NCBI RefSeq assembly: GCF_004522105.1
Contig: NZ_SPUJ01000005.1
Coordinates: 558,001 to 622,000 of the forward strand
Reading direction: 5' to 3'
Length of the DNA stretch: 64,000 nucleotides
From: Nocardioides sp. 1609
GTDB taxonomy: Bacteria; Actinomycetota; Actinomycetes; Propionibacteriales; Nocardioidaceae
A program made the position numbers and the translations under genes. Of this stretch, positions 1 to 64,000 are shown piece by piece; positions within the stretch are counted from its first letter, which is position 1, and every line of letters starts with the position of its first letter. The notes under the pieces are model-generated. The model was given only the letters and a program-made list of their open reading frames with translations, did no database searches and was not told where the DNA came from.

Positions 1-896
1 TCTTCGACCAGATCGCCAAGGGTGGCGCGACCCACTCGAAGGAGAGGGGCACCCTGATGGTCGGCGTCGACACGCTGCCGAACCTCACCAAGGACCCTGG
101 CGACCGCAACCGCACCTCGCCGTTCGCCTTCACCGGGAACCGGTTCGAGTTCCGTGCGCCGGGCTCCAACCAGACCGTCGCCGGACCGATGGTCATGATC
201 AACACGATCATGGCCGAGGCGCTCGACCACTGCGCGACCTACCTCGAGGACGCCGTCGCCGGCGGCACCGACTTCAACGAGGCCGTCCAGGCGCTGCTCA
301 GCGACATCGTCGCCGACCACGGCGCGGTCATCTTCAACGGCAACGGCTACTCCGACGAGTGGCCCGTCGAGGCCGAGCAGCGTGGGCTGAAGAACCTGCG
401 CACCACCGTCGACGCGCTCCCCGAGCTGATCAGCCCCGAGGCGATCGAGCTGTTCGGCAGGTACGGCGTCTTCAACGCCGGCGAGGCGCACAGCCGCTTC
501 GAGATCGGCTGCGAGCAGTACGTCCTCGCGGTGGCCGTCGAGGCCAACCTCACCCTCGAGATCGGCACCACGACGGTGCTCCCGGCCGCGCTGCGCTACC
601 AGACCGAGCTCGCGATCAACGTCAAGGCGCTCGCCGACGCCGGGGTCACGCCCGACCGGACCGGGCTGGAGACGGTGAGCGAGCGGATCGCGGCCCTCAC
701 CGCCGGCCTGGCGACCCTGCGGACCGCCATCGCCCACGAGCACGCCGCCGACCCGCTCGAGACGGCGCGGACCGCGCGGGACCAGGTGCTGCCGGCCATG
801 GCCGCCGTCCGCGAGGCGGCCGACGAGCTCGAGGGCCTCGTCGCCGACGACCTGTGGCCGCTCCCGACCTACCAGGAGATGCTCTACATCCTCTGA
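1..896 (+). CDS. Glutamine synthetase type III, C-terminal part (5' end outside window)
   Basis: Open from the first base (codons start at position 3) to TGA at 894-896, about 297 residues. It would be an ATP-dependent cytoplasmic enzyme making glutamine from glutamate and ammonia. The piece contains the stretch RFEFRAPGSNQTVAGP followed by MINTIMAEAL, which matches the late catalytic region of the GSIII (GlnN) family. A helical C-terminal tail follows (ERIAALTAGLATLRTAI...) and the end is EMLYIL. GSIII enzymes are about 700 residues, so more than half lies upstream. A second synthetase of type I is at 56571-57995. A long perfect hairpin at 911-946 ends this transcript. Confidence 0.88.
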   Translation, partial: FDQIAKGGATHSKERGTLMVGVDTLPNLTKDPGDRNRTSPFAFTGNRFEFRAPGSNQTVAGPMVMINTIMAEALDHCATYLEDAVAGGTDFNEAVQALLSDIVADHGAVIFNGNGYSDEWPVEAEQRGLKNLRTTVDALPELISPEAIELFGRYGVFNAGEAHSRFEIGCEQYVLAVAVEANLTLEIGTTTVLPAALRYQTELAINVKALADAGVTPDRTGLETVSERIAALTAGLATLRTAIAHEHAADPLETARTARDQVLPAMAAVREAADELEGLVADDLWPLPTYQEMLYIL

Positions 897-910
897 CCGC
901 TGCCGACCGG

Positions 911-946
911 TCTGTCGCGCCGTGCCGGTTGGCACGGCGCGACAGA
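911..946 (+). terminator. Perfect 16-bp hairpin after the type III glutamine synthetase
   Basis: Positions 911-926 and 931-946 are exact reverse complements around a GGTT loop. The hairpin starts 14 bases after the synthetase stop codon. There is no clear T-tract, as is common for GC-rich actinobacterial terminators. Confidence 0.75.
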
Positions 947-954
947 CTCGGGGA

Positions 955-1323
955 GTGGATGCGGACGAGCTCGGACCGGAGGCCTTCGACGACCTGGTGC
1001 GCGACGCCCTCGACCAGCTGCCGGAGGAGGCCATCGCCCTGGTCGCCGAGATGGCGGTCGTCGTGCGCGAGGAGCCCGACCCCGACGACGTCGCGCCGGG
1101 CAGCCTTCTGCTCGGCACCTTCCGCGGCGTCGCCCACACCCGGGTGGGCGGCCGGGTGCCCGGCAGCCTGCCCGACGTGATCACCCTCTACCGCCGACCG
1201 ATCCTGGCGGTGTGCGCGACCCGCGAGGACGTGGCTCCGCGCGTGCTGAAGGTGCTCGGCCACGAGGTCGGGCACGCCCTGGGCCTGACCGAGGGGCAGC
1301 TGCGCGCCTACGGGTGGTTCTGA
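955..1323 (+). CDS. Small zincin-like metallopeptidase family protein
   Basis: About 122 residues. The motif HEVGHALGL near the C-terminus gives the HExxH zinc and catalytic signature plus a downstream Gly/Leu. It belongs to the short 'metallopeptidase family protein' group of actinobacteria (zincin_1/DUF1025 type), whose substrates are unknown. There is no signal peptide, so it is probably cytoplasmic. I start it at GTG 955. An earlier in-frame GTG at 922 lies inside the terminator hairpin and is unlikely. The last 16 bases overlap the convergent exonuclease gene. Confidence 0.75.
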   Translation: MDADELGPEAFDDLVRDALDQLPEEAIALVAEMAVVVREEPDPDDVAPGSLLLGTFRGVAHTRVGGRVPGSLPDVITLYRRPILAVCATREDVAPRVLKVLGHEVGHALGLTEGQLRAYGWF

Positions 1324-2315
1324 CTGCCGGGCGGCTCGGTGAGCACCCGCAGCGCGAGGTCGGTGGTCGAGGGGACGCCGAGGTAGCCGACCACCCGGCT
1401 CACGACGTCCGGGTGCAGCGGGAGCAGGCCCGGCGTGCCCGGTAGGTCGGGGGTCAGGCCGAGGTCGACGTCGTCGCGCCCGGTCATGATCTCGACGTTG
1501 AACTCGAAGCGCTCGCGGGCGCCGTCGGCGGTGAGCCGCTTCAGCATCGTCGCGCCCATCCGCGGCGTCCCGTTCTCCTCGCCGAGCGAGTCGAGGGTCG
1601 CGACCAGGTTCACGCCGGCGCAGTGCTCGACGTCGGCCCACACCGCACGCATCGAGCCCATCTCGTTGAGCAGCAGCGCCGCGGTCTTCGGCCCGATCCC
1701 GGGGACGCCGGGCAGGTTGTCGCTGGCGTCGCCGCGCAGCGCGGCGTACTCGAGGTAGTGCTCGGCCGCGACGCCGTACATCGTGTGCAGCCGCACGGGG
1801 TCGAGCAGCGGCGAGCCGCCGATGCCGCCGTTGATGAGCCGGAGCACGCGGGTGCTCGGGCTGATGTGCGCGAACGAGTCGCGGTCGGAGGTGATGATCA
1901 CGCAGTGCCAGCCGTGCCGCTCGGCCCACGTCGCGGCCGACGCGCTGACGTCGTCGGCCTCGAGACCGGCGGGCGTGACGGTGCGGAGACCGAGGGCGTC
2001 GAGCATCGCCGCGGCCCGCTCGAGCTGCTCGACCAGCAGGGGGTGCTTCTCGGCCCGTCCGGCCTTGTAGGCGGGGTAGCCCTCGGCCCGCACGGACGCC
2101 GTCCGGTCGTCGAGGCCGAAGACCACGGCGTCCGGGGCGAACCGGTCGATGGCCTCCAGGATCTGGCGCAGCATGCCGTGCAGGGCCCACGCCGGGCGGC
2201 CGCCGCGGTCGCGGAGCCCGGTCTCGAGTCGTGCGTGGTGGTTGCGGTGCAGCAACGACGGCGCGTCGACGACGAGGAGCAGGCGCGGGTCGCGGTCGTC
2301 CGGGAGGCTGGGCAT
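1308..2315 (-). CDS. 5'-3' exonuclease (Pol I N-terminal-domain family), stand-alone
   Basis: 335 residues. It matches the FEN/Pol I 5'-nuclease fold: the N-terminal metal-binding LLVVDAPSLLHR, then GLEADDVSASAA and ITSDRDSF with acidic metal ligands, then a helix-hairpin-helix DNA-binding motif GVPGIGPKTAALLL. No polymerase or 3'-5' exonuclease domain follows, so this is the separate exonuclease paralogue found in many actinobacteria, probably acting on flaps or RNA primers in repair. A -10-like TACCCT on the minus strand lies just before the ATG (inference). Its 3' end overlaps the metallopeptidase gene. Confidence 0.87.
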   Translation of the reverse strand: MPSLPDDRDPRLLLVVDAPSLLHRNHHARLETGLRDRGGRPAWALHGMLRQILEAIDRFAPDAVVFGLDDRTASVRAEGYPAYKAGRAEKHPLLVEQLERAAAMLDALGLRTVTPAGLEADDVSASAATWAERHGWHCVIITSDRDSFAHISPSTRVLRLINGGIGGSPLLDPVRLHTMYGVAAEHYLEYAALRGDASDNLPGVPGIGPKTAALLLNEMGSMRAVWADVEHCAGVNLVATLDSLGEENGTPRMGATMLKRLTADGARERFEFNVEIMTGRDDVDLGLTPDLPGTPGLLPLHPDVVSRVVGYLGVPSTTDLALRVLTEPPGSQNHP

Positions 2316-2345
2316 GGTGTCGGCCCAGGGTAGTGGCGGGGCCGG

Positions 2346-2807
2346 TCAGCCCTCCTGCCGGTGCGTCGGCCGGGGCGTCGGGTCCGTCGCGTCCGTCGCC
2401 GGCTCGTCGAGCGGGTCCTTGATCGCCCGGGTGTCGGTGACGGGCTGGTAGTCGTCGGCCTGGTGGTCGACGACGGGGTCGATCCGGTCGGCCTCGCGGA
2501 CGACGTCCTCCTGCCGGGCGCGGGCCTGCATCGCTGCCCGCTCCGCGACGGCGGACTCCTCCTCGGCGCGCCGGGCCTCCTGCCGGGCCTCCTCGGCGGC
2601 CCGCTCGGCCTCGGTGGCGCGCTGCTCGGCGCGGACGACGTCCTGCGTCTGGCCGGCGGCCTGGTGGCGGAGCTCGTCGGACTGCGCGCGGCGCTGCTCG
2701 AGCTGCGCGGCCTGCTTGCGTCGTCGCAGCACCAGGGCTACGACGACCGCGGCCACCAGGACGAGGACGCCCACGACGACGAGCGCGATGACGGTTCCGC
2801 TGCTCAT
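2346..2807 (-). CDS. Single-pass membrane protein with long charged coiled coil
   Basis: 153 residues starting at ATG 2807 with a clear AAGGAG ribosome site. Residues about 5-27 form one hydrophobic membrane segment (VIALVVVGVLVLVAAVVVAL), followed by RRRK as a cytoplasmic stop signal. A Glu/Ala/Arg-rich region (AEQRATEAERAAEEARQEARR) is then predicted to be coiled coil, and an acidic, Asp/Pro-rich tail ends the protein. It looks like the small membrane-anchored scaffold proteins common in Nocardioides. I know no function. It lies 30 bases upstream of the exonuclease gene on the same strand. Confidence 0.7.
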   Translation of the reverse strand: MSSGTVIALVVVGVLVLVAAVVVALVLRRRKQAAQLEQRRAQSDELRHQAAGQTQDVVRAEQRATEAERAAEEARQEARRAEEESAVAERAAMQARARQEDVVREADRIDPVVDHQADDYQPVTDTRAIKDPLDEPATDATDPTPRPTHRQEG

Positions 2808-2846
2808 GTGATCCAGCTCCTTCGGGTCGGGGACCCCCCAGGTCAC

Positions 2847-2860
2847 CGCACCCGGGTGCG
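2847..2860. repeat. 14-bp perfect palindrome between two minus-strand genes
   Basis: CGCACCCGGGTGCG is a perfect palindrome in the 92-base gap between the PKD protein gene and the membrane coiled-coil gene. It could be an operator for the latter or the stem of a weak terminator for the former. The sequence alone does not decide. Confidence 0.35.
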
Positions 2861-2899
2861 TCGTGGGTACGCCCTTGCAGGTGAGCGCCGGGGCCGAGG

Positions 2900-4939
2900 T
2901 CAGCGGCGGACCGTGAACCGCCAGACCCGCACCGTCCGGTTGCCGGCCAGGTCGACGGCGACGAGCCGCACGACGTGACGCCCCGGGGCGAGGGCGCGTC
3001 GCGGCGTGTAGGTCACCGCGCCTCCGGCGAGCCGCGCCGGCGCCCTCAGGCCGTCGACGCGCAGGACGACGTCGAGGTCGGCGGCGGGGGAGAGCCGGTC
3101 GCCGACCCGGGCCCGGATCGTCGGGGTGCGGTCGCGCGTCGCGCCGGTCGGCTTCGCGGCGCGCACGGTCGGGCCGGTGCGGTCGACCACCCACTGGCGG
3201 ACCGCCGGGCTGGCGTCGGTGCTGCCGGCGCTGTCGGTGGCGCGCACCCGCAAGGTGCGGCGGCCCTCCTTCAACCCGGTGTAGGAGGTCGTGGCTCCGC
3301 AGAGCTTCCACGCCCCCGCGTCGAGGCGGCACTCGAAGGTGCTGCCGGGCTCGTTGCTCCCGAACCGGAAGAGGAGCTCCTTCGCCCGGACGTGACCCTG
3401 CGGACCGCTCACGATGGTCGTCTGCGGGGCGGCACCGGCACGGACGACGACCCCGACGGACGCGGTGGCGCTGACGGTCGCGGAGGCCCGCGCGGTGACG
3501 GTGGCGGTGTAGGTGCCGGCAGCGCGGTAGGTGTGGGTCGGTCGTGGTCCCGACCCCGTCGACCCGTCGCCGAAGTCCCACGTCAGGGCGGGGGCGAGGT
3601 CGACGCAGGCGATGCGGAGCGTCGGGTTGTCGGGGTCGTGGATCACGATGGAGACGGCCTTCGTGCCGGCTCGCCGCGTCGACGTCACCGCGACGGTGCC
3701 GCTGGGCCCGCTGGCGCCGCTGGCGTTGCTGGTGAAGGGGAGCCAGATCTCGTTGGTCTCCGCGAAGGGGAGCGTGGTGTCGAAGCGGTAGTGGGCGCCG
3801 GCGTTGGCGCTGGCGCAGGTCTGCTCGTGCACGTGGACGTTGTGCGGTGCGCCGGGCTCGAGCCCGGTGAGGGCGATCGTCGTGGTGGTCTGGGTGCTGG
3901 TGCGGACCATCTCGGCGGAGCCGGTGATGTCGGGGTAGGTGGCGAGGCCGTCGGCGAAGGAGCGGATCTGACCGGTCGTGGTGAGTCCGGCGTCGGTCGC
4001 GTCGGGGTCGAGGGCGACGGCGGCTCCGAAGGTCACGGCGACGGGCGCGGTCCCTGCGGCGGGGGTGGCCGAGGCCACGACCTCCAGCACGGGTCCGTCG
4101 CCGCCACCACCGTCCCCGGTCACGGCGATCTGGAGGCTCTCCTCGGCGCTGGCGCCCTGCGCGTCGGTGACCGTGACCGTCGCGGTGTAGGTGCCGGCGG
4201 CGGTGTAGGTGTGCTGCGGCTCCGGCAGCGTGGACTGGTCGGCAGCGCCGGCGTCCGTGCCGAAGTCCCAGAGGTAGGTGAGGACGTCGCCGTCGGCGTC
4301 GTGGCCGTGCGCCATGAAGGAGACCAGCAGCGGCGCTGCTCCGGACGTCGGCGAGGCCATCGGGTCGGCGGTCGGCGGCTGGTTGGTGTCGCCCGGACCG
4401 GCGTCCTGGACGATGATCTGGCCCGACATCAGCGGCTGGTGGTTGTTGCAGATGTAGTTGTAGGTGCCCGGGGCGGTGAAGGTGTAGCTGACCGCGGGGT
4501 CCCCGACGCCCCCTCCGCCGGTCAGCGGCGGCATCCAGGTCGCGAGCGTGTTCTGGTTGAGGAGGTCGTGGTACTGGTTCACGCTCTCGAAGTGCCACTC
4601 GACGGTGTCGCCGACGGTGATCGTCAGCGGGTGGTGGGCGTTGTTGAGTCCGGTCTCGCGGATGACCCAGCCCTGCATCGGCGTACCGCCGTCCGGCATC
4701 GGGGCGTCCTCGCGTGCGTCGATGATCCAGGTCCGCGGTGCGATCGACGGAGGGGTCGTGGCGCTGGACGTCTGCGGGAGCGCTGCGGGCGCGTGCGCCG
4801 GGGTCGCAGCCGCCTGCGACATCACGGCGCTGGACAGGCCGGCAGCGACCACCAGCGCGACGAGGATCCGCACGCGCAGGGCGGACCAGCGGGACAGACG
4901 GCGGGCACGCCGCTTGAGTCGAGTCGTGGGACGGGCCAT
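2900..4939 (-). CDS. Secreted cupredoxin - PKD - SOD-like - Ig protein
   Basis: 679 residues from ATG 4939; an ATG at 4972 is possible. It has a twin-arginine-free signal segment around residues 25-50. A cupredoxin domain (about 71-178) has a type 1 copper ligand set H124, C164, H167, M171. A first PKD domain spans about 187-273. A second PKD domain begins at about 285 and resumes at about 451 (WDFGDGSTGSG). Between its halves sits a Cu/Zn-SOD-like stretch with HVH (369-371), C375, H383, H434 and the pair R442/C445. Two Ig-like domains finish the protein. The likely role is extracellular copper or redox chemistry. The domain calls are by motif, not by search. Confidence 0.75.
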   Translation of the reverse strand: MARPTTRLKRRARRLSRWSALRVRILVALVVAAGLSSAVMSQAAATPAHAPAALPQTSSATTPPSIAPRTWIIDAREDAPMPDGGTPMQGWVIRETGLNNAHHPLTITVGDTVEWHFESVNQYHDLLNQNTLATWMPPLTGGGGVGDPAVSYTFTAPGTYNYICNNHQPLMSGQIIVQDAGPGDTNQPPTADPMASPTSGAAPLLVSFMAHGHDADGDVLTYLWDFGTDAGAADQSTLPEPQHTYTAAGTYTATVTVTDAQGASAEESLQIAVTGDGGGGDGPVLEVVASATPAAGTAPVAVTFGAAVALDPDATDAGLTTTGQIRSFADGLATYPDITGSAEMVRTSTQTTTTIALTGLEPGAPHNVHVHEQTCASANAGAHYRFDTTLPFAETNEIWLPFTSNASGASGPSGTVAVTSTRRAGTKAVSIVIHDPDNPTLRIACVDLAPALTWDFGDGSTGSGPRPTHTYRAAGTYTATVTARASATVSATASVGVVVRAGAAPQTTIVSGPQGHVRAKELLFRFGSNEPGSTFECRLDAGAWKLCGATTSYTGLKEGRRTLRVRATDSAGSTDASPAVRQWVVDRTGPTVRAAKPTGATRDRTPTIRARVGDRLSPAADLDVVLRVDGLRAPARLAGGAVTYTPRRALAPGRHVVRLVAVDLAGNRTVRVWRFTVRR

Positions 4940-4990
4940 GGGGAGGCGGCCTTTCGGAGGGTCGGTCAGCATGTCGAACGCAATTCAGAT

Positions 4991-5002
4991 TCGTGATCAC
5001 GA
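4991..5002. promoter_or_regulatory. 12-bp perfect palindrome between PKD protein and P450 genes
   Basis: TCGTGATCACGA is a perfect palindrome in the shared upstream region of the two divergent genes. A minus-strand TAGGGT (-10-like) lies at 5005-5010, so the palindrome would overlap the start of the PKD-gene transcript. It may be an operator; the regulator is unknown. Confidence 0.35.
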
Positions 5003-5046
5003 TCACCCTAGCCGGTCGTGAGACGGACGTCACTCGGCTCTGCCCC

Positions 5047-5052
5047 TACGCT
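5047..5052 (+). promoter_or_regulatory. -10 box of the P450 gene (leaderless transcript)
   Basis: TACGCT fits TANNNT and lies 7 bases before GTG 5060, so transcription would start at or next to the start codon. The same arrangement is seen at 58183-58188. Confidence 0.5.
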
Positions 5053-5059
5053 CGGTGCC

Positions 5060-6262
5060 GTGACCGCCGGTGCACCCGACCCCCGCCACCTCGACCTGGC
5101 CGACCCCGCTTTCGACGTGACCTCGCCGGCCGTCCACGACGCGCGGGAGCGCGACTGGTACGCCGAGACGCCGTACGGGTACGCCGTGCTGCGCTACGCC
5201 GAGGCCAGCGCGCTGCTCACCGACCGCCGGTTCCAGCAGGGGAACGCGCGCTGGCCGGCCCAGAACGGGATCGAGGAGGGTCCCTTCCTGCGGTGGTGGC
5301 AGGAGGTGCTGCTCAGCCTGGAGGGCGACGACCACGCGCGGCTGCGCCGGCTGCTGATGCCGGCCTTCCGGCGTCGGGTGATCGAGGACCTGCAGCCCGA
5401 CTTCCGTCGGATCGCCGCCGAGCTCGTCGAGGCCTTCGGGTCGCGCGGCGACGTCGAGCTGATCGCCGAGTTCGCCGAGCCGTACGCCGCACGGGTGCTC
5501 TGCCTGCTGCTCGGCCTCCCGGACGACGAGTGGCACCAGGTCGCCCGGTGGGCCGACGACCTCGGCAAGTCCTTCGGGATCCGCGTCAAGGAGGACCTGC
5601 CCCGGATCGAGGCGGCCCTGGCCGGGCTCACGGCGTACGTCGAGACGGTCGTCGACGACCGGGCGGCCCGGCCCCGCGACGACCTGGTCACCACCCTGCT
5701 GCAGGCGCAGGAGACCGACGGCCGGCTGAGCCGCGACGAGCTGGTGGTGTCGCTGGTCTTCCTCGCCTTCGCCGGCATGGAGACCACCCGGAACCAGATC
5801 GGCCTCGCCGTCCAGACCCTGCTGCGTCACCCCGACCAGTGGCGGCTCCTGGCCGAGCAGCCCGAGCTCGGGCGCGCGGCCGTCGAGGAGGTGATGCGGG
5901 TGAACCCGACGGTGACGTGGGTGACCCGGGAGGCCATCGCCGACGTCGACCTCCACGGGCTGCACCTGCCGGCGGGCACGATCGTCCAGGTGCTCTCCCA
6001 CGCGGCGGGCACCGATCCGACGGCCGTGCCGGACCCGGTGTTCGACATCGCCCGCGCGGGCGACCGCCCGCCCCACCTGGGCTTCGGGGGCGGCGCGCAC
6101 CACTGCCTGGGGCACTTCGTGGCGCGCACCGACATGGCGGTGGCCCTGCCGATGCTGGCGCAGCGCATGCCGGACGCCGTCCCGGACGGCCCGGGGGAGT
6201 GGCTGCCCGTCTCCGGCAACACCGGCGCGCTGTCGTTCCCGATCTCGTTCCGCCCGACCTGA
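5060..6262 (+). CDS. Cytochrome P450
   Basis: 400 residues. It is a soluble class I bacterial P450 expected to hydroxylate or otherwise oxidise a small molecule using electrons from a ferredoxin pair, which is not encoded nearby. The I-helix reads AFAGMETTRNQ, with Glu in place of the usual Asp of the acid-Thr pair. The K-helix ExxR is EVMR, and the heme loop is FGGGAHHCLG with the ligand Cys near residue 349. Start GTG 5060 is chosen because a -10 box ends 7 bases upstream. An in-frame GTG at 5018 would add 14 residues with no support. The substrate is unknown. Confidence 0.88.
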   Translation: MTAGAPDPRHLDLADPAFDVTSPAVHDARERDWYAETPYGYAVLRYAEASALLTDRRFQQGNARWPAQNGIEEGPFLRWWQEVLLSLEGDDHARLRRLLMPAFRRRVIEDLQPDFRRIAAELVEAFGSRGDVELIAEFAEPYAARVLCLLLGLPDDEWHQVARWADDLGKSFGIRVKEDLPRIEAALAGLTAYVETVVDDRAARPRDDLVTTLLQAQETDGRLSRDELVVSLVFLAFAGMETTRNQIGLAVQTLLRHPDQWRLLAEQPELGRAAVEEVMRVNPTVTWVTREAIADVDLHGLHLPAGTIVQVLSHAAGTDPTAVPDPVFDIARAGDRPPHLGFGGGAHHCLGHFVARTDMAVALPMLAQRMPDAVPDGPGEWLPVSGNTGALSFPISFRPT

Positions 6263-6276
6263 CCCCGGAACCGGCC

Positions 6277-7515
6277 CTAGGTGCGGAGCGGGTGGGTGGC
6301 TCCGGTGGCGTGGGCCGCTCGGTGGGTCTGGTGGTGGTGGAAGGGGCAGAGCAGGGCGGCGTCGTGGGTGTCGGTCCGGCCGCCCTCGCTCCAGGGGGTC
6401 GTGTGGTGGGTGTGGCAGTAGGCGGCGGGGGTGGTGCAGGTGGGGTGCTGGCAGTGCTGTTGCTCCAACCCGATCGAGAGTCGTTGGGCGGGGGTGTGGA
6501 AGCGCCGGCGTCGTCCGAGGTCGAGGACGTGGCCCTGTCCGTCGAGGACGGCGGGGATGATCCCCGCCTCGCAGGCCATCCGGCGGGCCTGGTCGGGCGA
6601 GAGCGCGACGCCGGTGTCGAGGTGCGCGGCAGCGAGTCCGCCGAGGAGGGTCTCGAGGGTCATCGTGACCACGACGGTCGCGCTGGTCCCGCCCATGCTC
6701 GGAAGCCGGTCGGTGGGGTAGCGCTCGACGTACTCGCAAAACGCCTGCCCCAGCTTCTCCGGGGTCGGCCTCTCGAACTCGTAGGTCCCGGCGCCCTCGG
6801 TGGCGCGGACGTGCTTGGGTGCCGCGATCGCGGCCAACGCCTTCCTCAGCATCGAGGCCTGCGCGGACGGCATCGTGAACCGACCGTGGGCGAGGCCCTC
6901 GCCGTCGTCCCACACCGTGAACGCCGTGCGCTTGCGAGCCCGAGCCTCCTCGGCCTCCAAGAGCTTGGCTTCGTGCTCGTCGGCCCGGTCGGGGTCGATG
7001 CTCTCCAGGATCCGCCGCCCCAGGGTCTTCAGGTCGTGGGCGTCGTGGTGGGCCGCCTCACCGAGCAGGTGTGCCTCGGCCTTCTCACGCCACTGGGCGT
7101 GGTCGCCGTCGAGGTCGCCGACGGCGGCGGCGATGACCCTCGCCTGCTCGGCGTGGACCCGACCGGACGCCATCGCGAGCCGGGTCGGTTCGTGGGCGGC
7201 GAGGTCGCCGGCCAGCCGGACCTTCCGGGCGGCCTCGCCACCGGTGACTCGGGTGACCCGCGCGAGCCACGCTGCCAGCGACCTGGCCCCGATGGTCCCC
7301 GGTAGGTCGAGGTCCCCGGCCTGCCCGACCATCCGCGCCTCGAGCTCCTGCACCCCGGCCACCACACGCGCCAGCCGCGGCACCAGGTCGGCGGTCGCAC
7401 CGGCGTCCAGCGACCACGTCGGAGCATCCACGAGATCAGCGAGCTCGGCCTCGAGGACCGCGACGAACCGGGCGACGGGGTGCCCGTCGCGGTGGTCGTC
7501 GTGGTGCTCGCTCAT
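6277..7515 (-). CDS. DUF222 / HNH endonuclease domain protein (13E12 type)
   Basis: 412 residues. The N-terminal two thirds is the helical DUF222 region, and the C-terminus is an HNH nuclease with zinc-binding Cys/His pairs (CQHPTCTTP, then CHTHHTTPWSEGG and CPFHHHQTH). This is the family called 13E12/REP13E12 in mycobacteria, where copies are multiple, some are DNA-damage-induced and some serve as phage attachment sites. The ATG lies almost at the predicted transcription start. The upstream region carries a LexA-like box and a PafBC-like promoter (see 7522-7560). The biochemical role is unknown. Confidence 0.87.
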   Translation of the reverse strand: MSEHHDDHRDGHPVARFVAVLEAELADLVDAPTWSLDAGATADLVPRLARVVAGVQELEARMVGQAGDLDLPGTIGARSLAAWLARVTRVTGGEAARKVRLAGDLAAHEPTRLAMASGRVHAEQARVIAAAVGDLDGDHAQWREKAEAHLLGEAAHHDAHDLKTLGRRILESIDPDRADEHEAKLLEAEEARARKRTAFTVWDDGEGLAHGRFTMPSAQASMLRKALAAIAAPKHVRATEGAGTYEFERPTPEKLGQAFCEYVERYPTDRLPSMGGTSATVVVTMTLETLLGGLAAAHLDTGVALSPDQARRMACEAGIIPAVLDGQGHVLDLGRRRRFHTPAQRLSIGLEQQHCQHPTCTTPAAYCHTHHTTPWSEGGRTDTHDAALLCPFHHHQTHRAAHATGATHPLRT

Positions 7516-7521
7516 GCCTCG

Positions 7522-7560
7522 ATTCTACGCCAACCCACGGACAATCGATACTGTGTTCGA
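7522..7560 (-). promoter_or_regulatory. DNA-damage promoter: PafBC-type -35/-10 plus LexA-like box
   Basis: Read on the minus strand, TTGTCCGTG (7544-7536), then 8 bases, then TAGAAT (7527-7522). This matches the RecA-NDp/PafBC motif TTGTCRGTG-N8-TANNNT at all but one base. Next to it, plus-strand 7545-7560 reads TCGATA-CTGT-GTTCGA, ten of twelve bases of the mycobacterial SOS box TCGAAC-N4-GTTCGA. The -10 is 6 bases from the ATG, implying a leaderless mRNA. Confidence 0.6.
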
Positions 7561-7697
7561 ACAATCTGTGGACAAGCGGTCAGGATGATTGGGGAGCTGC
7601 CGGTGGGGCTGGGTCGAGCAGGTCGGGCCCTCGGCTCGAAGCGCGCTCGGTACGCCCGGCGGCGTTCCGTCCGGTGCCGCACCGACGAGCGCCGCGG

Positions 7698-8537
7698 TCA
7701 GACCCCGACGGGCGCCTGGATCGCGGAGCGGACGCGTTCGCACAGGGCGACGTACTCGGGCAGGGCGCGGATCTCGCCGGGCGGGACCCGGGTGCCGCCG
7801 TCGGCGAAGACGGCGGGCTCGTCGAGCACGATCCGTCCCGGGCGGGTGCTCATCACCATGACCCGCGAGCTGAGGAACACGGCCTCGTCGACGCTGTGCG
7901 TGATGAACAGGATGGTCCGGCCGGTCGCGCGCCAGATCTCGAGCAGCTCGGCCTGGAGCCGTTCGCGCGTCAGGGCGTCGAGGGCGCCGAACGGCTCGTC
8001 CATGAGCACGATGTCGGGCTCGTTGGCCAGGACCCGCGCGATCTGGCACCGCTGCTGCATGCCCCCCGACAGCTCGTAGGGCCGGTGGTCGGCGAAGTCG
8101 GAGAGCCCCACGAGCTGGAGGTACTCCTCCGAGATGCGGGCGCGCTCCCGCTTCGGCACGCCCCGCAGCCGCGGTCCGAGCTCGACGTTGCGCCGCACCG
8201 ACAGCCAGGGGTAGAGCGTCGCCTGCTGGAACACCACGCCCCGCTCGGGGCCGGGTCCGCGCACCGGTGCGCCGTCGATGCTCACCGTGCCCTCGCTCGG
8301 GGCAGTGAAGCCGGCGACCAGCCGGAGCAGCGTCGTCTTCCCGCACCCCGACGGCCCGGCGAGGGTCACGAACTCGCCGGGCTCGACGGTGAGGTCGATC
8401 CGGTCGAGCGCCGGGACGGCGGCACCACCCACGGTGAAGTGGTGCCGCACGCCCGCGATCTCGACCCGCCGGTCGTGCCGGTCGTGCCGGAGGTCCCGGG
8501 GGTCCCGGGGGTCCCGGACGCTGCGTGCCTCAGCCAC
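7698..8537 (-). CDS. ABC importer ATPase, sulfonate/taurine/nitrate type
   Basis: 279 residues. Walker A is GPSGCGKTTLL, the signature LSGGMQQRCQIARVL, and Walker B IVLMDEPFGALD. These place it in the SsuB/TauB/NrtD group that energises uptake of sulfonates, taurine or related anions. It is the third gene of a minus-strand operon after the permease and binding protein, and its GTG start lies inside the end of the binding-protein gene (8-base overlap). The N-terminal 20 residues are an odd RDP/RHD repeat encoded by 9-bp tandem repeats (8472-8518), absent from usual family members. The substrate is not decided by sequence. Confidence 0.87.
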   Translation of the reverse strand: MAEARSVRDPRDPRDLRHDRHDRRVEIAGVRHHFTVGGAAVPALDRIDLTVEPGEFVTLAGPSGCGKTTLLRLVAGFTAPSEGTVSIDGAPVRGPGPERGVVFQQATLYPWLSVRRNVELGPRLRGVPKRERARISEEYLQLVGLSDFADHRPYELSGGMQQRCQIARVLANEPDIVLMDEPFGALDALTRERLQAELLEIWRATGRTILFITHSVDEAVFLSSRVMVMSTRPGRIVLDEPAVFADGGTRVPPGEIRALPEYVALCERVRSAIQAPVGV

Positions 8538-9594
8538 CGGAGACGCTCGCGGCCGGCCCGGCGTCCACGTGGTCGGCGTAGTCCTCCTCGGTGCCGACGC
8601 CCTCGATGCCGCCCTGCTCGAGCAGGAACCCGGCGGTGCTGAAGAGGTCGGTGGCGAACTTGCCGCCCAGGTAGTCGGGGCCGGCCTGCTCCTCGGCGGT
8701 GAGGTAGGTGAGCCCGGCGAACTGCTTCTCGGCGTCGGCCGGGTCGATGCCGAGGACGGCGGCGACGGACTCCGCGGCCGCGGCCGGGTCGTCCTCGATC
8801 AGCTGGACGGCGTGGTCCTGCGCCTTGGCCCACTGGGTGAGGAAGTCGGGGTTGGCGTCGATGAACGCGCGGCTCGCCGTGCCCACGTCGTACGTCGGCC
8901 GGCCGGCCTCGGCGGTGTCGGCGCTCGACAGGATCCGTTCGCCGCCGTCCTCGAGGAGCTGGCTCTGCGTCGGGTCCCACACCCAGGCGGCGTCGATCTG
9001 GTCGCCCTGCCAGGCCGCGGGCATCTTCTCGGGGTCGAGGTTGATCACCGTGACGTCCTCGTCGGGCACGAGCCCGGCCTCGGCGAGGGCCTGGAGCAGC
9101 GAGTAGTGCGCGGTGCTGCTGAACGGCACGGCCACGGTCTTGCCCCGCAGGCCGCCGATGTCGGTGATCGCGGGGTCCTTGACGATCAGCGACTCGGCGT
9201 CGCCGATGACGTCGTGGATCCAGACGACCGCGAGGTCGACGTCCTGCACGACCGGCTCGGAGGAGGCGATGGTGGCCGGGGAGGACCCCATCAGGCCGAG
9301 GTCGACGTCGCCGGAGCCGTAGTACTTCACGACGTCGCCACCGGAGGCTGCCTGGACCCAGCTGATCTTCGCGTTCGGCATGCACGCCTCGAGCAGCCCG
9401 AGGTCCTTCACGACGACGTCGCCGTTGGGGATGGCCTGCCAGGCGATGCGCGCCTCGGTGGTGATCGACTCGTCCGGCTCCCAGGGGCAGGCGGTGTCGG
9501 GCGACGTCGCGGCGTTGCTGCGCCCCGACTCGACGCATCCGGACAGCGAGAGTGCCAGGGCGGCGGCCGCGAGCGCGGTGATGGTGGTCTTCAC
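8530..9594 (-). CDS. Substrate-binding lipoprotein of taurine/sulfonate-type ABC importer
   Basis: 354 residues from GTG 9594 with GGAG nine bases upstream. A lipoprotein signal ends in LSLSGC (lipidated Cys at about 19). The mature protein has the TauA/SsuA/NMT1-like pattern: ARIAWQAIPNGD, then YYGSGDVDLGLMGSSPA, GLRGKTVAVPFSSTAH and DAAWVWDP. It would sit on the outer face of the membrane and deliver ligand to the permease encoded just upstream. The family also includes nitrate and thiamine-precursor binders. The adjacent molybdenum oxidoreductase favours an organosulfur or oxyanion ligand (inference). Confidence 0.85.
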   Translation of the reverse strand: MKTTITALAAAALALSLSGCVESGRSNAATSPDTACPWEPDESITTEARIAWQAIPNGDVVVKDLGLLEACMPNAKISWVQAASGGDVVKYYGSGDVDLGLMGSSPATIASSEPVVQDVDLAVVWIHDVIGDAESLIVKDPAITDIGGLRGKTVAVPFSSTAHYSLLQALAEAGLVPDEDVTVINLDPEKMPAAWQGDQIDAAWVWDPTQSQLLEDGGERILSSADTAEAGRPTYDVGTASRAFIDANPDFLTQWAKAQDHAVQLIEDDPAAAAESVAAVLGIDPADAEKQFAGLTYLTAEEQAGPDYLGGKFATDLFSTAGFLLEQGGIEGVGTEEDYADHVDAGPAASVSGG

Positions 9595-9628
9595 GGGTGG
9601 GTTGCTCCTTCGTGCGTCCTTCGACGCG

Positions 9629-10516
9629 TCATGCCTTGCCCCGCCAGGGGACGAGGGTCTTTTCCAGCGACTTCAACCCGAGATCGAGGAGGATCGCGGC
9701 CAGCCCGATCACGAGCATGCAGGCGATCACGAGCGCGCTCTGGAGCTGCTCGCCGGCCAGGTAGGCCAGGCCACCGATGCCGGGGATGCCGTTGGCGATC
9801 TCGGCGGCGACCACCGTGGTCCATGCGAAGCCGGTCGCCACCCGGATACCGGTGAGCACCTCGGGCAGGGTGGCGGGCAGGACGACGGAGGTGAGCAGCT
9901 GGCGGCGCGAGGCGCCGAGCGAGCGGCCGGCGTTGACCTGGTCCTCGCGGACGCCGCGCACGCCGCTGATCGTCGCCATCGCGATCGGCGGGAACGCGGC
10001 CAGGAACAGCAGCCACACCTTCGAGGTGTCACCGATGCCGAACCACACGATCAGCAGCCCGATGTAGGCCAGCGGCGGCAGGGAGCGCAGGAAGCTCAGG
10101 TACGGCTCCAGCACCGTGCCGAGCCAGGTGGTGGCCATCACCAGGCCGAGCGGGACGCCGAGCAGGATCCCCGCGCCCACCCCGATCCCGATCCGCTGCA
10201 GGCTCGCGAGGAGGTGCTCCCACAGGTAGTAGCCCTGCTCGCCGCGCACGACGCGATCGGACCCGGCGCTGATCGGGTGGTCGGTGTTGGCGCGGACGAA
10301 GGCGTCCCACACCGCGCCCGGGGACGGCAGGTAGAGCGGTCGCACCCACCCGGCCCGGGTGACCAGCCACCAGGCCAGCACCAGGACGACGAACGTCGTC
10401 GCGTGCAGCGCCAGCAGGCGCAGCGAGCGCCGGGACCGGCCGGTCCCGGCGGTGCGGACCGGACCGGTCGGGTCCGTCGGCGTACCGGCTCCTGCCGGCG
10501 CCAGGGTCTGAGTCAT
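9629..10516 (-). CDS. ABC importer permease, taurine/sulfonate type
   Basis: 295 residues from ATG 10516. About six membrane helices. The ATPase-contact (EAA) loop is near GRSLGASRRQLLTSVVLPATLPEVLTG, split here for length, and is typical of the SsuC/TauC BPD_transp_1 family. A longer reading frame continues upstream, but a -10-like TATGCT at 10534-10529 lies only 12 bases before this ATG, which supports this start. It is the first gene of the three-gene importer operon, separated by 34 bases from the binding protein and divergent from the molybdopterin oxidoreductase. Confidence 0.85.
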   Translation of the reverse strand: MTQTLAPAGAGTPTDPTGPVRTAGTGRSRRSLRLLALHATTFVVLVLAWWLVTRAGWVRPLYLPSPGAVWDAFVRANTDHPISAGSDRVVRGEQGYYLWEHLLASLQRIGIGVGAGILLGVPLGLVMATTWLGTVLEPYLSFLRSLPPLAYIGLLIVWFGIGDTSKVWLLFLAAFPPIAMATISGVRGVREDQVNAGRSLGASRRQLLTSVVLPATLPEVLTGIRVATGFAWTTVVAAEIANGIPGIGGLAYLAGEQLQSALVIACMLVIGLAAILLDLGLKSLEKTLVPWRGKA

Positions 10517-10528
10517 GCGGAGAACTAA

Positions 10529-10550
10529 AGCATACTGAGTTACTACGGTA
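10529..10550 (-). promoter_or_regulatory. -10 and possible operator of the sulfonate-type importer operon
   Basis: The minus-strand -10 is TATGCT (10534-10529). Plus-strand 10533-10550 shows an 8-base direct repeat TACTGAGT/TACTACGG. Together with ACTAA just before, it forms a loose ACTNA-N7-TNAGT dyad, reminiscent of Rrf2-family operators. The regulator identity is a guess. Confidence 0.35.
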
Positions 10551-10613
10551 AGAGGGGGTGTTCCCTGTGCGAGACGCGGGCCCGCGCCACCACCCCCGTG
10601 GTTGAGTCGAGAC

Positions 10614-11300
10614 GTGACAGCCCCTCTGGACGGCGCCCCGGTCGGACGCCGCGTCGTGCTCGGCCTCCTCGGCCTCGGCGCGGTCGGCGTCGTCACCGGC
10701 AGCAGGGTCCAGGAGGGTCTGAGCCGGGCCCTGGCCCCGATCCAGCTGCGCGACCCGACCGGGCTCACCTCGGCGATCCCGGTCGGCGACACCTGGCGCT
10801 ACTACTCGGTCACGGGCCCGGTCGAGCCGCGCGACGCCTCGACGTACGCCCTCGACGTGTCCGGGCTGGTCGACCGCCCGGCGACCTACTCGCTGGCCGA
10901 CCTCGAGGGGCTGCCGCAGACGGCGTTCTCCGACACGTTCCACTGCGTCACCGGCTGGAAGGTCGAGGACGTGCCGTGGAGCGGCGTCCGGGTGGCCGAC
11001 CTGCTGGAGAGCGCGGCGCCGACCGGGGACGCCCTCGGGGTGCGGTTCCGCTCCTTCGACGGGACCTACACGGTCAACATGACGCTCGAGCAGGCCCGCG
11101 CCGACGACGTCCTCGTGGTGCTGACGATGTACGGCGAGCCGGTGACGCACGACCACGGGGGACCGGTGCGGATCTACTCGGGCTCCATGTACGGCTACAA
11201 GAGCAACAAGTGGCTCTCCGAGATCGAGGTGACCTCGGACAACGAGCCGGGCTACTGGGAGGACCGCGGCTACCCGCTCGACGGGTACATCGGTGAGTGA
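10614..11300 (+). CDS. Molybdopterin-dependent oxidoreductase (sulfite oxidase/MsrP-like), exported
   Basis: 228 residues from GTG 10614. The N-terminal VGRRVVLGLLGLGAVGVV has an Arg pair and hydrophobic core like a Tat signal, as expected for a cofactor-loaded protein. The core matches the sulfite-oxidase fold: FHCVTGWKVEDVPWSGVR contains the Cys that would bind molybdenum, and YGYKSNKWLSEIE closes the domain. Family members reduce or oxidise sulfoxides or sulfite outside the membrane. It overlaps the cytochrome b gene by 8 bases, so the two probably form one membrane-bound complex. Confidence 0.82.
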   Translation: MTAPLDGAPVGRRVVLGLLGLGAVGVVTGSRVQEGLSRALAPIQLRDPTGLTSAIPVGDTWRYYSVTGPVEPRDASTYALDVSGLVDRPATYSLADLEGLPQTAFSDTFHCVTGWKVEDVPWSGVRVADLLESAAPTGDALGVRFRSFDGTYTVNMTLEQARADDVLVVLTMYGEPVTHDHGGPVRIYSGSMYGYKSNKWLSEIEVTSDNEPGYWEDRGYPLDGYIGE

Positions 11301-11904
11301 GGCGCGCGACCTGCACCGCTTCGCCCGCGCGGAGCGGTGGGTGCACCGGTCCGTGGCGCTCCTCATGGGGGTCTGCATCGTGACCGCGGCGATCCTCTAC
11401 AACGGCTCCCTCATGCTGGCCGTGGGCCACCGCGACGCCGTCGAGACGATCCACCTCTGGTGCGGCCTCGCGCTCCCGGTCCCGATGCTGCTCGGCGCCG
11501 CGTCGGCGGCGTACCGGGCCGACCTGCGGCGGCTCAACCGGTTCAGCCGCGACGACCGGCGGTGGCTGCGGAGCCGCACCCGGCGCGACGGCATCATCCC
11601 GGTCGGCAAGTTCAACGCCGGCCAGAAGCTCAACGCGTGGTTGGTGGCCGGCTCGACCGGCGTCCTGCTGGGCACCGGGATCCTCCTGGAGTGGACCGGC
11701 CTGGTCCGGCTGTCCTGGCGCGCGGGCGCGACGTTCGTGCACGACTGGTTCGCGCTCGGCCTCGGGCTGCTCGTGGTCGGCCACGTGGTGTACGCCTACC
11801 GCGACCCGGAGGCGCGCCGCGGCATGCGCACCGGCCGGGTCCGGCGCACGTGGGCCGAGGTCGAGCACGGCGCCTGGGTCGAGGAGGCCGACGAGGCCCG
11901 GTAG
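11293..11904 (+). CDS. Cytochrome b561/FdnI-type membrane subunit
   Basis: 203 residues. Four membrane segments with His residues placed as in di-heme cytochrome b subunits: ERWVHRSVALLM, ETIHLWCGLALP, FVHDWFALG and VVGHVVYAYRD. The GTG start overlaps the stop of the molybdopterin oxidoreductase. Such pairs pass electrons between the quinone pool and the external molybdoenzyme (MsrPQ-like logic, though this protein is not clearly MsrQ). The basic cytoplasmic loop (RRWLRSRTRRDG) sets topology. It converges on the reverse transcriptase gene. Confidence 0.78.
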   Translation: MSEARDLHRFARAERWVHRSVALLMGVCIVTAAILYNGSLMLAVGHRDAVETIHLWCGLALPVPMLLGAASAAYRADLRRLNRFSRDDRRWLRSRTRRDGIIPVGKFNAGQKLNAWLVAGSTGVLLGTGILLEWTGLVRLSWRAGATFVHDWFALGLGLLVVGHVVYAYRDPEARRGMRTGRVRRTWAEVEHGAWVEEADEAR

Positions 11905-11917
11905 CCCGGCGGGTGGC

Positions 11918-13228
11918 TCAGCGCGACCAGTCGATCGCGTCGTAGTCGGCCAGCAGGCGCGCCCCGCGGCCGGGGTCGTGCTGGGCGATCCAGGCGATCC
12001 GGCCGCGCAGGTGCTCGGCGAAGGCCGGCCGCTCCTCGCGGTTCTGGGTGCTGGGTCCGTGCCGTCGGCAGTTGTGCACGACGGCCCGCAGCGTGTCGAC
12101 CTCGGCGCGCGACACCCGGGGCTGCTCGTTGACCACGAGCCCGCCGAGGGTCTGCCGACCGCCGCGCGGCATCACGCCGGTCTTCCGGGGGTTCAGGTGG
12201 AAGCCCTCGTCACGCACCACCGTCTCGATCGCGTCGAGCAGCCGCGAGGTGCCGGTGCCCCACCCGCGGTCGCCCGAGAAGGCGAGGTCGTCGGCGTAGC
12301 GGGTGTAGCGGCCACCCCACGACCGGGCGAGGGCGGCCAGCCGGACGTCGAGCCGGTACGCCGCGAGGTTGGCGAGGGCGGGCGAGGTGGGCGCACCCTG
12401 CGGCAGGTGGGGTGCGGCGAGCCGGCGACCGAGGCGCCAGTGGGCGTCGAGGAGCCGCGGGGACGCCGGCGCGGGGATCGAGCGCCAGGCGGCGTGGGGC
12501 AGCACGGTGGTCGTCAGTCCCGCCAGGGCGTGGGCGACGGGCTCGGGGTAGCCGGCCGTCCGCCAGATCCCGTACACCCGCGCGACGGTGACGCTGGCGA
12601 AGAACGACTCCAGGTCGAGCCGGAGCACCACCGGTCGGCCGGCGTGCGGGGCGGCGTACGAGCGCACCGAGCCGCCGCGCCGGAAGCCACGGGCCGCGTC
12701 GTGCGGCGGGACGCGGGACACGACGTCGTCGAGCAGGAGTCGTTGGAGGACCTTCGTCCGCCGCTTGGGTGCCTCGAGCACGCGGACGGCGCCGCTCGGC
12801 GCGACCCGGTGGCTGACCCGGTAGTGCTGGAGCCGGGGCTCGCTCGTGCGACGGGCCAGGCGCCGCGTGTCGGCGAACCAGTCGAGCTCGCCCGGCGTGA
12901 GGTCGAGGTGGCGCGCCAGGTCGTCGAGACCGTCGTAGGTCGGGAGCCGCCACGGGTTCGCGAGCATCCGGGTGTCGGACAGGGGCTGGGAGACCGGCCG
13001 GTCGGCCGCCGCCCGCTGGGCCGCCGGCAGCCTGGCGAGCACCGCGGCCAGCTCGCGCGGCCGGTCGTGCGGCGGGCGCGGGTAGAGCTCGAGGGTCTGG
13101 CGCGCGAGCGCGGTCAGCCACCGGCGGCGGCGGGCCAGGACCGCCCCGCCGCTCTCGACCAGCCCCGCCGGCGTCCACTCCCCGGCGAGGAAGCCGGCGG
13201 CCAGGGCGCGGGCCAGGTCCGGTCTCAC
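11918..13228 (-). CDS. Retron-type reverse transcriptase
   Basis: 436 residues from GTG 13228. The N-terminal extension is about 130 residues. RT motifs follow: LEAPKRRTKVLQRLLL (151-166), GFRRGGSV, LDLESFFAS (204-212, first catalytic Asp), LPQGAPTSPALANL (275-288), YTRYADDLAFSG (catalytic YADD 311-314) and LNPRKTG. The retron hallmarks are present but altered: YAAPH (191-195) where retrons have NAxxH, and LGGLVVN (361-367) where VTG is usual. The order and the QGAPTSP and YADD boxes fit retron RTs better than group II intron or phage DGR enzymes. No effector gene adjoins. A structured RNA candidate lies 32 bases upstream. Confidence 0.82.
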   Translation of the reverse strand: MRPDLARALAAGFLAGEWTPAGLVESGGAVLARRRRWLTALARQTLELYPRPPHDRPRELAAVLARLPAAQRAAADRPVSQPLSDTRMLANPWRLPTYDGLDDLARHLDLTPGELDWFADTRRLARRTSEPRLQHYRVSHRVAPSGAVRVLEAPKRRTKVLQRLLLDDVVSRVPPHDAARGFRRGGSVRSYAAPHAGRPVVLRLDLESFFASVTVARVYGIWRTAGYPEPVAHALAGLTTTVLPHAAWRSIPAPASPRLLDAHWRLGRRLAAPHLPQGAPTSPALANLAAYRLDVRLAALARSWGGRYTRYADDLAFSGDRGWGTGTSRLLDAIETVVRDEGFHLNPRKTGVMPRGGRQTLGGLVVNEQPRVSRAEVDTLRAVVHNCRRHGPSTQNREERPAFAEHLRGRIAWIAQHDPGRGARLLADYDAIDWSR

Positions 13229-13260
13229 CGGGCTCCTCGTCGTCCGGGGCGGCGAGGGGT

Positions 13261-13431
13261 GTGCGGCAGCGCTGCTCGACCTGTCCTGTCGTGCGCGCGC
13301 TCACCTGCAGCGGAGCGCAGCGACGCGCGCGCGGTGCAGTGCCCGGACGTACCGGTGGCCCCCGGGGTAGCCCCGGGGAGGTGGACTGGCGACTCGCGCC
13401 AGGTCACCGTCTCGAGAGGGCGCTGCCGCAC
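13261..13431 (-). ncRNA. Candidate retron msr-msd RNA
   Basis: On the minus strand, 13431-13420 and 13272-13261 are exact 12-base reverse complements (GTGCGGCAGCGC and its complement), like retron a1 and a2. In transcript order the interior holds a hairpin at 13408-13380 with a perfect inner stem CTGGCG/CGCCAG, a perfect 8-bp hairpin at 13378-13360, and a long imperfect hairpin at 13332-13293 (8-bp GCGCGCGC stem with an inner CTGC/GCAG). Two short stems then a longer one matches the msr-then-msd plan. It ends 32 bases before the reverse transcriptase start. This is structural inference without folding software. Confidence 0.6.
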
Positions 13432-13437
13432 CGCTGG

Positions 13438-13443
13438 ACCCTA
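13438..13443 (-). promoter_or_regulatory. -10 box for the candidate retron RNA
   Basis: Minus-strand TAGGGT fits TANNNT, and with 6 spacer bases the predicted transcript would start at 13431, exactly the first base of the a1 repeat. I see no convincing -35 box. Confidence 0.45.
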
Positions 13444-13514
13444 GCAACCGCAGCGCCGCCCGGCCGGGAGGACGTCGCGGGAACACCGACCGGCCCACCT
13501 CGGTTGGGCACCCT

Positions 13515-14966
13515 GTGCCAGCTCCCGAGATCACCCGCGCCAGCGTCGGACTCCGCAGCGAGCGCGGGCCGGTCCTCCTGGCGGTGATGCTCGGCACCGG
13601 CCTGGTGGCGATCGACGCGACGATCCTGGCCACGGCGGTGCCGGCGGTCGTCGACGACCTCGGCGGGTTCACCTCGTTCCCGTGGCTGTTCTCGATCTAC
13701 CTGCTGGCGCAGGCGGTCTCGGTGCCGATCTACGGCAAGGTGGCGGACCTCTACGGGCGCAAGCCGGTGATGCTGCTCGGGATCGGGCTCTTCGTCCTCG
13801 GGTCGCTGCTGTGCGGCATCGCCTGGAGCATGCCGGCGCTCATCGTCTTCCGGCTCGTGCAGGGCCTCGGGGCCGGCGCCGTGCAGCCGATGGGGATGAC
13901 CATCGTCGGCGACATCTACTCCCTGGCCGAGCGCGCCAAGGTGCAGGGCTACCTGGCCAGCGTCTGGGCGATCGCCTCGGTCGTCGGGCCGACGCTCGGC
14001 GGTGTCTTCGCCGACTACCTGTCCTGGCGCTGGATCTTCTTCGTGAACCTCCCGCTGGGCATCGCGGCCGGCTGGATGCTGTGGCGCCGCTTCGAGGAGG
14101 AGGTCGAGCGCCGACGGCACTCCATCGACTACCTGGGGGCGGGCCTGCTGGCGGCCGGCGGGTCGTTGCTCCTGCTCGGTCTGCTCGAGGGCGGGGTGCG
14201 GTGGGACTGGGGCTCGCTCCCCGGCGTCGGGATCTTCCTCGCCGCCGCCGCGCTGCTCGCGGCCTTCGTGGTGGTCGAGTCGCGAGCCCCCGAGCCGGTG
14301 CTGCCGCTGTGGATCTTCCAGCGGCGGGTGCTGAACGCGTCGAACTCGGGCGCGTTCGTCGTCGGCGTCCTGATGCTCGGCCTGACGTCGTACGTGCCGC
14401 TCTACGCCCAGGGCGTGCTCGGCCACGGCGCCCTGGTCGCCGGGCTCGCCCTGGCGGCGATGACCATCGGCTGGCCGATCGCGGCCACGACGAGCGGCCG
14501 CTTCTACCTCACCATCGGTTTCCGCCGGACGGTGCTGATGGGGGCGCTGATCGTGGTCGTCGGGGCGGCCCTGCTGCTGCCGGTGGACGCCGACAGCGCC
14601 CTGTGGCAGCTGGCGCTGCCGTGCTTCGTGATGGGCATCGGCTTCGGGTACGTCGCCAGCCCCGGCGTGGTCGTGGCCCAGTCGTCGGTCGGCTGGCAGC
14701 ACCGCGGCGTCGCGACCGGCACCAACATGTTCGCCCGGTCGATGGGCAGCGCGGTCGGAGTCGCGGTGTTCGGGGCGATCGTCAACGCCCGGGTCGCCGG
14801 GTCGGCCCCCGCGGGCGGGACGCTCGACCTCGAGAACCTCTCCGCCGGCGTCCTGGCCCCGGCGATCCACGCGGTCTTCGTCTGCTCCGCGGTCGTCGCC
14901 CTCGCCCTGCTGCTGTCGGGGCTGCTGATGCCGCGTCGGGCCGGCACCGAGTCCGCCGACGCCTGA
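13515..14966 (+). CDS. MFS drug exporter, DHA2 (14-helix) family
   Basis: 483 residues from GTG 13515. Motif A is GKVADLYGRKPVML between helices 2 and 3. Motif D1/B-like IDATILATAVPAVVDDL is in helix 1 and the antiporter motif C region is VVGPTLGGVFADYLSWRWIFFVNLP in helix 5 (shortened forms of the EmrB/QacA pattern). About 14 membrane segments. It would use the proton gradient to export toxic or bioactive compounds; the substrate is unknown. It is divergent from the candidate retron and convergent with the SDR gene. Confidence 0.87.
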   Translation: MPAPEITRASVGLRSERGPVLLAVMLGTGLVAIDATILATAVPAVVDDLGGFTSFPWLFSIYLLAQAVSVPIYGKVADLYGRKPVMLLGIGLFVLGSLLCGIAWSMPALIVFRLVQGLGAGAVQPMGMTIVGDIYSLAERAKVQGYLASVWAIASVVGPTLGGVFADYLSWRWIFFVNLPLGIAAGWMLWRRFEEEVERRRHSIDYLGAGLLAAGGSLLLLGLLEGGVRWDWGSLPGVGIFLAAAALLAAFVVVESRAPEPVLPLWIFQRRVLNASNSGAFVVGVLMLGLTSYVPLYAQGVLGHGALVAGLALAAMTIGWPIAATTSGRFYLTIGFRRTVLMGALIVVVGAALLLPVDADSALWQLALPCFVMGIGFGYVASPGVVVAQSSVGWQHRGVATGTNMFARSMGSAVGVAVFGAIVNARVAGSAPAGGTLDLENLSAGVLAPAIHAVFVCSAVVALALLLSGLLMPRRAGTESADA

Positions 14967-14984
14967 GCCGGGCGTCGGGGTCCG

Positions 14985-15755
14985 TCAGGCGTTGCGGGCC
15001 GTCAGCCCGCCGTCGACCGGGATGACGGCGCCGGTGATGTAGGACGCCGCGGGCAGGCAGAGGCTGAGGGTCGTGTGCGCGACCTCCTCGGGCAGGCCGT
15101 AACGGCGCAGCGCGGTGCGGCGGTGGGCGTAGAGGGCCTTGTCCTCGGGTGGGGCGAACGCCGTCATCGGGGTCTCGATCGGTCCCGGGCAGATGCAGTT
15201 GACGGTGATCCCCGCCTTGCCGAGGTCGAGGGCGAGGGCGCGGGTCAGGCCGACCACGCCGGCCTTGCTCGCGGCGTAGGCGCTGTCGTCGACGGTGGCG
15301 CCGAGGGCCTCGGTCGAGGCGATGTTGACGATCCGGGCGGCGTCCGAGGCCCGCAGGAAGGGCAGCGCGGCCCGCACGACCCGCTGGTGCGCGGTCAGGT
15401 TGACCCGCAGCATCCGTTCCCACACCTGCTCGTAGTCGTCGCCGTCGAGCGGGGAGGAGCCGGCGATGCCGGCGTTGTTGACGACGACGTCGAGCGCGCC
15501 GAGGTGTGCGGCGACGGCCGGCACCACCTCGGCGACGCTCGCGGGGTCGCCGACGTCGAGGGTCCAGGCGGTGGCGTCGCCACCGGCCACCCGGACGGAG
15601 GCGGCGACGTCGTCCGCGGCGGCACCGTCGACGTCGGTGACGGCGACCCGGGCCCCCTCCGCCGCGAACACCTCGGCGGTGGCGCGGCCCATGCCGTGGC
15701 CGGCTCCGGTGACCAGGACGACGGTGCCGCGGACGGAGCGGGCGTGGGGAGTCAT
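14985..15755 (-). CDS. Short-chain dehydrogenase/reductase
   Basis: 256 residues from ATG 15755. Cofactor loop TGAGHGMGRATAEVF, then DVDG (Asp at the end of strand 2, favouring NAD over NADP), NNAG, the catalytic Ser in IASTEA, and YAASK. The C-terminal CICPGPIETPM and ITGAVIPVDGG complete the classical FabG-like fold. It acts as a cytoplasmic alcohol/ketone oxidoreductase of unknown substrate. No neighbour suggests a pathway. Confidence 0.87.
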   Translation of the reverse strand: MTPHARSVRGTVVLVTGAGHGMGRATAEVFAAEGARVAVTDVDGAAADDVAASVRVAGGDATAWTLDVGDPASVAEVVPAVAAHLGALDVVVNNAGIAGSSPLDGDDYEQVWERMLRVNLTAHQRVVRAALPFLRASDAARIVNIASTEALGATVDDSAYAASKAGVVGLTRALALDLGKAGITVNCICPGPIETPMTAFAPPEDKALYAHRRTALRRYGLPEEVAHTTLSLCLPAASYITGAVIPVDGGLTARNA

Positions 15756-15964
15756 GGGGGCCTCTCGTCGGGGGCGGGTGCGGTGCGGGGGCGGCTCGGT
15801 GCCGCGCCCCAGTTCTACGCCACCGGGTGACGCACCCGGGGCACGCGCCGTCCGCGGCGTCGGTTCGACGTCCGGGAGACACCGGTGGGTCATCTCGCGT
15901 TCCGCTGACCGCACCTGGGTGCTGCGACAGTCCGCGGGTCCCGAGAAGAAGGTGGATCCTCCGC

Positions 15965-18900
15965 ATGCCCGTGTCACACCGCTCGTTCGCCCGCCCCCTC
16001 GTCGCCGCCGCCGTCGGCGCCGCCCTCACCGCCGGGGTGCTGGCCGTCGTCGCACCCCCTGCCGCGACGGCTGCCGTGCCACCGCCGTCCCTGATGATCA
16101 CCGAGGTCAACGTCAACTCCGGCAACCAGCCGGGCTCCGACGGCGCCTCCCTGGACGCGTGGGAGTTCGTCGAGGTCCACAACACGACCAACGCGGCCAT
16201 CGACCTGACCGCGGCCGACGTCGCCGTGGTCTACCTGAGCGGGTCGACGCCGCGGACCCTGGCCTACGAGCCCGGCACGGTCGTGCCGGCGCACGGGACC
16301 GTCGTCCTCTGGGCCAAGAACAGCCGGTACCGCGACGCCACCTCGGAAGGCGGCACCGACGCCCGGCTGACCGACGAGCAGTTCCGTGCCTTCTACGCGG
16401 GTCTCGGCGCCGGCACCGACTACGCCCTCGCCCACCTCACCGGGCAGGACGGGCTGAACAACACCGGCACCTCGATGTACCTCACGCAGGGTGGGGTCGA
16501 GGTCTCGCGGATCACCTGGGCCGCCGCCGACGTCGGGTCCGACCAGACGGTGACCTACGGCGTCCCGGCCGCCGCGGGCTCCACCCAGCTCGCGGTCTTC
16601 GCCCAGCGCCAGGTGCCCACCCCCGGCACCGTCGACCCGGCGCAGGTGGGCGCGGTCGCCGACCCGCCGACCGACCCGCCCGCCGAGCCGGGCGTCGCCC
16701 CGAGCCTGGTCGTGACCGAGATCGCCCCCGACCTGACCGGCGACGACACCTACGAGTTCTTCGAGGTCGCGAACACCACGTCCGCGCCGATCGACGTCAG
16801 CCAGGGCTACGGGTTCTCCTACATCTTCAGCGACACCGGCACCAGCGCGAACGACAAGGTGCTCACGATCTCCGACGCGGCCGTGACGATCCCGGCCCGC
16901 GGGGTCGCCCTCGTCTGGCTGCAGTACGCCAGCGGCAACGTCGACAGCTTCGCCCGCACCGACGCCGAGTTCCGCGCCGCGGTCGGCGCACCGGCCGACG
17001 CGCTCGTCCTCCACGCCACCGGGCAGCCCGGCATGGCCAACGGCGGCAACCGCGGCATCCGGGTCGACGCGGGTGGGACGCCGCTGACCTGGTCGTTCCT
17101 CCCGGCCCGGACCGCCACCGCGATGGCCTCGACCCACTTCGGCGTCCCGGCCGCGGGTGGTGGCCTGACCCGGGTCACCGCCGACCTCGCGCCGTTCACC
17201 GCCGGCGTGGTCGACCCCGCCCAGCTCGTGCCGCCGGCCACGGAGCCGCCCGAGGAGCCCGGTGGCCCCGATGTCCCCGACCAGGGACCGCCGCCGCCGA
17301 CCGACCCCACCCTGAGCGCCCCCCTGCTGCAGGTCACCGAGGTCGCGCCGGACACCACGAACGTCGGCACCGGCGACGGCTACGAGTTCGTCGAGGTCTA
17401 CAACGCCTCCGACGAGCCGGTCGACTTCGCCGACTACACGATCAACTACCTCTACACCGACGCCAACGAGGTCACGACCAGCAGCGCGCTCTGGCCGGCG
17501 GTCCCCGCCGACCCGGTCATCGAGCCCGGCCGCACGCTCGTGCTGTGGGTCAAGAACGCCCAGAACGCCGCGCTCGGTGCCGCCGACTTCAACGCCCACT
17601 TCGGTGCGCACCTCACCGCCGGCGTCGACCTGGTCGAGATGGTGTCGGGTGGCATGGCCAACGCCGGCCTGCGCGGCATCCAGGTGCTCACCAACTCCGG
17701 TCACGACATCAGCCGCGCCTACTACCTCGACGACGCCGACACGGTCGCCGACCAGCCCCTGCAGTACCGCTGGGAGAGCGGCACCAGGCAGACCAAGATC
17801 GGCACCGCCACCGCCACCCCCGGGTACGCCGCACCGACGCAGGTGCCGGCCGGCCTCGTGCCCACGCCGGTCGACACGACCGGTCCGGTCGTCGCCGACC
17901 TGACGGGCAGCACCGACGCCCCCGATACCGACGGCCTCGCGCTCGACTTCCGTGTCACCGACGACCACCTGGTCCGCACCGTCGAGCTGACCACCGACAC
18001 CGACGTCGACGAGCCCTCGAGCCGGTTCCTGCGCTTCGGCGCGCCCGACCGCTACGCCTACGAGATCCCCGCGGTCGACCTGTACGGCAAGCGCTGGGTC
18101 GAGTACACGCTCCGCACCACCGACGGCGTCACCACGACGACGTTCGGGCCGGTCCGCGTCGTCCTCGACGAGGGCGCGCCCGCTCCCGTCCGGCTCAACG
18201 TCGCCGACGACCAGTACGTCGGCGGCACCACGCGGCTCTCCGCGACGACCGACGCCGACCCGGCCGGGCTCGCGCTGACCGTCGACGGCGCGCCGGTGGC
18301 CCCCCTGGTGCCCGCCCTCGAGGACGCTCCGGTGTTCGCCTTCGAGGCCACCAACACCGACGCGTTCTTCCGCAACGGCGTCCGGATGGGCGACGACGTC
18401 CTCGCCGTGTTCGACGAGGGCCTCTACGAGCGGATCGAGACCATCACGGCGCCGGTGCCGATCGAGCGCGCCGTGCGCGGCGAGGAGCTCACCGTCGGCA
18501 TCTACGCCGGCACCAAGGCCTTCCCGCAGCCCGACCCGAACGAGAACAACGACGACTTCTCCGCCCTCAACCTTCGCCTGGCCCTGCCCGACGGCCGGGT
18601 GCTGCGCCCGGTGCGGTGCGGCGGCGCCGGCGAGGGTCAGGCCGAGACGGTGCGGGCCTGCCCCGCCGACCCGGCGACGCGGATCGGCTTCTCCGACGCC
18701 AGCCAGGTCTACTTCACCGCCACCTTCGCCCTGCCCGACGACGCCTTCGACTCCGTGGCCCATGCCTGGGACACCACGGCGGTCGCCGACGGCGCGCACG
18801 CCGTGACCGCCACGTCGGGTGCGGAGTCGGTGACCCGCACCGTGCGCGTCGACAACACGGCGCCGTCGGTCTCCTCCTCGCTCACCGACGGACGGCGCTA

Positions 18901-21352
18901 CCGCGGCGAGGTCGTCGTCGACGCGACCGCGACCGACGCGGGCGCCGGCCTCGGGCCCGACGCGGTCACGGCCACCCTCGACGGCGAGCCCGTGACGCTG
19001 CCGTCCACGACCAGCTCGCTGGAGCTGGCCCCCGGTCCGCACCGTGTCGTGATCACCGCCCGCGACCGGGTCGGCAACGAGGTCACCCGGACGATCGACT
19101 TCACCACCGCCGACGAGCGACCCGACACCACCCTGCAGGCGCCGGAGGACGGCGCGGTGGTGGACGCCGGTGGCGTGGAGCTGCGCGCCACCGCCGGCTC
19201 GCCGGAGGGCGACGAGCTGACCATGGCCTTCCGCGAGGGCCACACGTTCGTGCCGACCGACGCGGAGGTCGGCGCCTACGCCGGCTCCACCGACGACGCC
19301 GCGAGCCTCGACCGTGACGACCGGGTGGTGCTGAGCGACGCCGAGCTGGCCGAGGTCGCCGGGACCGACGGCATCTCGCACGAGGTGTCCTCGGAGACCG
19401 AGCTGCCCTACCAGCTCTTCACCGTCGCCGTCCCGGCCGACGCGGGGGCCGACGCCTCCGTCCGGCTGCGCTGGGACGGCGCGGCCAACGCCGGCGCCAA
19501 GGTCCTGCTGTACGTCCGCGACAGCGCGTCGGGGGCCTGGGAGGAGGTGGCCCGCACGGTCACCACCGACGCCGAGCCCTTCGTGCTCGAGGCGACCGTC
19601 CCGACCGCCGGTCACGTCGTCGACGGGGAGGTCACCGTTCTGGTGCAGCACTCGGAGGGTTTCGCCGGGACGCCCGGCTCGAGCCGTGAGAGCAACCCCA
19701 CGCCGTACGCCGACGCCGCGACGCCGCGCTCGGAGTACGACTTCACCATCGGCTGGCAGTCCGACACGCAGTACTACAACGAGACCCAGGACTTCTACAA
19801 GCACCAGCTGGCGATCAACCGGTTCCTCCTCGACCAGCGCGAGGAGCTCAACCTGCAGTACGTCATCCACACCGGCGACATCGTCAACGTCGCACGCGAG
19901 CAGCGCCAGTGGGAGAACGCCGACTCGGCGTACCGCCCGCTCGACGCGGCCGGGCTGCCCTACGGCGTCCTCGCCGGCAACCACGACGTCAGTGGCGCCG
20001 AGGAGGACTACACCGAGTACTCCCGGTGGTTCGGCGAGGACCGCTACGCCGCCAACCCCTGGTACGGCGGGTCGCTGCAGGACAACCGCGGCCACTACGA
20101 CCTCGTCAGCGCCCACGGCGTCGACTTCCTGATGCTCTACATGGGCTGGGGCCCCGGCGACGAGCAGATCGACTGGATGAACGAGGTCATCGCGCGCTAC
20201 CCCGAGCGCAAGGTCTGGATCAACCTGCACGAGTTCATGCTGACCACGGGCGGGCTCGGCCCGATCCCGCAGCGGATCCAGGACGAGGTGGTCGCGACCA
20301 ACCCGAACGTCTTCGCCGTCTCCTCGGGTCACTACCACGACGCGTTCACCCGCACCGACGAGTTCGACGACGACGGGGACGGCACCGCCGACCGCACCGT
20401 CTACTCGATGCTCTTCGACTACCAGGGGCTGCCCGAGGGCGGTCTCGGGTACCTGCGCCTGCTCCACTTCGACAACGAGGGCGGGCGGATCGTCGTGCGG
20501 ACCTACTCCCCGTCCCTCGACGACTTCGACTCCGACGACCCGTCGCTGGCGCCGGAGCACCAGGAGTTCGAGATCCCGTACGCCGCCGCCGGGATCGCGC
20601 CGGTCACGAAGACCCTGGCCACGGACTCCTTCCGCGCCGACGTCCTGACCACCACCGACATCGAGGTCCTGCGCGACGTCCCGTCGGGCGCGACCCGCAC
20701 CGTCACCTGGGACGTCGAGCCCGGGGAGCACGGCTGGTACGTCGAGACCACCGGACCCTTCGGCGGCACCGACGTCTCCGAGGTCCGCACCGTCACCGTC
20801 GAGGCACCCGGCGCGCCGACGCCGGGCACGCCCCGCATCCGCGGCACCGCACGCGTCGGCCAGCTCGTCACCGCCGAGCCGGGACGCTGGCCAGCCGGCA
20901 GGTCGCTGACCTACCGGTGGCTCGCCTCCGGCCGGCCGGTCGCCGGCGCCACCGGTCGCACCCTCCGGCTCGGTCCGCAGCTGGTCGGCACGCGGCTCAC
21001 GGTCGAGGTCACCGGCCGGGGGAGCGGGTCGTCGTCCAGCACGGCCGTCTCCGCCGCGCGGACCGTCGTCCCCGGCCGGCTGGTCTCCCGCCGACCGGTC
21101 CTGCGCGGCCGGCCGGTCGTCGGTCGCGTCCTCACGGTGCGGACGGGACGGTGGGGCCCGGCCCCGGTCGACCTGCGCGTGCGGTGGTACGTCGCGGGCC
21201 GGCTGGTCCGCGGTGTGGCAGCGACGAGGCTCACCGTGCGCCCCGCGTTCCGCGGCCAGCGGATCACCGTGCGGGTGACCGGCACCAAGGACGGCTACGC
21301 GAGCCGGACGGTGACGAGCGACCCGACCACCAAGGTGGTGCGTCGCCGCTGA
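15965..21352 (+). CDS. Giant secreted lamin-tail / metallophosphoesterase protein
   Basis: 1795 residues from ATG 15965. After a signal peptide come three lamin-tail domains starting near residues 41, 247 and 454, each opening with a variant of xxxVTEVxPD and containing YEFVEVYN-like motifs. Ig-like regions fill about 640-1150. A calcineurin-type phosphoesterase (about 1258-1480) shows SDTQYY, HTGDIVN, GNHDVS, LHEF and SGHYHDAF, giving all the usual metal ligands. Two tandem Ig-like C-terminal repeats follow. There is no sortase or membrane anchor, so it is probably released. The likely role is extracellular phosphate or nucleotide scavenging or wall association (inference). Confidence 0.82.
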   Translation: MPVSHRSFARPLVAAAVGAALTAGVLAVVAPPAATAAVPPPSLMITEVNVNSGNQPGSDGASLDAWEFVEVHNTTNAAIDLTAADVAVVYLSGSTPRTLAYEPGTVVPAHGTVVLWAKNSRYRDATSEGGTDARLTDEQFRAFYAGLGAGTDYALAHLTGQDGLNNTGTSMYLTQGGVEVSRITWAAADVGSDQTVTYGVPAAAGSTQLAVFAQRQVPTPGTVDPAQVGAVADPPTDPPAEPGVAPSLVVTEIAPDLTGDDTYEFFEVANTTSAPIDVSQGYGFSYIFSDTGTSANDKVLTISDAAVTIPARGVALVWLQYASGNVDSFARTDAEFRAAVGAPADALVLHATGQPGMANGGNRGIRVDAGGTPLTWSFLPARTATAMASTHFGVPAAGGGLTRVTADLAPFTAGVVDPAQLVPPATEPPEEPGGPDVPDQGPPPPTDPTLSAPLLQVTEVAPDTTNVGTGDGYEFVEVYNASDEPVDFADYTINYLYTDANEVTTSSALWPAVPADPVIEPGRTLVLWVKNAQNAALGAADFNAHFGAHLTAGVDLVEMVSGGMANAGLRGIQVLTNSGHDISRAYYLDDADTVADQPLQYRWESGTRQTKIGTATATPGYAAPTQVPAGLVPTPVDTTGPVVADLTGSTDAPDTDGLALDFRVTDDHLVRTVELTTDTDVDEPSSRFLRFGAPDRYAYEIPAVDLYGKRWVEYTLRTTDGVTTTTFGPVRVVLDEGAPAPVRLNVADDQYVGGTTRLSATTDADPAGLALTVDGAPVAPLVPALEDAPVFAFEATNTDAFFRNGVRMGDDVLAVFDEGLYERIETITAPVPIERAVRGEELTVGIYAGTKAFPQPDPNENNDDFSALNLRLALPDGRVLRPVRCGGAGEGQAETVRACPADPATRIGFSDASQVYFTATFALPDDAFDSVAHAWDTTAVADGAHAVTATSGAESVTRTVRVDNTAPSVSSSLTDGRRYRGEVVVDATATDAGAGLGPDAVTATLDGEPVTLPSTTSSLELAPGPHRVVITARDRVGNEVTRTIDFTTADERPDTTLQAPEDGAVVDAGGVELRATAGSPEGDELTMAFREGHTFVPTDAEVGAYAGSTDDAASLDRDDRVVLSDAELAEVAGTDGISHEVSSETELPYQLFTVAVPADAGADASVRLRWDGAANAGAKVLLYVRDSASGAWEEVARTVTTDAEPFVLEATVPTAGHVVDGEVTVLVQHSEGFAGTPGSSRESNPTPYADAATPRSEYDFTIGWQSDTQYYNETQDFYKHQLAINRFLLDQREELNLQYVIHTGDIVNVAREQRQWENADSAYRPLDAAGLPYGVLAGNHDVSGAEEDYTEYSRWFGEDRYAANPWYGGSLQDNRGHYDLVSAHGVDFLMLYMGWGPGDEQIDWMNEVIARYPERKVWINLHEFMLTTGGLGPIPQRIQDEVVATNPNVFAVSSGHYHDAFTRTDEFDDDGDGTADRTVYSMLFDYQGLPEGGLGYLRLLHFDNEGGRIVVRTYSPSLDDFDSDDPSLAPEHQEFEIPYAAAGIAPVTKTLATDSFRADVLTTTDIEVLRDVPSGATRTVTWDVEPGEHGWYVETTGPFGGTDVSEVRTVTVEAPGAPTPGTPRIRGTARVGQLVTAEPGRWPAGRSLTYRWLASGRPVAGATGRTLRLGPQLVGTRLTVEVTGRGSGSSSSTAVSAARTVVPGRLVSRRPVLRGRPVVGRVLTVRTGRWGPAPVDLRVRWYVAGRLVRGVAATRLTVRPAFRGQRITVRVTGTKDGYASRTVTSDPTTKVVRRR

Positions 21353-21364
21353 CCACCGACCCGC

Positions 21365-21427
21365 GACCGGTCACGGACCCGGAGGTCCGTGACCGGTCCG
21401 GGCGGGCGGCACCGAGCCCGCCCGCCC
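21365..21427 (+). terminator. Tandem hairpins after the giant secreted protein
   Basis: 21365-21379 and 21384-21398 are exact 15-bp complements around a 4-base loop, 12 bases after the stop codon. A second GC-only hairpin follows immediately (GGGCGGGC with GCCCGCCC, to about 21427). Confidence 0.75.
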
Positions 21428-21531
21428 GTGACCCGGCTGCGTCGCGGACCCGATCCCGTCGGTGACGGCCAGCGCCCCGGCGACGGTCGCCGGGTGTCTC
21501 GGCCCGCCGGTTCCGCGGCACACTGTGTGTC

Positions 21532-21858
21532 GTGGCGTACCCGACCCCAGACGACCCACGGCAGGCACCGACCTGGACGAACCACGTCGTGGCGCAGGCC
21601 TCCCAGGCCGCACTCGGGCTGGTGCCGAGCTACGTCCACGCCCTCGGCGTGCGCGTGGACGGCTTCGACGTCACCCTGGTGGTCCAGGCACCGCACGGGT
21701 CCCCGGCCGATCGCGACCAGGACGTCGTCGACATCGCCGAGGACCTGAGGGCCTTCCTGGGACCCGATGCGCACGTGGCGACCGAGGTCCAGGCCTCCGA
21801 GACCCGTCGGCTCGACACGCACGACGGTGTCCGCTGGTTCTTCGCCACCCGCGCCTGA
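21532..21858 (+). CDS. Hypothetical protein, 108 residues
   Basis: GTG start at 21532. The protein is soluble, with no signal peptide or membrane segment. The middle has an alternating strand pattern (VRVDGFDVTLVVQAP), then an acidic helix (DRDQDVVDIAEDLRAFLG) and strands again (AHVATEVQASE). Codon use is normal for the window and the gene is bounded by a strong terminator upstream, so I take it as real. I do not recognise the family. Confidence 0.55.
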   Translation: MAYPTPDDPRQAPTWTNHVVAQASQAALGLVPSYVHALGVRVDGFDVTLVVQAPHGSPADRDQDVVDIAEDLRAFLGPDAHVATEVQASETRRLDTHDGVRWFFATRA

Positions 21859-21889
21859 CGACCTGGAGCCGGGTGCCGATCGGCCCGCC

Positions 21890-24136
21890 TCAGGCGGCGG
21901 GACCCTCGACTGCGTCGCTCGCCGGCTCGATGAAGAAGTTGTCGCGGAACAGGCCGGTGGGGTCGTAGCGGCGCTTGAGGTCGCGCAGGCGGGCGAGGTG
22001 GGCGGGTGGGAAGGCGCGTTCGAGCCACCGCGGTCCGGTACCGGTCTCGAAGCTCAGGTAGCTGCCGGACAGGTGGGGGACCAGCCGCTCCCAGGCGGTG
22101 TCGAACCCCGAGCCCGTGCCGAAGCCGGAGAGCGAGAACGCCGCGCTGCGGCCGGCGTACGCCGTGGCACCGCTCGGCACGTCGGCGACCGCGCCGCCGA
22201 CCGCGCGGATCGAGAAGAAGGACGACGTGCCCGCGTCGAGGAGGTCCGCGACCTCGGCTGCGAGCGCGGGGGAGAGGTGGTCGGCCAGGCCGGAGTGGGT
22301 GTGCGGCTCGCCGCGGCCCTGCTGGGGCCCGTCGCTGCTGTACAGGCCCATCACCTGGTCGTAGGTCGTGAGCGCGACCTGCTGCTGCAGCAGCGGGGCG
22401 ATCCGGGCGATCGGCTGCAGGCGCTCGACGACGGTGTCGGGGTCGTCCGCGTCGACGACCAGCATCGCCTGGGCGATCCGCTGTCCGCCGTGGCGCGCCC
22501 CGAGGATCACCTGGCCGGTGACGCTGCGGTCGGCGGCCTCGATCTTGCGTCCCCAGCGCTCCAGGAAGGTCGCGGTGTCGCCGGCGTCGAAGGCGAGTTG
22601 GGCGAAGGCGATCGTGCCGACCCGGTGGGCGGTGAGCTCGAAGGAGGTGGCGATGCCGAAGTTGGCCCCGGCGCCGCGCACGGCCCAGAACAGGTGGGGC
22701 TCCTCGTCGGCGCTGGCGCGCACCGCCCGGCCGTCGGCCAGGACCATCTCGACCGCGGTCAGGTGGTCGATGGTCAGACCGTGGCTGCGCGCGAACCAGC
22801 CGATCCCGCCGGCGGTCGCGAGCCCGCCGACGCCCACGCCGCCGTAGTCGCCGCTGCTGATCGCGAGCCCGTGCGGTGCGAGCGTGCGGGCCACGTCGGC
22901 CCACCGGGCGCCGGGTCCGAGCCGCACCCGGCCCGTGTCGGGGTCGAGCACCTCGACGGTGTCGAGCGCGCCGACGTCGATGACGAGGCCGCCGTGGTTG
23001 AGGGAGCGGCCGGAGATGCCGTGCCCCGCGGACAGGACGCCGAGCGGCAGCCGGCGGTGCTCGCGGGCGACGGCGACGGCCGCCTGCACCTCGGCGACGT
23101 CCTGCGGGCGGAGGACCAGGCCGGGCGCGCCGCCGCGGAGGTAGCTCGACCGGTAGCGCGCGTACGCCGGGTCGCCCGGCTCGACCGCGCGCTCGGCCAG
23201 CTCGGGCGGCAGGTCGTCGTACCGGATGCCGGGGAGCCGCCCGGCCAGGGACGCGGGACCACGGACCCGGCCGCGCTCGCGCACCCCGGAGCGGTCGCGG
23301 GCCTCGGCGACCCGGTCGCGGACCTCGCCGGTCAGTGCGGCGAAGCGTCGCAACCCGCCCTCGTCGTCGCCCATCACGACGAAGGTGCTGACGCCGTCCT
23401 CGACGGCGAGCCGGACCAGGTCGTCGGCGCCGGTGTCGGGGGTGATGTTGAGCAGCCGCACGACCTCGGCGGGGTCCCGGCCGGCCTCCCTGGCCGCCTC
23501 GTCGATCACGCCCATGCCGCGCTGGAGGTCGCCGGGCTGCAGGCACGGCATCGACGGCAGCCAGCCGTCGGCCGCGCGGCCGATCAGGCGGAGCATCCGC
23601 GGCTTGAGCGCCCCGAGCCAGATCGGTGCCGGGTGGGCGGGTGCCGGGCCGCGCTTGGCGCCGCGGACCCGGTGGTGGGCGCCGTCGACGGCGAGGACCG
23701 ACCGGTCGGAGGTGTCCCAGATGCCGCGGATGATCGTGATCGCCTCGTCCAGGGCGTCCACCGCCTCACCCGGGCTCAGACGGGTCCCGCCGTACGCCTC
23801 GATCGCGTCCCAGAACCCGCCCGCGCCCAGCCCGAGCGCGACGCGGCCGCCGGAGAGCAGGTCGAGGCTGGCCACCGACTTCGCGAGCACGGCCGGCGGG
23901 CGCAGCGGCAGGTTCAGCACGTTGCCGGCGAGCTGGATCCGCTCGGTGCGTGCGGCGGCGTACGACATGAGCGTCCAGGTGTCGAGGAACGACGGCTGGT
24001 AGGGGTGGTCCTGGAAGGTCGCGAGGTCGTAGCCGAGCTCCTCGCTGAGCACCGCGAGGTCGACCGGTCGTCGCGGTGCGGCGGCCGTCGGGGTGATGAA
24101 GGATCCGAAGCGGAGGGGGTGACCGTAGTCGGGCAT
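21890..24136 (-). CDS. Fusion: LLM F420/FMN oxidoreductase plus FAD-linked oxidase
   Basis: 748 residues from ATG 24136. Residues 1 to about 285 are a luciferase-like monooxygenase barrel (LRFGSFITPTA, ERIQLAGNVLNLPLRPP, GRVALGLGAGGFW). From about 300 a PP-loop FAD-binding oxidase begins (GVLSAGHGISGRSLNHGG, GVGVGGLATAGGIGW) and ends in a berberine-bridge-type C-terminus (RRYDPTGLFRDNFFIEP). The His that can covalently hold FAD is present in SAGHG, but the second Cys attachment site is replaced (SGDYGGVGVGG). It is divergent from an HxlR regulator that probably controls it. Two flavin chemistries in one chain suggest a two-step oxidation of one substrate. Confidence 0.82.
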   Translation of the reverse strand: MPDYGHPLRFGSFITPTAAAPRRPVDLAVLSEELGYDLATFQDHPYQPSFLDTWTLMSYAAARTERIQLAGNVLNLPLRPPAVLAKSVASLDLLSGGRVALGLGAGGFWDAIEAYGGTRLSPGEAVDALDEAITIIRGIWDTSDRSVLAVDGAHHRVRGAKRGPAPAHPAPIWLGALKPRMLRLIGRAADGWLPSMPCLQPGDLQRGMGVIDEAAREAGRDPAEVVRLLNITPDTGADDLVRLAVEDGVSTFVVMGDDEGGLRRFAALTGEVRDRVAEARDRSGVRERGRVRGPASLAGRLPGIRYDDLPPELAERAVEPGDPAYARYRSSYLRGGAPGLVLRPQDVAEVQAAVAVAREHRRLPLGVLSAGHGISGRSLNHGGLVIDVGALDTVEVLDPDTGRVRLGPGARWADVARTLAPHGLAISSGDYGGVGVGGLATAGGIGWFARSHGLTIDHLTAVEMVLADGRAVRASADEEPHLFWAVRGAGANFGIATSFELTAHRVGTIAFAQLAFDAGDTATFLERWGRKIEAADRSVTGQVILGARHGGQRIAQAMLVVDADDPDTVVERLQPIARIAPLLQQQVALTTYDQVMGLYSSDGPQQGRGEPHTHSGLADHLSPALAAEVADLLDAGTSSFFSIRAVGGAVADVPSGATAYAGRSAAFSLSGFGTGSGFDTAWERLVPHLSGSYLSFETGTGPRWLERAFPPAHLARLRDLKRRYDPTGLFRDNFFIEPASDAVEGPAA

Positions 24137-24185
24137 GTCTCCAGGATGCGTCGCTCGACGACGCGTTGCCAACCGTGGATAACCG

Positions 24186-24202
24186 ACTTACGATGAGTAA
24201 GT
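24186..24202. promoter_or_regulatory. HxlR-type operator over a leaderless start
   Basis: ACTTAC-GATGA-GTAAGT is a perfect dyad of the kind bound by HxlR-family dimers. It contains the -10 box TACGAT (24189-24194) and runs into the GTG start at 24201, so the regulator would block its own promoter and probably the divergent fusion gene. Confidence 0.6.
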
Positions 24203-24548
24203 GACCACCACTGGCTCGACCCACCACCGCCAGGGCCTGATCGACGACGCCACCTGCCGTGAGGCCACGGCGGGCCTGGAGCTCGTCGGCCGCCGGTGGA
24301 CCGGCGCGATCATGCTGGCGCTCGGCCGTGGGGCGACGCGGTTCAAGGAGGTCGAGGCGGCGGTCGAGGGGCTCTCCGCGCGCCTGCTCACCGCCCGCCT
24401 GCGCGAGCTCGAGGAGCACGGCGTCGTCGAGCGCGAGGTGATCCCGACGACGCCGGTGTCGGTGCGCTACCGGCTCACCCCGCGCGGTCGCGACCTGCTG
24501 ACCGCGATGCAGCCGCTGGTGGCCTACCACCTGCGCTGGGGCGACTGA
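24201..24548 (+). CDS. HxlR-family transcriptional regulator
   Basis: 115 residues, GTG start. The winged-helix pattern is standard: CREATAGLELVGRRWTGAIMLAL, then FKEVEAAVEGLSARLLTARLRELEEHGVV and the wing VRYRLTPRGRDLL. It has the single conserved Cys near the N-terminus seen in redox- or electrophile-sensing members (here TCREAT). It binds DNA as a dimer, and a matching dyad covers its own start. It probably represses itself and the divergent LLM/FAD oxidase. Confidence 0.85.
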   Translation: MTTTGSTHHRQGLIDDATCREATAGLELVGRRWTGAIMLALGRGATRFKEVEAAVEGLSARLLTARLRELEEHGVVEREVIPTTPVSVRYRLTPRGRDLLTAMQPLVAYHLRWGD

Positions 24549-24834
24549 CCGTCCCTCGATGCTCGAGGTGCGGTTCGCCGTGCAGCGGCCCGCGCCCCGG
24601 ATCCGTCGTCCGGGCGTCCGCCTGCCGGGTCGCGGGAGGCCTCGTTCCCGACCTGCTCCCCGCGTCCGAGCTCGCGAGTCACCCACAGGGAGGACGGGAT
24701 CCTCGACCTCGATGGGCACTGGGGACGAGACGGCGGGCGACCCGACGACCGTCCGGCGCCACGACTCGCACCACCTGGCGTCGACGACCTCGGAGCAGCA
24801 CCGACCCCACACCCCAGCCCCAGGAGGCACCACG

Positions 24835-25986
24835 ATGAAGGCGATGGTCTACCGGGGGCCCTACCGGGTCCGGGTCGAGGAGAAGGCTCGTCCCCGGATC
24901 GAGCACCCGAACGACGCGATCGTGCGGGTCACCCGGGCCGCGATCTGCGGGTCCGACCTGCACCTGTACCACGGGATGATGCCTGACACCCGGGTCGGTC
25001 ACACGTTCGGGCACGAGTTCGTGGGCATCGTCGACGAGGTCGGTCCGTCGGTGCAGGAGCTGACGGTCGGCGACAAGGTGATGGTGCCGTTCAACGTGTT
25101 CTGCGGGTCCTGCTACTTCTGCACCCGCGGCCTCTACTCGAACTGCCACAACGTCAACCCCAACGCCACCGCCGTCGGGGGCATCTACGGCTACTCCCAC
25201 ACCGCCGGCGGCTACGACGGCGGCCAGGCGGAGTACGTCCGCGTGCCGTTCGCCGACGTCGGCCCGTCGCTCGTCCCGGACTGGCTCGACGACGAGGACG
25301 CCGTGCTCATGACCGACGCGCTCGCCACCGGCTACTTCGGGGCCCAGCTGGGCGACATCCGTGAGCTCGACACGGTCGTCGTGCTCGGCGCCGGCCCCGT
25401 CGGGCTCTTCGCGGCCAAGTCGGCCTGGCTGATGGGGGCGGGGCGCGTCATCGTGATCGACCACCTCGACGACCGACTCGAGAAGGCACGCACCTTCGCC
25501 CACGCCGAGACCTACAACTTCGTCGAGCACCGCGACATCGTCGTGCTGCTCAAGCGGATCACCGACCACCTGGGCGCCGACGTCGTGATCGACGCCGTGG
25601 GCGCCGAGGCCGACGGCAACCTGCTGATGCACGTCACCTCGGCGAAGCTGAAGCTGCAGGGCGGGTCGCCGGTCGCGCTCAACTGGGCCATCGACGGTGT
25701 CCGCAAGGGCGGCACCGTCTCGGTCGTCGGGGCCTACGGACCGTTGTTCAGCGCGGTGAAGTTCGGCGACGCCCTCAACAAGGGACTGACCATCAACATG
25801 AACCAGACGCCCGCGAAACGGCAGTGGCCACGACTGCTCGAGCACGTCCGCGCCGGCCACCTCAAGCCCAACGACGTCGTCACGCACCGCTTCCCCCTCG
25901 AGGAGATCGGCGAGGCGTACCACGCGTTCTCGGCCAAGCTCGACGGCATCATCAAGCCCATCATCGTCGTGGACGGTGCGGCATGA
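24835..25986 (+). CDS. Zinc-dependent alcohol dehydrogenase (formaldehyde dehydrogenase-like MDR)
   Basis: 383 residues from ATG 24835, preceded by AGGAGG at good spacing. Catalytic zinc ligands are in AAICGSDLHLYHG and GHEFVG. The structural zinc loop has Cys residues in FCGSCYFCTRGLYSNC. The NAD site is VVLGAGPVGLFAAKSAW. Overall it resembles the glutathione-independent formaldehyde dehydrogenase-like branch of the MDR family common in actinobacteria. The stop overlaps the next start (ATGA), so the partner protein is cotranslated. Confidence 0.85.
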   Translation: MKAMVYRGPYRVRVEEKARPRIEHPNDAIVRVTRAAICGSDLHLYHGMMPDTRVGHTFGHEFVGIVDEVGPSVQELTVGDKVMVPFNVFCGSCYFCTRGLYSNCHNVNPNATAVGGIYGYSHTAGGYDGGQAEYVRVPFADVGPSLVPDWLDDEDAVLMTDALATGYFGAQLGDIRELDTVVVLGAGPVGLFAAKSAWLMGAGRVIVIDHLDDRLEKARTFAHAETYNFVEHRDIVVLLKRITDHLGADVVIDAVGAEADGNLLMHVTSAKLKLQGGSPVALNWAIDGVRKGGTVSVVGAYGPLFSAVKFGDALNKGLTINMNQTPAKRQWPRLLEHVRAGHLKPNDVVTHRFPLEEIGEAYHAFSAKLDGIIKPIIVVDGAA

Positions 25987-26591
25987 GCGACCACCAGGTC
26001 GAGGGCGTCCCCGAGTACACCTACACCCCCGACAAGGCTCCGCCCGCGGAGACGAGCGAGCAGCTGCGCGCTCGCATCCCCGGCTGGGGCGTCGACCTCG
26101 ACCCCGCCGACCGACCCCAGGTGCCCCGCGAGCGGCGCGACCTCGACCTGCCCGGCGTGAGGTGGCGGTTCCCGGAGCGCCAGCCCGAGCTGCAGCCCCG
26201 TGAGCGCTCCATCGAGCACGGCACCCTGCCGCCGGTCTACGGCACCGCCCAGCCACTCCACGGGCTCTCCGGGACGATCCGGCGCCTGGCCTACCGCCGC
26301 TACAGCGAGGCGCGGGCCGCTCACTGGCTGCTGCTGATGGCCGCCGACCGGGTCGAGGCCCGAGGCGCGGTGCTGCGCTCCCTCGCCACCCTGCGCCCCG
26401 ACGACCCCGTCACCGAGACCGGCATCGTCGCCGAGCTCGAGCACCACGGGTGGCGCTCTCGGATCGGGCGCGGTCGGGCGGACGCCGGGCACCATGCCCT
26501 GGACCCGCTCGTGGTCGGCGGGTCCTGGGCGCTCGGCGGCGCCGCCACCTTCGTCGTGCTCCGCCGAGCCGCACGGGCCCGACGTCGCTGA
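25983..26591 (+). CDS. Hypothetical partner protein of the zinc dehydrogenase
   Basis: 202 residues, starting in an ATGA overlap with the dehydrogenase. The first 85 residues are Pro/Arg/Glu-rich and probably extended. The middle (LSGTIRRLAYRRYSEARAAHWLLLMAADRVEARGAVLRSL, shown in part only) is helical and basic, and a C-terminal hydrophobic segment (LVVGGSWALGGAATFVVL) followed by RRAARARRR looks like one membrane anchor. Tight coupling suggests it tethers or serves the dehydrogenase. I do not recognise a named family. Confidence 0.6.
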   Translation: MSDHQVEGVPEYTYTPDKAPPAETSEQLRARIPGWGVDLDPADRPQVPRERRDLDLPGVRWRFPERQPELQPRERSIEHGTLPPVYGTAQPLHGLSGTIRRLAYRRYSEARAAHWLLLMAADRVEARGAVLRSLATLRPDDPVTETGIVAELEHHGWRSRIGRGRADAGHHALDPLVVGGSWALGGAATFVVLRRAARARRR

Positions 26592-26694
26592 CCGCACCGG
26601 TCACCCCCTGGGGTAGATCCGCCGGTTCGAGTTGGTGGCCGGGACCGGCGGGGGTCACTCTGGGAGACCACCAGGCTAAGGAGCCCATCACCTC

Positions 26695-26967
26695 TTGATC
26701 ACCCACCGCACCACCACCGTCGAGGACCTCACGCTTCGTGAGCTCGACGTGATCCGTCTCGTCACGAACGGTAGGTCGAACCAGGAGATCGGCGCCGAGC
26801 TGTACCTCGGCATCAACACGATCAAGACCTACATCAGGACCGCCTACCGCAAGATCGGGGTCACGACCCGGGTCCAGGCCGTCCTGTGGGGCGTGCACCA
26901 GGGCCTGCTCGAGGGGTACGAGGTCGTCCAGAAGCACGACGCGACGCAGTCCCGCCACGCGAGCTGA
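26695..26967 (+). CDS. Stand-alone LuxR-type DNA-binding protein
   Basis: 90 residues. Almost all of it is a LuxR/GerE helix-turn-helix: LTLRELDVIRLVTNGRSNQEIGAEL (in part) and INTIKTYIRTAYRKIGV. No receiver or sensor domain precedes it. The start is TTG 26695, because the next in-frame start (GTG 26749) would remove the first helix of the domain. AAGGAG lies 11 bases upstream, slightly far. It probably needs a partner or acts as a simple repressor/activator. The targets are unknown. A hairpin terminator follows. Confidence 0.75.
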   Translation: MITHRTTTVEDLTLRELDVIRLVTNGRSNQEIGAELYLGINTIKTYIRTAYRKIGVTTRVQAVLWGVHQGLLEGYEVVQKHDATQSRHAS

Positions 26968-26988
26968 CGCCAGGCTGGCCCGTCGGGA

Positions 26989-27038
26989 AACCGCGCCCCG
27001 TGTTCGCTTGGGGGGACGAGTGAACACGGGACGCGGTT
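26989..27038 (+). terminator. Hairpin terminator after the LuxR-type gene
   Basis: 26989-27005 pairs with 27022-27038 over 17 positions with one mismatch, around a 16-base loop. It lies 21 bases after the stop codon. Confidence 0.7.
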
Positions 27039-27138
27039 GGGACGAGTGTGGTCGGACCCGTGGACCCGCGGCTCACCCGGTGGTGGAGATCGCCGGACCG
27101 GTCGCGCGGCCCGGACCGACGGGCGGGCCGTCGTCAGG

Positions 27139-28359
27139 TCACCCGGTGGCGCAGATCGCGGTGTCGACGGCGCCGCTGACGTGGCTGACCTGCTCGAGGG
27201 AGGTGGGCAGGCCGGTGACGGTGACGACGGCCCACCTGCCGTCGTCGGTGACGAGGTTGCGGGTCTCGAATCCCTGGATGTCGCCGCCGTGGCCCCAACC
27301 GACGGCTCCGCACCCGGTGCGGTGGCGGGCCAGCCCGAGGCCGTAGCGCCAGCCGGGGTCGGCGTCGAAGCGAGGTGCGGCGACGGTGTCACGCATCTCG
27401 GTGAGCTCGGCGGGAGCCAGCAGCCTCCCACCGAGGAGGCCCGCCATGAACCTCCCGAGGTCCCTCGGGGTGGAGACGAGCTGACCGGCGGCCCAGCCCA
27501 GGGAGGGGTCGAGGCGGGTGAGGTCCTGCCAGGGGGCGCCGGGGGCATCGGCGAGGTAGCCGTGGGGGTGGCGGCCGCGGATGCCCTGTTCCCCGAGCCG
27601 CGGCCAGTAGGTGTCGTGCAGCCCGAGCGGCTCGACGACACGCCGGGTGATGAGCTCGCCGATCGGGCGACCGGTGACGCGCTGGGCGAGGAGACCGAGA
27701 GCGACGTAGTTGGTGTTGCTGTACTCCCACGTGACTCCCGGCCGGGAGTGGCGGCGTTCGGCCAGGGCGGCGTCGAGGAGCTCGTGGGGCTCGAAGTGGG
27801 TGTGGGCGACGTCGGCGAGGGAGCCGCCGGCGTCCAGGACGATGGTGTCGTAGTCCGGGAGCCCGCTGGTCTGCTGGAGCAGCATGCGGACGGTGATCCT
27901 GCGTCCGTCGTTGCCGTGGCCGCGGATCAAGCCCGGGAGGTAGGTCTCGACGGGTGCGTCGAGGTCGACGAGCCCCTTGCCGACGAGCTGGAGGACGACG
28001 GTGGCGGTGAACATCTTGGTGTTGCTGGCGATGCGCACGCGGCCACCACGGGGGACGGGTGCGCCGGTGGCGAGGTTGCCGACGCCGGCGGTGTAGGTGC
28101 GGACCTCACCGCTGCGGTCGCGCACCGCGGCCGTGGCGCCCGGGAAGCCGTCCTTCTCCACCAGCTGGTCGAGGGCCCGCTGGACCGGGTCGCGGACACG
28201 ACCCGACGCCTGGGGCGGTGCAGGGTCGGCGGCAGCAACGACGGTGGCCGCTGCCTGGGCGGGTGTCGCCCGGGCTGGTGGTGCCGGGGTGGCCGACACC
28301 GTGGTGAGGGCCGTGGCGGTGAGGGCCAGGCTGGTGAGGGCGGTACGGACGTGGCGCAT
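27139..28359 (-). CDS. Secreted serine hydrolase, beta-lactamase class C / D-Ala-D-Ala carboxypeptidase family
   Basis: 406 residues with an N-terminal signal peptide (TALTSLALTATALTTVSATPAPPARA). The active-site SxxK is SNTK, the second motif YSN is in YSNTNY, and the third, usually KTG or HxG, is HGGDIQG. It is probably a wall-facing esterase or peptidase rather than an antibiotic resistance enzyme, since most such actinobacterial proteins are. It shares a strand with, and lies 27 bases downstream of, an FtsX-type ABC permease, so all may form one operon under the nearby two-component system. Confidence 0.83.
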   Translation of the reverse strand: MRHVRTALTSLALTATALTTVSATPAPPARATPAQAAATVVAAADPAPPQASGRVRDPVQRALDQLVEKDGFPGATAAVRDRSGEVRTYTAGVGNLATGAPVPRGGRVRIASNTKMFTATVVLQLVGKGLVDLDAPVETYLPGLIRGHGNDGRRITVRMLLQQTSGLPDYDTIVLDAGGSLADVAHTHFEPHELLDAALAERRHSRPGVTWEYSNTNYVALGLLAQRVTGRPIGELITRRVVEPLGLHDTYWPRLGEQGIRGRHPHGYLADAPGAPWQDLTRLDPSLGWAAGQLVSTPRDLGRFMAGLLGGRLLAPAELTEMRDTVAAPRFDADPGWRYGLGLARHRTGCGAVGWGHGGDIQGFETRNLVTDDGRWAVVTVTGLPTSLEQVSHVSGAVDTAICATG

Positions 28360-28386
28360 GGTCGGTCTCCTGGTGGGTGCGGGTGG

Positions 28387-30351
28387 TCAACGGGCGACGC
28401 TGGTCGCGGCGCGCACGGTGCGGGTGGCGGTGAGGACGGTGGCGGCGACGGTGAGGCCGACGACCAGGGCGCTGAGAACGGCGTAGGTCGGGAGGTCGAC
28501 GACGGGGACACCGGCTCCCAGGAGTCCGGCGCTGACGCCGACGACGGCGGGCAGGACGGCGGCGGTGCCGATGGCCCAGGCCACCAGGCCCGTGATCACC
28601 GCCTCGACCCCGGTCATGGCCAGGAGCTGGCGTGCTGTCGCTCCGCTGCGGTTCAGCAGGCGCAGCTCGACGCGCCGGCCGGCGGTGAGGAGGACCAGGG
28701 CGTTGAGGGCGCCGAGACCGACGAACACCAGCAGGGCGAGCGTGAGCAGCGTCGAGAGGTGCTGGGCCGAGGCCTCCGCACTGCTCACCGAGGCGACGTA
28801 GTCGTCGGTGCGCATCGTGTCGACCCCGCCCACCGAGGCGGCGTCGCCCCACGTGCTCGAGGCGTTCGGCGCGACGAGACCCGAGGCGTCGACGTCGGCC
28901 TCGGTGTCGACGAGGGCGAGGTGGACGGCGGGGGTCACGCCGTGCTCGCGGAGGGTCTGCGGGGAGACCAGCTGGCCACCGACCCCGAGGCCGCGGTCGT
29001 AGACAGCCACCACCTCCAGCGCGACCTCGGTGCCGACGAGGCGGACGTGGAGCGTGTCGCCGACGCCGCGGCCGGTCTCGAAGGCGGTGTCGGAGCTGAC
29101 GGCGACCGTGTCGGCGGCGCGCAGCGCACCCAGGGCGCCGTCGGTGACGTCGGGGTCGAACACGGCGGGGTCGACGTCGGGCTCGACGGCTCGCACGGTG
29201 GTGGTCTCCCAGACCAGGCTGTCGGGGAGGTCGGTCGCGTCGTCGGTGCGCACCTGGGCCGGTGCGTCGGCCAGGGGGACCACGCCGGTGACGCCGGGTG
29301 CCGCGGACAGGACGGCGAGGTCGGCCGGGGTCAGGCCGGCGGCGGACGTCGCGACGAGGTCGGTGCCCAGGGCTGCAGCGAGCTGCTCGGTCGCGGCCTG
29401 CTGCACGGTCCGGTCGACCGTGCTCTGGGTGGTACCGACCGCGATCACCAGGGCCAGCGGGATCACCACCGTGGTGAGGCGTCGCGAGAAGCCACGCAGG
29501 TTGCCGAGCGCCAGGCGGGTGGGGGCGCCGGACCGGGCCGAGGCGACCCGGGCGGCGCGTCCGAAGGTCCACTCGACCAGGACCGGTCCGGCCAGGGCCG
29601 CGGCGCCGATGAGCAGGAACGCCGACGTGGCGGCGAGGGCGCCACCGACGGTGCCGGGCACGACCAGCGGGGTGCCCGCCGCGACCAGGCCGGCGACGGC
29701 GGTGAGGACCGCGGCGGCACGGCGCACGGCGCCGATCGGGGCGGACTCGGCCGCGCTCTCCGCGATCGCAGCGGTGGGGGCGGCCCGGACGGTCTCGCGG
29801 GCGGCGAGCAGGCCGGCCAGCATCGCCGTCGGCACCACCAGCACGGCCGCGCCGAGGAACGGGAACGGAGACAGGGTCGAGGTGAAGTCGGCGCCGACCA
29901 CCCCGGCGTCCCGCAGCACCGGGTCGAAGAGGCGGGTCACGAGCAGTCCCGGGACCGCCCCCACCGGTACGGCGACCACACTCAGGAGCAGCAGCTCGGT
30001 CGCGACCAGACGTCGTACCTGACGCCGGGTCGCCCCGACGGCCCGCAGCAGGGCGAACTCGCGGCGGCGGCGGCGCAGCGCCAGGGTGGTGGTGGCGGCG
30101 ACCACGATGACCACCAGGACCAGTGCGGTCCCGGCGAACGACGACGCGAGCGCCACCAGCATGCTGCCGCCGCCGGCGGGCTCACGGAGCCCGGACTCCA
30201 GCAGCGCGCCGGTCAGGGTGGTCAGCATCGACGCCAGGGCCAGGACGAGGCCGGTCCCGACCGCTCCGGACCAGCTGGCTCGTGCGCCGGTGACGGCCAG
30301 GTGGCCCAGGGTGCGCGACGCGGGCGCGGGGCGCGCCGTCAGGGCACTCAT
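28387..30351 (-). CDS. FtsX/MacB-type ABC permease
   Basis: 654 residues with two FtsX core regions: one near residues 70-180 (RRRREFALLRAVGATRRQVRRLV, shown in part) and one near the C-terminus (RRVELRLLNRSGATARQLLAM), with a large external loop between. This is the eight- to ten-helix layout of macrolide, lipoprotein or antimicrobial-peptide transporters. Its ATG overlaps the stop of the ATPase gene (ATGA). Two-component genes sit just upstream, a pattern seen for peptide-sensing exporters. Confidence 0.85.
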   Translation of the reverse strand: MSALTARPAPASRTLGHLAVTGARASWSGAVGTGLVLALASMLTTLTGALLESGLREPAGGGSMLVALASSFAGTALVLVVIVVAATTTLALRRRRREFALLRAVGATRRQVRRLVATELLLLSVVAVPVGAVPGLLVTRLFDPVLRDAGVVGADFTSTLSPFPFLGAAVLVVPTAMLAGLLAARETVRAAPTAAIAESAAESAPIGAVRRAAAVLTAVAGLVAAGTPLVVPGTVGGALAATSAFLLIGAAALAGPVLVEWTFGRAARVASARSGAPTRLALGNLRGFSRRLTTVVIPLALVIAVGTTQSTVDRTVQQAATEQLAAALGTDLVATSAAGLTPADLAVLSAAPGVTGVVPLADAPAQVRTDDATDLPDSLVWETTTVRAVEPDVDPAVFDPDVTDGALGALRAADTVAVSSDTAFETGRGVGDTLHVRLVGTEVALEVVAVYDRGLGVGGQLVSPQTLREHGVTPAVHLALVDTEADVDASGLVAPNASSTWGDAASVGGVDTMRTDDYVASVSSAEASAQHLSTLLTLALLVFVGLGALNALVLLTAGRRVELRLLNRSGATARQLLAMTGVEAVITGLVAWAIGTAAVLPAVVGVSAGLLGAGVPVVDLPTYAVLSALVVGLTVAATVLTATRTVRAATSVAR

Positions 30352-31109
30352 CGGCCGGCCGCGAGCACGCGGGCGGTGACCTCGTCGGCCCTCGGCGTCT
30401 CGAGGGTGTCGACCAGCAGACCGTCGGACAGGACGAGCACCTGCTCGGCCGCCGCCGCGACCCGGCTGTCGTGGGTGACGATGACGACCGTCTGACCGAG
30501 GTCGCGGGCGGTGTCGCGGAGCAGCCCCAGGACCGCGGCGCCGGTGGCGGAGTCCAGGGCTCCGGTCGGCTCGTCGGCGAACACCACGGTCGGTCGGGTG
30601 ATGAGCGCGCGAGCGATGGCCACGCGCTGGGCCTGACCGCCCGAGAGCTCGCCGGGCAGCCGGTCGAGCAAGGCGCGGAGGTCCATCCGCTCGACCAGGT
30701 GCGCCGCCCAGTCGGGGTCGGCTCCGCGCCCGGCGAGGATCAGCGGCAGCTCGATGTTGTCGCGGACGCTGAGGTGCCCGACGAGGTTGTAGGCCTGGAA
30801 GACGAACCCGATGTGGTCGCGACGGAAGCGGGTCAGGTCGTCGTCGGAGAGGGCGCTGATGTCGTGGCCGCCGATCACGACGGCTCCGCGGGTCGGCCGG
30901 TCGAGGCCGGCGGCGCAGTGCAGCAGCGTCGACTTGCCGGAGCCGGACTGGCCGACGACGGCGGTGAGCGACCCGGCCTGCAGGCTCAGCGAGACGCCCC
31001 GCAGGGCGGCGGTCACCGCGGCCCCGTTGCGGTAGGTCTTGTGGACGTCGTGCAGGGCGACTGCGGTGCCGGTCAGGGGTGTGGTGGGCACCGGGTTCGT
31101 GACGGTCAC
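30348..31109 (-). CDS. ABC ATPase of the LolD/MacB family
   Basis: 253 residues from GTG 31109, with GAGGAG in front. Walker A is GQSGSGKSTLLHC, the Q-loop AYNLVGHLSV, the signature LSGGQAQRVAIARAL, and Walker B VVFADEPTGALDS. The EPTGALD form is typical of the MacB/LolD/BceA group. It pairs with the permease whose start overlaps its stop. A longer upstream reading frame exists, but it lacks a ribosome site and crosses the promoter region. Confidence 0.88.
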   Translation of the reverse strand: MTVTNPVPTTPLTGTAVALHDVHKTYRNGAAVTAALRGVSLSLQAGSLTAVVGQSGSGKSTLLHCAAGLDRPTRGAVVIGGHDISALSDDDLTRFRRDHIGFVFQAYNLVGHLSVRDNIELPLILAGRGADPDWAAHLVERMDLRALLDRLPGELSGGQAQRVAIARALITRPTVVFADEPTGALDSATGAAVLGLLRDTARDLGQTVVIVTHDSRVAAAAEQVLVLSDGLLVDTLETPRADEVTARVLAAGR

Positions 31110-31143
31110 GGGGGCTCCTCGGTCGGGTGGTTGGTCACCGACA

Positions 31144-31215
31144 ACGCTAGGAACGTCGAGCCCTCCCCACGAGCCGCGCAGGATGCAACTGCGCGGCTTG
31201 CACCTTTCGATGCAA
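31144..31215 (-). promoter_or_regulatory. Promoter and dyads upstream of the FtsX-type exporter operon
   Basis: Minus-strand -10 TAGCGT is at 31149-31144. Upstream of it, 31172-31180 and 31190-31198 form a perfect 9-bp dyad (AGCCGCGCA/TGCGCGGCT), and TTGCA/TGCAA forms a second dyad at 31198-31215. They could bind the response regulator encoded next door, or the first could terminate its transcript. Confidence 0.4.
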
Positions 31216-31252
31216 CGCCGCCGCGAGGGCTCCGCGGAGGCCGCGTCCCGGC

Positions 31253-31951
31253 TCAGTGGTCGGTCTTGACCAGACCGTTCTGGTAGGCCCACACCACGGC
31301 CTGCAGCCGCGACTTGACCCCGAGCTTGGGCAGCATCCGAGCGAGGTGTGACTTGATGGTCGACACCTCGAGCACGAGCGCCCGGGCGATGTCGTCGTTC
31401 GACATCCCCTCGGCGAGCAGCAGCAGGATGTCGAGCTCACGCGGGGTCAACAGGTCGGTGGCGCGAGCCGCGACCACGGGCTGGGTCTGCCGGCGGGTGA
31501 CCATCTCCTGCAGGACGCGACGGGTCAGCGAGTTGGCGAGCATGCCGTGGCCCGTCGCGACGGCGCGGACCGCGTCGACGACGACCTCGGGCTCGGCGTC
31601 CTTGAGGAGGAACCCTGAAGCGCCGGCCTCGAGCGCCCCGAAGAGGTACTCGTCGATGTCGAACGTGGTGATGACGAGCACCGGTACCGGGTCGGCCACG
31701 TCGGGGCCGCACAGCTCGGCGGTGGCCGTGATGCCGTCGGTGCCGGGCATCCGGATGTCCATGCACACGACGTCCGCCCCGAGGGAGCGGGCTGCGTCGA
31801 CGGCTGCGCGACCATCACTCACGGCGGCGACCACCTCGAGGTCCGGCTCGGCGCCGATCATCGTGGCCAGTCCGGCCCGGACGAGCGGCTGGTCGTCGGC
31901 GATGACGACCCGGAGGACGCCCGCCGCTGTCGTTCCGGACGATCCACTCAC
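31253..31951 (-). CDS. NarL/FixJ-type response regulator
   Basis: 232 residues, GTG start overlapping the kinase stop (GTGA). The receiver domain has acidic ADDQ, phosphoacceptor Asp in VVCMDIRMPG, Thr/Ser in ITTFD and Lys in FLLKDAEP. The C-terminal LuxR helix-turn-helix is LLTPRELDILLLLAEGMSN followed by EVSTIKSHLARML. It is the output protein of the kinase encoded immediately upstream. The dyads at 31172-31215 in front of the ABC exporter are the natural target. Confidence 0.88.
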   Translation of the reverse strand: MSGSSGTTAAGVLRVVIADDQPLVRAGLATMIGAEPDLEVVAAVSDGRAAVDAARSLGADVVCMDIRMPGTDGITATAELCGPDVADPVPVLVITTFDIDEYLFGALEAGASGFLLKDAEPEVVVDAVRAVATGHGMLANSLTRRVLQEMVTRRQTQPVVAARATDLLTPRELDILLLLAEGMSNDDIARALVLEVSTIKSHLARMLPKLGVKSRLQAVVWAYQNGLVKTDH

Positions 31952-33201
31952 GGTTGCTCCTGGGAGGACGACGTCGGCACGACCAGGGAGACGAGGAACC
32001 CGCCGTCCGGTGTCGGGCCGGTGGTGAGGCGGGCGTCGGTGAGCTCGGCCCGCTCCCGCATCCCGACGATCCCGAAGCCGCCGCCCGTGCTCGCCAGCGG
32101 CCCCGGGTCGGGTGAGGGCGGCGCGCCGTTGCGCACGGTGACGACGACCTGGTCGGGGTCGTGGGCGTCGACGCCGACCTCGCAGCGTGCGCCCGGTGCG
32201 TGCCGGGCGGCGTTGGCCAGCGACTCCTGGACGGTGCGGTACGCCGCGAGCTGGGCCAGCGGCCCGACGTCGAGGTCGCCGAGCCGGTCGGTGTCGGTGC
32301 CGTGGACGGACAGGGCGACCTCGCGACCGGCGTCCCGGGCCCCCTCCACCAGGCCCGGGATGCTGCCGAGGGTCTCCGGCTCGACGCTGCGGACGTCGGC
32401 GCCGGGCTCGTCGTCGCGGAGCAGCGCCACGAGGTTGCGGAGATCCTTGAGCATCGCGGTGCTCTGGTGGCGGACCTGGCGCACCGCGACCTTCGCGCCC
32501 TCGGGGTCGGTGTCGATCTGGCGGTCCAGCGCAGCGGTCATCACCGCGATCCCGGACAGGTGGTGGGCGGCGATGTCGTGCAGCTCGCGGGCCATCGCGG
32601 TCCGCTGCCGTGCCACCGCAGCCTGGGTCAGGGCGGCCTGCTCCCCGGCGACGGCTCGGAGCCGGTCGGCGCGAGCGGTGACGGTCTCGCGGCGCGTCGC
32701 GACGACGACACCGACGACCGCCGCCAGCACCACCGTGGACACGCCCTGCACGACGGCGACCCCCGCGGAGCCGGGGGAGAGGCCCTCGCCCCGGACCGCG
32801 CGGACCCCTTCGCCGACCGCGAGGAGGAACGCGCTGACCGCGAGGACGGGGAGCGGACGCGGCCACGGGCGCTCGACCACCACGAGGTACACCGCGACGA
32901 GCACCGCGACCGTCATCGTCCCGGTGGCGGCGCCCAGCCCGGCCCCGGCAGCCAACGGCACCACCACCGACACCAGGACGAGCGCCCGCTCCGGGGTCAG
33001 GGCCCGCCACCGCAGCACCAGCGCCTGGACGGTGACGCCGACGAACCCGACCGACCAGGCCCACCAGCCGAGCTCGGACCCGCTCGGCACCTCGGCCGGT
33101 GCGACGTCGGCGAGGACCACCACGGCACTCAGGAGGGCGACAGCGAGGACCCAACCGCCCAGCACGACAGCCCGTGCGCGTGCGGGGCGTTCCGGGTCCA
33201 C
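31948..33201 (-). CDS. Membrane sensor histidine kinase (HisKA_3 type)
   Basis: 417 residues from GTG 33201. Several hydrophobic segments in the first 180 residues form the sensor part, with no large external domain. The phosphorylation box is MARELHDIAAHHLSG, and the ATPase region has RTVQESLANAARHA and GGGFGIVGMRERAEL. NarL-partner kinases of this short-loop type often sense envelope stress or the adjacent ABC transporter. It is divergent from a glycosyltransferase gene. Confidence 0.87.
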   Translation of the reverse strand: MDPERPARARAVVLGGWVLAVALLSAVVVLADVAPAEVPSGSELGWWAWSVGFVGVTVQALVLRWRALTPERALVLVSVVVPLAAGAGLGAATGTMTVAVLVAVYLVVVERPWPRPLPVLAVSAFLLAVGEGVRAVRGEGLSPGSAGVAVVQGVSTVVLAAVVGVVVATRRETVTARADRLRAVAGEQAALTQAAVARQRTAMARELHDIAAHHLSGIAVMTAALDRQIDTDPEGAKVAVRQVRHQSTAMLKDLRNLVALLRDDEPGADVRSVEPETLGSIPGLVEGARDAGREVALSVHGTDTDRLGDLDVGPLAQLAAYRTVQESLANAARHAPGARCEVGVDAHDPDQVVVTVRNGAPPSPDPGPLASTGGGFGIVGMRERAELTDARLTTGPTPDGGFLVSLVVPTSSSQEQP

Positions 33202-33329
33202 GCCGCGACACTACTGGCACCGGATGCTGCGCGGCCCGCTGCAACGGCGACGGGTCGGGCTCCGACCAACCGGTTGGCCGGACGACAAGTGGGTACCGGG
33301 CGACACCAACGACAGGTCCGGAGGCTCAC

Positions 33330-34547
33330 GTGACGACGACGTCCGACCGACGCGCGGCGGCGACCTCGCCCACGGGGATCGTGACCCGCCTCCGGGTGGA
33401 GCGGACGCAGCGCGACCCGGCCGGCGCCCCGCCCTCGGTGCACCTGTACACGCCGTCGGCGGACCCGTCGGGGATGGGCGCGCACATGCGCTGCCTGGCC
33501 GAGGAGTACGTGCGCGCGGGGCGACGCGTCACGTTGATGTACTGGCCCACGGTCAACGCGGAGCGGACGTTCGCGCCGGCCGAGGAGCTCGGCGTGCGGC
33601 TGGCACGCACCCGCCACCCCCGGGACCCCGAGTTCGCCGCCGGCATCGTCGAGGACCTGCGCCGCGACCCGAGCGACGTCTTCCACCTCCACGTGGGCAC
33701 CGGTCGCGAGAACTTCGACGGCGCGCGGGCGGCCGCGGCAGCGGGGGTGCCGGCCATCGTGCAGACGCTGCACCTGCCGTGGCTGATCCGGGACCACCGC
33801 AAGCGGGCCTCGGCGCTCACCGCGCTCGAGACGGTCGACCGCGTCATCACGGTGTCACGGCGTCAGCGGGCGACGTACGAGGACATCGGTGTGCCCGCCG
33901 AGCGCGTGGTGACGGTGCCGAACGGCGTGCGTGCTCGCGCCTCGTCGCCGGGTCGTGCGGCGGCGCGGCGCGAGCTCGGTCTCGCACCCGGCCGGCCCGT
34001 GGTGATGACGGTCGGCCGGCTCACGGTGATGAAGGGCCATCGCTACCTGGTCGACGCGGTTCCCCAGCTCCTGCAGCGCTTCCCCGACCTCGTCGTCGTG
34101 GTGCTCGGCGAGGGCCACCTGCGCCGGGTCCTCGTGGACCGCGCCGAGCAGCTCGGGGTGGCGCACGCCGTCCGGTTCGTGGGTCACCGCCACGACGCCC
34201 GCGGACTGCTCGACGCCGCCGACGTGTTCGTGCTGCCGTCGCGTCACGAGGGCATGCCGCTCGCGGCCATGGAGGCGATGGACGCGGGCCTGCCCGTCGT
34301 CGGGACCCGGGTCATCGGCACCTCGGAGGTCGTCGAGGACGGCGTCACCGGTCGCCTGGTCCCCCCAGCCCGTCCGGGCCCGTTGGCCGAGGCTCTCGAG
34401 GAGCTGCTGGATGATCCGGTCCTGCGCCGGCGGATGGCGGTCGCCGGTCGCCATCGCTACGAGCAGCGGTTCACCGCCGCCCGCATGGCCGCGGCCACCG
34501 CCGCCGTCTACGACGACGTGCTCGCCCGGGCGACGGTGGCCCGGTGA
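33330..34547 (+). CDS. Glycosyltransferase family 4
   Basis: 405 residues from GTG 33330 with GGAGG five bases before. GT-B fold: an N-terminal acceptor side (PSADPSGMGAHMRCLAEEY), the linker GRLTVMKGHRYLVDA, and the donor-side motif EGMPLAAMEAMDAG containing the EX7E retaining-enzyme signature. Donor and acceptor are unknown. The GTGA overlap links it to a MocA-type dehydrogenase and an MDR-type dehydrogenase, suggesting a small operon that makes and attaches an oxidised sugar or cyclitol. Confidence 0.86.
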   Translation: MTTTSDRRAAATSPTGIVTRLRVERTQRDPAGAPPSVHLYTPSADPSGMGAHMRCLAEEYVRAGRRVTLMYWPTVNAERTFAPAEELGVRLARTRHPRDPEFAAGIVEDLRRDPSDVFHLHVGTGRENFDGARAAAAAGVPAIVQTLHLPWLIRDHRKRASALTALETVDRVITVSRRQRATYEDIGVPAERVVTVPNGVRARASSPGRAAARRELGLAPGRPVVMTVGRLTVMKGHRYLVDAVPQLLQRFPDLVVVVLGEGHLRRVLVDRAEQLGVAHAVRFVGHRHDARGLLDAADVFVLPSRHEGMPLAAMEAMDAGLPVVGTRVIGTSEVVEDGVTGRLVPPARPGPLAEALEELLDDPVLRRRMAVAGRHRYEQRFTAARMAAATAAVYDDVLARATVAR

Positions 34548-35524
34548 CGCGCCGTACCCGGGTCGGGTGCGTCGGGACCGGCTTCATCGCCGGCAAGCAC
34601 CTGTCGGCCCTGGCGGGCTTCGACGACGTCGACGTCGTGGCGGTGGCCGACAACGTCGAGGAGCGCGTCGCCGCGGCCGCGTCCGCCCACGACGCTCGTG
34701 CCTACACCGACGGCGTCGACCTGGTGGAGTCCGAGGACCTCGACGCCGTCTGGTTCTGCGTGCCTCCCTTCGCGCACGGGGCCCTCGAGGAGGCTGCCGT
34801 GCGGCGCGGCCTGCCCTTCCTCGTCGAGAAGCCCCTGGCCCACGACTACGCCACGGCCGAGCGCATCGCCGGCCTGGTCGACGGCGCCGGCCTGCTCACT
34901 GCCGCCGGCTACCACTGGCGCCACCTCGACCTGGTGCACCGGGTCCAGCAGCTCGTCTCGGACCGGCCGCCGCTCCTGCTCACCGGATCCTGGCTCGACA
35001 GCACCCCGCCCGTGCCGTGGTGGGCGCACCGAGGACGATCCGGTGGTCAGCAGGTCGAGCAGACCACCCACCTGTTCGACCTCGCCCGCCTGCTGGTGGG
35101 CGAGGTGAGCGACCTGTCGACCGTGCACGTGCCCGCAGTCGCCGGTGACGGACCGGAGGACCGGGTCCCACTCGCCTCGGCCGTGTCGTTGCGCTTCGAC
35201 TCCGGTGCGGTCGGCAGCGTGGTGTCGGCTCGGGTGCTGCCCGCCCGCCACCGCGTGGGGGTCCAGCTGGTGGGCGAGGGGTACGTGGTCGACCTCGTCG
35301 AACGCGCGATCGGCGACCACGAGCTGACCGTCACCAGCGAGACGGGCACGGTGTCCGAACGGAGTCACCAGGACCCGATCGCGGCCGAGGACCGTGCCTT
35401 CCTCGACGCCGTCGCCGGCAGGAGCGACGGCGTGCGCTGCTCCTACGCCGAGGCACTGCGCACCCACGCCGTCGCCTGGGCCGCCGAGCGGTCGGGCGCG
35501 AGCCGGGGAGCGACCGGTGCCTGA
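34544..35524 (+). CDS. Gfo/Idh/MocA family sugar dehydrogenase
   Basis: 326 residues, GTG start overlapping the glycosyltransferase stop. The Rossmann loop is GCVGTGFIAGKH, the substrate/cofactor motif is VEKPLAHD, and the C-terminal alpha/beta domain includes the conserved His region EQTTHLFDLARLL. Members oxidise or reduce sugars and inositols using NAD(P). The overlap with the next gene continues the operon. Confidence 0.86.
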   Translation: MTRRTRVGCVGTGFIAGKHLSALAGFDDVDVVAVADNVEERVAAAASAHDARAYTDGVDLVESEDLDAVWFCVPPFAHGALEEAAVRRGLPFLVEKPLAHDYATAERIAGLVDGAGLLTAAGYHWRHLDLVHRVQQLVSDRPPLLLTGSWLDSTPPVPWWAHRGRSGGQQVEQTTHLFDLARLLVGEVSDLSTVHVPAVAGDGPEDRVPLASAVSLRFDSGAVGSVVSARVLPARHRVGVQLVGEGYVVDLVERAIGDHELTVTSETGTVSERSHQDPIAAEDRAFLDAVAGRSDGVRCSYAEALRTHAVAWAAERSGASRGATGA

Positions 35525-36626
35525 CCCCGGCACCTGCCGGTCCCTCGGCGCGAGCGGTCCGATGCAGCCCGCCTTCTTCGACCTCGACGTTCCCGGCCTC
35601 GAGGAGGGCGGCGTCCGGGTCGCCACCCGGTGGAGCGGCGTCTCGGCGGGCACCGAGCTGGCCTACGTCAAGGGGACCGACCCCGGCTTCACCTCGTTCC
35701 GCGATCCCGACCTGGGTGTCTTCGTACCGGGTCGGGCATCGCGCAGCTTCCCGGTGCGGGCCATGGGTTACATGGAGGTCGGCGAGGTGGTCGAGAGTCG
35801 CCGCAGCGACCTGACCCCGGGCATGCTGGTCGGTGCGGCCTACGGCCACCGGTCCCAGCACGTCCTCTCCGCGGCGGACGTCGTCGTGCCGGTGCCGGAC
35901 GACGTCGACCCGGTGCTCGGCATCTACCTCGCCCAGATGGGCCCGATCTGCGCCAACGCCCTGCTCCACGCCGCCGCCGAGCTCGCGCCTGGTCCGGCCG
36001 TCGGGCTCGGTGACGGGGTCAGGGGGCGCCGGGTCCTGGTCACCGGCGCCGGGGTCGTGGGCCTGCTCTGCGCCCTGCTGGCCCAGCTGCACGGAGCCGC
36101 CGACGTCGTCGTCGCCGACCCCGATCCGCACCGCCTGGCGGTGGCCGAGAACCTCGGGCTGGAGACCGTCGACCCGGCCTCGGCCGAGCTCTGGCGTTGG
36201 TGCAAGGACCGCTGGCGTCACGGGCCCGGCGGCGACCGTGGTGCCGACCTCGTGCTGCAGTGCCGTGCCCGGAGCGCGGTGCTGCACGAGGCGCTGCGGT
36301 GCCTGCGCCCCCAGGGCACCGTCATCGACCTGGCGTTCTACCAGGGTGGAGCCCAGGAGCTGCGCCTCGGTGAGGAGTTCCACCACAACGGACTGACGAT
36401 CAGGTGCGCCCAGATCGGGCGCGTGCCCCGGGGTCTCGCGCCCGACTGGGACCGCCTCCGACTCTCCGGGGAGACGGCGCGCCTCCTGCGGGAGCGCGGC
36501 CGTGACCTGCGCTCCCACCTCGTCACCGACGTCGTCCCCGAGCGCGAGGCGCCGGGGGCACTCCTCGAGCTGGCTCGCCGCCAACGCTCCACCACGCAGA
36601 TGGTGCTCGAGTACGCGTCCGGCTGA
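35517..36626 (+). CDS. Zinc-free MDR-type dehydrogenase of a sugar/cyclitol operon
   Basis: 369 residues from GTG 35517, overlapping the MocA gene by 8 bases. The fold is MDR-like, with the N-terminal VATRWSGVSAGTELAYVKG and nucleotide site VLVTGAGVVGLLCALLAQLHG. The expected catalytic-zinc Cys/His ligands are not obvious, so it may be a zinc-independent oxidoreductase. Related genes occur beside MocA dehydrogenases and GT4 enzymes in uncharacterised actinobacterial clusters. Product unknown. Confidence 0.72.
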   Translation: MPDPGTCRSLGASGPMQPAFFDLDVPGLEEGGVRVATRWSGVSAGTELAYVKGTDPGFTSFRDPDLGVFVPGRASRSFPVRAMGYMEVGEVVESRRSDLTPGMLVGAAYGHRSQHVLSAADVVVPVPDDVDPVLGIYLAQMGPICANALLHAAAELAPGPAVGLGDGVRGRRVLVTGAGVVGLLCALLAQLHGAADVVVADPDPHRLAVAENLGLETVDPASAELWRWCKDRWRHGPGGDRGADLVLQCRARSAVLHEALRCLRPQGTVIDLAFYQGGAQELRLGEEFHHNGLTIRCAQIGRVPRGLAPDWDRLRLSGETARLLRERGRDLRSHLVTDVVPEREAPGALLELARRQRSTTQMVLEYASG

Positions 36627-36963
36627 CCCGGGTCGTCGGACCCGCAGCACGGGACCGTGGACGCCCGCAGGCTGCACCGGTGGTGCGCGCTCGCACGGGT
36701 GGGACAGCGCGGGTGGTCCGGCGCCTCGCGTTCCGTCCCCCCGGGCGGATCGCAAGGCGCCGCGTCGGTCATCCTCCTCCGACCCCGGGGATCGCGACAT
36801 GGCCCGATCGGGTCATCCGGGCCTGGTGCGGGGTGGGCGTCACGGGGTCGCGGCCGCCCTGCTCGGGCTCGCCGGTCGGGACCGTGGGGTGCGACGGCGG
36901 GCGCTGCCTCCGTGGAGTGGTCGGGCGGAGTCGCGGGGGACGACGTCGTGGGACAGTCGTGCT
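36627..36963. other. 337-base gap between MDR dehydrogenase and SDR genes
   Basis: Short open frames here have no recognisable protein, ribosome site or consistent codon use. A 10-bp palindrome ACGACGTCGT lies about 15 bases before the SDR start and may be part of its control region. I see no terminator with a convincing stem. Confidence 0.4.
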
Positions 36964-37707
36964 GTGAGCGGTGTCGTCGTGGTGACAGGTGGGAGCCGGG
37001 GGATCGGCGCGGCCGTCGTCCGCGGTGCGGCAGCCGCGGGCTGGTCGGTGTGCTTCAGCTACCGGACCGAGGAGAGCGCTGCGCGCGCCGTCGCGGACGC
37101 GGTCGAGCAGGCCGGGGGACGGGCTCACCCGGTCCGGGCTGACATGGCGGTCGAGCAGGACATCGTCCGACTCTTCGAGGCGGCCGCCGACCTCGGTCCG
37201 TTGGTGGGCCTGGTCGCGAACGCAGGCACCGGCGCGGAGAAGCGCAGGCTCGACGAGTTCGACGCCGACCGGGTGCGGCGGCTGCTGACGGTGAACGTGG
37301 CGGCCCCGATCCTGTGCTGCCGAGAGGCCGTGCGGCGACTGTCGACCCGCCACGGTGGGCAGGGCGGTTCGATCGTCCTGGTGTCCTCGGCAGCCAGCCG
37401 GATCGGTTCCCCCGGTGAGTACGTCGACTACGCCGCCACCAAGGGCGCGGTCGACACCCTCGGACTGGGCCTGGCCAAGGAGGTCGCGGACGAACGAGTC
37501 CGGGTGAACGTCGTCCGACCGGGCATCATCGACACCGAGTTCCACGCCAGTGGCGGACAACCCGACCGCGTGCAGCGACTCGGGCCCGGACTGCCGCTCG
37601 GTCGTGCCGGGACTGCTGAGGAGGTCGCAGCCGCCGTCCTCTGGCTGCTCAGCGACGAGGCCAGCTACTGCACCGGGAGCATCCTCGACGTCGCCGGCGG
37701 ACGCTGA
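36964..37707 (+). CDS. Short-chain dehydrogenase/reductase
   Basis: 247 residues from GTG 36964. The cofactor loop VTGGSRGIGAAVVRG is followed by SYRTEES, a strand-2 end with Arg that suggests NADP preference. NAG appears as VANAGTG, catalytic Ser in VSSAASRIG, and the Tyr-Lys pair in YVDYAATKGAVD. The end is SYCTGSILDVAGGR. It is a FabG-like enzyme of unknown substrate, possibly related to the preceding sugar operon, but the 337-base gap argues for its own promoter. Confidence 0.85.
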   Translation: MSGVVVVTGGSRGIGAAVVRGAAAAGWSVCFSYRTEESAARAVADAVEQAGGRAHPVRADMAVEQDIVRLFEAAADLGPLVGLVANAGTGAEKRRLDEFDADRVRRLLTVNVAAPILCCREAVRRLSTRHGGQGGSIVLVSSAASRIGSPGEYVDYAATKGAVDTLGLGLAKEVADERVRVNVVRPGIIDTEFHASGGQPDRVQRLGPGLPLGRAGTAEEVAAAVLWLLSDEASYCTGSILDVAGGR

Positions 37708-37774
37708 CCCCTGGTCGGCACGGGACGCGCGGTCGTCTCGCCGGCCGCCGTCGCGGACGGCTCCTCGAGGCAGG

Positions 37775-38032
37775 TCAGGCCGTTCCTGCCAGGGCGTCCC
37801 TGGCCTCGGCGAGGCTCTGGCCGGTCTCGGCCCGCTGGAGCCTGATCGCCTCGACCAAGTTGCCGGAGCGCGCGGCCTCACGAACCGCTTCCGAGACCCC
37901 GGTACCCGCACGGGCCATCGGCGGGATGGATGCGCTCGAGCCGGGCGTCTGACCCGTGAGGTGCCGGTAGACGTGGTCGACCTTGGCCTCGAGCTCGGCC
38001 AGGCGCTGGAGGGTGTAGCGGTCGGTCGTCAC
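37775..38032 (-). CDS. Small coiled-coil protein with ribosomal L7/L12 C-terminal-like end
   Basis: 85 residues, GTG start overlapping the stop of the preceding gene (GTGA). The N-terminus is a short heptad-like helix (LQRLAELEAKVDHVYRHL). The last 35 residues (NLVEAIRLQRAETGQSLAEARDAL) resemble the L7/L12 C-terminal motif with its TGxxLxEAK core. Such small proteins are scattered in actinobacteria and their role is unknown. Translation coupling to the Cys-rich protein suggests they act together. Confidence 0.6.
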   Translation of the reverse strand: MTTDRYTLQRLAELEAKVDHVYRHLTGQTPGSSASIPPMARAGTGVSEAVREAARSGNLVEAIRLQRAETGQSLAEARDALAGTA

Positions 38033-38232
38033 CGGATCGACCTGGCACGGCGCGGCTTCGAGGACGCGACGAGGTGGACGAGCGCATCGCGACGGGCGGC
38101 ACGGACCTCGAACGTCTTCGCCTCGCAGTCGGGGCAGGGGTGGGAGTGGTCGCAGCAGCGATCCACGACCGTTGTCGTGACCCCCTGGGCTGCCGTGCTC
38201 GTCGTGCGTCTGTTCTCGTGCGTCGTGGACAT
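38029..38232 (-). CDS. Small Cys/His-rich protein, possible zinc ribbon
   Basis: 67 residues from ATG 38232, with GAAGGAG nine bases upstream. The centre CCDHSHPCPDCEAKTF packs four Cys and two His in eleven residues, a likely zinc or metal site. The C-terminus is basic (SSKPRRARSIR), compatible with nucleic-acid contact. No signal peptide. Its stop overlaps the start of the L7/L12-like protein gene. I do not recognise a named family. Confidence 0.6.
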   Translation of the reverse strand: MSTTHENRRTTSTAAQGVTTTVVDRCCDHSHPCPDCEAKTFEVRAARRDALVHLVASSKPRRARSIR

Positions 38233-38444
38233 CTCGTGCGCTCCTTCGTGGACCGGTCGCCGTGGTGGGCGCCGACGTTCGTGGTTGTCGATGTGATGAC
38301 CGGCGAGGCGGGCCGGGTGTGCGGTGGCGGACCTGGGCGCGCGCCGGGTGCTGCGCATCGCGGGACGCCGGAGCCCCCTCGGCGCGCGGACGCGACGGGG
38401 GTGCCGGACGTCGTCCGGGATCCCGCCGCCCACGCCGTCCAGCT

Positions 38445-39293
38445 TCATCTCGGACTCGTGGTGGTCGCGAGTGCAGGCGCCGGGGCACCGTCGGGCCGGT
38501 CGGTCGTCGGCTCGGCATCCTCGTCGTGCCTGCGACCCGTGACGAGGTGGGCGAGCAACGCGAGGGCAGCGGCCGATGCGTAGACGAGTCCGAGGAGGAG
38601 GTCGAGGCGGTCGCGGTCGGGACCGGTGACCATGGAGAAGAAGAACGCACCGCCGAAGGCGTTGAGCGTCGTGTGCCAGACAGCCGCCACGGTCCAGGAG
38701 CCGCCGCGGCGCAGCATCAGCAGCAGGACGATGAGCTGGAACCCGGCGTTGCCGAGGATGGCGACCACGAGCGGCATGTCACCCGTGATCACGAGCGGCA
38801 GGTGCCACAGGATGCGCAGTGGCGCCAGGACCGCGAACGCTCCGAGCAGTCCGAAGCGGCGGAGCAGGACCGGTGCAGCGAAGGCGGTCCAACCCGCCTC
38901 CTCGCCCAGGCCGACCATGACCAACATGACCAGGAACGTCACGGGCACCTCCGGCCAGGCGCCGAGCTGGGCGCCGGTCGGCAGGGGTGCACCCAGGAGG
39001 TGGTTCACCCCCACGATGGCGACGTGCAGGAGGAGGGGCGCACCCACGGCCAGCAGGTACAGCCACGGCGAGGCCGCCCAGCGTCGCAGGGACCGCCCCC
39101 AGGCGCGGAGGGCCGCGCGTCCCTGGCAGGACGTGACGACCAGGGCGGCGAGAGCCGGCCCGAGCGGCATGTTCTCGGGGTTGCTCCCGAGACCGACGGC
39201 AGCGAGGCCGTAGACCATCCATCCGAACAGGCAGGCGAGCAGGGCGAAGGCGGAGATCGGGAATCTCCGTACGAGGTGGATCAGCGATGACAT
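38445..39293 (-). CDS. CPBP-family intramembrane glutamic protease
   Basis: 282 residues from ATG 39293 with AAAGGA in front. Seven or so membrane segments. The family's motif 1 is GLGEEAGWTAFAAPVLLRR (Glu-Glu catalytic pair), motif 2 is RILWHLPL (His), and motif 3 is AVWHTTLNAFGGAFF. Bacterial members are abortive-infection/CAAX-protease-like proteins of mostly unknown role. Its first 25 codons and upstream region belong to the inverted duplication shared with the gene at 41622, so the two may be co-controlled. Confidence 0.83.
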   Translation of the reverse strand: MSSLIHLVRRFPISAFALLACLFGWMVYGLAAVGLGSNPENMPLGPALAALVVTSCQGRAALRAWGRSLRRWAASPWLYLLAVGAPLLLHVAIVGVNHLLGAPLPTGAQLGAWPEVPVTFLVMLVMVGLGEEAGWTAFAAPVLLRRFGLLGAFAVLAPLRILWHLPLVITGDMPLVVAILGNAGFQLIVLLLMLRRGGSWTVAAVWHTTLNAFGGAFFFSMVTGPDRDRLDLLLGLVYASAAALALLAHLVTGRRHDEDAEPTTDRPDGAPAPALATTTSPR

Positions 39294-39446
39294 GGGGTGT
39301 CCTTTGACGAAGCGCCACCCCGGGCGGAGCAGCACCACCACGCTCCCGCGTCAGCGGCGAGTCGGGCATCGGGCGCCGGACTCGACCTCGAGCGATACCC
39401 GGGACCCGCGTCGCGTCGGCGGTGTCATCCTCCAGACCGATGTCGC
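39222..39446. repeat. Inverted duplication, arm A (225 bp)
   Basis: The reverse complement of this segment aligns from end to end with 41470-41693. In the best block (about 81 bases, the part away from the genes) I count 7 mismatches. The arm covers the upstream region, ribosome site and first about 24 codons of the CPBP protease gene, and part of the upstream region of the histidine kinase gene. Confidence 0.8.
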
Positions 39447-39494
39447 CCCCGAGCCGCCGCCCTAGTCTGGTCGCACTCCAGGAGGGAGGACCCG

Positions 39495-40730
39495 ATGACG
39501 TCGAACGCTGCGCTCACGCTCGGCCGGGCCCGCCGCGTCGCGGCGAGTCGGAGCGGCCGGGTCACGTTCGACGTGCTGCTGGCCGCGGTGTGCCTGGGCA
39601 TCACGCTGATGGTCAACCTCAGCGGCTCCGAGTCCGTACCCGAGAACCGCGACAGCGACGCCCTGACCGTGGGACTGACCGTCCTGACGGTCGGCAGCAT
39701 CGCGCTCCGGCGCCGCTGGCCGCTGGGGGTCCTGCTGGTCACGCTCGCCGCCGTCCTCGCGCTGGTCACGGTGAAGGGCACGGTGGGGGCGGCGACCATC
39801 GGCCCCCTCGTCGCGGCGTACACCGCGGCGGCCCACAGCACCGCCCGCACCGCCCACCGGGCCATCCTCGCGGTGGTCCTCGCCTTGGTGCTGACGGCGC
39901 TCCTGGACCCCGTCGACCTCAGCCGTGGGGGAGCGGTGCTCACCTCTGGCGCCTTCGCTGCCGTGCTCCTCTTCGGAACCGGAACACGCGAGCGCCGCGA
40001 GCGCGCCGCGGCCGACGTCCTGGCTGCTGGGCACCTGGCCTCGCTGGAACGGGAGCGGGCCGACGTGGAGCGCCACCGAGCCCTGCAGAGCGCGACCCAG
40101 GAGCGCCTGCGGATCACCCGCGAGTTGCACGACGTGCTGGGTCACGCCCTGAGCGTGATGGTCGTCCAGGCAGGGGCGGCCGGCCGCCTGCTGGACACCG
40201 ACGACCCGGCGCGGGCACGCGAGGCGGTGGCCGAGATCGAACGAACCGGACGGCAGTCGATGACCGAGATGCGCCACCTGCTCGGGATCCTGCGCGACGG
40301 CGACTCCGAGGCCGCCGCGTCGCCGCGCACCCCCTCCCCTGGCCTCGAGGACGTCGACGCCCTGGTGGCGCGCGTCGGCGAGGCGGGGCTCGACGCCACG
40401 GTGACGGTGCGGGGGAGCCGGGGCAGCGTGGCCGCCGGCGTCGACCTCGCGGCGTACCGGATCGTGCAGGAGGCCCTCACCAACTGCCTCAAGCACTCGG
40501 GCGCCAGGCGCGCCTCGGTGCTGGTGCACTACCGACCGCGCGAGGTCGAGGTCGAGGTGGTCGACGACGGACGGGGTGCGATCGCCCCCCAGGCCGAGGC
40601 GGTCACCGGGCACGGCGTGGCCGGGATGCGCGAGCGGGTGGCCATGTACGGCGGCAACCTGGTGGTCGGCGGCCGGCCGACCGGGGGCTTCGGCGTCCAG
40701 GCGACGTTCCCGCGAGAGGCCACGGCGTGA
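39495..40730 (+). CDS. Membrane sensor histidine kinase (HisKA_3 type)
   Basis: 411 residues from ATG 39495. A -10-like TAGTCT is at 39463-39468 and GGAGGGAGG lies before the ATG. About five membrane segments in the first 160 residues are followed by a coiled linker (ASLERERADVERHRAL), the phosphorylation box RITRELHDVLGHALSV, and the ATP-binding parts RIVQEALTNCLKHSGA and GHGVAGMRERVAM. It is coupled to its response regulator (GTGA overlap). The gene pair lies between the arms of the 225-bp inverted duplication. Confidence 0.88.
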   Translation: MTSNAALTLGRARRVAASRSGRVTFDVLLAAVCLGITLMVNLSGSESVPENRDSDALTVGLTVLTVGSIALRRRWPLGVLLVTLAAVLALVTVKGTVGAATIGPLVAAYTAAAHSTARTAHRAILAVVLALVLTALLDPVDLSRGGAVLTSGAFAAVLLFGTGTRERRERAAADVLAAGHLASLERERADVERHRALQSATQERLRITRELHDVLGHALSVMVVQAGAAGRLLDTDDPARAREAVAEIERTGRQSMTEMRHLLGILRDGDSEAAASPRTPSPGLEDVDALVARVGEAGLDATVTVRGSRGSVAAGVDLAAYRIVQEALTNCLKHSGARRASVLVHYRPREVEVEVVDDGRGAIAPQAEAVTGHGVAGMRERVAMYGGNLVVGGRPTGGFGVQATFPREATA

Positions 40731-41368
40731 TCCGGGTCGTGGTGGCTGACGACCAGGCCCTCGTGCGTTCCGGCTTCTCGATGATCCTGGGGGCGGAGCC
40801 CGGGATCGAGGTCGTCGCCGAGGCGGCTGACGGCACCCAGGCGCTGGCCGCCGCGCGACTGCACCGACCCGACGTCGTGCTCATGGACATCCGGATGCCC
40901 GGCATGGACGGCATCGAGGCGACCCGGCACATCACCTCGAGCCCCGTGACCGCCGGCGTCCACGTGCTGGTGCTCACGACCTTCGCCGCAGACGACTACG
41001 TCGTCGCCGCCCTGCGGGCCGGCGCCAGCGGGTTCGTCCTGAAGGACACCGAGCCCGCCGAGCTCGTCCGGGCCGTGACGGTCGTCGCCGGAGGTCACGC
41101 CCTGCTGGCGCCCGAGGTGACCCGGCGGATGCTCGACCGCTTCGCCCGAGCAGACCGCGAAGCACTCATCCTCCCGCCGCTCACCCAGCGCGAGCACGAG
41201 GTGCTCGTGGCGCTCGCCCTGGGTCTGTCGAACCTCGAGATCGCAGACCGGCTGGTCGTGAGCTACTCGACCGTGAAGACCCACGTGAGTCACCTGCTCA
41301 CCAAGCTCGAGGCCCGCGACCGTTCCCAGCTCGTGATGCTCGCGCACCGAGCGGGTCTCGGCGGCTGA
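40727..41368 (+). CDS. NarL/FixJ-type response regulator
   Basis: 213 residues, GTG start overlapping the kinase stop. The receiver has VADDQ, phosphoacceptor Asp in VVLMDIRMPG, LTTFA and Lys in FVLKDTEP. The DNA-binding end has PLTQREHEVLVALALGLSN and YSTVKTHVSHLLTKL. It probably binds the conserved block present in both arms of the flanking duplication, which would put the CPBP protease and the secreted protein under one signal (inference). Confidence 0.88.
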   Translation: MIRVVVADDQALVRSGFSMILGAEPGIEVVAEAADGTQALAAARLHRPDVVLMDIRMPGMDGIEATRHITSSPVTAGVHVLVLTTFAADDYVVAALRAGASGFVLKDTEPAELVRAVTVVAGGHALLAPEVTRRMLDRFARADREALILPPLTQREHEVLVALALGLSNLEIADRLVVSYSTVKTHVSHLLTKLEARDRSQLVMLAHRAGLGG

Positions 41369-41469
41369 TCGAGGTGGGTGCCTCGCCAGGGGCACCACAC
41401 CTGCTCGACGTGGAGACCACCGCGACGGTGACCGGCGCCGCACGGGCCACCCAGGTCCGCCGCCCACCG

Positions 41470-41693
41470 GCGACCTCGGTCTGGAGGATGACGCCGCCGA
41501 CGTGACGCGGGTCCGGGGTACCGCTCCAGGTCGGGTCCGGCGCCCGATGCTCGGCCCGGCACCGAGGCGGGATCGTCGTGGTGCTGCTCCGCGTGGAGCG
41601 GCGCCACCTCAAGGAGACCCGATGTCCTCACCCACCCAACCAGCACGGAGACACCCGATCTCCGCCGTCGTCGTGCTCGCCTGCCTGCTCGGA
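41470..41693. repeat. Inverted duplication, arm B (224 bp)
   Basis: Partner of 39222-39446 in opposite orientation. It covers the upstream region, ribosome site (AAGGAG) and first 24 codons of the secreted-protein gene at 41622. The encoded starts match as well: MSS, then RR-x-PISA, then LACL-x-G in both proteins. Confidence 0.8.
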
Positions 41694-42320
41694 CTTGCCA
41701 CGAGCGGCAGCGCCACCGCCGCCCTGGTGATCACCGGGAAGCAGATCAAGGACAACAGCGTCTCCACGAAGGACATCAAGAACGGCTCCCTCAAGGTGGC
41801 GGACTTCAAGGCCTCCGAGGCCGCCAAGCTACGCGGCCCCGCCGGAGCACCCGGGGCCCCGGGCTCCACCGGTGCCGCAGGGGCGAGCGCGTTCACACCA
41901 CCCCCGCCGGGCACGGTGATCAAGGGCGGCGGGATCCTCAGCGCCCACGTCAACGCCGCCGGAGTGCCGATCCGCAGCTACGCCCCGCTTCCGTTCACCA
42001 CCGCGACGCCGCTCATCGACAACGGGACCGGCACCGGCACCAACCTCTACTTCGGCTCGGAGAACACGCCGAGCCTGTCCGCTCCTGACGTCGACGCAGC
42101 CCGCTGCCCCGGCACGACGACCGCACCCAACCCGACGGCCGGCACCATGTGCGTCTACGTCCAGCAGGCCAGCAACGTCTTCGCCGCGTCCGGCGAGCTC
42201 TACGCCGGGTCGAACGGGGTGAGCGACGCAGCCGAGAGCAGCGGCTTCTACCTGGCCGCGAGCAGCGCGGCGGCGGGCAGCATGACCGTGCGCTACGTGT
42301 GGGCATACCAGGCGCCGTAG
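41622..42320 (+). CDS. Secreted protein with short collagen-like stretch
   Basis: 232 residues from ATG 41622. The signal peptide (ISAVVVLACLLGLATSGSATA) is followed by a motif frequent in actinobacterial exported proteins, ITGKQIKDNSVSTKDIKNGSL. A short collagen-like Gly-X-Y run (GPAGAPGAPGSTGAAGA) comes next, then a Thr/Ala/Gly-rich beta-type domain with one Cys pair (ARCPGTTT, GTMCVYV). Probably surface or matrix. Its start region is the duplicated copy of the CPBP protease start. Confidence 0.75.
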   Translation: MSSPTQPARRHPISAVVVLACLLGLATSGSATAALVITGKQIKDNSVSTKDIKNGSLKVADFKASEAAKLRGPAGAPGAPGSTGAAGASAFTPPPPGTVIKGGGILSAHVNAAGVPIRSYAPLPFTTATPLIDNGTGTGTNLYFGSENTPSLSAPDVDAARCPGTTTAPNPTAGTMCVYVQQASNVFAASGELYAGSNGVSDAAESSGFYLAASSAAAGSMTVRYVWAYQAP

Positions 42321-42387
42321 CGACGACCTCGCCTCCGCAGGACCGACGCGCTCGCCAGCTGCCTGGAGCCGATCGTCCCCCCGGCCG

Positions 42388-42504
42388 ATGGCCAGCGAAA
42401 GGCCGCTCCTCGTCACGGTGGGACCGGGACTCCTGCTGATCTGGCTGGGCTGCGTCGGTCTTGTGCCGTGGGCCGCCGTGGTGATGCGATCCGGGGCCGG
42501 GTAG
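42388..42504 (+). CDS. Possible 38-residue membrane peptide
   Basis: ATG 42388 to TAG 42504, 38 residues. Residues about 9-33 (TVGPGLLLIWLGCVGLVPWA in part) form one clear membrane segment with a charged N-terminus (ASERP), like small single-pass or hypothetical actinobacterial peptides. There is no good ribosome site, so it may be fortuitous. It lies in the gap between the collagen-like protein and a small two-gene unit. Confidence 0.35.
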   Translation: MASERPLLVTVGPGLLLIWLGCVGLVPWAAVVMRSGAG

Positions 42505-42537
42505 CCCGCGAGACTCACGCCCGGGCATTCCCCCCAA

Positions 42538-42840
42538 TTGGTCACGCCCGAGCGCGAGACAGCGGTCACGGTACGGGTCGGCGTGCTGGCCACTGAATCG
42601 CTGCGCCCGGAAGATTCCGGACCGTTCGCGCCCAGGGTCGCCGACGTGGCCACCAGAATTCCTACGCCGGCGCGATGGGCGTTCGTTGCGTCGATCGTGC
42701 TGTGTGCCTCCGACGTGGCGTCCTGGGCTCTCGGCGGGCTCGAAGGTCACGGCGGGTTGCGCATCCTCATGGCTCACGTCCTCATGGCGTACGCCTCCGC
42801 TGGGCTGGCCGTGTCGCATCCTTGGGAAGGACTCCGATGA
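42538..42840 (+). CDS. Small hypothetical membrane protein
   Basis: Up to 100 residues from TTG 42538. The start is uncertain, with later in-frame GTG codons. Two hydrophobic segments (WAFVASIVLCASDVASWAL and ILMAHVLMAYASAGLAV) are separated by a Gly-rich turn. The stop overlaps the next ATG (ATGA), and that next gene is well supported, which is the main reason to accept this one. I do not recognise the family. Confidence 0.45.
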   Translation: MVTPERETAVTVRVGVLATESLRPEDSGPFAPRVADVATRIPTPARWAFVASIVLCASDVASWALGGLEGHGGLRILMAHVLMAYASAGLAVSHPWEGLR

Positions 42841-43220
42841 CGATGAGGGCCGCAGCGGGGACGTGGATGGTGACTGTTCTGCTCGCTGCGACGGCGTCGT
42901 CCTGCGGATCTGACGTGACCGACGCCGACGCTCCAGGGACCGGGCCAGGTCGTACCACGAGGTCCGCGGCCGAGGAGCTCGACCAAGACGCACGGGTCTC
43001 ACTCGAGCTGGCCGTCCTCGACACCTTGGGAGATGGGCACAGCCATGGCGCGCACTACGACTCGGCACCACGTCGCATCGTCGTCACCGTCTATAACGGC
43101 GACGATCCCGACCTGAGCGGGTCCGAGCTGGCGGTGCTGGTCGAGAGGGCAGGAGCGGTGACGAACGGTGTCCCCGTCGAGATCGAGGTGACCGACGAGA
43201 CACCGCCCGAGGCACAGTGA
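42837..43220 (+). CDS. Small lipoprotein
   Basis: 127 residues from ATG 42837 with GGAAGG upstream. A lipoprotein signal ends LLAATASSC. The mature part is acidic and includes RRIVVTVYNGDDPDLSGSELAVL, an alternating strand pattern, and VEIEVTDETPPEAQ at the end. It would be anchored to the outer membrane face. Cotranslated with the preceding small membrane protein. Function unknown. Confidence 0.65.
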   Translation: MTMRAAAGTWMVTVLLAATASSCGSDVTDADAPGTGPGRTTRSAAEELDQDARVSLELAVLDTLGDGHSHGAHYDSAPRRIVVTVYNGDDPDLSGSELAVLVERAGAVTNGVPVEIEVTDETPPEAQ

Positions 43221-43380
43221 TCGGCCCGGTGCCGGATCTCGGCATGGAGCGCGCCCTCGACGCGGTCTGGCCCCCTGCCGGGGCCACTTGAGGAAGGATG
43301 TGGGGACGGCTCAACCTCCGGCCCGTCCGGGCGCGTCTGGTCGGTAAGGGCGCCACGGGGCGCCGCGGGTGGAGGCGGAC

Positions 43381-43890
43381 GTGCACGACGAACATCTGGC
43401 GGGTTTCGCCGAGGTCGTGGCTGCTGTCTCGCCGTCGTTGCGCCGTCTGGCGCTGGCCCTGACCGGCGATCCACACCGGAGCGAGGACGCCGTGCAGGCG
43501 ACGCTCGAGCGGCTCTTCCTGGCCTGGCCCCGGTTGAGGGTCCGCGACCCGGCTGCCTATGCCCGGGCGGCCCTGGTGCGTCAGGTCGCGACCGAGCGTC
43601 GGCGGGCCTGGTGGCGGCGTGAGATCAGCGTCGAGGTGCTGCCCGAGACGACGCTCACCGGCGCCGACCACGACGGTCGCCTGGTGTTGCTCGACCACCT
43701 CGCCGCGTTGCCGCAGCGACAGCGGCACACCGTGGTGCTGCGCTACCTCGAGGATCTTCCGGTCGCCGAGGTCGCGACGCTCCTCGGCTGCACCGAGGGC
43801 ACGGTCAAGCGAGCCGCCCACGACGGGCTGCGCACGCTGCGGGCCGTGCTCGAGCAAGACCGCAACCACGACCGCGAGGAGACGACGTGA
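43381..43890 (+). CDS. SigE-family (ECF-type) RNA polymerase sigma factor
   Basis: 169 residues from GTG 43381. GGAGG lies five bases upstream, so I prefer it over GTG 43369. Region 2 has the helix AVQATLERLFLAWPRLRVRDPAAYARAAL, given here in part, and region 4 has LPQRQRHTVVLRYLEDLPVAEVATLLGC in part, then GTVKRAAHDGLRTL. This is the short SigE-like subfamily common in Nocardioides and Streptomyces. The next gene overlaps by GTGA and likely encodes its membrane partner. Confidence 0.85.
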   Translation: MHDEHLAGFAEVVAAVSPSLRRLALALTGDPHRSEDAVQATLERLFLAWPRLRVRDPAAYARAALVRQVATERRRAWWRREISVEVLPETTLTGADHDGRLVLLDHLAALPQRQRHTVVLRYLEDLPVAEVATLLGCTEGTVKRAAHDGLRTLRAVLEQDRNHDREETT

Positions 43891-44843
43891 CCGACCCCGA
43901 CGACCTCGTCGACCGCCTGCGCCACGAGTACGCCCGGCTCCCCGCCGACGGGCCACCGCCCGACGTGGCCGTCCTCGCCAGGCAGTCGCTCCGCTCACGC
44001 CGACGTCGGCGGGTGCGGCTGGCGGCCGGCGCCCTCGCAGCGACGGTCGCGGCCGTCGGCGTCGCCGTAGGAGGGGGCAGCGGGTCGCGCACCGCCACCG
44101 ACTTCGCCCCGGCGATCACCACCTACGACGGGCCGCTCGACGCCGACGGCCCCTACGGCGCGGCCGGCCGGGCCCTCGACTGTCGCTACCGGCCTACCGG
44201 GAGCCGCGACAGCTCGACCCCGTACGAGAGTGGCGCGACACGCGACACCCCGGCGGGGGCGGTCGAGACGGCGTACTCGGAAGGGCTCTTCATCGATGCA
44301 CCCGAGGTCGACCTGGCGCTCGCGGCCGAGGACGACGACCGCCAGCTGCTGACCTACGAGGTCGACGGCCGGGTGCTGATGGCGCTGCTGGTGCGCGACG
44401 GACCGGCGACCGAAGGAGCAGGCGGACCCGGGTGGTACGTCGAGGCCTTCGCCCGCTGTGACTTCGCCGAGTTCCCGGACGCCCTCACCGCGACCGGACT
44501 GACGCGCTACTCGGTGTGGACCGACGTCGACGGGGTCCGGGTCCCTGTCTCCCAGGTCTTCTCCTCGCCGGGCCCCGAGCACTGTGACTGGCAGCGGATG
44601 ACGTTCCTCTACCTCGGCAGCGGGCGACGTGAGCGGACCTTCGTCGAGGACCCCGAGAAGAGGCTGCGCGACTACGTGGCCGGCCCCTACCGCGCGGACG
44701 TGCCGCTACCCAGTGACGCCACCGACACCGGATGGGAGCGCGAGGGCCGTCACCTCTGGCTCTCGGCCGACGGGGACTACGCCTACGTCGGGACTGCCGA
44801 CTCCGTGGCGGCCTGGCCGCGGTTCAACACCGGCTGCGAGTGA
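43887..44843 (+). CDS. Membrane protein partner of the SigE-family sigma factor
   Basis: 318 residues, GTG start overlapping the sigma-factor stop. A short cytoplasmic N-terminus (DDLVDRLRHEYARLP) is followed by a basic stretch SLRSRRRRRVR and one membrane segment (LAAGALAATVAAVGVAVG). The rest is an external domain with four Cys. The canonical HxxxCxxC zinc anti-sigma motif is absent, so it may be an anti-sigma factor of another type or a signal sensor. Position is the main argument. Confidence 0.7.
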   Translation: MTDPDDLVDRLRHEYARLPADGPPPDVAVLARQSLRSRRRRRVRLAAGALAATVAAVGVAVGGGSGSRTATDFAPAITTYDGPLDADGPYGAAGRALDCRYRPTGSRDSSTPYESGATRDTPAGAVETAYSEGLFIDAPEVDLALAAEDDDRQLLTYEVDGRVLMALLVRDGPATEGAGGPGWYVEAFARCDFAEFPDALTATGLTRYSVWTDVDGVRVPVSQVFSSPGPEHCDWQRMTFLYLGSGRRERTFVEDPEKRLRDYVAGPYRADVPLPSDATDTGWEREGRHLWLSADGDYAYVGTADSVAAWPRFNTGCE

Positions 44844-44953
44844 CGACCCTTCACCAAGGTCGGGCGGAGTCCGCTGTGCGGCACGGCCGAGCGGGGCCGG
44901 TGTGCGTGGTTCTCGGTCGGGCCGCGCACGGCGTGACCAGCCGGACACGGCCG

Positions 44954-45715
44954 TCAGGTCTGCACGAGGGTGATCACGTTTCCGTCGGGGTCGACCACCC
45001 GGGCAACCGACGTGACCACCTCACCCTCGGCCACGTCCAGGCCGACACCGCGGGCCCGCAACCCCTCGGCAGCGGCCGCGAGGTCGTCGAACACGAGCGT
45101 CGCCAAGCCACCGCCGGCGCGGTCGGCGTCGACCACGACCTGGAGCACGCCGTCGCCCAGCCTCCACTGGGTCAGGCCGGGCATCGGTGCGTCGTCCGGC
45201 GGCGCGCCGAGGAGCTGCTCGTAGAACACCCGCGCGGTGTCGGCGTCGCTCACCGGTAGCGCAGCCAGGACCGCGATGACCGGCAACCTCCCGTCGTCGG
45301 CCGGCACGTCCTGGTCCTGCATCACGATGACGGTGTTGCCGTCGGGGTCGTCGAAGGTGAACATCGGCGGTGAGCCGTCGAGACGGACCACGTCCGTGTG
45401 CGGCCGGACGCCGTGCGCCACGAACGACCGGTGGGCGGCGTCAGCGTCGGCCGTGCGCCAGCGCACCCCCAGCGGCAGCTCGCTGTCCGTCGTCAGCAGC
45501 GCTATGGCTACGGCGGAGCCCGGCGGGATCACCTCGACGACGCGAGCCCCGGGCCACGCCTCGAAGTCCGCCCTCACCTCGCACCCCAGCACGTCACGGT
45601 AGAAGGCGACCGCCCGGTCCTGGTCGGACACCACCACGGTCGCGGAGTACAGCGCGGTCACGACGCGGCTCGACAGGTCAGTCTCTTCGCTCATGCTGAT
45701 GTCGACCCGAGCCAC
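44954..45715 (-). CDS. Tandem VOC (glyoxalase-like) protein
   Basis: 253 residues from GTG 45715, with GAGGA six bases upstream; ATG 45694 is an alternative. Two VOC halves are visible, YSATVVVSDQDRAVAFYRDVLG and LAALPVSDADTARVFYEQLLG, with metal-ligand-type Glu/His positions less clear and PDGN loops ending both halves (DDPDGNTVIVM, VDPDGNVITLV). Such proteins act in antibiotic binding, dioxygenation or isomerisation. Substrate unknown. Divergent from the VanZ-like gene. Confidence 0.8.
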   Translation of the reverse strand: MARVDISMSEETDLSSRVVTALYSATVVVSDQDRAVAFYRDVLGCEVRADFEAWPGARVVEVIPPGSAVAIALLTTDSELPLGVRWRTADADAAHRSFVAHGVRPHTDVVRLDGSPPMFTFDDPDGNTVIVMQDQDVPADDGRLPVIAVLAALPVSDADTARVFYEQLLGAPPDDAPMPGLTQWRLGDGVLQVVVDADRAGGGLATLVFDDLAAAAEGLRARGVGLDVAEGEVVTSVARVVDPDGNVITLVQT

Positions 45716-45857
45716 CCGCCATCCTCATCGCGCACCCCGGGCACCGCTGCTGCGCGGCGTCCGGTGGTCGACGTGCCGGTCGTGGCCGTGGTACCTGCGG
45801 CCAGCGATCGGGCACCTCAGGAGGAGGGGCTGAGGCCCGACTCCGGGCACGATCTTC

Positions 45858-46526
45858 ATGACCGACACCTCGTCGGTCGGCTCCGACAGCTGTGCGGGGA
45901 CAAGGGTGGAGCGAGTCTTGTTCGGTGAGGTGCCGGTGCTTCCGGTGGTGGTGCCCCTTGGCGGGGCGGTCCTTGTCGGCTCCGCGTGGCACCTGCGTCG
46001 ACGCGGTCTGCTCACGGCGCCGCGAGCCGCCGTGGCCCTCGCCCTGGGCGTGTACGCCGCGGGGATCGTCGCGAACACGGTCTTCCCGATCTTCCTGGAC
46101 AAGCCCGCGAGCAGTGCCCGATGGACCCAGTTCGTCAACGTCACACCGATGACCGGCTATGAGCTCGGGGACGCCGCGATGAACGTCTGCGTCTTCGTCC
46201 CCATCGGGGCGCTGGTGCCGCTGGTCGTGCCCCACTGGCCCTGGTGGCGAGTGCTGGCGGTGGCAACCGTCCTCAGCCTGTCCATCGAGGTGGGCCAGTA
46301 CGCGACCGCGCACCTTCTTGCGGGAGGTCACGTCACCGACGTCAACGACCTGACCTTCAACATGGTCGGGGCCGCACTCGGGCTGCTCGTGCTCGCCGCA
46401 CTGTCGACAGCCCCGGTTGTTGCTCGCTTGATCGACAGGTTCCGCTGGTCCAAGTCTGCGCAGCACCGTGAGCCGGCCGGCCGCGGCAGCACTGCCCGCA
46501 CCCTGTCGGGCCGAGATTCGACATAG
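45858..46526 (+). CDS. VanZ-family membrane protein
   Basis: 222 residues from ATG 45858. Four to five membrane segments with the VanZ-like signature NVTPMTGYELGDAAMNVCVFVPIGAL (shown in part), SLSIEVGQYATAHLL and VTDVNDLTFNMVGAALG. Named after a teicoplanin-resistance gene product, but most members have unknown roles in the envelope. No other resistance genes are near. The ribosome site is weak. Confidence 0.78.
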   Translation: MTDTSSVGSDSCAGTRVERVLFGEVPVLPVVVPLGGAVLVGSAWHLRRRGLLTAPRAAVALALGVYAAGIVANTVFPIFLDKPASSARWTQFVNVTPMTGYELGDAAMNVCVFVPIGALVPLVVPHWPWWRVLAVATVLSLSIEVGQYATAHLLAGGHVTDVNDLTFNMVGAALGLLVLAALSTAPVVARLIDRFRWSKSAQHREPAGRGSTARTLSGRDST

Positions 46527-46827
46527 TGGCTGCGAACCGCCTCGAGAGTGACGCGCCCGCCGGGCGCGGCATGGTCGGCGGCGCCCTCGACGCGGCATGA
46601 TCGACGGAGCCTGGCGCCCGGGGCGCGGCATCGTCGGGCGGCGAAGTCATCTCGGGTGGGACGGACTCAACACTTCACCGGTGCCTTGCCGTGGCGAGTC
46701 CGTCGGGGCGCGGCCAGCACGTCTCTTGTCGTCGACGGCGACCACTGGCCGCGACGGTGGCGGATGACTGCGCACGCATGTCATCATGCGACGCCCGCTG
46801 CCGGCGCACAATCCCAGGAGCCGCCCC
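46527..46827. other. 301-base gap with short repeats
   Basis: Three copies of GCGGCAT followed by a TCG-containing tail lie at about 46566, 46591 and 46625. The segment 46577-46611 is repeated, with 5 mismatches in 35 bases, at 56356-56390. I see no gene; small frames here lack a ribosome site and family resemblance. Confidence 0.45.
46577..46611. repeat. Dispersed intergenic repeat, copy 1
   Basis: 35 bases beginning GGCGGCGCCCTCGAC and ending in TCGACGGAGCC. They match 56356-56390 with 5 mismatches by eye. A weaker relative (CGCGCCCTCGACGCGG) lies near 43249. Confidence 0.45.
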
Positions 46828-48774
46828 ATGCCTCACCGAAGGTCGCCTCGACGGGTGCTCGCCCCGGTCCTCGTCAGCCTGGCCGTCGCGCCGATGCTCG
46901 GCGCGGTCCCCGCGCAGGGCGCGGCCCGGGAGCGTTCCTGGGACGATGTTGAACGCACGACGTCCGACCCGACTTCGTTCGTGACGATCATCGGAGACCA
47001 CGACGAGTTCATCACCGGCGGCACGCAGCGGTTGTGGCGGTCCGACCAGACGATCGAGGTTGGTGGAAGCACGGACAGCACCGTCGTAGTGAGGGTCGGC
47101 GGGGACCGCTGGGACAGCTACAAGTTCCTCCTCAGCCCGCCCACGGGGAAGACGCTGACCGTCGGCGACTACCCGGTTGCCGGCGGCCTGCACGGGGAGG
47201 TCGGGCGCGCAGGCCTGGCCATGTCTGGTCAGCAACGAGGCTGCACCCAGGGCGATGGCGCTTTCACCGTGCACGACATCGCGCCCGACCTGAGCCGGCT
47301 GTGGTTGACCTTCGAGTTCACCTGCAAGGACGCGGTCGCCACGGTCCGCGGGGAGGTCCGGATCGACTCGCCGCCGACAGCGCCGCTGACCGTGGCGGCC
47401 GACGCCCTGCACTGGAAGGCCAGCCCGCCCGGACGCGCCTACGGCACCCAGCCCGTCTTCGCCGTCAACACGGGCGAGGAGCCGATCGTCCTGGGACCAG
47501 CCGAGGTCACCGGTGACGCGTTCTCGCTCGCCAGCAGCTCGTGCGGCGTGCTCCAGCCCGGCAACTCATGCGCGATCGAGGTCGCCTTCGACCCACTCAC
47601 GCGCGGGACCGAGGAAGGTTTGCTCCGGGTCACGACCTCGGCGGCGGCCGTGCCCCTGGTCGAGGTTCCCCTCACCGGCGTCGGCAACGTCGGCGTCACC
47701 CACGTCTACTCGCGGACCGTCGCGCCGGACGGACGCACGTTCGACACTGCGATGAGCTCGGACGTCGAGGAGTTTCGAGCCTGGGCCAACCCGCGGCGCG
47801 TCGTGATCGGCTTTGCGGACCCGAACTACCTGGACGAGCGTCCCAACGGCCGGGTGCTCTACGACTACGTGTCGTTCACGGCTGCGCCGGGGGAGCGGCT
47901 GGAGGCCGGCCGCACCTACGCAGGAACGTGCGTCGAGGCGGCGGGCGCCATGCTCACGCTCCCTGGTGCCTGCCACTCCGCAGCGACTGGCAGCTTCATC
48001 CTGGACGAGTTCGAGCTCCGGCCCGACGGCACACTCGCCCGTCTTCGGGTCCGAGCCCACCTGAACGGCGTGGAGGGGCCGTTGCGAACCACCACCACGG
48101 TCGCCTGGCAAGCCACCCAGGACGCGACACCCTACGCGCCCTTCCTCGAGCTGAGCGGGCCTCCAGTGCTCACCCGGCCCGGCGGCGTCGAGCTCACGGC
48201 GACCTTCCCCATCGGCCACGGCATCGCGGCGGTCGGCCTGTATGCCGTGACGCCGCAGGGCCGCGTCCTGGTGGACTTGGCCCCGACCCACGACGACAGC
48301 AGGGTCGGTCTCCGGGCCTCTGTGCAGGAGGATACGAAACTCGTCGCGGAGGCGACGACCGGCGACGGTGTCGTCGTGACCAGCGAGCCCTTCATCGTGG
48401 CCGTCGACGGTCCCGCTGTGCCGGACGCCGACCCGGGCGCACCGCCGGTCGCGCGCACAGTGTCGCTGACCATTCGCGGCGCGCAGAAGGACGGCGCGTC
48501 CGATCACCGGGGGAGCGTGCGCTCGGTGGCCGAGCTGCGCCTGCGCCCCCGAGCGACCGGCCAGTGCCTGCGACTGCAGGTACAGCGCCGTGTCGACGGA
48601 CGCTGGGTGCCCCGCGCGCTCTCCAGGTGCCGCCGGACGGACCGGAGCGGGATGGCGACTGCAGTCGTGGCCGCGAAGCCCGGCACCACGGTGCGGGCCA
48701 GGGCGGTCTGGTTCGGCGGCCAGCCGGGGGCGCGAGTTGCGTCCCCGTGGCGTAAGGTCCGCAGGCCCCTCTGA
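46828..48774 (+). CDS. Secreted choice-of-anchor-type protein
   Basis: 648 residues from ATG 46828 with AGGAG upstream. The signal peptide ends near VPAQGA. Around residues 180-290 is an ASH/choice-of-anchor-D-like Ig domain (FSLASSSCGVLQPGNSCAIEVAF and GLLRVTTSAA). The C-terminal 100 residues are basic with paired Cys (TGQCLRLQVQRRVDGRW, SRCRRTDRSG). The rest is beta-rich without a family I can name. Probably surface exposed; no anchor seen. Confidence 0.72.
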   Translation: MPHRRSPRRVLAPVLVSLAVAPMLGAVPAQGAARERSWDDVERTTSDPTSFVTIIGDHDEFITGGTQRLWRSDQTIEVGGSTDSTVVVRVGGDRWDSYKFLLSPPTGKTLTVGDYPVAGGLHGEVGRAGLAMSGQQRGCTQGDGAFTVHDIAPDLSRLWLTFEFTCKDAVATVRGEVRIDSPPTAPLTVAADALHWKASPPGRAYGTQPVFAVNTGEEPIVLGPAEVTGDAFSLASSSCGVLQPGNSCAIEVAFDPLTRGTEEGLLRVTTSAAAVPLVEVPLTGVGNVGVTHVYSRTVAPDGRTFDTAMSSDVEEFRAWANPRRVVIGFADPNYLDERPNGRVLYDYVSFTAAPGERLEAGRTYAGTCVEAAGAMLTLPGACHSAATGSFILDEFELRPDGTLARLRVRAHLNGVEGPLRTTTTVAWQATQDATPYAPFLELSGPPVLTRPGGVELTATFPIGHGIAAVGLYAVTPQGRVLVDLAPTHDDSRVGLRASVQEDTKLVAEATTGDGVVVTSEPFIVAVDGPAVPDADPGAPPVARTVSLTIRGAQKDGASDHRGSVRSVAELRLRPRATGQCLRLQVQRRVDGRWVPRALSRCRRTDRSGMATAVVAAKPGTTVRARAVWFGGQPGARVASPWRKVRRPL

Positions 48775-48889
48775 CCGGTCTGGCGGCTCCTGTCGGTGAA
48801 GGACGGAGTGCCTGCGTCCGTGGGCGCTCTCGTTCGCCGACTGCGCTGGCCCCGCCTGGCCGCGAGAGACCCGCCCGGAGCCCGGAGGC

Positions 48890-49426
48890 TCAGGACCGCC
48901 GGTCCAGGGCGCGTAGGTAGCGCGTGGTCATCGTGTGCTGCACCCGACGACCCAGGGGTCCGCCGAGCCTGGCGAGGCGCGAGGCAGGCTTCGAGAACGC
49001 GGTGATGGCGAGGGTGATGGTCCCGCTGTCGTCCTGGTCCAGGACGAAGCTCTCCTCGCCGGACTCGGGGTGGCCGGGCAGCGTGCCGTAGGCGAATCCG
49101 CGTCTCGTCGGTTCGGCGATCACGGATGCGACTCGGCACGGGATCCGGATGGAAGCAGGGCCGAGGCCGAGGTGCATCAGCACGACGGTGCCCTGTCGCA
49201 ACGGTGAGTCCGAGGCCTGCACTCGGAGCCCCGACCGCTCGTGGAGTCTCCACTCGAAGAGGTCTCTTGATGCTTCCTCGAAGTCTCGCCGCGCCAGCGA
49301 CGCAGTGCGCTCCAACCAGTGGTAGCCCGCCTGGGGTCCGGTGGCGCTCGCCCCCACCTCCGCGTACGTGAACGGTGCCGCCTGGAGCACCGCAACCACC
49401 GGTGCCGGAAGCTTGCCTACTGACAT
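48890..49426 (-). CDS. DUF1990 family protein
   Basis: 178 residues from ATG 49426. Recognised by the run FTYAEVGASA, then GYHWLERTASL, PLRQGTVVLMHLGLG (in part), RRGFAYGTLPGHPESGEESFVL and RYLRAL at the end. DUF1990 proteins are soluble and occur in actinobacteria and plants, with no proven function; a ligand-binding role is sometimes assumed. Divergent from a lipoprotein gene. Confidence 0.8.
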   Translation of the reverse strand: MSVGKLPAPVVAVLQAAPFTYAEVGASATGPQAGYHWLERTASLARRDFEEASRDLFEWRLHERSGLRVQASDSPLRQGTVVLMHLGLGPASIRIPCRVASVIAEPTRRGFAYGTLPGHPESGEESFVLDQDDSGTITLAITAFSKPASRLARLGGPLGRRVQHTMTTRYLRALDRRS

Positions 49427-49562
49427 GGGGACATCATCCGGGTCGGTGCCCTCTGCATCGGAGACGACCTGCGGCACGCAAGCTCGGACGAGCCGCTGTG
49501 CGGCTTGGGCGGGCTTCGGCTGTGCCCTGGCTGAGCGGGCAGCGCTCTGGGACGGTGTGGTG

Positions 49563-50006
49563 GTGCCGTCCGCTCGCATCTTCCTCCGACCGAGCATGCT
49601 GTTCGTTGCCCTGCTCCTGGTCGCGTGCGGCGAGAAGCCGTCACCGGAGGCGGCCGGTTCGCCCAGCCCCGAGCCGTCCGCGACAGGGCCGGTCCTGACC
49701 GCAGACCCCCGTGCGGAAGTCGGCTACCCATCGGCCCAGCTCCCCGGCCGATTGACAGTGCGGGACGGATGCCTGGCCCTCGACGGTGCGCCGACACTCT
49801 GGCCCGCCGGGACCCGGTGGGACGGGCAGGCACGGGCGGTGGTGCTGCCGGACGGACGTCGCCTGTCTGTGGGTACCACTGTGACCCTGGGCGGCGGCCT
49901 GGTGCCTACGTCGGTCGTCGCCAGCTACAGCGCGACCGCAGGAGATGCGATCGAGGAGTGCATGGGTGCGCTCGGAGCCAGCGAGGTGGCTCTCATCAGC
50001 GGCTAG
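49563..50006 (+). CDS. Small lipoprotein, hypothetical
   Basis: 147 residues if it starts at GTG 49563; GTG 49557 and 49560 are equally in frame. ATG 49596 would leave too short a signal. The signal runs RPSMLFVALLLVAC and ends in a lipobox with Cys. A Pro/Ser/Glu linker follows, then a compact beta-type domain with two Cys (VRDGCLALDG, IEECMGALG) that could pair. No family recognised. Convergent with the AAA ATPase gene. Confidence 0.6.
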   Translation: MPSARIFLRPSMLFVALLLVACGEKPSPEAAGSPSPEPSATGPVLTADPRAEVGYPSAQLPGRLTVRDGCLALDGAPTLWPAGTRWDGQARAVVLPDGRRLSVGTTVTLGGGLVPTSVVASYSATAGDAIEECMGALGASEVALISG

Positions 50007-50057
50007 GTGCGAGCACCCGGCTCTCGGCATGTCGGGCTGCTCCACTGCGGAGCGCGA

Positions 50058-51491
50058 TCAGGTCGTCTGGTCCCTGCCTGCTCCCAGGACTACTCGGGTC
50101 ATGGCGTTGCGGGTGTCCAACAGCTCGGCGAGCGCGCGGTCGAGGTCGTCGGCGGTGACGTGCAGCGCGGCGTCGGGGTCTCCGTCCGGGGTGCGGTCGG
50201 CTGCGACGACAGCGGCGCGGCGCAGCAGCTCCTTGAGGAAGCTGGCGGTCACGCCGTCGGTGGCGGCGACCACCTCCTCGGTGCGGCTGGTGTCGAGGTC
50301 GAGCCCACCGCGGTAGAGCTCGAGCAGCCGGCGCCGGCCCTCCGCGTCCGGCAGGCGCACCTCGACAGCCTGGTCGACGCGACCGGGCCGAGCGGCGAGT
50401 GCGGGCTCGAGGAGATCGGCACGGTTGGTGGTGAGCAGGAAGACCACGTCCGCGTCCTCGGCCAGTCCGTCCATCTCGTTCAGGAGCGTGAACAGCATCG
50501 GCGTCTCACCGCCGTAGCGGTCGCGTTGCTCGGCGATGAGGTCGACGTCCTCCACCACGATGAGCGCGGGCTGCAGGGCGCGGGCGATGGAGCACGCTTC
50601 ACCCAGCAGCCCGAGCGACTCACCGGTCAGCTCCACGATGGTCGTGTCGGTCAGCTCGCTGACGAGGTAGCGGACGGTGTGGGTCTTGCCCGCACCCGGT
50701 GGCCCGTACAGGAGCAGACCACGCTTGAGGTGCTGACCAGAGGCACGCAACCGCTCGCGGTTGCGGGCCACGCCGACTACCTGGCGACGGATGTCGCCGA
50801 AGGTGTCGACCGGTAGGACGACGTCCGCGGCTGAGACCTTCGGACGCTCTCGGAAGCTCAGGAGCGAGGATCGCTCGCCGAACATCGAGTGGCTGAAGGA
50901 GAGGACCTGTCCGCGGTAGACGTTGAGCTCGAGCGCCTTGGCGCGGAGCTGTTCGGTCAGCAGACGACCATCGCGGGCGTCCGCCGAGATGACCTCGACA
51001 CGGACGCCCTCGTTGTCGCCGTCGCGGTCCGGGCCACGGAACAACACCGCGAGCCGGCGCGGTCCCTCGCTCACGAGCACCAGCGCGGCGCGCAGGCAGT
51101 CGATGCTCGCGTCACCGGGGCCGGTCGCGCGGCTCACCCTCGTCAGGTTGCCCGGACGCGGACCGTGCATCGCCATCTCGGGGTCGTCGCCCACCAGGTC
51201 GGCCAGGCCGAAGTCTCCCCGATGCCGGTACCCGGTCAGCCCCACCATCGTGTGCTCGCGCCCGGGCTCGGCCAACCAGGCATCCAGGGCGCGCTGGACG
51301 TTCACGTGCTCGTACGCCGGCCACGCGTCCTCGACCACCGGCAGGCCGTCCGGTGGACGGTCGAGGTGCTCGACCACGAGGGAGCGCACGCTCGGACGAT
51401 CGATGGCACGCGCCTGCCGCACCCACCGATCGACCAGCATCCGGCTCACTCGACCGACATCGGACAGCTCGGGTCCACGCCTCTCGTCCAT
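50058..51491 (-). CDS. Classical AAA ATPase with unrecognised N-terminal half
   Basis: 477 residues from ATG 51491. The C-terminal half is a CDC48/FtsH-like AAA module: Walker A YGPPGAGKTHT, Walker B LIVVEDVDLI, the second-region motif LTTNRADLLEPALAARPGRVD with the arginine finger, and a C-terminal helical lid. The first 230 residues show no domain I know (it includes LVVEHLDRPPDGLPVVEDAW and an unusual ELNVYRGQVLSFSH). No protease domain is fused and none is adjacent. Probably a protein remodelling or unfolding enzyme. Confidence 0.78.
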   Translation of the reverse strand: MDERRGPELSDVGRVSRMLVDRWVRQARAIDRPSVRSLVVEHLDRPPDGLPVVEDAWPAYEHVNVQRALDAWLAEPGREHTMVGLTGYRHRGDFGLADLVGDDPEMAMHGPRPGNLTRVSRATGPGDASIDCLRAALVLVSEGPRRLAVLFRGPDRDGDNEGVRVEVISADARDGRLLTEQLRAKALELNVYRGQVLSFSHSMFGERSSLLSFRERPKVSAADVVLPVDTFGDIRRQVVGVARNRERLRASGQHLKRGLLLYGPPGAGKTHTVRYLVSELTDTTIVELTGESLGLLGEACSIARALQPALIVVEDVDLIAEQRDRYGGETPMLFTLLNEMDGLAEDADVVFLLTTNRADLLEPALAARPGRVDQAVEVRLPDAEGRRRLLELYRGGLDLDTSRTEEVVAATDGVTASFLKELLRRAAVVAADRTPDGDPDAALHVTADDLDRALAELLDTRNAMTRVVLGAGRDQTT

Positions 51492-51622
51492 CGGAGCGAA
51501 ACTACCTCGCCGCCGGACGCGCAGCGACCGCTTTGCGACGAGCGCCCAGGTCGCTGTGCCCCCCGGCCGGCGTTCCGGACGACCCCGGGGTGTGGTCGTT
51601 CGGACGTGACAGGGTGCGGACC

Positions 51623-52018
51623 GTGACCGACGCCGATCAGCCCGTCCGCCCTGGCATCTGGAGTGGCCTGGCACCCACCCTCGTCTGGACCGGGCTGTTC
51701 CTGATCGCCTGCGTGACGGGCTTCCTGCTCCTGTACCCGCCGCACGTCAACTTCGAGGACAGCGACGAGGACGCCGTGTCGGGCACCGTGTGCTCCTCGG
51801 TCGTCTCGGTGGGTCGGCCCCGTGGCGACAGCAGCACGGTCAGTCGTGGCGTCGACGACGTCGGCACGGCTGACTACGCCGAGGCCGAGGCGGCGTGCGA
51901 CGGCCGGCGCACCGGCGCCGTCGCGGCGGTCGCGGTGCTGTCGGTGCCGGCGTCGCTGTCGGGGTGCTGGCTGATCGTCACCCGGTCGCGACGTGCAGCC
52001 TCACCGGCCGTGGCCTGA
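51623..52018 (+). CDS. Small hypothetical protein with two membrane segments
   Basis: 131 residues from GTG 51623. Two hydrophobic helices (APTLVWTGLFLIACVTGFLLL, shown in part, and AVAAVAVLSVPASLSGCWLIV) enclose an external acidic loop of about 60 residues with two Cys (GTVCSSV, AACDG) that may pair. Found between the AAA ATPase and an MmyB-type regulator. I do not recognise a family. Confidence 0.6.
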   Translation: MTDADQPVRPGIWSGLAPTLVWTGLFLIACVTGFLLLYPPHVNFEDSDEDAVSGTVCSSVVSVGRPRGDSSTVSRGVDDVGTADYAEAEAACDGRRTGAVAAVAVLSVPASLSGCWLIVTRSRRAASPAVA

Positions 52019-52052
52019 GCCTGACTCGTCGTGGACGCAGAAGAAGCGCAGG

Positions 52053-52898
52053 TCAGAGGGGGGACATGCGCTGAGCGCCGATGACGGTGAGCATCTGCAG
52101 CTTCTCGTAGCTCTCGGTGCCGGGGTCTGCGGTGTAGACGAGGAGGCGGTGCGACTGGTGGGGGTCCAGCAGGACCTGGCAGTTGAGGTCGAGTCGCCCG
52201 ACCTCGGGGTGCTGGAACCGCTTGACCTCGTCGGGCTCCACGCCGATCTCGTGGTCGGCCCACAGGGTCCTGAACTCCTCGCTCTTCTCGAGCAGCAGCT
52301 CGGTCAGCTCGGCTGCCCGCGACCTGGGTCCGCGGACGGCGGCGATGCCGCGTAGCCCGGCGGCGTACATGCGGGAGAGGAACGCGTGGTCCTCGCGGAC
52401 GTAGATCTCCCGCGAGGTGGCGTCGGTGAACCACCGGTAGCCGTTGCTGCGTGCGGGGCCGGTGTACTGGGTCCAGTCACCGACGAGCGCGATCCGGGGC
52501 GGGGTCTGCCGCAGGGTCTCGCCGAGCTCGGTGACGATCTCAGCCGGGGTGTCGGCCAGCCGGTCGAAGATGCGCAGCATGCCGGGACTGACGTGCTCGC
52601 TGCTGGGCCCTCGGTCCGGTGGCTGGTGCCCGGCGAGGCGGAAGAGGTGGTCGCGCTCGGCGACGGTCAGGTGCAGTCCCTGGGCGATGGAGGCGACCAT
52701 CTGCTCCGACGGCTGAGGACCGCGCACCTGCTCCAGGCGCGAGTAGTAGTCGGTGGACATGTGGCACAGGACGGCGACCTCTTCTCGCCGCAGGCCCTGG
52801 GTGCGGCGTCGCTGTCCGCGGGGCAGACCGACGTCCTCGGGTTGCAGGGCTTCGCGGCGCTGCCGCAGGAACTCGGCCAGCTGGGTCCGGTCGATCAT
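52053..52898 (-). CDS. XRE-type regulator with MmyB-like ligand domain
   Basis: 281 residues from ATG 52898; GTG 52901 is equally plausible. The N-terminal helix-turn-helix contains GLRREEVAVLCHMSTDYYSRLEQ, and the C-terminal two thirds match the MmyB-like ligand-binding domain (VGDWTQYTGPARSNGYRWF, SEEFRTLWADHEIG, HPEVGRLDLNCQVL). Members of this family usually sit beside an oxidoreductase gene that they control. Here the SDR gene lies immediately upstream on the same strand. Confidence 0.86.
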   Translation of the reverse strand: MIDRTQLAEFLRQRREALQPEDVGLPRGQRRRTQGLRREEVAVLCHMSTDYYSRLEQVRGPQPSEQMVASIAQGLHLTVAERDHLFRLAGHQPPDRGPSSEHVSPGMLRIFDRLADTPAEIVTELGETLRQTPPRIALVGDWTQYTGPARSNGYRWFTDATSREIYVREDHAFLSRMYAAGLRGIAAVRGPRSRAAELTELLLEKSEEFRTLWADHEIGVEPDEVKRFQHPEVGRLDLNCQVLLDPHQSHRLLVYTADPGTESYEKLQMLTVIGAQRMSPL

Positions 52899-52968
52899 CA
52901 CGGTCATTCCCTTTCCGGTGTGCGCGCCGGTCGCTCGAGCAACCAGGGTGCACTGGGGAGTGCGGCTG

Positions 52969-53973
52969 TCAGGTGGCCGGGTGCTGGCGCGTCGGGCGGA
53001 CGTGCGGCCGGTCGGCTGCGGAGTCGGCGGGCCCGGCGGGGAAGGTGACACCGGCCAGCTGCGCCGAGGCGATCCAGGCTCGCGCGGCTTCCTCCTCTGC
53101 GCGCAACGGCTTGTACAGCTGCTGCTCCGCGGGCGCTCCGCCCAGGTGCTGGAACCCCCGAGGACCGTACAGCGCCCCGCCGCGGGCATCGGTCGAGGTG
53201 GCGGCGAGCAGCGCCGGGAGCGAGGCCGTGCGAGCAGTACCAGCGAGGATGCCTCGCTTGGAGAGCGCGCGGATCAGCCGGACCCCACCCGTGTCGCGCC
53301 CGCGGCCGAGCTCGGGTCGCGCGGACAGGAGGCTGGTGGGGGCGACGCCGGGGTGGGAGAGATTGCTGGTGATGCCCCAGCAGAGAGCACTGCTGCGGCG
53401 GTCGAGCTCGAGACCGAAGAGACCGAACGCGATCTTCGACTGCCGGTAGGCCTTCATGCCGTCGTAGGAGCGCTCCCAGTTGAGGTCGTCCCAGTTGATC
53501 GAGCCGCCGGCGGCGGCGACGCTGACCTGGGAGGTCACCCGGGCCCGCCCCGCTCGCAGCAACGGCAGCAGGTGAGCCACGAGGGCGACGTGACCGACGT
53601 GGTTGGTCCCCAGCTGCAGCTCGATCCCGTCGGCGGTGGTCTGACGGCTCGGCGGTGTCATCACGCCGGCGTTGTTGACCAGGACGTGGATCGGCGCGCC
53701 CTCGGCACGCAGTACCTCGCCGAGCGTCGCGACGGAGTCCAGCGACGAGAGGTCCAAGGACTGCAGGACGACGGTGGCGCCGGGGGCGACGGCCCGGATC
53801 TGGGCGGCGGCCGCCTGGCCCTTGCCGTGGTTGCGCACGGGAAGGACCAGCTCGGCTCCCGCGACGGCGAGGCGCTTGGCGATCTCGAGGCCGATCCCGT
53901 CGCTGCCGCCGGTCAGCACAGCGCGCTTGCCTACAAGACTGGGAATGGTGATGTCGATGCTGGGGCGGGGCAT
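52969..53973 (-). CDS. Short-chain dehydrogenase/reductase, retinol-dehydrogenase-like
   Basis: 334 residues from ATG 53973. Cofactor loop LTGGSDGIGLEIAKRL, then PVRNHGKG (basic strand-2 end, NADP-like), NNAGVMTPP, and YRQSK as the Tyr-x3-Lys pair with SVAAAGG carrying Ser. The 300-plus length and the YGPRGFQHLGG tail are typical of atypical SDRs paired with MmyB-type regulators. The 70-base gap to the regulator suggests joint transcription. Confidence 0.85.
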   Translation of the reverse strand: MPRPSIDITIPSLVGKRAVLTGGSDGIGLEIAKRLAVAGAELVLPVRNHGKGQAAAAQIRAVAPGATVVLQSLDLSSLDSVATLGEVLRAEGAPIHVLVNNAGVMTPPSRQTTADGIELQLGTNHVGHVALVAHLLPLLRAGRARVTSQVSVAAAGGSINWDDLNWERSYDGMKAYRQSKIAFGLFGLELDRRSSALCWGITSNLSHPGVAPTSLLSARPELGRGRDTGGVRLIRALSKRGILAGTARTASLPALLAATSTDARGGALYGPRGFQHLGGAPAEQQLYKPLRAEEEAARAWIASAQLAGVTFPAGPADSAADRPHVRPTRQHPAT

Positions 53974-54191
53974 GGCTGACTCCTGGTGGTCTGGGGTGTC
54001 GAGGATGGCCGCGCGTCGGGCGAGGCGCCTGCGTCGGGTGGTGCGTGGTCAACGGTCGCGCAGATCCACGGCGATATTCAGGGCCTGGCGATCCCCCCTT
54101 TCGCCACCGTGCGGTGCGCTCGGCGACGACGGGTTCGCCTCCCTCGTCGTCGATCGAGCCTGACCGGCTCTGTCGTTGGCACAATCGGCGG

Positions 54192-54581
54192 ATGGACCTG
54201 TCACCCCTGGGCGTGTGTGCGACCGCCGGTTCCCTGCGGGCTGGCGAAGGGATCGTGCTGCACCACGCCTGGACCGCGGAGGGTGTCGTCGCCGGTCCCG
54301 CGAGCACCGGCGCCCAGCTGCTCCACCTGTCCGTGGCCCTCTGCGTCCTCAACGACACCTATCGCGAGGCCGAGCGCCTCGGTGTCGAGGTGGACGGGAT
54401 CGTGGTCGAGGCCGACGGCGAGTTCGACTCCGAGTGGCGTTCGACCGGCATCAGGTACGCAGTCACCCTCGACTCGCCGGCGCCGGCCGAGGACCTCGCC
54501 CGCCTCGCGTCCGTGGTCGACGTCGTGGCCGAGATCCCTCGGGCGGTTCGTGCTGGTGCACGGGTACAGAGGGCGGTCTAG
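54192..54581 (+). CDS. OsmC-like protein
   Basis: 129 residues from ATG 54192. The centre (LLHLSVALCVLNDTYREAERLGVEVDG, in part) matches the long helix of OsmC/Ohr proteins with the first reactive Cys (about residue 53), and VEADGEFD follows as in the family. The second, resolving Cys near the C-terminus is missing, so a peroxidase role is doubtful. Possibly a divergent or inactive member. Confidence 0.55.
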   Translation: MDLSPLGVCATAGSLRAGEGIVLHHAWTAEGVVAGPASTGAQLLHLSVALCVLNDTYREAERLGVEVDGIVVEADGEFDSEWRSTGIRYAVTLDSPAPAEDLARLASVVDVVAEIPRAVRAGARVQRAV

Positions 54582-54730
54582 GTGCCCGAGCTCGGCACCC
54601 TCCACAGACCGCTCCGGAGTTCGTGGTCGGTGCTGGCTGACCCTCGGGCCTCCAACGGCCGAGTCCCAGTTCCCGTGTGGCCTCTCTACCGCAGCGGTTC
54701 CCGACCGAACGCGCATGGTAGGAATCGAGC

Positions 54731-55444
54731 ATGCGTCTGTTCCGACTCGTGCTGCCCGTCCTGCTCAGCGCCGCTCTCTGTGCGTCCCCTCTTGCTACGT
54801 CGTCGCCCGCAGGCGCGGCCCCGTCCGGCTCGACGCGCGCGGGGTACGACGCGGTCGTCGCCTGGGAGGGGGGTGTGTCGATGGCCTGTCGCGAGCCGCT
54901 CGCGGGGGGACAGGCCTCGGTGCGGGTCTACTGGAACGGTCGCAACTACCGTGACGGCGAGCTCAAGCACACGGGCAGCGCCGGGCTGGCCAGGGTCAGC
55001 AGGTCGTTCGAGCTCAGCGACTACACCTACAGCACCGGCAAGCCCGGCCGGGTCGGTCCGGTAGCTCGACTCACCATGGCAGAGGCCGCCTACGTCTACA
55101 TCCTGGTCGGCTCAGGGGTCGGCATCACCCGCGAGGTCGTCGTCCCGGTGACGTCACTGGCGTCGTGCGGGACCGACCGGCCCCGAGCGCGCCGGGTGTC
55201 GGTCGAACCGCAGGCAGATGGACGCAAGGCATGCGTGACGAAGAAGGAGCTCAAGAAGGTCACGAAGGGTCTGCGGCCTGCCGCTGTCCAGCGCGTCGTC
55301 GGCGCCAAGGGGCGCGTCGTCACCAGCGCCTCCGAGAGCATGACCCGCCGCTACCCCAAGTGCACCGGCGGTCGAGCGATCATCGTCAACTTCCAGAAGG
55401 CCGGACAGCGCAAGCCTGCCGAGGTGGTCAGCCGCTTCTGGTGA
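54731..55444 (+). CDS. Secreted hypothetical protein
   Basis: 237 residues from ATG 54731. The signal peptide (LFRLVLPVLLSAALCASPLA) ends near AGAA. The mature part has four Cys (SMACREP, SLASCGTD, KACVTKK, KCTGG), strands in the first half and a basic C-terminal 80 residues (KKELKKVTKGLR). A -10-like TAGGAA lies 6 bases before the ATG. No recognised domain. Likely extracellular. Confidence 0.65.
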   Translation: MRLFRLVLPVLLSAALCASPLATSSPAGAAPSGSTRAGYDAVVAWEGGVSMACREPLAGGQASVRVYWNGRNYRDGELKHTGSAGLARVSRSFELSDYTYSTGKPGRVGPVARLTMAEAAYVYILVGSGVGITREVVVPVTSLASCGTDRPRARRVSVEPQADGRKACVTKKELKKVTKGLRPAAVQRVVGAKGRVVTSASESMTRRYPKCTGGRAIIVNFQKAGQRKPAEVVSRFW

Positions 55445-55598
55445 GCCGTTGCGGCTTCGGTGCAACCACCTGTCGACGTCCGCCGTGACGCGACACTGAC
55501 CCACCTCGGCGGCGAGTCCGGGTCACACCCAGGGGCGTGGCACGGGCCAGAGCGTGACGGGAGACTCAGAGGTCCACCACCAGCCGGAGGTACGCATC

Positions 55599-56174
55599 GT
55601 GTCCGACGACCTTGAACTCCTCGAGCACCGGGCGAAGCGCCGCTCGGAGAAGCTGCAGCAGACCACCACGGTGGTCGAGATGACCCGGGCGCGACTCGAG
55701 AGCGCCTCAGGCGCTCACGACGAGGCCAGTCGCGAGCACCGTCGCCTCGCCGCGCAGCTGGAACGCGCCGACGAGCGTGCGCAGCGACTGCGCAAGCAGG
55801 CGAGGAAGGCCGAGAAGCTGGCGCGGGCAGCTCGGCACGACCTGGCCGAGGTCGAGCACGAGCTCGGCGAGCACGTCGACGAGCAGCGCAAGCGCGAGCG
55901 CAAGGTCGCGAAGGCCGAGGCCTCCCTCGCCGCCCTGCGAGCCAGCGCCGACGTCGCTGCCCGTTCCGCGCCGTCTCCCCGGGGATCCGCGACGAAGGCG
56001 GGATCGGGCACGCCCACGGCCCGGCGCTCGGGCCGCACGAAGACAGGCACAGCGAGCTCGACGTCCTCTGCCACCCGGACCACCAAGAAGGCGGCGGCCA
56101 CCGCGGCGAAGCGGGCGCCGGCCAAGACCGCCGCGCGGAAGAGGTCGGCGACACGCACCACCTCCACCGACTGA
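55599..56174 (+). CDS. Coiled-coil protein with histone-H1-like basic tail
   Basis: 191 residues from GTG 55599, with GGAGG upstream. Residues 5 to about 115 form a continuous charged coiled coil (LERADERAQRLRKQARKAEKLARAA in part). The last 65 residues are rich in Lys, Ala, Ser and Thr (RTTKKAAATAAKRAPAKTAARKR in part), like the tails of bacterial histone-like and HupB-type proteins. A DNA-binding or chromosome-organising role is an inference from composition only. Confidence 0.62.
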   Translation: MSDDLELLEHRAKRRSEKLQQTTTVVEMTRARLESASGAHDEASREHRRLAAQLERADERAQRLRKQARKAEKLARAARHDLAEVEHELGEHVDEQRKRERKVAKAEASLAALRASADVAARSAPSPRGSATKAGSGTPTARRSGRTKTGTASSTSSATRTTKKAAATAAKRAPAKTAARKRSATRTTSTD

Positions 56175-56355
56175 AGGTGGCCAGACACGCCGGATCTCTC
56201 CGGTCGGTCCCGCCGGGCTCAGCGGGATGGATGGCGGTAGGCGAAGGCCGCGGCTGGGAGGGATGTGGCGGGCGGCCCTGCATCGACGCGACTCGTCTCC
56301 GGCGATCGCCTCCTGGGCACGGCGTCAGCACGACGAACCGGGCCGGGACGTGTTG

Positions 56356-56390
56356 GGCGGCGCCCTCGACACAGCGTGGTCGACGGACCC
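56356..56390. repeat. Dispersed intergenic repeat, copy 2
   Basis: Matches 46577-46611 in the same orientation with 5 mismatches in 35 bases. Both copies lie in gaps downstream of plus-strand genes. Confidence 0.45.
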
Positions 56391-56467
56391 GACTGGTGCC
56401 GTGGAGGATGACGTGCTGGTCGCACCAGACTCGGCACGGGCCGACCCCTCACAACGACAAACGGCAA

Positions 56468-56503
56468 ACGCCGCCGAGCGACCCGAAGGTCGCCCGGCGG
56501 CGT
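56468..56503 (-). terminator. Terminator of glnA
   Basis: 56468-56483 pairs with 56488-56503 at 15 of 16 positions around a CGAA loop. On the minus strand it is followed by a T-rich run (TTTGCCGTTTGTCGTTG). It lies 67 bases after the glnA stop. Confidence 0.75.
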
Positions 56504-56570
56504 CTGCGCAGGTCAGCGGAGAATCTTGGTGCTCGTCCGAGCAGCTGACCGACCGTGCCCGAGGGCCGGG

Positions 56571-57995
56571 TCAGATGTCGTAGTACAGCTCGAACTCGTG
56601 CGGGTGCGGGCGCATCTGGACCGGGAGGATCTCCTGGGTGCGCTTGAAGTCGATCCAGGTCTCGATCAGGTCGGGCGTGAAGACGTTGCCGGCCGTCAGG
56701 AACTCGTGGTCGGCCTCGAGCGAGTCGAGGACGGCGTTCAGCGAGGTCGGGACCTGGTCGATGTCGGCCATCTCGTCCGGCGGGAGCTCGTAGATGTCCT
56801 TATCGATCGGCGCGGCCGGCTCGATCTTGTTCTTGATGCCGTCGAGGCCGGCGAGCAGCAGCGCCGAGAAGGCGAGGTACGGGTTCGCCGACGGGTCGGG
56901 GCAGCGGAACTCGATGCGCTTGGCCTTGGGGTTGGACCCGGTGATCGGGATCCGGACGCAGGCCGAGCGGTTGCGCTGCGAGTAGACCAGCGAGATCGGG
57001 GCCTCGAAGCCGGGCACCAGGCGGTGGTAGGAGTTCACCGTCGGGTTGGTGAAGGCCAGCAGCGACGGGGCGTGCTTGAGGATGCCGCCGATGTAGTAGC
57101 GGGCCATGTCGGACAGGCCGCCGTAGCCGGTCTCGTCGTAGAACAGCGGGTCGCCGTTGTTCCAGATCGACTGGTGCACGTGCATGCCGGAGCCGTTGTC
57201 GCCGAAGATCGGCTTGGGCATGAAGGTCGCGGTCTTGCCGTTGCGCCAGGCGACGTTCTTGATGATGTACTTGAACTTCATCACGTCGTCGGCGGCCTTG
57301 AGCAGCTCGTCGAAGCGGTAGTTGATCTCCGCCTGGCCGGCGGTGCCGACCTCGTGGTGGGCGCGCTCGACCTGGAGGCCGGCGTTCTCGAGCTCGATGG
57401 TCATCTCGTCGCGGAGCTCACCGAAGTGGTCGGTCGGGGCGACGGGGAAGTAGCCGCCCTTGTACTTGACCTTGTAGCCGCGGTTGTCGTTCTCGAACGC
57501 GTCGCCGGTGTTCCAGGCGCCGGCCGAGGAGTTGATCTCGTAGTAGCCGGCGTTGGCCTTGGTCTCGAAGCGCACGTTGTCGAACACGTAGAACTCGGCC
57601 TCGGGGGCGAAGTACGCGGTGTCGCCGACGCCGGTGGTCGACAGGTAGGCCATCGCCTTCTTGGCGATGTTGCGCGGGTCGCGCGAGTACGGCTCGCCGG
57701 TCAGCGGGTCGTGGATGAAGAAGTTCACGACCAGGGTCTTGGCGGTGCGGAACGGGTCGATGTAGGCCGTCGTCGGGTCCGGGAACAGCGACATGTCGGA
57801 CTCGTGGATGGCCTGGAAGCCACGGATCGAGGAACCGTCGAAGTTGAGGCCGTCCTCGAAGACGCTCTCGTCGAACGACGAGACCGGGACGGTGAAGTGC
57901 TGCATGACACCCGGCAGGTCACAGAACCGGACGTCGACCATCGCGACGCCCTCGTTCCTGACGTAGGCGAGCAGCTCCTCGGCATTGCTGAACAT
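56571..57995 (-). CDS. glnA: Glutamine synthetase type I
   Basis: 474 residues from ATG 57995, with AGGAGG upstream. The main ammonia-assimilation enzyme, a cytoplasmic dodecamer. Visible are DGSSIRGF near the N-terminus, the metal/ATP site [10 protein letters not shown], the glutamate flap region GSGMHVHQS and [20 protein letters not shown]. Tyr402 in DKDIYELPP is the residue adenylylated by GlnE in this (GSI-beta) class. A four-part GlnR box lies about 105-140 bases upstream and a hairpin terminator downstream, so it is a single-gene unit under nitrogen control. Confidence 0.96.
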
Positions 57996-58098
57996 TCGTC
58001 CTCCTTGGCTGCGAGCCCTCGGGCGCAGCGCGAATCTCTGGTTGGAGAGCCCCGCCGCGACGTTGCCACGGGCACTGACCGACCGTACCGAACCGGTC

Positions 58099-58136
58099 GT
58101 TTCCAGACCGTATCCGTTCTATTTCGCCCGTGTAAC
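58099..58136 (-). promoter_or_regulatory. GlnR box of glnA
   Basis: On the minus strand, GTTAC-N6-GAAAT-N6-GATAC-N6-GAAAC. All three spacers are exactly 6 bases, matching the actinobacterial GlnR consensus gTnAC-N6-GaAAc in two tandem halves with two mismatches. It lies 104 bases upstream of the ATG. Confidence 0.7.
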
Positions 58137-58182
58137 AGGTGGCCGAGGGGTGGGTGGTCCGCGCGGTCGCCCGGGCGCCGCC

Positions 58183-58188
58183 TACGCT
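58183..58188 (+). promoter_or_regulatory. -10 box of the RDD gene (leaderless)
   Basis: TACGCT ends 6 bases before GTG 58195, the same layout and hexamer as the P450 gene. Confidence 0.5.
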
Positions 58189-58194
58189 GGCGCC

Positions 58195-58623
58195 GTGGAG
58201 AGGACCGCAGGCGCGACGTTCGAGACCGCGTCGTGGGGGCGGCGGGCGCTCGCCCTGCTCGTCGACTGGTTCGTCTGCATGCTCGTCGTCATCGCCTTCA
58301 TCGGCGGCGACGCCTACTTCGAGCCGGGCAGCCCCGCACAGTTCGTCACCCTCGCCGTGTACGTCGTGCAGTCGGCCCTCTTCACCTGGCTGATCGCCGG
58401 CTCCTTCGGCAAGATCGTGACCGGCCTGCGCGTGGTCCCGGCCGACGGCCGGCTGCGCCCGATCAACCCGCTGCGCGTGCTGCTGCGGCAGGTGCTGGTC
58501 GCGCTGGTCGTCCCGCCGCTGGTCTTCAAGCCCGACGGCCGCGGGCTGCACGACCTCGCCGCCGGCACCGCGACGGTCCGGACCGACGTGTTCCGGTCGC
58601 TCGTCGCCGCCGCACGCCGCTAG
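58195..58623 (+). CDS. RDD-family membrane protein
   Basis: 142 residues from GTG 58195. The RDD pattern is present as RRALALLVDWFVCMLV, then FGKIVTGLRVVPADG, and NPLRVLLRQVLVALVVPPLVF with GLHDLAAGTATV at the end. Three to four membrane segments. RDD proteins are small integral proteins, some proposed as ion or osmolyte exchangers. In actinobacteria one typically sits next to glnA, as here, and this conserved neighbourhood supports the call. Confidence 0.85.
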   Translation: MERTAGATFETASWGRRALALLVDWFVCMLVVIAFIGGDAYFEPGSPAQFVTLAVYVVQSALFTWLIAGSFGKIVTGLRVVPADGRLRPINPLRVLLRQVLVALVVPPLVFKPDGRGLHDLAAGTATVRTDVFRSLVAAARR

Positions 58624-58717
58624 ACCGACGGGTTGCCCGAGGTCGGCCCCGAGGTCTCGACGCGCCGTGCTCGACCACCTTCGGGCGAGGTGCGCGCTCG
58701 AAGGCTCGCGATGTTGC

Positions 58718-59443
58718 TCAGCGTCCGCGCATGTTGCCGCGCATGCCCTTCATGGACGTCGGCATCGGACCGCGGGGGAGCGGGATCTTGGGACGCTGGG
58801 CGTCGAGGGCCTTGAGCCGGTTGAGGATGTCGGTGATCTCGGCGGGCTTCACCTTGCGGCCGAGCTTCTGGACGTGGCGCACCAGCTTGGACAGCGGCAC
58901 CTGACCTTCGCCGCTGCCGACGACGACCTCGTGGATCGGCGTCTCCGACGCGACCCGCTCGTGCTTGCGCCGCTCGCTGGCGAGCAGGGTCTTGAGCCGG
59001 TGGGGGTTGCCCTCGCCGACCAGGACGATGCCGGGAGGGCCGACGACGCGGTGGACCATGTCCTGCTGCTTGGTGAAGCCGACCATCTCGTCGGTCTTCC
59101 AGCCGCGGCGCAGCAGCGTGAGCGCCCGGGCGGCGGCGCCGAGCTGACCCTCGAGCCGGTTGAACGCCGCGCGCTGGGCACGGCGGCTGAAGACGACCAT
59201 CATGCCGAGCAGGCCGAACAGCAGGCCGCCGATGATCGCCATGACGAGGCTGAAGGTGCCGTTGCTCGGGGGGAGGATCCAGAACAGTCCGAACCCGGCG
59301 GCGCCGAAGAGGAGGAACGCCCCGGCCATCCAGAGGCCGATCCTGGTGTCGACCTCACGGGTCATCTTGTAGGTCTCGACGAGCTGCCCGCGGCGGCTCA
59401 TCTTGGTGGGGTCGGTCTCCCGGGGCTTCTTCGTCCGTGCCAT
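58718..59443 (-). CDS. DUF4191 family membrane protein
   Basis: 241 residues from ATG 59443. The N-terminus is basic (MARTKKPRETDPTKMSRRGQ), then two membrane helices (LWMAGAFLLFGAAGFGLFWI, FSLVMAIIGGLLFGLLGMMVVF in part) and a cytoplasmic domain with GPPGIVLVGEG and KTLLASERRKHERV. The gene between lipA and the RDD/glnA genes in actinobacteria is regularly of this family. Function unknown. Confidence 0.85.
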   Translation of the reverse strand: MARTKKPRETDPTKMSRRGQLVETYKMTREVDTRIGLWMAGAFLLFGAAGFGLFWILPPSNGTFSLVMAIIGGLLFGLLGMMVVFSRRAQRAAFNRLEGQLGAAARALTLLRRGWKTDEMVGFTKQQDMVHRVVGPPGIVLVGEGNPHRLKTLLASERRKHERVASETPIHEVVVGSGEGQVPLSKLVRHVQKLGRKVKPAEITDILNRLKALDAQRPKIPLPRGPMPTSMKGMRGNMRGR

Positions 59444-59480
59444 GTGTTGCCGTGCCTCGCTCGTCCCGAAGGGTCAGTGG

Positions 59481-60431
59481 TCAGACGGACGCCCGCGCGT
59501 CCATCGCCTGACGGTACAGGCGACCGGCGCGGTAGGACGAACGGACGAGCGGGCCGGACAGGGCGCCGGAGAAACCGATCTCGTCGGCCTCGTCCTTGAG
59601 CTCGACGAACTCCTCGGGCTTGACCCACCGCTCGACCGGGTGGTGCCGCACCGAGGGGCGCAGGTACTGGGTGATCGTGATGATCTCGCAGCCGGCGGCG
59701 TGCAGGTCGCGCAGCGCCTGCGAGACCTCGTCGCGGGTCTCGCCCATGCCGAGGATCAGGTTGGACTTGGTGACCAGGCCGAAGTCGCGGGCGGCGGTGA
59801 TGACGTCGAGCGAGCGCTCGTAGCGGAACGCCGGGCGGATCCGCTTGAAGATGCGCGGGACCGTCTCGACGTTGTGGGCCAGCACCTCGGGGCGCGACTC
59901 GAACACCTCGCGGAGCTGGTCGGGGTCGCCGTTGAAGTCGGGGATCAGGTTCTCGACACCGATGCCGGGGTTCAGCTCGTGGATCATCCGCACCGTCTCG
60001 GCGTACAGCCAGGCGCCGCCGTCGGGCAGGTCGTCACGGGCGACGCCGGTGATGGTGGCGTAGCGCAGCTCCATCTTCTGCACCGACTCGGCGACCCGAC
60101 GGGGCTCGTCGCGGTCGAGCGGCTCGGGCTTGCCGGTGTCGATCTGGCAGAAGTCGCAGCGGCGGGTGCACTGCTCGCCGCCGATGAGGAACGTCGCCTC
60201 GCGGTCCTCCCAGCACTCGAAGATGTTGGGGCAGCCGGCCTCCTGGCACACGGTGTGCAGGCCCTCGGCCTTGACCAGCGACTGCAGCGCCTTGTACTCC
60301 GGACCCATCTTCGCCCGGGTCTTGATCCACTCCGGCTTGCGCTCGATCGGCGTCTCGGCGTTGCGGACCTCGAGCCGCAGGAGCTTGCGGCCGTTCGGGG
60401 CGGTGCTGGGGGGTGTGGGAGTGGTCGTCAC
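59481..60431 (-). CDS. lipA: Lipoyl synthase
   Basis: 316 residues from GTG 60431. A radical-SAM enzyme that inserts two sulfurs into octanoyl chains on lipoyl domains of 2-oxoacid dehydrogenases and GcvH. The auxiliary cluster Cys are C62, C67 and C73 ([12 protein letters not shown]), and the radical-SAM Cys are C88, C92 and C95 (CTRRCDFC). The end contains [12 protein letters not shown] with the conserved Ser-Ser/Arg region. A -10 TAGGAT 7 bases before the GTG predicts a leaderless mRNA. The usual neighbour lipB is not seen upstream. Confidence 0.95.
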
Positions 60432-60438
60432 TCCGTCG

Positions 60439-60444
60439 ATCCTA
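60439..60444 (-). promoter_or_regulatory. -10 box of lipA (leaderless)
   Basis: Minus-strand TAGGAT, separated by 7 bases from GTG 60431. Confidence 0.5.
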
Positions 60445-60495
60445 CGTCGCCGTGGGTCACCCCCGGGGGCCGGCCCGGGCGGCGAGGGCAGCCCC

Positions 60496-61488
60496 CTAGG
60501 TGATGTCGCGGCGGCGGAACGACGCGGCGGAGGCGCCGCCGACGAGCAGCATCAGGACGGCGTAGTACGCGGTGCCGTGCTGGACGCTGACCTCCTTGGT
60601 CTCGTCGCAGTCGAGGTCGTCGGGCACCCGCTGCCCGTAGCAGGCCTCGGGCGGCTGGACCCAGTACTCGGCGCGCCCGTTGACGACGGCGACGGCGTTG
60701 GTCGACGGCTCGTACCTCAACGCCGACTCCGGCAGGAGGGCGAAGACCAGGCCGCCGGCGACCGAGACCGCGAACAGGACGCCGATCGTGAACACCGTGC
60801 TGCGCGACAGGGTGGTCAGCGCGTACCCGAACACCGACGCCGCGGTGATGACCAGGGTGCTCCGCAGGGCGTGCTGCACCACGTCGGTGACCACCTGCCC
60901 GGACGGATCGAGGTCGCGGCTCTGCGCGACCAGGATCAGCCCGCCCCAGAAGACGACGAGGCCCACCACCGCGACCGACGCCGCCAGCAGCGCGACCGCG
61001 ACGGCCTTGGCCAGCCACACCCGCAGCCGCCGCGGCTCGAACAGCAGCTGGTTGCTCATGGAGCCGGAGTTCCAGTCGTGCCCGACGTACGTCGTCCCGG
61101 CGAGCAGCATCAGCGCGGCCACGATCGCCACCACCGCCAGGGCGCTGTTCGACCGCTCGCGAGCGACGACGAGCTGCTCGCGGTACAGGAAGTCCTCGAC
61201 CCGCGGCTCGTAGCCGAACTGGCGCGCGCACTGCCGCTCGGCGCGGGCGGGGTCGACGCCGTACGCGCGCGGGTCCTGCTCGCAGTCGGCGATGCCCTGC
61301 TCGATGTAGGCCAGCTCGGCGTCGACCTGCTGCTGCGCAGCAGCCCGGTCGTCGTCGCCGACGGGGCGGGTGTCGTAGGTGCGGACGCCGAGGATCACGA
61401 GCGGGATGAGGACGGCGGCACCGACGAGCACGAGGACGGCGCGCCGCCACCGCAGGCGGGTCAGCTCGACCCGCAGCAGGCCCGTCAT
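60496..61488 (-). CDS. ABC-2 type permease
   Basis: 330 residues from ATG 61488, overlapping the ATPase stop (ATGA). Six membrane segments: one at the N-terminus ([19 protein letters not shown]), then a 120-residue external region with two Cys ([16 protein letters not shown]), then five more starting at [17 protein letters not shown]. The motif [17 protein letters not shown] precedes the second helix, as in permeases for drugs or lipids. Forms an exporter with the adjacent ATPase; substrate unknown. Confidence 0.82.
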
Positions 61489-62450
61489 GCGGCACCGCCC
61501 TTCCGGCCGAGGTCGTCGGCGCCGGCGTGGTGCTCGTGGCCGAGCGTGTCGGCGGCGGTGAGCTCGAGGAACACCGACTCGAGGTCGCGGCGCAGCGGGG
61601 TCAGCGCGGACAACCAGACGCCGGCCTCGCCGAGGGTCCGGGTGATCGCGGCGGGGTCGTCGGACTCGACGCGCAGGCCGGTGGTGGTCGCGGCGACGGT
61701 GAGACCGGCGCCGGTGAGCAGCCGGGTGGCGGCGTCGGGGTCGGCGACCTCGACGGCGTACGCCGCGGCGCCGGTGTCGAGGAGGTCCTCGACGCGCCCC
61801 GAGGCGAGGAGCCGGCCGTTGCCGATGATCGTGGCCGACGTGCAGACCTGCTGGACCTCGGCGAGGATGTGGGAGCTCAGCAGCACGGTGACGCCGCGCT
61901 CGCCGAGGTCGCGGATGGTGTCGCGGATCTCGCGGATGCCCGCCGGGTCGAGGCCGTTCGTCGGCTCGTCGAGGATGAGCAGCTGCGGGTCCTTCAGGAG
62001 GGTCGCGGCGATCGCGAGGCGCTGCTTCATGCCGAGGGAGTAGGACTTGAACCGGTCGCCGTCGCGCCCGGTCAGGCCGACGGTCTCGATCGCGGCGTCG
62101 ACGCGCGTGTCGGGAGCGCCGATGCTGCGTGAGAGCAGCAGCAGGTTCTGCCGGCCGGTGAAGTGGGGGGAGAACTTGGGCGACTCGACCACGGCGCCGA
62201 CCCGGTCGATGACGGCCGGCAGGCTCTCGGGGACCGGCTGGCCGAAGAGCCGCATCTCCCCGCGCGTGGCGCGGGCCAGCCCGAGCAGCATCCGGATCGT
62301 CGTGGTCTTGCCGGACCCGTTGGGTCCGAGGAAACCGTGGACGCCGCCTCCGGGCACCGCGAGGTCCAGGTTCTCCACCGCGACGCGGAGGCCGCGTCGT
62401 CCGCGAAACTCCTTGCGCAGTCCCGCTGCTTCGATGACCAGGTCGGTCAC
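61485..62450 (-). CDS. ABC-2 type exporter ATPase
   Basis: 321 residues from GTG 62450, with AGGAGG four bases upstream. Walker A is LGPNGSGKTTTIRM, the signature YSLGMKQRLAIAATLL, Walker B LLILDEPTNGLDPAG, and a C-terminal domain includes a linker typical of CcmA/NatA-like export ATPases. It is the first gene of a two-gene operon. A six-copy pentanucleotide repeat lies just upstream of its ribosome site. Confidence 0.88.
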   Translation of the reverse strand: MTDLVIEAAGLRKEFRGRRGLRVAVENLDLAVPGGGVHGFLGPNGSGKTTTIRMLLGLARATRGEMRLFGQPVPESLPAVIDRVGAVVESPKFSPHFTGRQNLLLLSRSIGAPDTRVDAAIETVGLTGRDGDRFKSYSLGMKQRLAIAATLLKDPQLLILDEPTNGLDPAGIREIRDTIRDLGERGVTVLLSSHILAEVQQVCTSATIIGNGRLLASGRVEDLLDTGAAAYAVEVADPDAATRLLTGAGLTVAATTTGLRVESDDPAAITRTLGEAGVWLSALTPLRRDLESVFLELTAADTLGHEHHAGADDLGRKGGAA

Positions 62451-62466
62451 GGTGCCTCCTCCGGTC

Positions 62467-62496
62467 GTGGCGTGGCATGGCATGGCATGGCGTGGC
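62467..62496. repeat. Six tandem copies of a 5-bp unit
   Basis: Units are GTGGC, GTGGC, ATGGC, ATGGC, ATGGC, GTGGC. The run lies 17 bases upstream of the ABC ATPase start and between it and the divergent phosphate transporter gene, within the likely promoter or leader. Confidence 0.75.
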
Positions 62497-62583
62497 GCGC
62501 CATCAGACCACGCGAGGTGAACGACGGTTGAACACCGCGCCGGTGGTCTTCCGGTTGCTCGTGCGGAGGAGCACATTGGCGAG

Positions 62584-63786
62584 GTGACCCCGGAACTCGT
62601 GATCCTCGGCCTGGTCGTCGTCACGGCCCTGGCCTTCGACTTCACCAACGGCTTCCACGACACCGGCAACGCGATGGCGACCTCCATCGCGACCGGTGCC
62701 CTGCGCCCGAAGGTGGCCGTCGCCCTGTCGGCGTCGCTCAACCTCGTCGGCGCCTTCCTGTCGGTCGAGGTCGCCCTCACCGTCACCAACGCCGTCATCA
62801 AGATCCAGGACAGCGACGGGGCCCCGCGCCCGGAGTTCCTCGCCGACGGCGGCGAGGCGCTGCTGGTCATCGTGCTGGCCGGGCTCGTCGGCGGGATCCT
62901 GTGGAACCTCGCGACGTGGCTGCTCGGACTGCCGTCGAGCTCCTCGCACGCGCTGTTCGGCGGTCTGGTCGGCGCCACGATCGCCGGGCTCGGGTTCAAC
63001 GGCGTGAACTGGGCCGGCGACGGCACCAAGCTGGACGGCGTCGTCGGCAAGGTGATCCTGCCCGCGCTGCTCTCGCCCGTCATCGCGATCGCGGTCGCCG
63101 CCGTCGGCACCTGGCTGATCCACCGGATCACCGAGGGGGTGGCCGAGCGCTACCGGGAGAGCGGTTTCCGCTGGGGCCAGATCGGCTCGGCGTCCCTCGT
63201 GTCGCTGGCCCACGGCACGAACGACGCCCAGAAGACGATGGGCGTGATCACCCTCGCCCTGCTCGCCAGCGGCGAGTGGAGCGACACCACCAGCATCCCG
63301 CTGTGGGTGAAGGTCTCGTGCGCGGTCGCGATCGCGCTCGGCACCTACCTCGGCGGCTGGCGGATCATCCGGACGCTGGGCAAGGGCCTGGTCGAGATCT
63401 CCTCGCCCCAGGGCATGGCGGCCGAGAGCTCCTCGGCCGCCGTCATCCTGACCTCGAGCCACCTGGGGTTCGCCCTGTCGACCACCCACGTCGCCACCGG
63501 GTCGATCCTCGGCACCGGCGTCGGCAAGAAGGGCGCCGAGGTCCGGTGGGGCGTGGCGGGCCGGATGGCGCTGGCCTGGCTCGTCACGCTGCCGATGGCC
63601 GCCGTCGTCGGCGCGATCGCCTGGTACGCCGCCGACCTCGTGGGCGGTCTCCCGGGGGCGGTCGTCGTCTTCGTGGTCCTGGTCGCCGCGTCCGGCGCCA
63701 TGTACGTCCGGTCACGGCGCGAGCCGGTCGACCACGACAACGTCAACGCCGACTGGGACGGCATGCCCACCCAGGCGAAGGTCTGA
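62584..63786 (+). CDS. PiT-family inorganic phosphate transporter
   Basis: 400 residues from GTG 62584. The family's duplicated signature is clear: FDFTNGFHDTGNAMATSIATG near the N-terminus (in part) and LAHGTNDAQKTMGVI in the second half. About ten membrane helices. It takes up phosphate (or metal-phosphate) with H+ or Na+. A small membrane protein gene follows after 14 bases with its own AAGGAG, so they are likely one operon. Confidence 0.93.
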   Translation: MTPELVILGLVVVTALAFDFTNGFHDTGNAMATSIATGALRPKVAVALSASLNLVGAFLSVEVALTVTNAVIKIQDSDGAPRPEFLADGGEALLVIVLAGLVGGILWNLATWLLGLPSSSSHALFGGLVGATIAGLGFNGVNWAGDGTKLDGVVGKVILPALLSPVIAIAVAAVGTWLIHRITEGVAERYRESGFRWGQIGSASLVSLAHGTNDAQKTMGVITLALLASGEWSDTTSIPLWVKVSCAVAIALGTYLGGWRIIRTLGKGLVEISSPQGMAAESSSAAVILTSSHLGFALSTTHVATGSILGTGVGKKGAEVRWGVAGRMALAWLVTLPMAAVVGAIAWYAADLVGGLPGAVVVFVVLVAASGAMYVRSRREPVDHDNVNADWDGMPTQAKV

Positions 63787-63800
63787 GAAGGAGCACCGAC

Positions 63801-64000
63801 ATGGAGAACATCGGATTCGCCCTCGAGGGCGCCTGGCAGGTCCTGCTGATCGGCCTCCTCCTCGGAGCCGGGCTGCCGGCCGTCTTCGCCCTCGGCATCC
63901 GCTCGCTCGCGTACGGCGCCGGGGGAGCCGCCGAGACCGTCGACGCCGGTCACGCGCCGCCCCACCCCGTCGGGCGCCTCGGGGCGGCGGTCTGCTTCGC
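63801..64000 (+). CDS. Hypothetical membrane protein, N-terminal part (runs off window)
   Basis: Starts ATG 63801 with AAGGAG upstream; 66 codons are visible. One strong membrane segment (AWQVLLIGLLLGAGLPAVFAL) is near the start, followed by an Ala/Gly-rich linker. A small membrane protein after a PiT transporter gene is a usual actinobacterial arrangement. No function known. Confidence 0.72.
   Translation, partial: MENIGFALEGAWQVLLIGLLLGAGLPAVFALGIRSLAYGAGGAAETVDAGHAPPHPVGRLGAAVCF

Follow-up and report, generated by a model that had tools for sequence, protein, structure and literature searches.

A putative copper-only superoxide dismutase-like domain nested within a PKD domain of a predicted secreted cupredoxin protein

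Results

The 64,000-nucleotide stretch of DNA analysed here (the window) carries a gene, P0001, whose product contains a domain homologous to Cu/Zn superoxide dismutases (SODs), inserted into the second of two PKD domains and sharing its chain with a cupredoxin. On balance, and for the explanation taken as a whole, P0001 is probably a secreted, extracellular copper redox protein, in which the nested domain would form an open-site, copper-only SOD-like module that perhaps supports carbohydrate oxidation as a redox accessory. The observation is real and non-trivial; what is least certain about it is the structure and the biochemistry.

Domain layout of P0001

The gene and its parts are as follows:

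2900..4939, minus strand: P0001 gene, encoding a 679-residue multi-domain copper protein, secreted by prediction, with a start backed by the syntenic orthologue
4805..4939, minus strand: signal-peptide-like N-terminus, basic then hydrophobic, by inspection (residues 1-45; 89% identical in the syntenic orthologue)
4400..4744, minus strand: cupredoxin with type 1 ligands H124, C164, H167 and M171 (residues 66-180; PF00127)
4121..4384, minus strand: first PKD domain, intact (residues 186-273; PF00801 / PF18911)
4004..4093, minus strand: N-terminal half of the second PKD domain, strands A and B (residues 283-312; by deletion test, and kept in nested relatives)
3593..3982, minus strand: nested, putative copper-only SOD-like domain (residues 320-449; H369, H371, C375, H383, H434, R442, C445)
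3443..3589, minus strand: C-terminal half of the second PKD domain, from WDFGDG (residues 451-499; by PKD profile score)
2903..3427, minus strand: C-terminal Ig-like domains (residues 505-679; PF19077 Big_13, 45.5 bits)

Residue numbering is exact for translation from an ATG at position 4939, a start that the syntenic orthologue supports by beginning alike (MTRPTTRLKRRARRLSRW, compared with MARPTTRLKRRARRLSRW in P0001). An earlier reading of the sequence alone (hereafter, the sequence-only reading) had named a type 1 copper site and a set of SOD-type residues, and translation places all of them where it said. The cupredoxin scores 25.2 bits against PF00127 (cut-off 21.2), has the full His-Cys-His-Met set, and resembles amicyanin and plastocyanin in a search of the PDB. 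PKD matches fall in two stretches of the chain, both over the Pfam cut-offs, and residues 321-450 taken alone matched no Pfam or NCBIfam model.

The second PKD domain is split by an insert of about 130 residues. Its N-terminal half alone has no match to the PKD profile and its C-terminal half alone scores 47.2 bits (profile positions 32-70), but when the two halves are fused without the insert, the score rises to 61.3 bits and the match covers positions 2-70 of 80, i.e., a full-length PKD domain (PF00801), which upholds the proposal that residues 285-312 and 451-499 belong to one interrupted domain. The insertion point in the nested relatives is the loop between PKD strands B and C. The motif of the C-terminal half follows the SOD-like domain in all 43 nested relatives examined, and the N-terminal half is clear by eye in most of these and degenerate in a few.

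Homology of the insert to Cu/Zn superoxide dismutases

The insert of P0001 alone does not match the Sod_Cu model (PF00080), and its relationship to SODs emerges from the family. When 11 family sequences were aligned, the series H, H, C, G, H, N, E, H, R, C was invariant, and seven of the 11 matched Sod_Cu individually. A profile built from these sequences retrieved Cu/Zn SODs from the PDB (best match 1srd, E = 2.1e-6), with HxH, GxH, VxH and R-x-A-C in register. Profile-profile comparison (hhalign) against ten SodCs gave a probability of 92.4 (E = 5e-7) for nested domains only and of 98 (E = 2e-13) for their non-nested relatives, the two classes matching one another at E = 1e-40. Together these matches sustain the claim of a SOD-like domain made from the single sequence.

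In the hhalign controls, the best of 40 column shuffles scored 16.9, compared with 45.1 for the real alignment. Masking the His and Cys columns left the comparison of non-nested relatives with SodC at 39.1, so more than the motif underlies this homology; masking the ligand columns of the nested class by itself lowered its score to 22.8 (probability 7%), such that the direct link between nested domains and SodC depends in good part on the motif and on the non-nested relatives. Every one of the 44 distinct nested domains in the host genus keeps the Arg, the two Cys and all four copper His, which makes this residue set more than chance, and the distance from H383 to E397 is constant at 14. C375 and C445, present in every nested copy, are the candidate disulfide cysteines, and R442, three residues before the last Cys in all 44, occupies the position of the active-site Arg. 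A chance motif is ruled out by this conservation together with the shuffle, reversal and masking controls. Single-sequence AlphaFold models of residues 283-500 and 318-450 showed only strands, at a confidence too low to define a fold (pLDDT 37.7 and 41.2, respectively); homology suggests that the insert adopts a SOD-like barrel.

Copper-only features of the nested domain

Cu/Zn SODs bind zinc through two further His and an Asp that follow the bridging His, and they possess an electrostatic loop of about 18-27 residues. No His occurs between H383 and H434 in P0001, so the two zinc His ligands are absent, and in all 44 nested domains the Arg lies eight positions after the last copper His (H434 to R442), versus 17-43 in ten SodCs. 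Bacterial SODs have a loop of about 20 residues (PMC8382915). Judged by its residues, the domain thus appears to have kept the copper site, lost the zinc site and shortened loop VII, the combination that defines copper-only SODs, in agreement with the sequence-only reading, which had described a copper site with no zinc ligands. Glutamates occur at positions 394 (40 of 44 nested domains) and 397 (44 of 44) with the same +3 spacing as E110 and D113 of SOD5, with Glu in place of Asp, although the register with SOD5 is uncertain. Fungal copper-only SODs have lost both zinc and loop VII, and their copper is thereby exposed (PMC13017621); by analogy, any copper in the nested domain should be open to solvent.

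Distribution and origin of the nested form

Some relative of the SOD-like domain is present in at least 61 of 215 genomes of the host genus, and the nested form in about 35 by our own count of strong matches; only the top candidates in each genome were scored, and both counts are lower bounds. A protein search revealed a second copy in the genome of P0001 itself and further copies in other genomes. Outside the host genus, there were no strong nested-type matches among the top candidates from 396 genomes of the phylum and 391 of the order, and the domain is found there either as a standalone, seemingly secreted protein (about 170-300 residues) or within other large proteins. A contig search with the whole protein was dominated by PKD matches and returned no SOD-like domain in loci L001-L080, and no relatives were found on viral contigs.

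The sequence-only reading had suggested surveying homologues for the same insertion, and the host genus supplied 44 distinct nested copies. In a maximum-likelihood tree, these domains form one clade (support 100/99) adjoining small standalone proteins, from which we conclude that the insertion arose in a single event. The analysis thus goes beyond the earlier description in finding the module to be genus-wide, of single origin and, for some paralogues, tied to carbohydrate-oxidising proteins.

In one nested copy (L206, G187:C1, about 789452-789835), the frame shifts after the SOD domain, reflecting a frameshift or a sequencing error. Large proteins with more distant SOD-like domains were also encountered (L162-L169, L205 and L190 on G000:C4, the last being ThuA-GSDH-like). 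In such distant giant relatives, the Arg is often replaced by Pro (GLPIAC / GLPRGC) and the copper His remain; because the Arg is often lost, some members may not be dismutases.

Architecture and genomic neighbours

An upstream cupredoxin with its ligands is present in 42 of 43 nested chains, the exception being a broken frame. Most chains fall into one of two size classes, about 550-770 residues (as in P0001) and about 2500-2850 residues, and two chains (L188:5635-9579 and L132) each harbour two SOD-like domains, nested in tandem, an arrangement that recalls the repeats of animal CSRPs. The genome of P0001 encodes a 2771-residue paralogue in which GSDH (a propeller family), 3-keto-disaccharide hydrolase, concanavalin-like and PKD domains precede the copper module (cupredoxin plus SOD), and whose gene adjoins those for a ThuA-GSDH giant and a Gfo/Idh/MocA oxidoreductase. 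Two other settings involve short copies: in two genomes, one lies directly after a giant with galactose-oxidase/Kelch domains (and ThuA in one), and in four others it sits beside a gene for an IclR-type regulator, with ABC transporter genes in the locus. In about eleven genomes the short copy occupies a conserved locus that also has genes for a methylase and a mannosyltransferase and one resembling resuscitation factors, but no sugar-oxidising enzymes.

P0001 is itself flanked by genes for a cytochrome P450, a 5'-3' exonuclease and an ABC transporter; no sugar-oxidising enzyme is adjacent to the window copy, and no conserved operon partner was found for it. The association with sugar oxidation is real for some paralogues but not for the window copy.

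Several relatives have N-terminal stretches rich in Met, His and Asp. On a Streptomyces plasmid (L113:7674-8902), a standalone SOD-like protein annotated as 'superoxide dismutase family protein', whose domain is preceded by a Met-rich stretch, is encoded directly beside CopC.

Proposed function and alternatives

Under the explanation that we favour, the second PKD domain would host, in its B-C loop, a Cu/Zn-SOD-type barrel that no longer has a zinc site and keeps only a remnant of the electrostatic loop. The putative copper site (H369, H371, H383, H434), retained along with C375, C445 and R442, would dismute superoxide outside the cell, and the cupredoxin would act as an electron-transfer site that takes or relays electrons from sugar oxidation, the superoxide formed in that process being cleared by the SOD-like domain. 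The accessory role in extracellular carbohydrate oxidation, which we advance with less confidence than the rest, is suggested by the paralogues that are fused to or adjoin secreted sugar dehydrogenases and galactose-oxidase-like proteins.

The nested domain might instead bind copper for acquisition, buffering or delivery (e.g., to the cupredoxin or to a partner cuproenzyme) and have no dismutase activity. The standalone relative adjoining CopC, the Met/His/Asp-rich stretches, the presence of a cupredoxin in the same chain, and a short loop that would expose the copper, which copper-only SODs bind more weakly (PMC13017621), all accord with such a role; a mere carrier, however, would have no need of the superoxide-steering Arg that never varies among the 44 nested domains, and we think such a role unlikely. 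That same invariance, extending to all copper ligands and both Cys in copies that otherwise diverge widely, makes it very doubtful that the domain is a structural Ig-like barrel for adhesion or spacing with its SOD residues as a relic, even though the chain consists mostly of PKD and Ig-like modules, the Arg is often gone from the distant giants, and large proteins whose SOD-like domains are devoid of catalytic residues do exist (PMC12362111). We give least credence to a CHRD-like domain (PF07452) without SOD copper geometry, which the sequence-only reading had named among the findings that would overturn it: weak CHRD matches occur in two of 11 relatives (best E = 0.0035), and the non-nested relatives align to CHRD with a probability of 68 over 41 columns, but the nested domains do so with a probability of 9.5, again over 41 columns, versus 92 for SodC, and the alignment is confined to HxH and the first strands, leaving out the C..H..H..R..C part. 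CHRD identity was rejected on these grounds.

Electrons could also pass directly between the type 1 and the SOD-like copper, in which case the nested site would work in one direction, as a superoxide oxidase or reductase and not as a dismutase. The two sites are retained jointly in 42 of 43 chains, and a SOD-type copper behind an eight-residue loop is expected to be exposed (PMC13017621), but at least one whole PKD domain separates the two sites and SOD-like relatives without a cupredoxin exist, such that we regard this as very unlikely. In its most far-reaching form, a type 1 site coupled to an open, PKD-nested SOD-type site would handle superoxide one way while exchanging electrons with a sugar oxidase outside the cell, which would constitute a new bacterial extracellular redox module, and this, too, is quite unlikely.

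Relation to known copper-only SODs

An extracellular copper-only SOD-like module, as we propose for P0001, has known parallels in eukaryotes and in bacteria. A 2026 review presents open-site copper-only SODs as peculiar to fungi, oomycetes and animals, and states that those of ~25 kDa are confined to the first two groups (PMC13017621). The P0001 domain resembles these enzymes (e.g., SOD5 of C. albicans) and the CSRP repeats in keeping the copper residues, Cys and Arg, in losing zinc, in having a shortened loop VII and in its predicted extracellular location, and the CSRP repeats likewise sit in large multi-domain chains (PMC13017621). It differs from SOD5 and CSRP in being bacterial, nested in a PKD domain and joined to a cupredoxin, and in having Glu/Glu for E110/D113, the register there being uncertain. 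An actinobacterial family that keeps all the copper-site residues, lacks the zinc site and has loop VII reduced to a minimum would give bacteria their own version of the open-site copper-only SODs. The link of some paralogues to secreted sugar dehydrogenases and galactose-oxidase-like proteins raises the question of whether extracellular carbohydrate oxidation in bacteria is paired with a built-in module for superoxide and electron transfer.

Among bacterial proteins, DR_0644 of the Deinococcus radiodurans S-layer complex (PDB 8ACA) is likewise a copper-only SOD-like protein of the cell envelope, and was reached weakly by our family profile in the PDB search (E = 0.11), but its copper is assigned to three His, as opposed to the four candidate His of P0001, forms a trimeric collar, and has neither PKD nor cupredoxin (PMC9823218). 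DrSOD (PDB 9m58), a Cu/Zn-SOD fused to a six-bladed beta-propeller lactonase, is multi-domain like the P0001 family, whose giant paralogues also contain a propeller-family domain (GSDH), but retains zinc and the loop and is a plain fusion without nesting; other large SOD-like/propeller proteins are without catalytic residues, unlike the nested copies described here, which retain them (PMC12362111). SodC of Mycobacterium is zinc-free, actinobacterial and copper-only, but has a full-length loop VII and a closed site (PMC13017621). Proteins from Streptomyces and other Actinomycetota annotated as 'superoxide dismutase family protein' (e.g., WP_331733420.1, 40% identity over 79% of the query) share the same ligands but are standalone (about 170-300 residues), not nested, and without a cupredoxin. 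In the literature searched, we found nothing that combines a PKD-nested SOD with a cupredoxin.

The P0001 locus

The genome of P0001 encodes a nickel SOD, and a genome search detected neither an Fe/Mn SOD nor a Sod_Cu match. Its locus is syntenic with one in genome G086 (L180:5279-7531 being the orthologue), where the proteins of three flanking genes share 96-98% identity (dS about 0.2). Identity within P0001 is mosaic: The signal peptide and the last Ig domain are 89% and 88% identical to those of the orthologue, versus 45% for the cupredoxin, 51% for the first PKD domain and 60% for the SOD-like domain, with dS of 0.4-0.7 in these central parts. This pattern fits a mid-gene replacement by recombination, and diversifying selection may be an alternative cause. 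In two further genomes (G111 and G215), the same exonuclease gene likewise lies near a short copy, at a distance of about 7 kb.

Elsewhere in the window, a gene at 11918-13228 on the minus strand encodes a reverse transcriptase closest to PADLOC RT_other (E = 1e-170) and to the retron RT outgroup (E = 1e-159), and the surrounding region (11000-14500) has no match in Rfam. At 10602-11904 on the plus strand, a molybdopterin oxidoreductase gene is followed by a cytochrome b561-type gene, forming an MsrP-like pair.
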